A stretch of DNA of 34,463 bases. Source: Limnochordia bacterium. Lineage in GTDB: Bacteria; Bacillota; Limnochordia; Darwinibacteriales; DTU012. How positions within the stretch are numbered: position 1 is the stretch's first letter; the number at the start of each line of letters is the position of its first letter. This document shows, piece by piece, positions 1-34,463 of this stretch. Made by a program: the position numbers and the translations under genes. Location: positions 1 to 34,463 of the forward strand of contig SKJB01000153.1 in assembly GCA_007116145.1 (NCBI GenBank), given 5' to 3'. Below the pieces are notes generated by a model. The model did not search any database. It was not told where the DNA came from and saw only the letters and a list, made by a program, of their open reading frames with translations.

Positions 1-351
1 ATGAATGAAAAAGAATGGCAACAGGTGAATCAATTGGTTGATATAAGTACCCAAAGTCATCCGCCGCTGGCTGTAGTCTGGGTAAATAAGGCCTTAGATA
101 AGCCCCAAGTGGACATGATCCATCACTTGAGGGAGAAAGGTTTTGTTATAAGTTTAGTGCAACCTGTGAGTTGTACAGCTTCTCTGTATGACTTATCAAA
201 GGATTACCTAGTTGTCGATCATGGTGATTCGCCGTTGGGTGAACTAACTCTAGTGCTAGGATTTGTGCACTCATTAGTTGGGAATTATGGTTTGAGTACG
301 GGATCACTAGGTCTATTACCTGCGCTAGATTGGGAGAATGATATCCTATGA
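1..351 (+). CDS. C-terminal part of a MctB-like (copper transporter family, DUF3186) protein, 5' end probably outside the window
   Basis: The last 50 residues carry the family's ending as I know it: a strand reading DYLVVDHGDSPLGELTLV, then GNYG and a terminal LLP. MctB-like proteins are usually around 300 residues with an N-terminal membrane anchor and a coiled coil. Only 116 residues are visible here, with no membrane segment, so the ATG at base 1 is probably an internal Met and the gene continues to the left. In many Bacillota and Actinobacteria this family sits beside SteA and a GT2 glycosyltransferase, which fits the next gene (4-base ATGA overlap). The copper-export role shown for the mycobacterial member should not be assumed here; an envelope-assembly role is equally plausible. 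Family assignment is from motif memory, not a search. Confidence 0.6.
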   Translation: MNEKEWQQVNQLVDISTQSHPPLAVVWVNKALDKPQVDMIHHLREKGFVISLVQPVSCTASLYDLSKDYLVVDHGDSPLGELTLVLGFVHSLVGNYGLSTGSLGLLPALDWENDIL

Positions 352-1037
352 TTATTGTTGCTTTAGTTCCTGCCTTCAATGAAGCAAAACGAATTGCGGC
401 GACAGTTAGTGCTATTTCCAAAATCCAAGGGGTAAATACAATTGTGGTAATTGATGATGGTTCGGTCGACTCCACTAGTGATATCGCGATGAATGCAGGT
501 GCAACAGTGATACGGATGCCGACAAATTGTGGGAAAGGACAAGCTCTAAATGCAGCGTGGAAGCTTTATCAGGCTGATATTTATCTAGTGCTGGATGCAG
601 ATTTGCAAGAGAGCGCTTCTCGTGCTGCAGATTTACTACAACCCTTGCTCCATCATGAAGCCGATATGGTAATAGCCCATTTTGCAGCGTCCCAGGTACG
701 TCGAAAAGGTGAGAAAATGGGTTTTGGAGTTGCTAAAAATTTGGCCCGGTGGGGTATCTTTCGTTTAACGGGCTATGTGGCTCATAGCCCATTATCGGGT
801 CAACGAGCATTGCGGGCAGAGGTGCTTGGGAGCTGTGGTGGGTTTGCTGAAGGATTTGGTGTCGAGGTAGACTTAACCATTGAAGCAGTGAGAAATGGCT
901 TTAGAATTGTCGAAGTGGATCTACCCATGACACATAGAGCGACTGGTTGGAGTATAGCTGGGTTTGGGCATCGCGGCAAGCAACTATTAGAGGTAACGAA
1001 AGTATTGTGGCAAGCTTGGAGGAGAAAACAAAGATGA
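348..1037 (+). CDS. Family 2 glycosyltransferase
   Basis: This is a GT-A fold glycosyltransferase of 229 residues. It opens with the typical first strand VALVPAFNEA, has the nucleotide-binding IDDGS at residues 35-39 and the metal-binding DAD at 83-85 (LDADL). There is no clear transmembrane segment, so it should be a cytosolic enzyme acting at the membrane face. It transfers a sugar from a nucleotide-sugar donor to an unknown acceptor. It overlaps the upstream gene by 4 bases and the downstream MraY-like gene by 4 bases, so the three are almost surely co-translated. That pairing suggests a polyprenyl-linked or lipid-linked glycan. Donor and acceptor cannot be told from sequence. Dolichol-phosphate-mannose-synthase-like proteins are the closest general match. 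Confidence 0.85.
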   Translation: MIIVALVPAFNEAKRIAATVSAISKIQGVNTIVVIDDGSVDSTSDIAMNAGATVIRMPTNCGKGQALNAAWKLYQADIYLVLDADLQESASRAADLLQPLLHHEADMVIAHFAASQVRRKGEKMGFGVAKNLARWGIFRLTGYVAHSPLSGQRALRAEVLGSCGGFAEGFGVEVDLTIEAVRNGFRIVEVDLPMTHRATGWSIAGFGHRGKQLLEVTKVLWQAWRRKQR

Positions 1038-1834
1038 TTTGGTTCCTGACACTACTTAGTTTTCTGTTTACATTACTACTTATTCCGCTTGTTGCAGACA
1101 TGGTTAGTACCCGTTTGCTTAGAGCAAACTACGCAAATGAACAGATTCCTGTTGGTCTCGGAGTTGTCTTTATCCTCGCAGTAGTTCCATTGGTACTCTT
1201 GGCTGTATTGTTGACGGAGATAACGTTACTAGAAGGAATGATATGGGTTAGCACGATCAGTTCCTTTGGGTTGATCGGCTTTATTGATGATACTCTAGGG
1301 AGCCGAGAAGCACGCGGGTTTACAGGTCACTTTCGCGCTCTCTGGCATGGACAATTAACGACGGGGGCTCTAAAGGCACTATTTGGTGGGGTAATTGCTC
1401 TACTCGTTGCCTTTTTTACTAGTGATCATGGCTTCGTTATCATCCTAAATACGTTTCTAATTGCACTTTTCGCAAACGTACTTAACTTACTGGATGTACG
1501 CCCTGGTCGAGCTGGTAAGTTCTATTTGCTGTTGACAATTCCTCTGATAATCAGCGGGTTCGCGCAGCTCCCATCTCTGTTGATTACAGCGAGTCTGATC
1601 GCCTATCTACCATGGGATTTATCGGCAAGAGTGATGATGGGTGATGTTGGTGCGAATATACTTGGAGCAATTTTCGGTTTGTCAGTTATCGGACTGCCGA
1701 TTAGCGGGCGATTGTTGATCTTACTCCTACTTATAGGATTACACGTGTATGCAGAACGGTTTTCACTCTCGCGCGCCATTGACGATAATACCTGGCTGCA
1801 CTCACTTGATCTGTGGGGACGAAAAAAAGTATAA
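1034..1834 (+). CDS. MraY/WecA-like (GT4) polyprenyl-phosphate transferase family membrane protein
   Basis: This is a 266-residue polytopic membrane protein with about eight hydrophobic segments. It keeps the landmarks of the MraY/WecA superfamily in degenerate form: FIDDT at residues 83-87 (the DD motif), NLLDVRPGRAGK at 151-162 (the NxxD motif) and MMGDVGAN at 201-208 (the GD motif). Such enzymes move a sugar-1-phosphate from a nucleotide sugar to undecaprenyl phosphate at the cytosolic membrane face. I chose ATG 1034 because GGAGGAG lies 9 bases upstream and the ATGA overlap couples it to the glycosyltransferase. A longer in-frame start at 947 would overlap that gene by 90 bases and has no ribosome-binding site. 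It is shorter than true MraY (about 320), so a specialised or non-peptidoglycan substrate is likely. Confidence 0.75.
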   Translation: MIWFLTLLSFLFTLLLIPLVADMVSTRLLRANYANEQIPVGLGVVFILAVVPLVLLAVLLTEITLLEGMIWVSTISSFGLIGFIDDTLGSREARGFTGHFRALWHGQLTTGALKALFGGVIALLVAFFTSDHGFVIILNTFLIALFANVLNLLDVRPGRAGKFYLLLTIPLIISGFAQLPSLLITASLIAYLPWDLSARVMMGDVGANILGAIFGLSVIGLPISGRLLILLLLIGLHVYAERFSLSRAIDDNTWLHSLDLWGRKKV

Positions 1835-1917
1835 TATACCATTAAGGCAGGGAATCCATGGGTACTTGTAGAATAATGACTAACTCCTTATTTTAAATAG
1901 ATTGGGGGGTGCTTTAT

Positions 1918-4020
1918 TTGGAGTATCAGCCGGATTTTTTTGGACCCGATGGACCTTTATCACACCTTGCGGGCTATGAATATCGAAGCCAACAGCAGAA
2001 AATGGCTAATATGATCAGTGAAGTGCTACACGTAGGTCATATAGGATTAATCGAAGCTGGTACTGGTACAGGGAAATCGCTAGCATATTTATACCCAGCT
2101 ATTTGTTATGCTATCCAAAATAAAACAAAAGTAGTGATCTCGACCAATACAATAAACCTCCAGGAACAGCTATTCACAAAAGATATTCCGATTTTAGATA
2201 GGCTTGGAATTCCAGTTAGAGTGGTTGTGGTTAAGGGTTGGTCTAATTATCCGTGTTGGTTACGATGTCATGAAGCGCAGTATAGTATGTCAGAAACCGA
2301 TCAAGCATGGTTGGTCGCTCTTATGACTTCATTAGAGTCAGGGAAGACCGTTACACATGGAGATTTTTCCACTGTTCCCGATCAAATATGGGATGAGATT
2401 CAAGCTGAGTCCGATCTTTGTCAGCGGGCACGCTGTGAATTTTTTAATGAGTGTTCAGTTTTTAAAAATCGAAGAGAAGCAGAAAAAGCAGAAATTCTTA
2501 TTGTTAATCATCACCTTTTACTAGCAGATATTTCTGTTCGCCAAGAAAAAGGCTGGGGAGAGACAGCTGTATTACCAGCCTACAGCCATGTTATTTTTGA
2601 TGAGGCTCACCATATCCAAGAAGTCGCCACCGAATATTTTGGCTGCCAATTATCCTTGACACGTATTCGCCGCTTGCTTGCTCAGTTTTATCGACAACGC
2701 AGCCATAATAATCGTGGGATTCTCTTAGCCATGCGCGAACGGATAGAGGCGTTGGCAATAAATGGGGAGCAAAGTCTAATCGCTCTAATCGATTGGGAAC
2801 TCCTCCCACAAGTTCGTCGGATTGAAGATTTAGCTGTACGTTTTTTTTCTGTGTTAGAGGAATACCGTCATAATAACGTTGGAGATGAAATAGCCTTACG
2901 AATTCATTATAGACGTAGTATAGAAGACACCGTAGTGCTACAAGCCTATGATCTGTTGCATAGTGCGTGGTTACTATTAGAACAGCAATTACGGAAATCA
3001 ATGAGTATGCTCGAGGAGTTAGAAGAGGAGTTAGGCGATTATATCGGTCCGGCTGTCGGGTTACGCCCGTATTATGAAAGAGTTATTACCATACGGACAG
3101 ATTTGGAATTTTTGATGGATGTGGCAGATCCTAAGCATGTCTATTGGTTAGGGTTATTGCCAAAAAAGCGCGGAGTGGTCCTTCAAAGTGCTCCAATTGA
3201 TGTGGGACCTGTTTTACGCGATCATTTGTTAATGCAATTAAAAAGTGGGATTTTTACAAGTGCCACCCTAACAGTGAATCATCAATTTGATTATTATGAA
3301 CAGAATATTGGGTTAGATAGTAGTGAGCGATGGCAGGTGGCTAAGGAGGTTTTTGCTTCTCCTTTTGGGTATCAAGACCAAGTTTGTCTGGGGATCCCTG
3401 TAGATTTTCCTAATCCCGACTCTAACGATTTTGTTCCCACTATTGTCAGTCGGTTGCGTGAGCTATTGCCGATTACTCAAGGAAAAGCTTTCGTGTTATT
3501 TACTTCCTATATAATGCTAAATCAAGTTGTGGAAGAATTACGTAAGTCCAAGTTAGACTGTGAATTTCCCTTCTTTGTTCAAGGGGAATCGTCTCGGCAT
3601 TTAATGATTGAGGGTTTTAGAAATAGTTCACACTCCGTACTGTTTGGCACCGATAGTTTTTGGGAAGGTGTGGATGTTGTTGGTGAAGCTCTGTCTGTTG
3701 TTATTATTACAAAGCTACCTTTTCGTGTCCCCACGGACCCAGTAATTGCAGCAAGAGCGGAGAAGATTGAATTTGAAGGTGGGAATGCATTTACGGAGTA
3801 CTTTTTACCGCAAGCAATTATCAAATTCCGCCAAGGGTGCGGACGATTAATCCGTAGTAAAACAGATCGTGGCGTACTACTCGTTTTGGATCGACGCATA
3901 GTGCATAAACAATATGGAACCACCTTTATACGATCGCTCCCTAAATGTATTGTATATAAAGAAAATTGGGATCTAATTAAACAGGAGGTTAACACATGGC
4001 TTTTATCATCGGCGCATTAA
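1918..4020 (+). CDS. dinG: DinG/XPD-family ATP-dependent DNA helicase with iron-sulfur cluster
   Basis: This is a superfamily 2, 5'-to-3' DNA helicase of about 700 residues. Walker A is EAGTGTGKS (46-54) and the DEAH box is at 228-231. An iron-sulfur domain lies between them: Cys113 or 117, then Cys168, Cys173 and Cys179, whose 5/6 spacing matches DinG. Helicase motifs V and VI appear as [10 protein letters not shown] and QGCGRLIR. No N-terminal exonuclease domain is present, so it is the short DinG form rather than the DnaQ-fused form of Bacillus. I prefer TTG 1918, which has GGGGGGTG six bases upstream; the alternative GTG at 1909 overlaps that ribosome-binding site. The role is likely unwinding of R-loops or damaged DNA. 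The 3' end overlaps the next gene by 25 bases. Confidence 0.9.
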
Positions 4021-4580
4021 TTTTATTACTAGCATTTTCTATTCCAGGGCGGGTTATTGAACAGTCTTACACTGTGCGCTCAGGCGATACGCTTTATGTA
4101 ATCGCCAGACAACACGGTCTTAGTTGGCAATACTTAGCCGAGTATAATAATATTAGCGATCCCACGCAGTTGTGGGTAGGGACGAAGTTAAGCATTCCAA
4201 GTCAACAATCGATTATTGTACATACACCTGAGGAGCAACTATTGTTAGCCCGTTTAATCCATGCCGAAGCTCGCGGTGAATCCTTAGAAGGGCAGATTGC
4301 CGTGGGAGCGGTCGTAATTAATCGTGTTAAAAGTCCTCTGTTTCCCAATACAATTAAAGAGGTGGTGCATCAGCCACGACAATTTAGCCCAATCGAGCAG
4401 AATTCTCTTCCTCAAACACCTGTAAGTAGCGCAGTCGAAGCAGCCAGCAGAGCGTTAGCTGGTGAAGATCCAAGTGGCGGTGCAATCTTTTTTTATAATC
4501 CCCGCACCGCCCGTTTTCAGGAATACTGGGACACACGGCCAGTGATCAAAATAATAGGCAATCATAACTTTGCAATTTAG
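3996..4580 (+). CDS. LysM domain plus SleB/CwlJ-type cell wall hydrolase
   Basis: The 194-residue protein has an N-terminal hydrophobic segment (residues 2-17, signal or anchor), one LysM peptidoglycan-binding module (about 24-68, with [10 protein letters not shown] and LSIP) and a Hydrolase_2 domain (about 80-194). The catalytic Glu of the SleB/CwlJ family is probably Glu91 in the LIHAEARGE motif. SleB is a lytic transglycosylase specific for spore cortex with muramic-lactam; CwlJ is related. Typical SleB carries a PG_binding_1 domain rather than LysM, so this is a SleB-like paralogue, and action on cortex versus vegetative wall is not decided. The ATG has AGGAGG seven bases upstream, within the end of dinG. 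A terminator follows at once. Confidence 0.85.
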
Positions 4581-4607
4581 GCAAATACTTGTTATTTGCC
4601 TTTCTTT
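4579..4607 (+). terminator. Rho-independent terminator after the SleB-like gene
   Basis: The 9-base arms AGGCAAATA (4579-4587) and TATTTGCCT (4593-4601) enclose a 5-base loop and are followed by a T-rich tail (TTTCTTTG, with the first T in the stem). The left arm begins in the stop codon of the hydrolase gene. Confidence 0.75.
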
Positions 4608-4640
4608 GTGTGAATATGAATACACGAGGAGGAGATCAAT

Positions 4641-5426
4641 ATGCGTGTATTTGTGTTTAAAATAAGTGTAACGAAAGTGTTAGGGTTGCTTATTGCGGTA
4701 TTGGTAACAACTAGTTTTGTGCAAGAGGTAGTGTCTCCGGTATTTCGTCAAGCTGTTTCTGTGACAACAACTCGATTAATTCCGATTTATCGAGTAGAAA
4801 CAGGGACTAAACAGATTGCAATTTCTTTAGATGCCACATGGGGTACAGATTTGACGGATGAGATCTTGAGTATCTTGAGAGAACATAATCTAAAGACAAC
4901 TTTTTTTCTAGCTGGATATTGGGTCGATAAGCATCCCCAGTATGTGATCAAAATTGCTGAAGAAGGTCATGAAATCGGTAATCATAGTTACTCCCATCCC
5001 CATATGAATTCGTTAACATTTGACGGAGTAGTGCGGGAGTTAGAAAAGAATCATGCCATGATTAAAGAGTTGACAGGACAAGATTCTTTTCTATTTCGCC
5101 CCCCTTTTGGAGAGTACAATAATACAGTCATAAAAGGGGCTGACTCCATTGGCTATTATACAATCCAGTGGTCTATTGATTCCTTAGATTGGAAAAATAC
5201 CACAAGTGACGAAGTCTACCAACGGGTGATGAGTAAGGTAGGGCCTGGTGATATCGTATTGTTTCATAATGCAGCAAAAGCAACTCCAGATGCACTACGC
5301 CGTTTAATACCGGATTTGAAAGCAAAAGGTTATGAAATCGTTCCGATTTCGCGCTTGATTATTCGAGAAAACTACTATATTGATCATGATGGCACCCAGC
5401 GAATACGCAAAGGAAGTGAATCATGA
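4641..5426 (+). CDS. PdaB-like polysaccharide deacetylase (sporulation family)
   Basis: This is a NodB-fold CE4 protein of 261 residues with an N-terminal membrane anchor (about 8-30). Motif 1 reads SLDATWG (Asp64), motif 2 HEIGNHSYSHPHM (His115, His119), motif 3 RPPFGEYN (Arg153), and motif 5 IVLFHN (His209). Replacement of the usual second Asp of TFDD by Ala is a feature of the PdaB branch, which in Bacillus is needed late in sporulation to keep spores viable. Classical CE4 enzymes remove N-acetyl or O-acetyl groups from glycans, using a metal held by Asp-His-His; with one Asp lost, catalysis by PdaB-type proteins is uncertain. GAGGAGG lies 9 bases before the ATG. It overlaps the next deacetylase gene by 4 bases. 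Confidence 0.85.
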   Translation: MRVFVFKISVTKVLGLLIAVLVTTSFVQEVVSPVFRQAVSVTTTRLIPIYRVETGTKQIAISLDATWGTDLTDEILSILREHNLKTTFFLAGYWVDKHPQYVIKIAEEGHEIGNHSYSHPHMNSLTFDGVVRELEKNHAMIKELTGQDSFLFRPPFGEYNNTVIKGADSIGYYTIQWSIDSLDWKNTTSDEVYQRVMSKVGPGDIVLFHNAAKATPDALRRLIPDLKAKGYEIVPISRLIIRENYYIDHDGTQRIRKGSES

Positions 5427-6421
5427 TGAATAGACCTAATCATTGGTTCTCGATTATCATAACTAGACGAACTCTCATAAGTGGGAGCATCGTCTTAGTT
5501 TTAGTGATCGCAGGGTTTGTCTTTTCCGCTACTTATGGTCTTGTAGAACGCAGTTTATCTGGAGTGAAACCCGGAGTGACCTTAGAAGGTCATCAAGTTA
5601 GTGGTTTACTCGAGGCCGAACTCTATGATGCAGTCGCTAGTATTGCCGAAACGTTTCTTGTGGAAGCAAGGAATGCAACGTATGATTGGCAAAGCCATCA
5701 AGTTTACCCAGAACAAGTCGGGCAAGTTATCGATGTACCCACTACCGTGCAAAACGTTTTAAAAGCGTCTAAGGGAGAAGCTTTGAGTTTGGTGGTCATT
5801 GATGTCATCCCTTCGATTACACAAGCCCATTTTACCCCGTATTATCAAGGAGCTAGTACGGATCCAAAGGTGAGCCTGATGATAAATGTCGACTGGGGCA
5901 ATGAATTTATCCCAGGGATGTTAGCGACATTTGCTCAATATGGTGTGACCACCACTTGGTTTCCCACGGGTAATTGGGTAAGCAAATCTCCAAGCCTCGC
6001 TAAACAGATCGCTGACGCAGGTCATGAATTGGGGAATCACGGAGGATGGCATGGCATGCCGAGCAAAATGAGTGCAGACCAGGTTCGTAAATTAATAGTA
6101 GACGGGGAAGATGCAATTGTCTCTAGTACAGGACAAAAGCCTAGACTTTTTGCACCGCCCGCAGGAGACATGAATACACAAACTCTAGCAATTGCCGGTG
6201 AGCTCGGTTACAAGACCGTTTTGTGGACATTAGATACCATTGATTGGCAGCGCCCCGCTGCTACAGTAATTATCGATCGCGTAGTTGGGCGAATTAAAAA
6301 CGGAGCTTTGATTCTCATGCATCCGACAAAACCTACAGCCGAAGCTCTGCCACATATTATTGAACAGTTGCAAGCCAAAGGTTACTCAATCGTAACCGTA
6401 TCAGAAGTGCTAGGGGATTGA
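5423..6421 (+). CDS. Membrane-anchored polysaccharide deacetylase-like protein with N-terminal VanW/YoaR-type domain
   Basis: The 332-residue protein has a cytosolic N-terminus and a single membrane segment (about 18-37). Residues 48-130 (GVKPGVTLEGHQVSGL onward) look like the peptidoglycan-binding region seen in VanW/YoaR proteins. A NodB-like deacetylase domain covers about 148-332. Motif 1 is NVDWGNEF (Asp157), motif 2 HELGNHGGWHG (His206, His210), and a final His300 lies in ILMHP. Motif 3 is APPAGDMN, so the usual Arg of RPP is Ala. Its start lies within the ATGATG at the end of the PdaB-like gene (5423 or 5426), so the two are translationally coupled. The metal ligands survive but the Arg is lost, so activity may be altered or absent. 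The domain pairing is inferred by eye. Confidence 0.7.
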   Translation: MMNRPNHWFSIIITRRTLISGSIVLVLVIAGFVFSATYGLVERSLSGVKPGVTLEGHQVSGLLEAELYDAVASIAETFLVEARNATYDWQSHQVYPEQVGQVIDVPTTVQNVLKASKGEALSLVVIDVIPSITQAHFTPYYQGASTDPKVSLMINVDWGNEFIPGMLATFAQYGVTTTWFPTGNWVSKSPSLAKQIADAGHELGNHGGWHGMPSKMSADQVRKLIVDGEDAIVSSTGQKPRLFAPPAGDMNTQTLAIAGELGYKTVLWTLDTIDWQRPAATVIIDRVVGRIKNGALILMHPTKPTAEALPHIIEQLQAKGYSIVTVSEVLGD

Positions 6422-6423
6422 TT

Positions 6424-6620
6424 ATGTATGTTGCTTCCGTTCACCACTCACTCCACATCCTGTTACGTTCGTTTCTATGTCTTGGCTTCCACCTCCTGGT
6501 TTCAGCCAAGACAAGATTCACTGCAGCAACATACATATCCTGACCGAGTCTTTATGTTGATATGAGCCAGGAGGGCTGATATCAACATATGACAGTGAAC
6601 GAAGCAGGAAGCAGGAAGCA
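6424..6620. repeat. Hairpin-rich spacer between convergent genes
   Basis: The 243-base gap 6422-6664 holds nested dyads. ATGTATGTTGC (6424-6434) pairs with GCAACATACAT (6526-6536) and encloses CTTGGCT (6481-6487) with AGCCAAG (6504-6510). A second hairpin has 16-base arms at 6553-6568 and 6574-6589 with one mismatch and a 5-base loop. Right of it is a short tandem of GCAGGAA at about 6605-6618. No T-run follows the arms, and no reading frame is convincing. It may serve as a two-way terminator for the deacetylase and GH18 genes or be a small intergenic repeat element. Confidence 0.6.
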
Positions 6621-6664
6621 CAGTGAGCGATGAGGGAGGGAATTGTTATCCAGATTAGCGTGAT

Positions 6665-7969
6665 TTAATTAATGGTGTCATCAATCACTCTCCAAATACC
6701 GGGATCTTCTTGCCCAAGACGCCACAAAGCGACTCCGCCTAAATCATATTTGTTGACTAAATCTAGTTTGTATTTTATGCTATAACGGTTCTCAAACCAT
6801 ACTTGGCGATCGTTTCCATGGTGGAAAAAGGGTACTTTATGTGTACTATGCCAGCGCACACTAACACCTTGTTTGGCAGCTAATTCCATTGTTTGCGGAT
6901 ACGTCATACTAGTAGCTGGTCCACTCTGAGGCCAATCGTATCCATAATTTGGAATGCCAAGAACAATTTTATTAGCAGGGGCTTGGCTAACAGCATATTG
7001 AATCACTTGTTCCACCCACTCCACAGAGGCAACTGGTCCTGGGCTCCCATTGCGCCAATGCTGATCATAAGCCATGAGTATTAGTTGATCCGCATGTTGA
7101 CTGAGTGCTCTGTAATCAAAGGCGCCCGAGAAGTTGCTTGTGGGATTATCTGTTGTTTTTGCTGGTACAGCCATTGTTACCGTAAAATTATCTGCACGAA
7201 GTCTTTCTGCTAATCTGGCAACAAAGCTAGTTAATGCTTCTCTGTCTTTTGCCGGTACATTTTCAAAATCGAGATTAATTCCACTCATTCCCCACTCGCC
7301 TAAGGTCTGATGAATATTGTCAATAGCACGATTTTGAGCATAAGGGTTATTTAAGAACGAACTCACGATTTGTGCGTCAAAACTTCCGTTGAAGAAATTA
7401 TGAACGAGAGCGAGGCTCTCTAGTTGCTGATGTCCCGCAAATTGAAGAACTTCGGCTAGGTTTTGTGCATTAAAATCGTTCGTTAAACCACCATAACTAT
7501 CAATTCCCCAACTCCACGGAACGACGCTTGTTATGGAACTGCTGTTTTGGATCAGACTATTATATGATTGACGACCTAGCATATAATATCCAATTATAGT
7601 TTTGCCTTTAACGTTATCTAATCGAGGTGAAAATGGTATAATATTTACTAAATATCCAGCGATCCATCCAGTTTGTCCATTGCTTAGACGCACCTCATAC
7701 CATCCATTATCGGTACTTAGAATGGTGACAGTTTCTGCATTTGTGATACTGGTTATAGCGGAATATTCTGTGCTAGGACCAGAACGCACAGTTACTCGAT
7801 CGCTGAGGATTTCTCCTGATTGACCTGCTACAGATGGTAAATCACTAGATGATACTGGGTTAGGTGTCAATGATTTTTTTTGGGATATCTCACTAGTGGT
7901 ATTGCCTCCAAGCATGCTTGTAATATAAAAAATTATAGTTATTACGCTTATTAGGACATTTTGAGACAT
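6665..7969 (-). CDS. SH3b plus GH18 spore peptidoglycan hydrolase (SleL/YaaH type)
   Basis: This 434-residue exported protein has a hydrophobic N-terminus (4-20), a bacterial SH3 domain (about 52-112, with VRSGPSTEYSAI and GWYEVRL) and a GH18 barrel (about 122-434). The GH18 signature is INLDFENV at 231-238, with Glu236 as the expected catalytic acid. This matches the SleL/YaaH/YdhD branch, N-acetylglucosaminidases that degrade spore cortex fragments during germination. Those enzymes usually carry N-terminal LysM modules; here a single SH3b takes that place. GGGAGGAGG lies just upstream of the ATG on the minus strand. It is transcribed away from the M16 peptidase gene. No sporulation sigma-factor promoter could be fixed with confidence upstream. 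Confidence 0.85.
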   Translation of the reverse strand: MSQNVLISVITIIFYITSMLGGNTTSEISQKKSLTPNPVSSSDLPSVAGQSGEILSDRVTVRSGPSTEYSAITSITNAETVTILSTDNGWYEVRLSNGQTGWIAGYLVNIIPFSPRLDNVKGKTIIGYYMLGRQSYNSLIQNSSSITSVVPWSWGIDSYGGLTNDFNAQNLAEVLQFAGHQQLESLALVHNFFNGSFDAQIVSSFLNNPYAQNRAIDNIHQTLGEWGMSGINLDFENVPAKDREALTSFVARLAERLRADNFTVTMAVPAKTTDNPTSNFSGAFDYRALSQHADQLILMAYDQHWRNGSPGPVASVEWVEQVIQYAVSQAPANKIVLGIPNYGYDWPQSGPATSMTYPQTMELAAKQGVSVRWHSTHKVPFFHHGNDRQVWFENRYSIKYKLDLVNKYDLGGVALWRLGQEDPGIWRVIDDTIN

Positions 7970-8094
7970 GGTGAGCCTCCTCCCTTAGGTACAATGGTTA
8001 GCTGGACACACACTATAATATCATACTTTTTCATTTTGTGGTAATGAAAAAAAGCGTTGATTATCGGTAATTTCGCTACTTTTTGGAATAAATG

Positions 8095-8123
8095 TTTACA
8101 TAATTCGCGGGAGATCGTATAAT
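8095..8123 (+). promoter_or_regulatory. Sigma-A promoter for the M16 peptidase gene
   Basis: The -35 is TTTACA (8095-8100) and the -10 is a perfect TATAAT (8118-8123) with a 17-base spacer. A start near 8130 gives a leader of about 45 bases to the ATG at 8174. Confidence 0.8.
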
Positions 8124-8173
8124 AGATAAGCAAACTATTGCGTACATTATTTATTTCGTTAAGGGAGGATTTT

Positions 8174-9439
8174 ATGTATCAGAGAACAGTCATACCAAAT
8201 GGAACTCGCGTTTTAACAGAATATATTCCTCATGTTCGTTCGGTTACACTTGGAGTATGGTTTGAGACTGGTAGTCGCGATGAAAACCAAGACCAATTAG
8301 GTTATGCCCATCTCTTAGAGCATATGACATTTAAGGGTAGTGAGCGCTACGGTCAACGCGATATTGCAGAACAGATGGATGCTTGTGGTGGGCAACTAAA
8401 CGCGTTTACCGGTAAGGAGTATACTTGCTATTATGCGAGAGTTCTAGACGAAAATTTGCCTTTAGCTGTTGATATTTTACAAGAAATACTGATGTTTCCT
8501 CTCCTTGCCACAGATGAACTTGACAAAGAACGTGGAGTGATCTTAGAAGAAATCAAAATGTATGAAGATACCCCAGATGATCAAGTTCATGATTATCTAT
8601 GCGAATTGTTGTGGCCTGATCATCCTTTAGGTAGAAATATTCTCGGTACGCGTGAGAGCATCCTTAAAGTCAAACGATCGGAATTAGTTTCATTTATGCA
8701 GCAATATTATACCTCAGATCGCATGATTATTGCAGCTGCAGGTAATGTTGATCATGATCAATTAGTGAAGTTAGCAGAGCAATTTAGCGGGCTAGTCAGG
8801 CCCTCTGTAACGAATACAACAAAACGCCCGATTACCAATGTTGGGCAGCGGTTCAATAAGTTCAAGGAAATTGAACAGACACATTTATGTTTAGGCGGTC
8901 CAGCTATTTGTCGCGTAGATGCGCGCAAGTATGTACTTCATCTTTTAGATACCATTACTGGTGGTGGTATGAGTTCTCGGCTATTTCAGGAGTTGCGAGA
9001 AAACCGGGGATTAGTCTACTCAACATATTCGTATCATTCTTCGTATCGCGATACCGGTAATTTTGGTGTCTATGCTGGTTGTAGCCATGAACAGGTAAAT
9101 CAGGTGATCGATGTGATGCAAGAACAGTTAACGGCACTAGGGACGCAACAAATTGCCCAAGATGAGTTAGTGCGAGCTAAGGGTCAGCTAAAAGGAAGTT
9201 TAGTTTTGTCACTCGAGAGCACCACGAACCTGATGACCAAATTAGCAAAGAGCGAAATGAATTACGGAAGAATTTTTCCTACTGATGAGATTCTGGCAGC
9301 TATCGATAGTGTAAGTATTTTACAAATTAGAGATTTAGCGCAAGAATTGTATAACCCCGCTAAGTGGAGTATTGCTTGTGTAGGTCAAGCAAATGAACCG
9401 TTTTATCAATCGTCTTTATCTGAGGGTCGATTAACTTAG
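8174..9439 (+). CDS. mlpA: M16-family zinc peptidase (MlpA/YmxG type)
   Basis: This is a 421-residue insulinase-like (MPP-beta-like) peptidase. The inverted zinc motif HLLEH is at 46-50 and the third ligand is probably Glu126 in ERGVILEEIK, which fits the HxxEH-x(76)-E spacing. The C-terminal half has the R/Y pair region of active subunits (SSRLFQELRENRGLVYST). ATG 8174 is chosen because GGGAGG lies 5 bases upstream; the in-frame ATG at 8138 lacks such a site. The family member next to ymxH in Bacillus is called MlpA or YmxG, and its substrate is poorly known. It is normally followed directly by ymxH; here an extra gene intervenes. Confidence 0.88.
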   Translation: MYQRTVIPNGTRVLTEYIPHVRSVTLGVWFETGSRDENQDQLGYAHLLEHMTFKGSERYGQRDIAEQMDACGGQLNAFTGKEYTCYYARVLDENLPLAVDILQEILMFPLLATDELDKERGVILEEIKMYEDTPDDQVHDYLCELLWPDHPLGRNILGTRESILKVKRSELVSFMQQYYTSDRMIIAAAGNVDHDQLVKLAEQFSGLVRPSVTNTTKRPITNVGQRFNKFKEIEQTHLCLGGPAICRVDARKYVLHLLDTITGGGMSSRLFQELRENRGLVYSTYSYHSSYRDTGNFGVYAGCSHEQVNQVIDVMQEQLTALGTQQIAQDELVRAKGQLKGSLVLSLESTTNLMTKLAKSEMNYGRIFPTDEILAAIDSVSILQIRDLAQELYNPAKWSIACVGQANEPFYQSSLSEGRLT

Positions 9440-9441
9440 GG

Positions 9442-9470
9442 TTTACTTATTTCGTGATTTGTGGTAATGT
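9442..9470 (+). promoter_or_regulatory. Possible sigma-A promoter for the beta-rich secreted protein
   Basis: TTTACT (9442-9447) and TAATGT (9465-9470) are spaced by 17 bases. The same -10 hexamer, TAATGT, occurs in the pyrR promoter of this window. The predicted start (about 9476-9478) falls at the foot of the hairpin that begins at 9477. The -35 matches consensus at only four of six bases. Confidence 0.4.
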
Positions 9471-9476
9471 GTAATT

Positions 9477-9540
9477 GACTCCGTGCCCAAGGGAAATAGT
9501 CAAAGGGAGGGTAACCTTTGACTATTCGCGGAGTCTTTTT
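9477..9540 (+). promoter_or_regulatory. Terminator-like hairpin enclosing the RBS and start of the beta-rich protein gene
   Basis: An outer stem GACTCCG (9477-9483) / CGGAGTC (9529-9535) and a perfect 12-base inner stem (9495-9506 / 9515-9526, AATAGTCAAAGG and its complement) are followed by TTTTT (9536-9540). The loop (9507-9514) and the inner arm hold the ribosome-binding site AAGGGAGGG, and the TTG start (9518) lies in the right arm. It can act as the terminator of the M16 gene, as an attenuator or translational lock on the next gene, or at DNA level as an operator dyad. Confidence 0.75.
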
Positions 9541-10837
9541 GTCGTTTATCTTGTTGCTTATTTATCCAGCGGTGGCATATTCACATGGTATAGCTGTTCG
9601 TAGTGATGGAAACATAGAGTGGCCAAATTCGCATGGCCAAGTTGCAACAGAGCTACAGATGACTTGCCAATTGACAGAAAATCACGAATTTAGCGGTCGA
9701 TTAACTTGGTTAGCGTCTTCTTCTGAGTCTACCATTCATACCACATGGGACTATTGGAGATTTTCCTATGGTAAGGAAAACAATCAATGGAGCATTAATT
9801 ATCGTCACCCGCACTATACGTCAAAGGACGCGTTTCGTATACTACATCAAAGTAAGTATAGTGCAGACGGGCTTTCGTATATCTACCAGAGAAACAGTAG
9901 TGCTATTGTGTTTATTGAAGGCGTACTAGACGAGAACAAGATGCCGACAGATGCTCTATTTATCCAACATTCAGGTAAGCATTCTCGAGGCGGATGGTTA
10001 GTTTCTTTAATGGGTTATGATTCAGGGATGCAGTGGATGCCAATTGCTCCGAGCGATCTGTGGGATTTCCAACGTAGCTCTGGTCAGATCGCAGTGGTTG
10101 ACAGGAATTGGTTAGTTGGTGAACATAAAGTATCTGTGGCTGGGGCTACGTTAGTACGTAACCACCATAGTAGGGGCTTGGTTACGACCGCAAGTGAGCA
10201 GGCATTTCTGGTCAATGTAGACGTAAAAACTAAGGATTTTACACTACAACCGTCTTTTCGCTATATTGGTCCCGAGTTTGTGTGGCCTTATGTACATACG
10301 AGCGCTTATCGTCGAGATCGATTTGGGTTAAGCTTTTTGGCGGATTGGGATCCAAGTGCCTTCCGAGTTCGTCTACGAAACGAAGATCTATGGGGAATTT
10401 CGCAACAGCGTTGGTTCAGAAAAACTGAAGTGCGAATGGACTATCCGGGGCCACGAGGTAGTTTATTTGTGATAGCCCACTTTCGCCCTAATCAACGCTT
10501 GGTTATTGGGCAACAAATTGGCGCAATTTCCCTAGAATGGCGGATGGATCCACCCCAGATCTTATTTGATTGGAGTAGTGGTGCTCACCGGCTTCGTATA
10601 AATTGTGTGGTGGCATATCGTTATCGGATGGAATATCGATATACAGGTGGGTACGATCTACGGGCAGTATATAAGATTGAACCTGAAACTAGTCGGAGCC
10701 ATATCTACGCTACGGTAAAATTTGGGAATGAAAATCGTTTTATGGAAATAAGTTATGGTGAAAGCGATCGGGGGCAGCTCGGAGCGAAGTTTGATGTGGA
10801 TCCAAGTCTACGCCTGGCTTGGGGATGGGGATGGTGA
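9518..10837 (+). CDS. Secreted beta-rich protein of unknown family, candidate outer-membrane beta-barrel
   Basis: I do not recognise this family. The 439-residue product has a clear signal peptide (Arg4, hydrophobic 5-19, likely cleavage near AYS-HG at 22-23). The rest is almost free of hydrophobic helices and is built from alternating polar/non-polar strands rich in Tyr, Trp and Arg, for example RLRINCVVAYRYRMEYRY. The last nine residues LRLAWGWGW place Leu, Leu, Trp, Trp, Trp at every second position and end in Trp, as in the beta-signal of outer-membrane barrels. About 16-18 strands would fit the mature length. No catalytic motif is seen. TTG 9518 is supported by AAGGGAGGG six bases upstream and by the signal peptide. 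It lies between mlpA and ymxH, abutting ymxH. An exported carbohydrate-binding or coat-like beta protein is the alternative. Confidence 0.7.
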   Translation: MTIRGVFLSFILLLIYPAVAYSHGIAVRSDGNIEWPNSHGQVATELQMTCQLTENHEFSGRLTWLASSSESTIHTTWDYWRFSYGKENNQWSINYRHPHYTSKDAFRILHQSKYSADGLSYIYQRNSSAIVFIEGVLDENKMPTDALFIQHSGKHSRGGWLVSLMGYDSGMQWMPIAPSDLWDFQRSSGQIAVVDRNWLVGEHKVSVAGATLVRNHHSRGLVTTASEQAFLVNVDVKTKDFTLQPSFRYIGPEFVWPYVHTSAYRRDRFGLSFLADWDPSAFRVRLRNEDLWGISQQRWFRKTEVRMDYPGPRGSLFVIAHFRPNQRLVIGQQIGAISLEWRMDPPQILFDWSSGAHRLRINCVVAYRYRMEYRYTGGYDLRAVYKIEPETSRSHIYATVKFGNENRFMEISYGESDRGQLGAKFDVDPSLRLAWGWGW

Positions 10838-11110
10838 ATGATGCGGTACTCAGACTTAGCGGGAAAAGAGATAGTCTGTGTCGACGAAGGGATTCGGTTA
10901 GGAGTGATTAATAATACAGATTTAATTGTCAACACCGAAACTGGCGAAATTGATTCGATTATTATTCCCTATGGTAAAGGTTATTTTAAAAATAAGGTGG
11001 TTGTGGTTCCTTGGAAAGGAATAAAAAAAATAGGGAGAGATCTAATTATCGTTGACCTTAGTACGGCTGAAGATTACAGAGACATCGTGCGGAGATTAGA
11101 TTTAGAATAA
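10838..11110 (+). CDS. ymxH: YlmC/YmxH family PRC-barrel sporulation protein
   Basis: This 90-residue PRC-barrel protein has the order typical of the YlmC/YmxH group: an opening RYSDLAGKEIV, then GxRLGVI and a closing VPWKGIKKIGRDLIIVD. In Bacillus, ymxH lies between mlpA and dpaA; the molecular role is not established. The ATG follows the TGA of the upstream gene without a gap, so translation is probably coupled. A second ATG three bases later (10841) is equally usable. GGGGATGGGG within the end of the upstream gene may serve as the ribosome-binding site. Confidence 0.88.
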   Translation: MMRYSDLAGKEIVCVDEGIRLGVINNTDLIVNTETGEIDSIIIPYGKGYFKNKVVVVPWKGIKKIGRDLIIVDLSTAEDYRDIVRRLDLE

Positions 11111-11169
11111 TATTTGCCCCTTTTTGGGTAGAATACAGATGTATCTAGATAAAAAGGGGGATTCTTACT

Positions 11170-11673
11170 GTGTCAACAGTGATAGGTGTATTCACAGAGA
11201 CTAGGGCTGCTGAAAGAGCAGTGAAAGCATTACGTGAAAAAGGTTTTGATGAAAGCGAGATTTCTATTGTAGCTCGCGATGAAGGAAAGACTGTTAAGCG
11301 AGATATGGAAGTTGGTGGCGAACTAGGTGGAGCTGAGAATATCGCTGATGGAACAGCTTGGGGTGGAGCCTTAGGTGGTGTTGCTGGTCTGTTAGCAGGA
11401 GTTGGAGCACTAGCGATTCCAGGAATAGGTCCAATTGTGGCTGCAGGTCCATTGGCTGGAGCGCTCTCTGGGGCTGTCACCGGTGGTGTCGCTGGTGGTT
11501 TGATTGATTTAGGCATACCTGAGGAACGTGGTCGTAAGTATGAACAGGATCTGAAAAGTGGTGGTATACTAGCCGTAATTGAAACAAGCAATGACAAGAG
11601 TGATGATGCTAGCGAGATATTGCGAAATAATGGTGCTAAAGATGTGGAAACTCACGGTGGCGAAAATCGCTAG
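11170..11673 (+). CDS. YflT/GS17M-like general stress protein
   Basis: The 167-residue product starts with the YflT (heat-induced stress protein) fold: VIGVFTETRAAERAVKAL then GFDESEISIVARD. A Gly/Ala-rich, moderately hydrophobic stretch follows (about 55-115, with repeated GGxxGG), and a second short alpha/beta segment (GGILAVIET) closes the protein. This pattern is common in Bacillota genomes and is linked to stress in Bacillus; no reaction is known. The Gly-rich part could insert into or bind membranes. GTG 11170 has AAAAAGGGGG about eight bases upstream. A strong terminator follows, so it is probably its own transcription unit between ymxH and dapB. Confidence 0.75.
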   Translation: MSTVIGVFTETRAAERAVKALREKGFDESEISIVARDEGKTVKRDMEVGGELGGAENIADGTAWGGALGGVAGLLAGVGALAIPGIGPIVAAGPLAGALSGAVTGGVAGGLIDLGIPEERGRKYEQDLKSGGILAVIETSNDKSDDASEILRNNGAKDVETHGGENR

Positions 11674-11690
11674 AATCGATTAATTGTGGA

Positions 11691-11722
11691 GGGGTCGCAA
11701 ATGCGCCCCCTTTTATTTTTTT
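11691..11722 (+). terminator. Rho-independent terminator after the YflT-like gene
   Basis: GGGG-T-CGC (11691-11698) pairs with GCG-CCCC (11703-11709) around an AAAT loop with one bulged T, followed by a T-rich tract to 11722. Confidence 0.85.
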
Positions 11723-11788
11723 AAAAAAGGAGTTTAACTATCAGATCAAGAATAGAAAAATATTTAACCCAGAAATGAGGGATACACT

Positions 11789-12553
11789 ATGATACGATTA
11801 ATAGTAAGTGGTGCTGCGGGCAAAATGGGACGTGAGGTCATTAAAGCTATAGCACAGCAAGAAGATATGCAAGTGGTAGCTGGAGTAGATCCAACGTTGG
11901 ATGTGATTGACCAGATAAAGGTTTATACAGATCTTGCGCAAGCGATCCGAGAGACGAAGCCTCATGTGGTAATAGATTTCACCCATCCAGGCGTGGTGAA
12001 ACAAAATATTGAAGTTTGTTTAGCGCACAATATCCGGATGGTGGTGGGGACCACGGGTTTAGCTGCACAAGAGCTTGAAGAGTTGCAAATGCGAGTAAAG
12101 GATCGAGATTGGGCAGCATTAATCGTGCCGAATTTTGCCATTGGAGCTGTTTTAATGATGCGGTTTGCAGCTGAAGCTGCGCAATTTTTTCCGAATATGG
12201 AAATTATCGAATACCATCATGAGCAGAAGAAGGATGCGCCTTCAGGTACCGCGATCAAGACAGCCGAGATGATTAGCCAAGTTCTAAAGAATTCACCAGA
12301 TCAGCAAGATAATGATTCGTATGAAAAAATTATGGGGTCGCGAGGAGGTCAATTAGGCAACGTGCAAATACATAGTGTGCGCCTTCCGGGTTACGTAGCC
12401 CATCAGGAAGTGATTTGCGGTCTGTCTGGTCAAAGTCTAACCATACGTCATGATTCAACTGATCGCGTCTGCTTTATGCCCGGAGTGGTTTTAGCAGTAG
12501 AAAAAATACATAGTCTCCGTGGAGTTATTTATGGTTTAGAGAACATTTTGTAG
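11789..12553 (+). CDS. dapB: 4-hydroxy-tetrahydrodipicolinate reductase
   Basis: DapB reduces 4-hydroxy-tetrahydrodipicolinate with NAD(P)H to tetrahydrodipicolinate in the lysine/diaminopimelate pathway. The 254-residue protein has the nucleotide loop GAAGKMG at 8-14, VVGTTG at 85-90, and the catalytic block EYHHEQKKDAPSGTA from 141 with His143/144 and Lys148. Its length is normal for the family (about 250-270). GAGGG lies nine bases before the ATG. Its position next to dpaA is notable: DapB and DpaA/DpaB compete for the same intermediate, and in Bacillus dapB lies elsewhere. Confidence 0.95.
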   Translation: MIRLIVSGAAGKMGREVIKAIAQQEDMQVVAGVDPTLDVIDQIKVYTDLAQAIRETKPHVVIDFTHPGVVKQNIEVCLAHNIRMVVGTTGLAAQELEELQMRVKDRDWAALIVPNFAIGAVLMMRFAAEAAQFFPNMEIIEYHHEQKKDAPSGTAIKTAEMISQVLKNSPDQQDNDSYEKIMGSRGGQLGNVQIHSVRLPGYVAHQEVICGLSGQSLTIRHDSTDRVCFMPGVVLAVEKIHSLRGVIYGLENIL

Positions 12554-12555
12554 TA

Positions 12556-12583
12556 ACCAGCCTCCTTTTTTAGACATATAGTA
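12556..12583 (+). promoter_or_regulatory. Candidate sigma-K promoter for dpaA-dpaB
   Basis: AC (12556-12557), a 17-base spacer, and CATATAGTA (12575-12583) fit the sigma-K pattern AC-N16/17-CATAnnnTA. In Bacillus the dpa genes (spoVF) are under sigma-K in the mother cell. The start would fall near 12590, about 25 bases before the GTG of dpaA. Confidence 0.55.
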
Positions 12584-12615
12584 TTCCGAGTGCATCGGGG
12601 AGGAGGTACTATATG
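12575..12615. repeat. Inverted repeat around the dpaA ribosome-binding site
   Basis: CATATAGTA (12575-12583) and TACTATATG (12607-12615) are perfect 9-base inverted arms. Inside lies CCGA (12586-12589) with TCGG (12595-12598), then GGGGAGGAGG. The left arm is also the -10 element of the sigma-K-type promoter, and the right arm ends in the first base of the GTG start codon. Confidence 0.6.
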
Positions 12616-13523
12616 TGGTCCAAAAATTAGTCGGTGTATCAATAACAATGTTAGGTGGGGACTTACGCGAGCTAGAGCTTGCTAAAACACTACTACGATA
12701 TGAAGCAGACTTGCGATTAGTAGGGTTTCCCTTAGATCCAGCCATTGAAGAGGCTAAGCATTATTCGGATCCAAAAGCTGCTGTTAAGGATGCTAAGATT
12801 ATTTTGGCTCCTATGAGTAATACAGACATGGAAGGGCACATCGTTAATCGATTAGATGATCGAGAATCCATTGATCTAGCGGAAGTTATGCTCTCATTAC
12901 CCCTAAACACCCCTATCTTAATCGGTGTCGCAAAACCGATCATTAAGCAACTTGCTGAGCAATACCGTCTTAGACTAATCGAAACGGCAGAAATTGACGA
13001 AATAGCGATTTTAAATTCTATTCCGACAGCCGAGGGAGCGATTCATTTAGCCATGCAGGAATTGCCTATTACGCTTCATGGATCTCGCTGTTTAGTTGTG
13101 GGGTTTGGCCGGTGTGGAATCACCTTAGCCCGCGCCCTGTTAGGCTTAGGGGCTCAAGTCACTGTTGCTGCTCGTAGTAAAGCACAATTAGCGCGTGCAA
13201 TCGAAATGGGATTACAGATTTTACCAATGGAGAGTCTTTGCACACATTTGGAAACTGATGTTATCTTTAATACGATACCAGCAGTTGTATTAACGAGACC
13301 GTATCTGAAGCAATTAAAGCCTTCAACACTGATTATTGACTTAGCGGCTGCACCTGGCGGTGTTGATTTTGATGCAGCGAAAGAGTATGGAATTAAGGCG
13401 ATCCTAGCACTATCGTTACCAGGAAAAGTTGCGCCTGTAACTGCTGGAAAGATCCTTTCGCAATGTATTCCCCGACTACTCCAAGACCTGTTAGGAGGGG
13501 GAGATAATGCAGCTTCAAGGTAA
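12615..13523 (+). CDS. dpaA: Dipicolinate synthase subunit A
   Basis: DpaA (SpoVFA) with DpaB makes dipicolinic acid from the lysine-pathway intermediate in the mother cell for loading into the spore core. The 302-residue protein has the typical DpaA start (ITMLGGDLRELELAKTL), then DAKIILAPMSNTDMEG, and a second-half Rossmann domain with LVVGFGRCGITLA. GTG 12615 follows GGAGGAGG at about six bases. It overlaps dpaB by 17 bases. No odd residue is evident. It is one of the clearest signs that the host forms endospores. Confidence 0.95.
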   Translation: MVQKLVGVSITMLGGDLRELELAKTLLRYEADLRLVGFPLDPAIEEAKHYSDPKAAVKDAKIILAPMSNTDMEGHIVNRLDDRESIDLAEVMLSLPLNTPILIGVAKPIIKQLAEQYRLRLIETAEIDEIAILNSIPTAEGAIHLAMQELPITLHGSRCLVVGFGRCGITLARALLGLGAQVTVAARSKAQLARAIEMGLQILPMESLCTHLETDVIFNTIPAVVLTRPYLKQLKPSTLIIDLAAAPGGVDFDAAKEYGIKAILALSLPGKVAPVTAGKILSQCIPRLLQDLLGGGDNAASR

Positions 13524-14109
13524 GCGTGTCGGTTTTGCATTAACGGGAAGTCACTGTACCTATGAGGAAATCTGGCCCCAGATACAGAAACTTGTCGAAT
13601 TAGGGGTTGAAGTTTATCCCATTGCGTCGTATACTGTGGCTAACACAGATACGCGTTTTGGTTATGGCGGGGATATTGTTGCAAAATTTCAAAAATTAAC
13701 TGGCAAGCAAGTAATTATCGACATTGTAGATGCGGAGCCGATTGGTCCGAAGAAACCCTTTGATGTAATGATAATTGCACCATGTACAGGTAATACGGTA
13801 GCAAAGCTCGCTAATGCGCTGACTGATACAGGCGTGCTAATGGCCGCAAAGGCGCATCTGCGGAACCTAAAGCCATTAGTGCTTGCTATTTCTACAAATG
13901 ATGGGTTGAGTATGAATGGGAAGAATATCGGCGTATTAATGAATACCCGCAATGTTTATTTTGTGCCCTTAGGTCAGGATAATCCAGTGCAAAAACCAAA
14001 TTCGTTGGTGGCGGATATGTCGTTGATTGTACCTACGTTAGAATTAGCTTTGGATAATAAACAGATTCAACCAGTAATGATAGAACGCACAATGCGAGCG
14101 GTTAAATAA
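13507..14109 (+). CDS. dpaB: Dipicolinate synthase subunit B
   Basis: DpaB (SpoVFB) is a flavoprotein-fold (Dfp/UbiX-like) partner of DpaA. The 200-residue protein shows KRVGFALTGSHCTYEEIW at its N-terminus, the DVMIIAPCTGNTVAKLANALTD block of the flavoprotein fold and a closing ALAIST/NMNGKNIGVLMN region in the usual order. The length equals the Bacillus homologue (about 200). ATG 13507 has GGAGGGGG five bases upstream, inside the end of dpaA. It is the last spore-specific gene before asd. Confidence 0.94.
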   Translation: MQLQGKRVGFALTGSHCTYEEIWPQIQKLVELGVEVYPIASYTVANTDTRFGYGGDIVAKFQKLTGKQVIIDIVDAEPIGPKKPFDVMIIAPCTGNTVAKLANALTDTGVLMAAKAHLRNLKPLVLAISTNDGLSMNGKNIGVLMNTRNVYFVPLGQDNPVQKPNSLVADMSLIVPTLELALDNKQIQPVMIERTMRAVK

Positions 14110-14125
14110 GAGGAGGATATCGCTA

Positions 14126-15157
14126 GTGAGAACGGTAAATGTAGCAATTTTAGGAGCAACGGGAGTAGTAGGGCAGGAGTTGGCGCAGCTTTTGGGAGAG
14201 CGCCAATTCCCTTTGGGTAATTTGAAATTATTAGCATCACCGCGGTCAGCGGGAAAAAAAATTACCGTTAGTGGGCAAGAATATGTGATAGAGGCAGTTT
14301 CTGCCGAGAGTTTCCAAGATATTGATATTGCTTTTTTTAGTGCAGGAGGGGATGTTAGCAAACAGTGGGCGCCGATAGCAGTTGCAGCTGGTGCAGTTGT
14401 AATCGATAATACGAGTGCGTTTAGAATGGATCCCGCTGTACCCTTAGTTGTCCCCGAGGTGAACAAAGAAGCAGCATTAACTCATCGGGGTATTATTGCA
14501 AACCCCAACTGTTCAACAATTATTATGGTGGTCGCACTCAAACCCATTTACGATGCAGTTGGAATCAGGCGCATAATTGTTTCTACTTATCAGGCTGTTT
14601 CAGGGGCTGGTTATCAAGCCATGGAAGAACTTGACGCTCAAGTTTCCGCCTATACTGCGCAAGAAGAGCAAACGGCCACGTTATTACCTGTCGCTAGTTG
14701 TGAGAAGCATTATCCGATTCTATTTAATGCTATTCCACAGATCGACATATTCGATGAAGGTGATTACACAAAAGAAGAATGGAAGATGATTAATGAAACA
14801 CAAAAAATATTCGGGGATACTACGTTGCGGATTACCGCTACCACCGTTCGTCTGCCAATAATGCGATCTCATTGTGAATCCATTAATGTCGAAACAAAAC
14901 ATAAGATGACGGCAGACCACTGTCGGCAGTTACTGACTGAAGCTTCGGGTATCGAAGTCGTCGATGACGTCCAGTCACAAGAGTATCCAATGCCAATTTA
15001 TACGTCGGGTCAGGATCCTGTCTGGGTTGGTCGCATTCGTGAGGATCGATCCATAGATTGTGGTTTAAATCTATGGGTGGTAGGAGATCAAATACGTAAA
15101 GGAGCCGCATTAAATGCGATTCAAATCGCTGAGTACCTTGTCCCTAATTTGAGGTGA
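14126..15157 (+). CDS. asd: Aspartate-semialdehyde dehydrogenase
   Basis: Asd reduces aspartyl phosphate to aspartate semialdehyde with NADPH, feeding lysine, diaminopimelate, threonine and methionine. The 343-residue enzyme has the nucleotide loop GATGVVGQE (10-18), the nucleophile Cys129 in NPNCST, and the substrate base His249 in MRSHCES. GTG 14126 has AGAGGAGG about nine bases upstream. It follows dpaB by 16 bases and precedes dapG by 4, in the same order as in Bacillus. Confidence 0.95.
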   Translation: MRTVNVAILGATGVVGQELAQLLGERQFPLGNLKLLASPRSAGKKITVSGQEYVIEAVSAESFQDIDIAFFSAGGDVSKQWAPIAVAAGAVVIDNTSAFRMDPAVPLVVPEVNKEAALTHRGIIANPNCSTIIMVVALKPIYDAVGIRRIIVSTYQAVSGAGYQAMEELDAQVSAYTAQEEQTATLLPVASCEKHYPILFNAIPQIDIFDEGDYTKEEWKMINETQKIFGDTTLRITATTVRLPIMRSHCESINVETKHKMTADHCRQLLTEASGIEVVDDVQSQEYPMPIYTSGQDPVWVGRIREDRSIDCGLNLWVVGDQIRKGAALNAIQIAEYLVPNLR

Positions 15158-15161
15158 GGCC

Positions 15162-16397
15162 GTGAAAATTCTTGTCCAGAAATTTGGGGGTAGTTCACTA
15201 AAAACTAGTGAGCTGAGGAAGGAAGTTACCCATCATATTTTACGTGCTAAAGAAAATGGCTATGTACCTGTTGTTGTGGTGTCAGCGATTGGACGCGAAG
15301 GCGATCCCTACGCAACAGATACACTCATCAATTTAATAAAAGATGTCAATAAAAATTCGTGCTCACGCAACATGGATTTGTTACTTTCGTGTGGAGAAAT
15401 CATTTCCGCTGTTGTTTTAGCTGAGACACTTAATGCTGTTGGACATTCAGCTCTTGCCGTAACGGGTTGGCAATGTGGAATTCTTACTGATGCTCAATAT
15501 CGCAATGCCCATCTACTAAGTATTAATGTAAACAAGATAATCAGTATTTTAGATAAAGGAGTAGTTCCAGTCATTACTGGGTTCCAAGGTGTTACCGTTA
15601 ATGGAGAAATTACCACCCTAGGTCGGGGTGGAAGCGATACAACAGCTGTGGCTTTAGGTGCTGTACTGCATAGTGAATGGGTAGAAATCTATACGGATGT
15701 GGATGGGGTAAAGACTGCTGATCCGCGCTTGATTCCTGATGCACCAACCATGTCTAGTCTCACCTATCGCGAAGTGATCGAACTAGCTCATTTAGGTGCC
15801 AAAGTCATTCATCCGCGTGCCGTTGAAATTGCCATGGAAGAAGGTGTTTTGCTTAAAATCCTACCGACTGCTTCGGCTGGAAAAGGTACAGTAATTGGTA
15901 GTGGTATCAGCGGCAATCAAGGAGGAGAACGGATAGGAGATCGAGTGGTAACAGGAATTGCACACCTAGGCAGGAGAGCGCATGTCCGGATTTCAGGAGT
16001 TGATGATTTTAATAAGTCGCGGTTAGCGTTAAACATTTTTGATATGTTAGCCAATCGTGATGTTAGTGTTGATCTAATTTATCTTAGTCCAAAGTTAATT
16101 GCGTTTATTATCGATGATGAAATGTGTGATACGGTGAAGGAGGTTTTATGTGATCTCGGGTTGAATACTAGTGTAGAGACTGGATTTGCCAAAGTATCAG
16201 TGGTTGGAGCAGGGATGCATGGTGTACCTGGAGTCATGGCTCGTGTTGTCAGATGTTTAGAAGAATCTCAAGTTCCCATTCATCAAACAACGGATTCTCA
16301 TGCTAATATTTCATGTTTAATTCGAGAAAAAGAATTAACTGAAGCAGTGAGAGCACTCTATCAGGAATTTGGGTTGAATAAAGAGGAGGTTTTTTAG
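15162..16397 (+). CDS. dapG: Aspartokinase (DapG type)
   Basis: Aspartate kinase makes aspartyl phosphate, the first step of the aspartate family. The 411-residue protein has the kinase start KFGGSS (7-12), GRGGSDTTA in the substrate site, and two C-terminal ACT domains (from about residue 265) for allosteric control. Of the three Bacillus isozymes, the length and place in the dpa-asd-dapA cluster match DapG, which is inhibited by meso-diaminopimelate; feedback specificity here is inferred from position only. GTG 15162 has GAGGTGAGG close upstream, and a 4-base gap separates it from asd. Confidence 0.93.
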   Translation: MKILVQKFGGSSLKTSELRKEVTHHILRAKENGYVPVVVVSAIGREGDPYATDTLINLIKDVNKNSCSRNMDLLLSCGEIISAVVLAETLNAVGHSALAVTGWQCGILTDAQYRNAHLLSINVNKIISILDKGVVPVITGFQGVTVNGEITTLGRGGSDTTAVALGAVLHSEWVEIYTDVDGVKTADPRLIPDAPTMSSLTYREVIELAHLGAKVIHPRAVEIAMEEGVLLKILPTASAGKGTVIGSGISGNQGGERIGDRVVTGIAHLGRRAHVRISGVDDFNKSRLALNIFDMLANRDVSVDLIYLSPKLIAFIIDDEMCDTVKEVLCDLGLNTSVETGFAKVSVVGAGMHGVPGVMARVVRCLEESQVPIHQTTDSHANISCLIREKELTEAVRALYQEFGLNKEEVF

Positions 16398-16398
16398 A

Positions 16399-17286
16399 AT
16401 GAAAGCGGGTCAAGTATTAACTGCAATGGTAACGCCGATGAAGCAAGATGGTAGTGTAAATTATGAGCAAGCTGCATATTTAGCCAACTGGTTAGCAAAC
16501 AATGGATCCGATGGAGTGGTTGTTAGTGGTACAACAGGTGAGTCGCCAACACTCAATCATGCTGAGAAGGCTCAGTTGTTTAAAGAGGTTGTTAATTGTG
16601 TAGGAGGGAGTATCGAAGTTCTCGCAGGAACAGGGTCCTATGATACTGCGGAGAGTTTAAGTCTGACCAAGGATGCTGAAAAAGCAGGTGTGGATGGAAT
16701 TATGCTCGTCACACCATACTATAATAAACCGACTCAAGAAGGGCTGTATCAACACTTCAGTACCATTGCTGCGAGTTGTTCTTTACCAGTAATGATTTAT
16801 AATGTTCCGAGTCGCACAGTTACAAATCTTCTGCCCGAAACTGTCGTTCGTTTGGCAGAGATTCAGAACATTGTTGCCATTAAAGAGGCTAGTGGTAATT
16901 TGGAGCAAGTAAGCTATCTGCGTTCTCTTACCCCAGAAGACTTTTTGATTTATTCAGGCGATGATATGTTAACACTACCCATTTTAGCTGTAGGTGGCTG
17001 TGGCGTTGTGAGTGTAGCGTCACATTTAGTCGGTCGTCGGATTAAAGAGATGGTTGATGCTTTCTACAATGCGTCAATCAAAGAGGCCACAAAGATTCAT
17101 CTTGAATTGCTACGCATGTATAAAACGCTCTTTATATCCACTAGTCCTGTACCGGTAAAAAGTGGCTTGGAATTTCTCGGGGTAGAAACTGGGCCAGTGC
17201 GATTACCGTTAGTTCCTTTAACGGGCGAAGAGGAGAAAGTGATTAAAGAGACTTTGCATTACTATGGACTGTTAGAGCGCTCCTGA
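16399..17286 (+). CDS. dapA: 4-hydroxy-tetrahydrodipicolinate synthase
   Basis: DapA condenses pyruvate with aspartate semialdehyde to 4-hydroxy-tetrahydrodipicolinate, the branch compound used by DapB (lysine, cell wall) and DpaAB (spore dipicolinate). The 295-residue protein has GTTGESPTL (44-52), Tyr134 in MIYNVPSRT and the Schiff-base Lys162 in VAIKEASGN. AGAGGAGG lies just upstream in the end of dapG, one base separating stop and start. The cluster therefore provides all steps from aspartate to the branch point plus both exits. Confidence 0.95.
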   Translation: MKAGQVLTAMVTPMKQDGSVNYEQAAYLANWLANNGSDGVVVSGTTGESPTLNHAEKAQLFKEVVNCVGGSIEVLAGTGSYDTAESLSLTKDAEKAGVDGIMLVTPYYNKPTQEGLYQHFSTIAASCSLPVMIYNVPSRTVTNLLPETVVRLAEIQNIVAIKEASGNLEQVSYLRSLTPEDFLIYSGDDMLTLPILAVGGCGVVSVASHLVGRRIKEMVDAFYNASIKEATKIHLELLRMYKTLFISTSPVPVKSGLEFLGVETGPVRLPLVPLTGEEEKVIKETLHYYGLLERS

Positions 17287-17296
17287 AAGGAGTGCT
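17276..17296 (+). other. Short hairpin over the dapA stop codon
   Basis: Nine-base arms AGCGCTCCT (17276-17284) and AGGAGTGCT (17288-17296), with one G-U pair and a 3-base loop, span the TGA. No T-run follows, so it is at best a weak terminator or an RNA-stability element. Confidence 0.35.
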
Positions 17297-17392
17297 TGAT
17301 CACAACTGATTCTCATTGGGAGGAGGTAGCTAGCTTACAAAGGATTATGCAATAGTGACAGTGATAAGATACTCGGAGGTGGATATTTTTTA

Positions 17393-19057
17393 ATGGCGAA
17401 TAAAAAGAAATTACGAATGATTTCCCTTGGAGGTATGGGGGAAATTGGCAAGAATATGATGATAATGGAATACGGAGATGACATGGTTATTATTGACGCT
17501 GGAGTAATGTTTCCAGAGGACGATATGCTAGGTGTAGATTTGGTTATTCCTGATTATACCTACTTACTAGACAAGCAACACAGGATTAAGGGTATTTTCC
17601 TCACTCATGGACACGAAGATCATATCGGAGGTGTTCCTTATTTGCTTAAGCAGATTAAGGCACCCGTTTATGGTACGAAACTTACCCTAGCCTTGTTAAA
17701 AATGAAGTTAAATGAACACAACTTAGAGCGTACCACAGAGTTACGAGAAATTAAAGCTGGTAATCGAGTCCAAGCTGGTGCGTTTAACATGGAGTTTGTG
17801 CATGTCAACCATAGTATACCAGATGTAGTTGCGTTGGCGATACATACACCTCTGGGGATTGTGGTTTACTGTAGTGATTTCAAATTTGATCAAACACCGA
17901 TTGACGGTAAGGTAGCTGACTTTCACAGGTTTGCTACTTTAGGCAAAGAAGGTGTCTTATGTCTATTATCAGACTCTACGAATGCAGAGAGACCTGGTTA
18001 TACGGAATCCGAAAGAACGGTGGGGGAAACCTTTGCCCGTGTATTTGCTAAAGCTGAAGGACGGATTCTTGTTGCTACGTTTGCATCGAATGTACATCGC
18101 GTCCAACAAATTGTCGATGCTGCTCAAACGCAGGATCGCAAGATCTGCGTGATAGGACGCAGTATGGTTAATGTTGTTTCGATTGCCAATGAGTTAGGGT
18201 ATATTAAGATTCCAGAAGGAATGCTAATTGATCTTGAGCATGTGGACAGGTACCCTGCAAATAAGGTCGTTGTCATAACTACAGGTAGTCAGGGTGAACC
18301 CATGTCTGCTCTAACGAGGATTGCCATGGCTGAACACAGAAAGTTAGAAATTGTACCAGGGGATACTGTTATTATTTCAGCTACTCCAATTCCCGGAAAC
18401 GAAAAATCAGTGGGTAAAATTATTAATCACTTATTTAAGGAAGGGGCGACTGTGGTCTATGAACCGCATTTGGGGATTCATACATCAGGTCACGCAAAGC
18501 AAGAAGAATTAAAATTATTGCTTAACCTCTGTAAACCAAAGTACTTCATTCCTATTCATGGTGAGTATCGCATGCTCATGAAGCATGCTGAACTAGCTGC
18601 GGGTATAGGGGTGCCTAAAGAAAATATAGTTATTACAGAGCTAGGTTTGGTTGTTGAGTTTGATAAACAGGGTATGCGTGCAGTTGATCGAGTTACTGCG
18701 GGTCAAGTGTTTATCGATGGCTTAGGAGTGGGCGATGTTGGTAATATCGTCATGCGCGATCGCCGTCAATTGTCTAGTGATGGTATTCTCATTGTTGTGG
18801 TAACACTCAAACGGGAAAACGGAATGGTTATGTCTGGACCTGATATTGTTAGCCGTGGGTTTGTTTATGTACGGGAATCAGAAAAGTTAATCGAAGAAGC
18901 ACGTGTTAAAGTGCGAGCAATATTAGAGGAGTGTAACCGTCAAGGTGTCACAGAATGGGGATCGTTAAAGAGTTCTATCCGTGAACAGCTATCTCGCTAT
19001 CTTTATGAAAAAACAAAGCGTCGACCGATGATATTGCCAATTATCATGGATGTATAG
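17393..19057 (+). CDS. rnj: Ribonuclease J
   Basis: This is a metallo-beta-lactamase/beta-CASP ribonuclease of 554 residues, with 5'-to-3' exo- and endoribonuclease roles in RNA decay and maturation in Bacillota. The zinc motif HGHEDH is intact at 72-77, unlike the degenerate motif I expect for RNase J2, so this should be an active RNase J1-like enzyme. LLSDSTNAERPG and GxxGEP (TTGSQGEPMSAL) follow in the usual places. In Bacillus, the gene at this spot (after dapA, before tepA) is rnjB. GGAGGTGG lies about ten bases before the ATG. A 106-base leader separates it from dapA. Confidence 0.93.
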   Translation: MANKKKLRMISLGGMGEIGKNMMIMEYGDDMVIIDAGVMFPEDDMLGVDLVIPDYTYLLDKQHRIKGIFLTHGHEDHIGGVPYLLKQIKAPVYGTKLTLALLKMKLNEHNLERTTELREIKAGNRVQAGAFNMEFVHVNHSIPDVVALAIHTPLGIVVYCSDFKFDQTPIDGKVADFHRFATLGKEGVLCLLSDSTNAERPGYTESERTVGETFARVFAKAEGRILVATFASNVHRVQQIVDAAQTQDRKICVIGRSMVNVVSIANELGYIKIPEGMLIDLEHVDRYPANKVVVITTGSQGEPMSALTRIAMAEHRKLEIVPGDTVIISATPIPGNEKSVGKIINHLFKEGATVVYEPHLGIHTSGHAKQEELKLLLNLCKPKYFIPIHGEYRMLMKHAELAAGIGVPKENIVITELGLVVEFDKQGMRAVDRVTAGQVFIDGLGVGDVGNIVMRDRRQLSSDGILIVVVTLKRENGMVMSGPDIVSRGFVYVRESEKLIEEARVKVRAILEECNRQGVTEWGSLKSSIREQLSRYLYEKTKRRPMILPIIMDV

Positions 19058-19125
19058 ATTACGAGTATTTTTTAACCCAATTTCCTCATACTAAGAGCAA
19101 GTATGCAGGAAAGGATGAGAGTTAA

Positions 19126-20004
19126 TTGGAACTAACACAAAATACTCTAGAAAGTAATCAAGGAAATCAGGAGGCCCAAGGTCAGCAACAGCAACAATTG
19201 GCAAATATCCGGCAACTAGGACAAATGAATACGCCCGATGGGGGCTCGCCGTTCCATGTTTTGTCCATAATTGGACAGGTGGAAGGGCACATGATTTTAC
19301 CTCCACGTAACAAAACGACAAAGTATGAGCATGTGATTCCCCAACTCGTAGCCATAGAACAGAATCCGAAAATTCATGGATTACTAGTGATTTTAAACAC
19401 TGTCGGTGGAGATATTGAGGCAGGTTTGGCCATTTCGGAAATGATCAAAACAATGACTAAACCTACAGTTTCTCTCGTGTTAGGTGGAGGACACTCTATC
19501 GGTACTCCAATTGCTGTTGCTGCAGACTATTCGTTTATTAGTGAAACGGCGACAATGACAATTCACCCAATTCGCTTAACCGGGTTAGTGATTGGCGTCC
19601 CCCAGACGTATGATTATCTAGATAAGATGCAAGATCGTGTAATTCGTTTCATCGTGGATAATTCTCTTGTAACCGATCAGGATTTACGGGAAATGATGTT
19701 TCGAACAGGTGAATTAGTACGGGATGTGGGAACGGTTTTAATTGGTGACGAGGCTATTCACTGTGGCTTAATTGACGAACTCGGTGGACTCGGTGATGCT
19801 GTAGCTAGATTGAATATGTTTGCAGCTAACCCTGGCATGGCTAAAGCTAACCGGCGAAATGCTATGAACCAAGGTCGGCAGCAACAACATCCTTATGTTC
19901 AACCGCAACAGCCGTATTTGAACATAAATACGATGCACCCAGCACCTGGTCGTTACCTAGCTTCTCCTCCTAGTTATTACAATCAAGGACCAGGAGGTGT
20001 GTAG
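19126..20004 (+). CDS. tepA: TepA-like ClpP-fold serine protease
   Basis: This is a ClpP/crotonase-fold protein of 292 residues, of the TepA (YmfB) family found before ylzJ in spore formers. Ser124 in GGGHSIGTP and His147 in TIHPIR suit the catalytic pair. Homologues degrade small acid-soluble spore proteins or assist secretion, according to different reports on the Bacillus protein; I cannot decide here. The first 30 residues are Gln-rich (runs of Q near 20-24), and the last 50 are Gln/Pro/Tyr-rich; neither is part of the ClpP fold. TTG 19126 is the start that fits the frame; AAAGGATGAGAG lies upstream. It abuts ylzJ. Confidence 0.9.
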
Positions 20005-20220
20005 ATGCTTTATACCATAGTACCCTATAATCAAGTTTGGGACGAATTAGACGGAAGTGTAAGTAGCAATGAGTCGCAGGAAGTGATGGTTCAAGGGTGT
20101 GTAATGCAAGTTACACCCATCGATTCTGGCTCAGCTACTGTAGTGCGTTTGCTCAGCACTAATCCCAGTGATTACTTAAATCCTGCTCTTCAACCAGGGT
20201 CTGTTGTTTTGCTCCGGTGA
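20005..20220 (+). CDS. ylzJ: YlzJ-like small protein
   Basis: This 71-residue protein of the YlzJ family starts MLYTIVPYNQVWD and ends with LQPGSVVLL, both typical of the family. The function is unknown; the gene is nearly always next to tepA in endospore formers. The ATG follows the tepA stop codon directly, with CAGGAGGTG as a ribosome-binding site inside tepA. In Bacillus the next gene is spoIIIE (ftsK), but here a phosphate-transporter-like gene follows. Confidence 0.88.
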   Translation: MLYTIVPYNQVWDELDGSVSSNESQEVMVQGCVMQVTPIDSGSATVVRLLSTNPSDYLNPALQPGSVVLLR

Positions 20221-20259
20221 GGAAGTAATAAAGTACAATTGCAGTGCATAGTCTAGGAT

Positions 20260-21204
20260 ATGAGGATATTAACCGATATTATCGCTGCTTTGTTAGGTTT
20301 AACCATATTCATAATGGGTTTGCGAGTCATGAGTGATGGTTTGCAAGGCACCCTAGGACATACATTACGTTTTTGGCTAGGTAAACTCACAGTAAACCCC
20401 GTAGCTGGAATTTTAACAGGTACAGTTGCTACTGCTTTTGTGCAAAGTAGCAGTGCCGTTGCTGTTATGATGGTTGCCTTAGTTCATGCTAACGTTTTGA
20501 CGCTTTACCAAGCCTTCGGAATTATCTTGGGAGCCAATATTGGGACAACAGTTACTGCACAGATAGTGTCGTTTAACATGTCTCAATTTGCACTACCCTT
20601 GATGATTTGTGGGCTCTTTATGTTGCCATTGAATAAAAAAACATATGCTTATAGCAGCCTGTTGGTTGGATTAGGTGCTTTGTTCTATGGATTAGCCTTA
20701 CTTCGGCTAGCGTTATCACCACTATTGCACTACCCGCTTGTAAGGACTTGGATGCTAGCTTTAGCGAATAGTGTGTATCTTGCAATATTTGTGGGAATAG
20801 TGCTAACCGCACTTGTTCAATCAAGTAGTGCAGTTACTGGATTAGTTATTGCCTTAGCTCATGAAGGAGGGATATCTCTATTAGCTGCCGTTTCGATTGC
20901 CCTTGGTAGTAATATCGGCACTGTAGCGACAACGCTAATTTCAAGTATTGGATTAGAAAAGCAAGCGCGCGCAACCGCTTATGCCGACTTACTGTTTAAT
21001 GTTCTTGGCGTACTGCTTATATTACCATTCATTCATCCATTCGTTATTCTGATCGAAACCACTTCCACAGATGCTGCTCGTCAAATAGCTAATGCTCATA
21101 CAATTTTTAATGGAATTACCGCCCTTGCTGCCATTCCGTTTATTGGTTTTTTGGGGAGGCTTTCTAGTCGGTGGGCAGGAATTCATCAGGATAGACCGAA
21201 TTAG
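20260..21204 (+). CDS. Na/Pi-cotransporter family protein, short form
   Basis: This 314-residue membrane protein has two inverted Na/Pi-cotransporter repeats, each with the QSSSA signature (62-66 and 187-191) and the following GANIGTT / GSNIGTV motifs. The family includes NptA and bacterial YjbB proteins that move phosphate with sodium. Many members carry a C-terminal PhoU-like cytosolic domain; it is missing here, so this is the short form. The ATG has only a weak site (CTAGGAT) before it, which suggests low expression or a different start. Direction of transport is not known from sequence. Confidence 0.85.
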   Translation: MRILTDIIAALLGLTIFIMGLRVMSDGLQGTLGHTLRFWLGKLTVNPVAGILTGTVATAFVQSSSAVAVMMVALVHANVLTLYQAFGIILGANIGTTVTAQIVSFNMSQFALPLMICGLFMLPLNKKTYAYSSLLVGLGALFYGLALLRLALSPLLHYPLVRTWMLALANSVYLAIFVGIVLTALVQSSSAVTGLVIALAHEGGISLLAAVSIALGSNIGTVATTLISSIGLEKQARATAYADLLFNVLGVLLILPFIHPFVILIETTSTDAARQIANAHTIFNGITALAAIPFIGFLGRLSSRWAGIHQDRPN

Positions 21205-21245
21205 GTATAGTTGTATCACATAAATCTTTTATTGGAGTTGGTTAT

Positions 21246-22070
21246 ATGAGTCTATTCGAAGCACTTATTCTTGCCGTTGTACAAGGAATTACAGAATTTT
21301 TGCCCGTTAGTTCGTCAGGCCATTTAGTGCTTTTTAGTCATCTGCTTGGAATTCACGAACCCACAATTGCTTATGAAATTCTCCTTCACTTTGGGACATT
21401 AGGTGCAATTTTTGTTGCCTTTTGGTCTGATACCCATTCATTAATTCAGTCTGGGCTACGGATTATTCGCCAACCAAAGCAAATCGTTCATCTGTGGAAA
21501 ACGGATCCAGGAGTCCGCATACTATTAGCAATTATTATTGGGACACTTCCGACTGTAGTGGTTGCACTTCTTGCGAAGGATTTTATTGTTTCCTTATTTA
21601 GGGCACCGGGTTTAACGGGGTATATGCTCATTGTGACAGGAACCATAATCTACATAACGGATAGAGCAACCAAAGGCAAGAAACCTGTGGATCAGATCAC
21701 CCTTGTAGACGGTTTGATTATTGGGATTGGTCAAACACTTGCTATCCTCCCTGGGATATCTAGATCAGGTACCACAATTGGGACTGGGCTGCTGAGAGGT
21801 TTGGATCGGGAGAGTGCTGCAAGATTTTCTTTTTTATTGACGATACCCGCAATATTAGGGGCAATGATACTGGCAATCGACGACTTACTAATCGCCCAAA
21901 CAGTCACAACGCCATTTTGGATACTTACTGTTGGTACGCTTTTATCTGGCATAACTGGGTATCTAGCTATTCAATTGTTACTGCAATTTGTCCGCAAAGG
22001 TCGCTTAATTGTATTCTCGTATTATACCTGGGCTGTAGGATTACTCATTATTCTCCTACAGTTTCGCTGA
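21246..22070 (+). CDS. uppP: Undecaprenyl-diphosphate phosphatase (BacA/UppP)
   Basis: UppP dephosphorylates undecaprenyl pyrophosphate at the outer face of the inner membrane, to recycle the lipid carrier of cell-wall glycans. The 274-residue polytopic protein has both signature motifs: QGITEFLPVSSSGH (13-26, with Glu17) and PGISRSGTT (169-177, with Arg173). GGAG about nine bases before the ATG serves as ribosome-binding site. High levels confer bacitracin resistance in other bacteria. It lies 41 bases after the Na/Pi-like gene; co-transcription is likely. Confidence 0.95.
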   Translation: MSLFEALILAVVQGITEFLPVSSSGHLVLFSHLLGIHEPTIAYEILLHFGTLGAIFVAFWSDTHSLIQSGLRIIRQPKQIVHLWKTDPGVRILLAIIIGTLPTVVVALLAKDFIVSLFRAPGLTGYMLIVTGTIIYITDRATKGKKPVDQITLVDGLIIGIGQTLAILPGISRSGTTIGTGLLRGLDRESAARFSFLLTIPAILGAMILAIDDLLIAQTVTTPFWILTVGTLLSGITGYLAIQLLLQFVRKGRLIVFSYYTWAVGLLIILLQFR

Positions 22071-22146
22071 TGCTAACAGAACAGGAAAGACTAGGCAGGA
22101 AAGGAGTAGATGACTAGCGAATAATGAAATGAAAGGGGGTTAGTCC

Positions 22147-22818
22147 ATGAGTTTAGAGAAAAACGTCTTTACGTTACAAAAACGTATAGCCAAGGCTTGT
22201 AAACGCGTAGGGCGCAACCCTAACGAAGTGAAGATACTAGCGGTAAGTAAATATGCTAACGATCAGGCAGTTGGTGAGCTATCTCAACTTGGGATACACG
22301 CTTTTGGTGAGAATCGAATTCAGCAAGCGAGAAAAAGACTAGATTTATTTCCAGCCCTTGAGTGGCATTTTATTGGAAGTCTTCAGACTAATAAAGTGAA
22401 GTATTGTCAAGGTTTTTCTATGATTCACTCCCTTGATCGCTGGGCGTTAGCTAATGAGGTTAATCAACGATCACAGCAATGGGGTCGGAGGATGGACATG
22501 CTACTTCAAGTAAATATTTCGGGAGAAGCCAGTAAACATGGGTTGGCACCTAAGGATGTGTTACCCTTTGCCCAAGAATTGCAGACGCTAAGATTTATTA
22601 GGATACGGGGTTTGATGGGAATGGCTCCTTATATACAAGCAGAGCAGACCAGACCTTATTTTCAGCTCTTAAAAGGGATACAAGAGGAAATGACTAAGAC
22701 TTTAGGTGGCAATTTTGATGTCCTATCAATGGGAATGAGTAATGATTACGAAGTTGCCATTGAAGAAGGTGCCACATTGATCCGTGTCGGCACTACATTG
22801 TTTGGGGAGGAGGGCTAA
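22147..22818 (+). CDS. ylmE: YggS/YlmE family PLP-binding protein
   Basis: This is the pyridoxal-5'-phosphate homeostasis protein of 223 residues with a single-domain TIM barrel. The PLP-binding Lys is Lys35 in ILAVSKY. HAFGENRIQQ, EWHFIGSLQTNKVK and SMGMSNDYEVAIEEGATLIRVGT follow in the family order. AAAGGGGG lies about nine bases upstream of the ATG. It heads the ylm/division cluster; ylmD (laccase-like), which precedes it in Bacillus, is absent. Confidence 0.94.
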   Translation: MSLEKNVFTLQKRIAKACKRVGRNPNEVKILAVSKYANDQAVGELSQLGIHAFGENRIQQARKRLDLFPALEWHFIGSLQTNKVKYCQGFSMIHSLDRWALANEVNQRSQQWGRRMDMLLQVNISGEASKHGLAPKDVLPFAQELQTLRFIRIRGLMGMAPYIQAEQTRPYFQLLKGIQEEMTKTLGGNFDVLSMGMSNDYEVAIEEGATLIRVGTTLFGEEG

Positions 22819-22819
22819 A

Positions 22820-23287
22820 ATGGCTTCTATATTTGACAAGGTAATGGGTTTATTAGGTGTTCGAGATGAAGATGAAACACTACCTATAAATGACAGTGAG
22901 TACGATGAAGAACGAGAACCTGAGTATGAGGAACCAATAACACCAATCCGCACTAAACAAGAGAGGGATAACAGTCGCAAAAGTAATCTAGTAAGCTTAG
23001 CGGGTGCAGCAAAACAGACTCGCGTGATAATTGTGGAACCTGACGAATTTGAGAAAGTTCGCTCATTAGTTGATCACCTGAAAAATAAAAGTCCGGTTAT
23101 TGTTCGGTTAGCACATTTAGATCGAAATGAGGCGAAACGGATTGTCGATTTTATGAGTGGTGCAACATATGCACTGAACGGAAATATGCGAAAGTTAGGA
23201 GATACAATTTTTTTCTTTGCACCACAATCTATTGTCATTGAAGGCGAGCTAGAGACCACATTGTTTGATCTAAAGGAGAATGAGTAA
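22820..23287 (+). CDS. sepF: Cell division protein SepF
   Basis: SepF (YlmF) bundles and anchors FtsZ and acts with FtsA at the division septum. The 155-residue product has an N-terminal amphipathic membrane helix (ASIFDKVMGLLGV), an acidic linker rich in Glu/Asp (14-45), and the globular SepF domain (about 68-150, with RVIIVEPDEFE, KRIVDFMSGATYAL and FFFAPQ). I chose ATG 22820 with GGGGAGGAGGG upstream; a start at 22784 would lie inside ylmE and spoil the amphipathic N-terminus. It overlaps proC by one base. Confidence 0.94.
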   Translation: MASIFDKVMGLLGVRDEDETLPINDSEYDEEREPEYEEPITPIRTKQERDNSRKSNLVSLAGAAKQTRVIIVEPDEFEKVRSLVDHLKNKSPVIVRLAHLDRNEAKRIVDFMSGATYALNGNMRKLGDTIFFFAPQSIVIEGELETTLFDLKENE

Positions 23288-24075
23288 TGAAAATAGGCAT
23301 TATTGGTGCGGGGGCAATGGGAAGTGCGATTATTGAAGGCTTGCTAAATGCAAAACCATATAAAGAAATGCAAGTGTTAGTTTGCGAACAAGACCAGACA
23401 AGATGCCAGGAAATTGCGCAGAGATTGTCCGTGAAGGGTACGACTAACATCAACGATTTAGCTGATTGTCAAATGGTTATTCTTGCAGTGAAACCCGTCG
23501 CTGTAGCACCTGTGGTTGCGGCCGTTAAACTCTTGCCAATACCCATAGTGATTTCAATTGTAGCTGGTGTTACCATAGCCCAACTCGTGGAAGGTTGTCA
23601 GAAAGACGTTGTGCGTGTTATGCCTAATACTCCTTCTTTAATTGGTGAAGGAATTAGTGCAATTGCCTACAGTAATGGTATTACCGCAGAGACTAAGGAA
23701 GTTGTTGAAAATATCTTTAATGCTCTTGGAAGTACTGTTGTTGTTACGGAAGAGTTGTTTGATGCGGTAACCGCCATAAGCGGGTGTGGTCCGGCGTATG
23801 TTTATCTGATGATGGAAGCTTTAATCGACGCTGGGTGCTCTCAGGGGTTAAGCCGCGCTGTTGCTCGTCAGTTAGTGGTTTCTACCTTTTTAGGGGCAGC
23901 AAAAATGTTAGACACTTTTCCTGATCATCCTGCGGTGCTAAAAGATAGAGTAACAAGTCCAGGAGGAGTTACCATTCAAGCTTTGCATACTATGGAGCAA
24001 AGAGGATTACGAGGTATTCTCTGGGATGCTGTAAACCAAGCGACGAAACGTTCCCAGGAACTTAGTCAACCGTAG
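23287..24075 (+). CDS. proC: Pyrroline-5-carboxylate reductase
   Basis: ProC makes the last step of proline synthesis, NAD(P)H reduction of pyrroline-5-carboxylate. The 262-residue enzyme has the Rossmann loop GAGAMGSA (7-14), VRVMPNTPSLIGEG, and the C-terminal ProC signature around SPGGVTIQALHTME. The start overlaps the sepF stop (TAATG). Position within the sepF-yggT-ylmH operon is common in Clostridia but not in Bacillus; it couples a housekeeping amino-acid gene to division genes for no obvious biochemical reason. Confidence 0.95.
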   Translation: MKIGIIGAGAMGSAIIEGLLNAKPYKEMQVLVCEQDQTRCQEIAQRLSVKGTTNINDLADCQMVILAVKPVAVAPVVAAVKLLPIPIVISIVAGVTIAQLVEGCQKDVVRVMPNTPSLIGEGISAIAYSNGITAETKEVVENIFNALGSTVVVTEELFDAVTAISGCGPAYVYLMMEALIDAGCSQGLSRAVARQLVVSTFLGAAKMLDTFPDHPAVLKDRVTSPGGVTIQALHTMEQRGLRGILWDAVNQATKRSQELSQP

Positions 24076-24098
24076 AAGTTTATTATCTGGAGGGGATT

Positions 24099-24368
24099 TT
24101 GCTGGAAATATTTATTTTGTTAGTCAATCGGTTGTTTGTTGTGTATCAATACATTATCTTAGCGAGAGTACTAATTACATGGTTTCCCAACCTCGATCCA
24201 ACCCATCCCGTAGTTGTCTTTTTATACCGCGCAACAGAGCCTGTTCTACGCCCTTTTCGCAATCTTATGCCTACATCGACAGGTATTGATTTTTCGCCGA
24301 TTATCGTGTTTTTTCTTTTGCGAGTAGTGCAACAGGTGGTTGTAACTAGTCTGATTCGTCTATTATAG
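24099..24368 (+). CDS. ylmG: YggT family membrane protein
   Basis: This 89-residue protein has two hydrophobic segments (about 3-25 and 60-85) with the family motif ILITWFPNLDP followed by EPVLRPFRNLMP. YggT/YlmG proteins sit beside sepF in most Bacillota and cyanobacteria; links to division-site or nucleoid organisation are reported but the mechanism is open. TTG 24099 is preceded by GGAGGGG at a three-base gap, somewhat short; no better start is in frame. Confidence 0.88.
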   Translation: MLEIFILLVNRLFVVYQYIILARVLITWFPNLDPTHPVVVFLYRATEPVLRPFRNLMPTSTGIDFSPIIVFFLLRVVQQVVVTSLIRLL

Positions 24369-24403
24369 GTCTTATGATTACGTAAGGTGAAGGAGTTTGA
24401 ATT

Positions 24404-25189
24404 ATGGATCGAGAAAGATTGACCGCCCACTTACAGGGTGAGAATGAGCAGAAAATTGGTGCTTTTGTGCTTGATGGGGCGGATATTGCTTGGAAATCTA
24501 ATCGTTCACATGCAACAGATTTTTATGATCCCTATGAACAGAAAGTAGCGAAGAGTATTTTAGCAGGCTTACCAGAAATCGGTGTCATGTCCTTTGGTGG
24601 TTATCGCAATGCTGAACGAGCTCGGCTAGTTATTTATCCCCATTTTATTTTAACGGACACCATTGAAACGCCGATTACAGTTTTGCAGGTGACTGGTAAT
24701 TTTAGTTTTACTGAGGTGTCGCATCGCGATTTTCTTGGCTCGTTACTAGGGTTAGGATTAAAAAGAGAAAAAATCGGCGATATTATCTGTTTTGATCAAG
24801 GATGTCAGGTTGTTGTGGCAAACGAAGTCGCTCGATTTATTTGCGAGCATTGGAGAGCAGTGCATCAAGTTACGATTAAGGTTCAAGAGATTGATCCAGA
24901 GCAAATTGCAGTGGAACCTGAGCGAATTAAGATGATTAAAACTACGGTTGCATCCTTGCGTTTAGATGCAGTTGCAGCATCTGGATACGGTATTTCGCGC
25001 ACAAAGATGGTCCGTGAGATTAAAGGTGATCGAGTTAAAGTTAATTGGAAAACGATAACAAACCCTGCCCATGAGATTGCAGAATCTGACGTGATTTCAA
25101 TTCGCGGTCGCGGTCGAGTCATTGTAGAGGAAGTGCGCGGGGAAACAAAAAAAGGACGTACAGGCTTGTTGCTAAAGCGTTTGATGTAG
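24404..25189 (+). CDS. ylmH: YlmH family S4-domain RNA-binding protein
   Basis: The 261-residue protein has the YlmH N-terminal domain (FYDPYEQKVAKSIL, FGGYRNAERARL, FLGSLLGLGLKREKIGDI) and a C-terminal S4 RNA-binding domain (about 180-245, with SLRLDAVAASGYGISRTK). YlmH homologues have been linked to rescue of stalled ribosomal large subunits and to division in streptococci. GAAGGAG lies about eight bases before the ATG. It stands between yggT and divIVA as in Bacillus. Confidence 0.93.
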   Translation: MDRERLTAHLQGENEQKIGAFVLDGADIAWKSNRSHATDFYDPYEQKVAKSILAGLPEIGVMSFGGYRNAERARLVIYPHFILTDTIETPITVLQVTGNFSFTEVSHRDFLGSLLGLGLKREKIGDIICFDQGCQVVVANEVARFICEHWRAVHQVTIKVQEIDPEQIAVEPERIKMIKTTVASLRLDAVAASGYGISRTKMVREIKGDRVKVNWKTITNPAHEIAESDVISIRGRGRVIVEEVRGETKKGRTGLLLKRLM

Positions 25190-25215
25190 TTAACTAATCT
25201 TAGGGGGCTTTGATT

Positions 25216-25773
25216 ATGTTAAAACCGATGGATATTCACAATGCTGAATTTAAGCGATCATTTAAGGGATATAATGAAGAAGAAGTGGATTCCTTTTTGG
25301 CAAAGGTTGTAGGAGAATACGAGAAGCTGTGGAAAGATAACAAACGATTGAGCGATGAGGTTGAGGAACTAAGAGGTAGTATTAAAAGCTATCAAAATAA
25401 GGAACAAGATATACATGGACTCATTACGCTAACAAAGGAAATGGTGTCCGAAGCCAAAGCGATTGCCAATCAGCAGGCCCAATCCCTTGTCGAACAAGCA
25501 AGATTACAAGCTAAGATGATTACCGAAGAGGCTAAAGATCAGGCTCAAAAGGATATACTTAGTGCTAGAGAGGAAGTAGAGTTAGCGCAGCGACGACTCA
25601 AAGAGTTAAGTAGTAAAGAAAAATCGTTTAAAGAGAGAATGCGACAACTTATGGAAACCTTTTGGGCCATGTTAGAAGATGTCTCTGAACGTGTACCTAT
25701 AACGGAAAAAGCTGAAGAGAATAACGAGAACACCAAAATCTATCGCGAAGTAGCTGTCGCGGACGAAGAATAG
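25216..25773 (+). CDS. divIVA: Cell-division initiation protein DivIVA
   Basis: DivIVA senses negative membrane curvature and recruits division, chromosome-anchoring and sporulation factors to poles and septa. The 185-residue protein has the lipid-binding N-terminal domain (MLKPMDIHNAEFKRSFKGY, with YNEEEVDSFL) and then coiled coil (about 30-155) with charged heptads, ending in an acidic tail. ATG 25216 has AGGGGG eight bases upstream. The in-frame TTG at 25210 is only two bases from that site and would add two residues; I reject it. A sigma-A promoter begins four bases after the stop. Confidence 0.93.
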   Translation: MLKPMDIHNAEFKRSFKGYNEEEVDSFLAKVVGEYEKLWKDNKRLSDEVEELRGSIKSYQNKEQDIHGLITLTKEMVSEAKAIANQQAQSLVEQARLQAKMITEEAKDQAQKDILSAREEVELAQRRLKELSSKEKSFKERMRQLMETFWAMLEDVSERVPITEKAEENNENTKIYREVAVADEE

Positions 25774-25777
25774 CATC

Positions 25778-25806
25778 TTGACTTTTGGTTTTGTTTTCTG
25801 TATAAT
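25778..25806 (+). promoter_or_regulatory. Sigma-A promoter of the T-box-ileS unit
   Basis: TTGACT (25778-25783), 17 bases, TATAAT (25801-25806). Transcription would start near 25813, at the base of the T-box leader. Confidence 0.9.
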
Positions 25807-25823
25807 ATGGCCTAATTAGATAA

Positions 25824-26060
25824 GAATGCTGCGATGAAGAGGAGAGTACAAAAGAGTGAGAAGTCACAGAGAGCTGGGATTAGGTGGGAGCCTGGTACTA
25901 CTACTCTTTTCGAAAATCACCTTGGAGTTATCGGTCGAAATTTGTTGTAGACTGAATCGGTGGTTCCGTTATAACTGATGAGTGAAGACCTTTGGTCTTA
26001 ACTAGGGTGGTATCGCGGGTGAACTCTCGTCCCTTTATAGGGATTGAGAGTTTTTTTATT
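25824..26060 (+). promoter_or_regulatory. T-box riboswitch with isoleucine specifier, ahead of ileS
   Basis: The T-box sequence AGGGTGGTATCGCGG lies at 26004-26018; TGGT within it pairs with the 3' end of uncharged tRNA. The terminator arms are AACTCTC (26022-26028) and GAGAGTT (26046-26052), followed by T's to 26057. CCCT at 26031-26034 can pair with AGGG at 26004-26007 (antiterminator) or with AGGG at 26039-26042 (terminator). The Ile specifier codon is probably ATC at 25916-25918 on the 3' side of Stem I. Uncharged tRNA-Ile should allow read-through into ileS. Confidence 0.92.
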
Positions 26061-26078
26061 TTACAAGGAGGAATTTTA

Positions 26079-28865
26079 ATGGAAAAAACGGATTATCAAA
26101 AGACGTTGCAGTTACCGAAAACAGACTTTCCCATGCGAGCTAATCTTCCTATGCGGGAGCCGAAAATGCTAAAATCTTGGGATGAGATGAAGCATTATGA
26201 AGCGCTACAAGAGGCAGGTGTAGTTCAGAATTTACCTGAATTTATTTTGCATGATGGACCACCCTATGCTAATGGTCATATTCATATTGGGACTGCGTTA
26301 AATAAAATCCTGAAGGATTTAGTGATACGTTCCAAATCGATGGAAGGGTTGCGCGCTCCCTATGTACCAGGATGGGACACTCACGGTTTGCCAATTGAGC
26401 TACGAGCGATAAAGGACCTAGGTGTAGATCGCGATAAATCTACTCCGCTAGAATTGCGGCAGAAGTGTAAAGAGTACGCCTTGCAGTATATGGATATCCA
26501 GCGGCAGGAGTTTAAGCGCCTCGGAATTTGGGGAGAATGGGATAACCCCTATTTAACGTTAGCGCCTGAATACGAAGGGAGACAGATTGAAGTTTTTGGG
26601 CAAATGGCAAGTAAGGGTTTTATTTACAAAGCCCTTAAACCAGTTCATTGGTGTGCAGATTGCGAAACAGCTCTCGCCGAAGCAGAGATTGAATATGCAG
26701 ATCATAAATCTCCGAGTATTTATGTCCGTTTTTCTGTTAAAGATGGCAAAGGAATTTTGTCAGAACAGAACACCTACATTGTTATCTGGACCACAACTCC
26801 ATGGACGATACCTGCTAATCTTGCAATTTGTTTAAATCCGCGTTTAGATTATTGCTTGATTGCTACAGATAAGGGTAATCTGGTAGTGGCTAAGGGTTTA
26901 TTAGAGAGTTTTACTAGTGCAGTCGAATTAGCGAGTTATGAAATAATTCAAGAGTTTAAAGGGAAGGATTTAGAGGGAATAACCTGTTCACACCCGCTTT
27001 ATGAACGGGAATCCTTAGTAATTTTGGGTGATCATGCTACACTTGAAGCTGGCACAGGGTGTGTACACACTGCTCCTGGTCATGGTCAAGATGATTATCT
27101 GGTTGGTCTTAAGTATAATTTGCCTGTTTATGCACCTGTTGATGAGCGTGGCCGCTTTACGGAGGAAGCAGGAAAATATCAGGGTTTACGTACTAACGAT
27201 GCAAATAAGGTGGTAACGCAAGATTTAGAGACAGTAGGAGCATTGTTAAAACTTAGCTTTATCAGCCACTCCTATCCCCATTGTTGGCGGTGTAAAGAGC
27301 CTGTATTTTTTCGAGGAACTGAGCAGTGGTTTGCCTCACTAGATGGTTTTCGTCAGTCGATGTTGGATGCGATTAAGCAGGTAAGATGGATCCCTAGTTG
27401 GGGTATCGATCGAATTACTAATATGGTGGCTGAAAGAGGCGATTGGTGTATCTCACGGCAACGTACTTGGGGTGTCCCGATTCCGATTTTTTATTGCGAG
27501 TGTGGAGAAGCAATAATTGATGAGACTACAACTGCAGCAGTAGCCGCGGCCTTTCGCGCAGGTGGTAGTGATGTATGGTGGTCAAAGAAACCAGATGAAC
27601 TACTCCCCACTGGATATAGTTGTTCAAAGTGTGGCGGCAGCAATTTCACTAAGGAAACTGATATTATGGATGTTTGGTTTGATTCAGGAGTGTCTCATGC
27701 AGCAGTTTTACAAGAGCGTGATAACCTGAGGTGGCCGGCGGATCTGTATTTGGAAGGTAGTGACCAACATCGCGGTTGGTTTCAATCGTCCTTGTCGACT
27801 TCAATTGCAGCTTTTGGTACAGCTCCCTATAGCAGTGTGTTAACCCATGGATTTGTTGTCGATGGTGACGGGAAGAAGATGTCTAAATCTCTCGGTAATG
27901 TAATGGAACCGGAAAAGGTTATAAAACAGTATGGAGCTGATATCCTACGAATGTGGGTAACGTCAACGGAGTATCGTGGTGATATTCGCATATCAGGAGA
28001 CATACTCAAGCAGTTATCGGAGGCGTATCGACGTATTCGCAATACCGCTCGTTTTATTCTTGGAAATCTTGAAGATTTTGATCCTGCGCTGGATAGTGTT
28101 GCATATAGTGAAATGACAGAACTCGATAAATGGGCGCTTTCGCAATTGTCTCGCTTAAGCAAACGAGTACGTGAAGCCTACAAGAAGTATGATTTTCATG
28201 TGGTTTATCATAGTGTGTATCACTTTTGTTCTGTCGATCTAGGTGGTTTTTATCTTGATGTACTAAAAGATCGGTTATACTGCGATGCAAAAGAAGGACT
28301 AGTACGTCGTTCCTCCCAGACGGCCATGTACGTAATCCTCAAGGAACTTGTGAAACTGGTAGCTCCTATGATGGTATTTACTGCGGATGAGATTTGGCAA
28401 CACCTGCCAGACGATGACTCAAAGAGAGAAGAGTGCGTCCATCTTTCCCGCTGGGATGATCTTCCTGCTGAATATACAAATGGAGATATAGAGCAGAAAT
28501 GGGCTAGGTTACTTGAAGTTCGCAAGCTCGTAGCCAAGGGACTAGAAGATGCCCGTGCAGCGAAGAAGTTTGGTAGTTCAAATGAAGGCAAAGTTACAAT
28601 TTATGGAACAGAGCAGATCTTAACAGATTTGTCGGCGTTTAATGGTTCGTTGGAAATGCTGTTTATTGTTTCGCAAGTTGAATTAGCTTCATTGACAGAA
28701 TCTGTTAACGAGGTCACAGCGACAGATACAAAGCTTGGGGTAAAAATCTTAGTCGAATTGGCTGATGGTGAAAAGTGTGAACGTTGTTGGCGCCATACAG
28801 ATTCAGTACAATCACATGCAGAAGAAAAACTTTGTGATAGATGTCATAGCGTAGTTCATAACTAG
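26079..28865 (+). CDS. ileS: Isoleucyl-tRNA synthetase
   Basis: IleRS charges tRNA-Ile and edits mischarged valine. The 928-residue class I enzyme has GHIHIG (66-71, HIGH box), the CP1 editing domain with [11 protein letters not shown] and [19 protein letters not shown], the KMSKS box (600-604), and a C-terminal zinc site from two Cys pairs (CERC near 900, then CDRC). It is the standard bacterial IleS type, with the zinc tail that the eukaryote-like, mupirocin-resistant type lacks. ATG 26079 has AAGGAGG upstream and follows the T-box terminator. The longer open frame (from 25992) would translate the T-box and is rejected. Confidence 0.97.
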
Positions 28866-28872
28866 TAAATAT

Positions 28873-28902
28873 GCCCTCCTGGAATAGCAGGAGGGCTTTC
28901 TT
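28873..28902 (+). terminator. Rho-independent terminator of ileS
   Basis: GCCCTCCT (28873-28880) pairs with AGGAGGGC (28889-28896) around an 8-base loop, followed by TTTCTTC. Confidence 0.85.
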
Positions 28903-28961
28903 CATACTCTATAGCAGATGGCTGGTGCATGTGCGACAGCGTAGTGTACGGGAGGAAAATT

Positions 28962-29273
28962 ATGAAAAATCAGATAAGCAAAGATTTGATCGAAACCCTC
29001 TTACGCAAGTTAGAAAAGGTGGCATCAGCAATGGAAAAGGCAAGTGTAGTGGAGTACATTGAGTTATACCACCATCCTTGGCGCTTGATGTATCTCAATT
29101 TCTTAGGAGGCATAGTACGCGGGTTTGGACTTGCCGTTGGATTTACAATTGTTGGAGCTTTGTTTCTTTATCTTTTAGGACGAGTAGCTGCTTTAAACTT
29201 ACCGATTGTTGGTGAATTCATCGCGGAGATTGCACGTATAGTCCAAGAGGAGTTGGCCAACCGACAGATATGA
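28962..29273 (+). CDS. DUF5665 family small membrane protein
   Basis: This 103-residue protein starts with a charged helix (2-30, KDLIETLLRKLEKVASAMEK), followed by a conserved-looking segment YIELYHHPWRLMYLNFLGGIVRG, a hydrophobic membrane segment (about 56-82) and a C-terminal amphipathic helix. This layout fits the DUF5665 proteins found widely in Clostridia; no function is known. ATG 28962 has GGGAGG seven bases upstream; the in-frame ATG at 28929 has none. It lies between the ileS terminator and lspA, the place of ylyA (a DksA-like gene) in Bacillus. Confidence 0.7.
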   Translation: MKNQISKDLIETLLRKLEKVASAMEKASVVEYIELYHHPWRLMYLNFLGGIVRGFGLAVGFTIVGALFLYLLGRVAALNLPIVGEFIAEIARIVQEELANRQI

Positions 29274-29356
29274 GGGAACGAGAAAAATCAACTCAGTAGC
29301 AGGAATGTTGCAACGGATCCCGAAAGGATCAAAAAAAGGATGAGAGAGGGAAAAGA

Positions 29357-29803
29357 TTGAAGTATACGGTTGTAACATTCTTACTAGTCTTAGCTGATCA
29401 AGCAAGTAAAGCATGGATTCACAAAATACTGCAAGAAGGCGAAAGTTTGCCAATGATCAAACCCTACCTATACTTTACCTATGTGCGCAATTCAGGGGCA
29501 GCCTTTGGTTTGTTTGCGCAACAGACGTGGTTGCTTATTAGTGCAGGGTTTGTTGCCTTAGGTCTTGTTTGGTATTATCGTCACCAATTGTACTGCCAGA
29601 GTTCATTAACTCGCTGGGGTGTCTCTTTAGCACTCGCTGGTGTCGTAGGTAATCTAATCGATCGAATTCGTGTAGGACATGTTATTGATTTTATTGACAT
29701 TATAATATGGCCAGTTTTTAATATCGCGGACATGGCTATTGTCGGTGGAGTAGCGCTCTTGTTCTGGGAGGTGCTCCTAGATGCTAGAAGGGTTAAAGGA
29801 TAG
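29357..29803 (+). CDS. lspA: Lipoprotein signal peptidase (signal peptidase II)
   Basis: LspA cleaves the signal peptide of diacylated prolipoproteins in the inner membrane. The 148-residue protein has four membrane segments, LVLADQASKAW (10-20), VRNSGAAFGLF (43-53), and the two catalytic Asp, Asp102 in GNLIDR and Asp125 in FNIAD. TTG 29357 has GAGAGGG about seven bases upstream. It overlaps rluD by 23 bases, as is common. Confidence 0.95.
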   Translation: MKYTVVTFLLVLADQASKAWIHKILQEGESLPMIKPYLYFTYVRNSGAAFGLFAQQTWLLISAGFVALGLVWYYRHQLYCQSSLTRWGVSLALAGVVGNLIDRIRVGHVIDFIDIIIWPVFNIADMAIVGGVALLFWEVLLDARRVKG

Positions 29804-30704
29804 TGAACGGAAGTTTGAATACCATAAGGTAGATAGCGAGCGGTTGGATGTGTGGTTAACGAATCAGCTTGCAGAAAGTCGATCGCAGATCAAGACACTC
29901 ATAGAGAATGGACATATACTCGTCAACGGACAATCATTAAAGGCTGGCTATCCATTACGAACAGGGGATCAGGTTTGTGTGAGTCTACCTCATCCTAAGC
30001 CAATAGAAGTGATGCCGCAGAATATTCCCTTGGATATCGTTTATGAAGATCATGATTTAGTTGTGATTAATAAATCGAAGAATATGGTTGTACATCCTGC
30101 TACAGGAAACTGGGATAACACGTTAGTAAATGCGCTTCTATATCACTGTTCCGATTTATCGGGGATTGGCGGAAAGTTGAGACCGGGGATTGTCCACCGA
30201 TTAGATAAGGATACGACGGGCCTGATGGTGGTAGCCAAAAATGATCGAGCGCATCACGAGTTAGCAAAGCAGTTAAAAGACCGCTTAGTTAAAAGGCATT
30301 ATGTTGCGCTAGTGCATGGAGTATTTAAAGAGACGGATGGGGTAGTGAATGCACCGATTGGACGTCATCCTGTGGACCGCAAAAAAATGGCCGTTGTTGC
30401 TAATGGCCGTATGGCTATTACCAACTATTATGTGAAGGAGGTTATGCACAGATTTTCCTTGGTGGAATGTCGGTTGGAAACTGGACGAACCCATCAAATT
30501 CGAGTACACATGGCTAGTATTCATCATTCAATAGTTGGTGATCAACTCTATGGTCCTAAACAGTCATCTCTTGGAGCTGAGAGCCAATTGTTACATGCCT
30601 TCTATCTGGAATTTACCCATCCGAGTAAGGGGAAAATGGAGTTTTCATGTGAATGTCCAGCAAGCTTTAACGAGTTTGTCGATAAGTCACGAAAAATGTC
30701 TTGA
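29781..30704 (+). CDS. rluD: RluA/RluD-family pseudouridine synthase
   Basis: This is a 307-residue rRNA pseudouridine synthase. An N-terminal S4 domain (about 20-70) precedes the catalytic domain with IVHRLDKDTTGL, where Asp142 is the nucleophile, and GRTHQIRVHM. In Bacillus the equivalent gene (ylyB) lies between lspA and pyrR. GGGAGGTG lies about eight bases upstream of the ATG, within lspA. The -35 box of the pyrR promoter overlaps its stop codon. Confidence 0.92.
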   Translation: MLEGLKDSERKFEYHKVDSERLDVWLTNQLAESRSQIKTLIENGHILVNGQSLKAGYPLRTGDQVCVSLPHPKPIEVMPQNIPLDIVYEDHDLVVINKSKNMVVHPATGNWDNTLVNALLYHCSDLSGIGGKLRPGIVHRLDKDTTGLMVVAKNDRAHHELAKQLKDRLVKRHYVALVHGVFKETDGVVNAPIGRHPVDRKKMAVVANGRMAITNYYVKEVMHRFSLVECRLETGRTHQIRVHMASIHHSIVGDQLYGPKQSSLGAESQLLHAFYLEFTHPSKGKMEFSCECPASFNEFVDKSRKMS

Positions 30705-30729
30705 CAGGGTGGACGAACTAGGTTAATGT
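30701..30729 (+). promoter_or_regulatory. Sigma-A promoter of pyrR-uraA
   Basis: TTGACA (30701-30706), 17 bases, TAATGT (30724-30729). The -35 overlaps the rluD stop codon. Confidence 0.82.
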
Positions 30730-30751
30730 AAATTATAGGAAAAGATCCTTT

Positions 30752-30846
30752 AAACAAGTCCTGCGAGGCTGGTAAGGTAATCTAGAGAGCTGCTCTTTGC
30801 AGATTTCGCTTCTTACCAACTTTGCAATTGGTAAGAAGCTTTTTGT
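30752..30846 (+). promoter_or_regulatory. PyrR-dependent transcription attenuator
   Basis: The PyrR-binding loop reads AGTCCTGCGAGGCT (30757-30770) followed by GGTAAGG, in line with the known PyrR box (AGTCCAGAGAGGCT-N-AAGG). Downstream, GCTTCTTACCAA (30808-30819) pairs perfectly with TTGGTAAGAAGC (30828-30839) and is followed by a T-rich tail to 30846, an intrinsic terminator. With UMP, PyrR should bind the box, block the antiterminator and allow termination. Confidence 0.9.
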
Positions 30847-30854
30847 TTTGGTAA

Positions 30855-31415
<561 letters not shown>

Positions 31416-31449
31416 AAAAGTCTGGAGAGGCTAAGGAGGAAATACGTTT

Positions 31450-32721
31450 ATGAGCCAGAGACAAGTTGATGTGCATGAAAAATTACCATTAATACAGATG
31501 TTACCCTTAGGGTTTCAGCATCTTTTTGCTATGTTTGGAGCAACGGTATTAGTTCCTTTGTTAACAGGTTTACCACCAGCAGTCGCTTTATTTACTTCTG
31601 GAACAGGGACCCTTTTATTTATTGTCATAACCCAAGGTAAAGTTCCTGCCTATTTAGGTTCATCGTTTGCTTTTATTGCTCCGATTATTGCCATATCTAG
31701 TATGTGGGGAATAGCCTACGCATTAGGTGGAGCCATGGTTGTTGGATTAATTTATCTACTTGTCTCATTGCTGATTTCACAGATTGGAACACGCTGGATT
31801 GACCGAATACTACCTCCTGTCGTTATCGGGTCGGTGATTATCGTAATTGGTCTAGGATTAGCAGGCGTTGGTGTCGATATGGCTGGACTTACTGGTGACA
31901 ATGTTACCTTTGCAAGTCCAAGTGTTCGTATTTCATTATTTACACTAGCGGTTACGATTACCGCGTCCGTTTTGTTAAAAGGATTTCTTGCAGTAATTCC
32001 TGTTTTAATTGGTATTTTCTTTGGATATATTTTTGCAATAGCGCAAGGAGTTGTAGATTTTTCTGTGGTACGTGAAGCAGCTTGGATTGCAATTCCAGAA
32101 TTCACTACCCCTAGATTTAGTTTCGCTGCGATTGCCATGATGGCTCCTGTTGCTCTCGTAACAATTGCGGAACATTTAGGGGATGTTATGGTAATAGGCC
32201 GTGTTACGGGTAAGGATTTCTTTAGAAATCCAGGGTTGCATAAAACATTACTGGGTGATGGAGTAGCCACTGCTTGGGCAGGTTTGTTTGGAGGACCACC
32301 GAATACCACCTATGGTGAAAATGTAGGAGTTATGGCAATTACGCGCGTATATAGTGTTTGGGTTATTGGTACCGCAGCCACACTCGCTGTGTTGTTATCC
32401 TTCTTCTCCAAATTTAGTGCGCTAATCACAACAATTCCCGTACCTGTAATGGGTGGGGTAAGTATTGTGTTATTTGGTGTAATTGCTTCATCAGGAATTC
32501 GAACTCTTGTTGAAAGTGGAATTGATTTCTCAGCCAAACGGAACTTGATAATTTCTTCGGTTATATTAATCTTAGGCATTGGCGGAGCGCAACTTGCATT
32601 TGGGGATTTTCAGCTGCATGGTATGGCTTTAGCTACTGTAGTTGGAGTTCTTCTTAACGTAGTGTTACCAGCCGAACCAGCCCACGTAGGAGCAAGTCAG
32701 GATGAAGGCACAGCTGTTTAA
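31450..32721 (+). CDS. uraA: Uracil permease, NCS2 family
   Basis: This proton-coupled uracil transporter (UraA/PyrP) has 423 residues and about 14 membrane segments, starting LPLGFQHLFAMFGATVLVP. The substrate-site motifs TIAEHLGD and GDGVATAWAGLFGGPPNTTYGEN, with the NCS2 Glu residues, are intact. TAAGGAGGAAA lies upstream of the ATG. It is 34 bases after pyrR and shares its attenuator, so uracil uptake is controlled by UMP. No pyrB or pyrC follows, unlike in Bacillus. Confidence 0.94.
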   Translation: MSQRQVDVHEKLPLIQMLPLGFQHLFAMFGATVLVPLLTGLPPAVALFTSGTGTLLFIVITQGKVPAYLGSSFAFIAPIIAISSMWGIAYALGGAMVVGLIYLLVSLLISQIGTRWIDRILPPVVIGSVIIVIGLGLAGVGVDMAGLTGDNVTFASPSVRISLFTLAVTITASVLLKGFLAVIPVLIGIFFGYIFAIAQGVVDFSVVREAAWIAIPEFTTPRFSFAAIAMMAPVALVTIAEHLGDVMVIGRVTGKDFFRNPGLHKTLLGDGVATAWAGLFGGPPNTTYGENVGVMAITRVYSVWVIGTAATLAVLLSFFSKFSALITTIPVPVMGGVSIVLFGVIASSGIRTLVESGIDFSAKRNLIISSVILILGIGGAQLAFGDFQLHGMALATVVGVLLNVVLPAEPAHVGASQDEGTAV

Positions 32722-32729
32722 TTAATGCA

Positions 32730-32755
32730 AAGAGGATCCCATAAGGGATCCTCTT
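32730..32755 (+). terminator. Perfect hairpin after uraA
   Basis: AAGAGGATCCC (32730-32740) and GGGATCCTCTT (32745-32755) form an 11-base perfect stem with a 4-base loop nine bases after the stop. The tail (ATCAAC) lacks a T-run, so termination efficiency is uncertain. Confidence 0.6.
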
Positions 32756-33048
32756 ATCAACTTAAGGAATACGGCAAATCATTCGTTCGATGATTGTTTT
32801 AGCTGTTTGTTTTTGTTTGGATGGTGCTAGAGATGAGCTAGCAAATTTCATTGTTAGTTGTCTCGTAGTGTTCATCCACCTAACCACTGAGGACATTGGC
32901 GATAAGCAGATAATCATCGTACTAGAGTTTACAGAATCCTTAAGTTAGAGGTCGTCAGTGGAAATTAGGTTGGAACAACAAGCTTATCACCGCACTACTA
33001 TCTTGCTCGGAAAGCACTTAACTTATGCATTAAATTGAAATGGAAATT
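32756..33048. other. Gene-free stretch with folded or decayed sequence
   Basis: No convincing gene lies between uraA and ytaF. A 13-base-pair helix can form between 32878-32890 and 32955-32970 (three-base bulge). A second complement, GATAAGC (32901-32907) / GCTTATC (32982-32988), crosses it, and GTAGTG (32865-32870) / CACTAC (32993-32998) encloses both. On the plus strand a frame of 52 codons runs from ATG 32789 to TAG at about 32945 with RNY-like codons but no ribosome-binding site; the opposite strand is open over the same region for about 60 codons. It may be a structured RNA or a gene remnant. Confidence 0.4.
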
Positions 33049-33720
33049 CTAAGCAATTATTCGCAGCAAGCCGAGGAAGATTATGACTATGGCTGGTAAC
33101 CATCGTAATGGAAGATTCGTGGTTTCTCTTAGGAAGCTTCCGCTATTTAATCCTTTACTAACGAATATGAAGTTAGCAATCATGACGGCAAGAGCAGTGG
33201 GCCAAGCCGGAAACTCAAGAATCGCTGCACCGATTCCTGCAGCAAGAGCATCAAGGGCTAAAGCAAACCCCAGTACAAGTGCTTCCTGTATGGAGATGAC
33301 CTTAGACCTGTCATAATCTGCTGCCAAAGGTTCTCGAATAACATGGATGATTAATCCTAAAAACGCAATGCGTACATCATAAATGATATATGGCTGATAC
33401 CCTTTTCTCTGTTCATGGGGATGGTTATTAGGCGCAACTTGATCCTGCATTTTGCTTTGCTGTAATGTGCGCCATAAGCTATAGATCCCTAGCAATAGCA
33501 GGATAAGTCCACCTAAGATTTCCGCAAAACCTGGAGATAGATAGTGCGTAATCCAACTTCCAAGTGTCATGGCTACAAGCAAAAACAGAGCAGATATTAG
33601 ACTAAGTAGGATTCTAGGAAACCAAGGTATTTTTATATCTGCCATACCGTAGGTGATACCAATAGCCAATGAGTCGAAACTGACAGCTGCAGCTAATAGC
33701 AGGACAGAAATCCAGTTCAT
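33049..33720 (-). CDS. ytaF: Sporulation membrane protein YtaF (MntP-related)
   Basis: This 223-residue membrane protein has six predicted segments in two related halves, each with an Asp in a membrane helix (SFDSLAIGITYG near 15; LALDALAAGIGAA near 155). The loop PLAADYDRSKVISIQEALVLG marks it as the YtaF branch of the MntP manganese-exporter superfamily. YtaF is found in spore formers and its substrate is unknown. No yybP-ykoY manganese riboswitch, which often precedes mntP, is seen upstream. AAAGGATG precedes the ATG. It is divergent from tRNA-Cys. Confidence 0.85.
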   Translation of the reverse strand: MNWISVLLLAAAVSFDSLAIGITYGMADIKIPWFPRILLSLISALFLLVAMTLGSWITHYLSPGFAEILGGLILLLLGIYSLWRTLQQSKMQDQVAPNNHPHEQRKGYQPYIIYDVRIAFLGLIIHVIREPLAADYDRSKVISIQEALVLGFALALDALAAGIGAAILEFPAWPTALAVMIANFIFVSKGLNSGSFLRETTNLPLRWLPAIVIIFLGLLRIIA

Positions 33721-33803
33721 GCCTAATCATCCTTTCTGTTAGTACATTCTTATCATATGGTGTGAATGAATAGGGTGTGCGTGAAAAAATGATAAATATC
33801 TCC

Positions 33804-33832
33804 TTGACATCCTCTACAACTGGTGGTAAAAT
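33804..33832 (+). promoter_or_regulatory. Sigma-A promoter of tRNA-Cys
   Basis: TTGACA (33804-33809), 17 bases, TAAAAT (33827-33832). The tRNA begins 14 bases after the -10. Confidence 0.88.
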
Positions 33833-33846
33833 GATAAATGCTATCA

Positions 33847-33921
33847 GGCGGCATAGCCAAGTGGTAAGGCAGAGCTCTGCAAAAGCTCTATTCCCCAGTT
33901 CAAATCTGGGTGCCGCCTCCA
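33847..33921 (+). tRNA. tRNA-Cys (anticodon GCA)
   Basis: The acceptor arms GGCGGCA (33847-33853) and TGCCGCC (33911-33917) pair fully. The D-arm is GCC/GGC around AAGTGGTAA, and the anticodon stem GAGCT/AGCTC holds loop CTGCAAA with GCA. The T-arm is CCCAG/CTGGG with TTCAAAT. The discriminator is T, as in Cys tRNAs, and CCA is encoded (33919-33921). Confidence 0.97.
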
Positions 33922-33930
33922 TAAGATTAC

Positions 33931-33966
33931 AAAGTTAGTCTTCAATTCGAAGACTAACTTTTTTAT
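33931..33966 (+). terminator. Rho-independent terminator of tRNA-Cys
   Basis: AAAGTTAGTCTTC (33931-33943) pairs perfectly with GAAGACTAACTTT (33949-33961) around a 5-base loop, with the T-run continuing to about 33964. Confidence 0.9.
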
Positions 33967-34056
33967 ATGTGAATGTAGTGCTTGCCAAAACTGGTTAGCT
34001 TAGCTAGTTTAAAGTGTGACCATTGAACCGACACTAAGGGAAGAGGAGGCAAGTAC

Positions 34057-34463
34057 ATGCGTAGTCTTTGGAAAGGTTCGATTAGTTTCGGTTTAGTAAA
34101 TATTCCCATAAAGCTATATACTGCTACCGAAAGGCAGGATGTTCGGTTCAATTACCTTCATCAAGATTGCAATACGCCCATTCGTTATCAAAAAGTGTGT
34201 CCTACATGCCAGAGAGAAGTATTAGGGGACGAAATCGTCCGCGGCTATGAATATGCCAAGGGTCATTATGTGGTGGTTTCAGAAGAGGATTTAGCGGGAG
34301 TAGCGATTGAGGCCACAAAAACTATCGACATTATCGATTTTGTCAATCTAAATCAAATTGATCCTGTATACTTTGATAAAACGTACTATCTCGAACCCGC
34401 AGAAACAGGGATGAAAGCTTACCAATTATTAAAGGAAGCAATAGCTCAAACGAGTAAAATAGC
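34057..34463 (+). CDS. ku: Non-homologous end-joining protein Ku, N-terminal part cut by the window end
   Basis: Bacterial Ku binds DNA ends and recruits the ligase LigD. The 135 visible residues start MRSLWKGSISFGLVNIPIKLYTAT, the hallmark N-terminus. GYEYAKGHYVVVS follows near residue 68-80, and EPAETGMKAYQLL near 117. A zinc-ribbon-like set of Cys (Cys38 and the pair CPTC at 49-52) is present, as in many Bacillota Ku proteins. AGAGGAGG lies about eight bases upstream of the ATG. In Bacillus, ku (ykoV) is made in the forespore and protects spores; no sigma-G site could be fixed here. The gene continues to the right. Confidence 0.95.
   Translation, partial: MRSLWKGSISFGLVNIPIKLYTATERQDVRFNYLHQDCNTPIRYQKVCPTCQREVLGDEIVRGYEYAKGHYVVVSEEDLAGVAIEATKTIDIIDFVNLNQIDPVYFDKTYYLEPAETGMKAYQLLKEAIAQTSKI

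Follow-up and report, generated by a model that had tools for sequence, protein, structure and literature searches.

A class-specific predicted outer-membrane β-barrel of Limnochordia and the conserved leader hairpin that encloses its start codon

Leaders that control their own message come in several known kinds, including attenuators, leaders that sequester the start codon, and the 5′ hairpin of ompA, which shields the 5′ end of this E. coli mRNA from exonucleases. Outer-membrane barrels are also of several kinds. LptD has a barrel of approximately 26 strands preceded by an OstA/LptD_N domain, and the Gram-negative porins (Porin_4) are barrels with constriction segments. In the diderm Bacillota, OmpM1 of Veillonella is a 16-stranded barrel with constriction loops, an SLH domain and a coiled-coil stalk (PMC10628300). 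The Limnochordia have been described as diderm as well (PMC11456536; PMC11448272). Here we analyze a locus from a Limnochordia bacterium in which protein and control are each of a known kind, while the barrel family and the leader arrangement are new as far as the libraries and papers we searched show; our literature search found no description of the barrel protein.

The locus lies in the window, which is the whole stretch of 34,463 nucleotides that we analyzed. The original prediction placed an outer-membrane β-barrel gene between mlpA and ymxH, and identification of the ORF and its neighbors bears out this placement. The genes and protein features are as follows.

8138–9439: M16 peptidase (mlpA), the upstream neighbor
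9518–10837, + strand: barrel-protein ORF, 439 aa, with its TTG start inside the inner 3′ arm of the leader hairpin (ORF, family alignment, fold model)
9518–9583, + strand: signal peptide, residues 1–22 (sequence, helix 3–18 in the model, codon usage)
9803–9871, + strand: conserved non-strand segment 1, residues 96–118 (HYTSKDAFR), putatively pore-lining (alignment, model)
10268–10318, + strand: conserved non-strand segment 2, residues 251–267, putatively pore-lining (alignment, model)
10757–10807, + strand: conserved non-strand segment 3, residues 414–430 (GESDRGQL), putatively pore-lining (alignment, model)
10808–10834, + strand: C-terminal strand LRLAWGWGW with β-signal-like alternation (sequence, relatives, model)
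10838–11110, + strand: ymxH (PRC-barrel; Pfam PRC 4e-12, adjacency in the order and class)

The stop of the barrel ORF abuts the start of ymxH, and the two genes are probably cotranscribed. After ymxH come the genes for a YflT-like protein, dapB, dpaA and dpaB. The YflT-like protein (window 11170–11673) is glycine-rich, adjoins ymxH and is conserved across the class.

The barrel protein has no family match in Pfam, NCBIfam, PHROGs or PDB sequences, in agreement with the earlier remark that no family with such a sequence was known. Its N-terminus, MTIRGVFLSFILLLIYPAVAYS, reads by eye as a signal-peptide-like hydrophobic stretch. At the other end, the alternating last strand closes with W or F in 24 of 24 order-level relatives, and the C-terminus is aromatic-ended in 15 of 16 aligned homologues from other orders of the class.

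To model the fold, we ran AlphaFold2 on a 24-row alignment of the window protein and its relatives in the order. The model (mean pLDDT 91.4) contains an N-terminal helix (residues 3–18) and then, beginning at residue 22, approximately 26 strands connected mostly by short turns, the strand number being a manual count from the DSSP string. Both the signal peptide and the absence of any later hydrophobic helix, as originally claimed, agree with this model. A homologue from another order, modeled from 7 sequences (pLDDT 76), also has approximately 26 strands, and its long non-strand segments fall at the same three places as in the window protein. For each of the two models, all 50 of the best PDB fold matches are outer-membrane barrels, with TM-scores to known barrels of only 0.2–0.5 and no family singled out. 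Hydrophobicity alternation within the modeled strands is 2.43, compared to 1.16 ± 0.17 in within-strand shuffles, and none of 2000 shuffles scored as high. The even strand count and the uniformly barrel-type matches of the predicted models are compatible with a closed barrel. The mature protein is modeled entirely in strands; it appears to consist of the barrel only, as neither Pfam nor the model gives an OstA, POTRA, plug or other periplasmic domain. Fold, structural matches and strand alternation all support the barrel assignment. We strongly predict that the product of the ORF carries a signal peptide and is inserted by BAM into the outer membrane as a large barrel of approximately 26 strands.

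How does this protein compare with the described barrels? Like OmpM, which appears at rank 44 among the fold matches, it is a predicted outer-membrane barrel of a diderm Bacillota lineage with putative constricting segments, but it has more strands than the 16 of OmpM and no additional domain. We rejected membership in the OmpM family because no SLH domain or other Pfam family was found and the strands begin at residue 22. The strand number is that of LptD, structures of which rank 25, 31, 41 and 43. However, the window protein has no sequence match to LptD and its genome contains another LptD-like protein; membership was rejected because the OstA/LptD_N domain that precedes the LptD barrel is missing. 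Omp85/BamA was likewise rejected, since POTRA is absent and PF01103 has no match at the barrel ORF. The resemblance to Gram-negative porins lies in a barrel with constriction segments and in a weak Porin_4 match in one relative (E = 0.0023 and 0.00023 in two scans), whereas the window protein has more strands and no Porin_4 match of its own.

The original prediction called for a host with an outer membrane, and the machinery for one is present in the genome. A bamA gene (Omp85 with POTRA, E = 3.5e-52) adjoins tamB in a stretch that also holds lptF/G, a 256-aa protein ending in GVKWSF, and the following LptD-like protein.

L052:2996–5236 (contig C49), − strand: LptD-like protein, 746 aa, beside lptF/G (OstA_2 and LptD_N matches just below the cut-off; C-terminal part barrel-like)

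PF04453 has no match anywhere in this genome, the LptD-like protein included. The 256-aa protein (L052:6292–7062, − strand) starts with MGGTAIVGADDAMAVYSNPAGL, has no Pfam match and is likely an outer-membrane protein. Elsewhere in the genome (L053:9803–12622, − strand, contig C63), a protein of 939 aa joins an S41 peptidase to an Omp85 barrel in an unusual fusion. Across the class, 71 of 73 genomes have Omp85.

Conservation in the barrel protein is among its highest in the three non-strand segments, and D417 and G419 in segment 3 are invariant class-wide. Porins and OmpM1 have constriction loops, and by analogy we infer that these segments narrow or gate the pore. Placed in or across it, they would create a channel of the growing cell that is constricted and substrate-selective. 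The strand number, shared with LptD and ushers, and the presence of both among the fold matches could instead suggest a pore for export or assembly of a surface polymer, lipid or protein rather than a small-solute channel. We consider this unlikely: the fold matches favor none of these families, the periplasmic domains listed above are lacking, and a separate LptD-like protein sits beside lptF/G.

A search among relatives gave clear homologues, and profiles were used to define the extent of the family. Profile A1 matches 31 of 37 genomes of the order, upstream of ymxH and apparently in single copy, with some matches split by contig ends or frame breaks. The six order genomes that lack the gene are four species of one genus (g5), plus G014, in which the leader element is present close to the end of a contig, and G034, a genome that is 80% complete. 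In four of the five g5 species the barrel gene has been lost while ymxH and dapB are kept; in G004, one of the g5 genomes, mlpA is directly followed by ymxH. No convincing paralogue was found in the window's own genome. A single-sequence scan of genome contigs gave no match, and a sub-alignment of one family, used as the query, returned 20 named loci. Peptococcaceae bacterium 1109 is among the named members, and GTDB assigns it to class Limnochordia, family DTU010 (PMC8225771).

Other orders of Limnochordia carry an ORF of 414–494 aa upstream of ymxH with the motifs TS.DPFR; GF.S; K; G..D.GRLDA, and profile comparison links the order family to two other-order groups with 97 and 99% probability. 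In three families of the class, a dUTPase-like gene, identified by sequence reading, occupies the barrel slot. Among 398 sampled genomes of the phylum, A1 matches are confined to Limnochordia; with the wider profile A7 there is a single weak match outside the class, limited to the first 70 positions of the profile. Of these 398 genomes, 102 have Omp85, and no full-length barrel homologue is present in any of the 86 that are not Limnochordia. Because homologues occur class-wide and are absent from these Omp85-positive genomes elsewhere, the family marks the diderm class Limnochordia and not diderm Bacillota in general. The broader distribution entertained at the outset, over all diderm Bacillota, is thus rejected.

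The original prediction missed a second feature of this locus, a conserved hairpin in the leader, which lies downstream of a candidate promoter.

9442–9447, + strand: candidate −35, TTTACT (weak alone, 4/6; placed by comparison of 23 loci)
9465–9470, + strand: candidate extended −10, TG-G-TAATGT (TG-N-TATAAT in relatives, equally far from the hairpin)
9477–9540, + strand: leader hairpin and T-tract (fold z, covariation, covariance model R1 E = 1.4e-17)
9505–9511, + strand: Shine-Dalgarno GGGAGGG in the loop and the top of the inner stem, 6 bases upstream of TTG (sequence reading)

The hairpin consists of an outer stem with arms ACUCCGCG and CGCGGAGU, a 5′ bulge of 8–9 bases with an invariant AGGGA (9490–9494 in the window), an inner stem and a loop. 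It closes at 9535 and is followed by the T-tract (9536–9540). In the compared loci, the Shine-Dalgarno lies in the loop region, the start codon in or beside the 3′ arms, and the T-tract directly after. The window copy folds with −31.6 kcal/mol (z −5.96); for 23 other gene starts in the window, z ranges from −2.7 to +1.5. Fairly strong structures (z −2.7 and −2.3) also cover the starts of two polysaccharide-deacetylase-type genes, at 4641 and 5423.

Several measures show that the structure is conserved. We counted 7 covarying pairs and 17 doubly changed cells, compared to 2.8 and 4.1 in shuffles, and the stems pair at 92% in the true register versus 34–62% in registers slid by 1–3. A search with covariance model R1 located the element in 31 of 37 order genomes, always at the barrel gene, the other hits being marginal or on the opposite strand of this same hairpin; these conservation counts are less independent than they appear, as the genomes are related. 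R1 found no convincing further copy in the window's own genome, and Rfam 15 gave no credible match for the leader even at a relaxed threshold. In G003 the hairpin is lost and the barrel gene kept. The conserved RGVF of the signal peptide overlaps the outer 3′ arm and the T-tract. Its arginine is CGC in 22 of 23 genes, and phenylalanine in the first two codons after RGV, within the T-tract, is always TTT, compared to 58% elsewhere in the same genes. The conserved protein motif RGVFF is therefore at least partly a by-product of the RNA element.

When base accessibility was averaged over the start region, the gene did not clearly differ from controls, either in the order (p = 0.07) or elsewhere (p = 0.37). 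A measure chosen second, after accessibility failed to separate the gene from controls, was how far the start codon pairs with bases 5′ of the Shine-Dalgarno: its median is 0.96 in the order and 0.13 in neighbor genes (p = 1.5e-9), and 0.72 versus 0.13 in other orders (p = 0.001). Leader sequence is not conserved in those orders, and the start codon is again paired upstream. One such locus (L139) has the same design in different letters, with the Shine-Dalgarno close to the loop, an ATG within the 3′ arm and then a T-tract. At L138 (G049), from another order, a leader of different sequence has TATAAT, a hairpin and a T-tract at approximately 700–850.

Our reading of the leader is an attenuator, or a brake on translation, for a constricted channel protein. 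A GC-rich stem running directly into a T-tract is an attenuator feature and is conserved as such; a simple terminator scan, confined to loops of 3–8, did not flag the window copy. A possible antiterminator, for which covariation gave no support, could form in truncated transcripts, where the AGGGAG of the bulge is able to base-pair with the 5′ arm. From two GGA motifs, we also considered CsrA as a candidate regulator. The arrangement resembles attenuators and the ompA 5′ hairpin in being a structured leader of an outer-membrane protein mRNA, with a GC-rich stem and then a U-tract, but here the hairpin and T-tract include the Shine-Dalgarno, the start codon and the first codons.

A hairpin at the presumed 5′ end of a transcript might have no regulatory role, either shielding the mRNA from exonucleases or remaining as the terminator of the upstream gene. 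This is doubtful on both counts. A stabilizer needs neither a T-tract nor an enclosed start codon, and both are conserved. An upstream terminator is improbable because in G001 (L006) the upstream gene is oppositely oriented and the element is still present, and because a promoter lies between the upstream gene and the hairpin.

That promoter is best seen in relatives. Across the 23 compared loci, an extended −10 promoter ends approximately 6–12 bases upstream of the hairpin. The window copy is degenerate, a generic promoter scan found nothing at its candidate site, and the case rests on the relatives. Judged from these motifs, the barrel gene has a promoter of its own that resembles the vegetative sigma-A type. 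This bears on the suggested role in spore development, in which the barrel would be an outer-membrane protein made at forespore engulfment or during remodeling of the spore outer membrane. Only gene position points that way: the place upstream of ymxH is conserved across the class, with mlpA before it and dapB, dpaA and dpaB downstream. Gene order is weak evidence, however, because much of the block is not sporulation-specific. With a vegetative-type extended −10 directly upstream, the loss of the gene in g5 species that retain ymxH and dapB, and a dUTPase gene in the slot in three families, we regard a sporulation-stage protein as distinctly improbable, and the suggestion is not upheld.

Taken together, our analysis gives somewhat better than an even chance to a constricted, BAM-inserted outer-membrane channel of the growing cell, limited in cis by its leader hairpin. 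Transcription would start just before or at the foot of the hairpin, which buries the Shine-Dalgarno and start codon and leads into the T-tract. Left free, the hairpin may end transcription within the first codons or block initiation; opened by a ribosome or another factor, it would allow the channel to be made, and probably YmxH too. As the barrel ORF and ymxH abut, the leader probably also sets the level of ymxH. A more elaborate scheme, to which we assign only a small chance, has an ancient class-wide channel whose mRNA builds the terminator hairpin out of its own Shine-Dalgarno, start codon and first codons; whether the transcript continues would depend on ribosome binding. The element would then sense outer-membrane state or a ligand, set ymxH, and couple envelope supply to the dipicolinate and sporulation genes.

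Few branches of the Bacillota are diderm. The Limnochordia are one of these and have spore formers among them, so the components of their outer membrane are relevant to the question of how this membrane was retained or lost. This barrel family, specific to the class and constant in position, offers a marker and a first channel for expression, and the leader RNA makes control of outer-membrane protein in Limnochordia testable.
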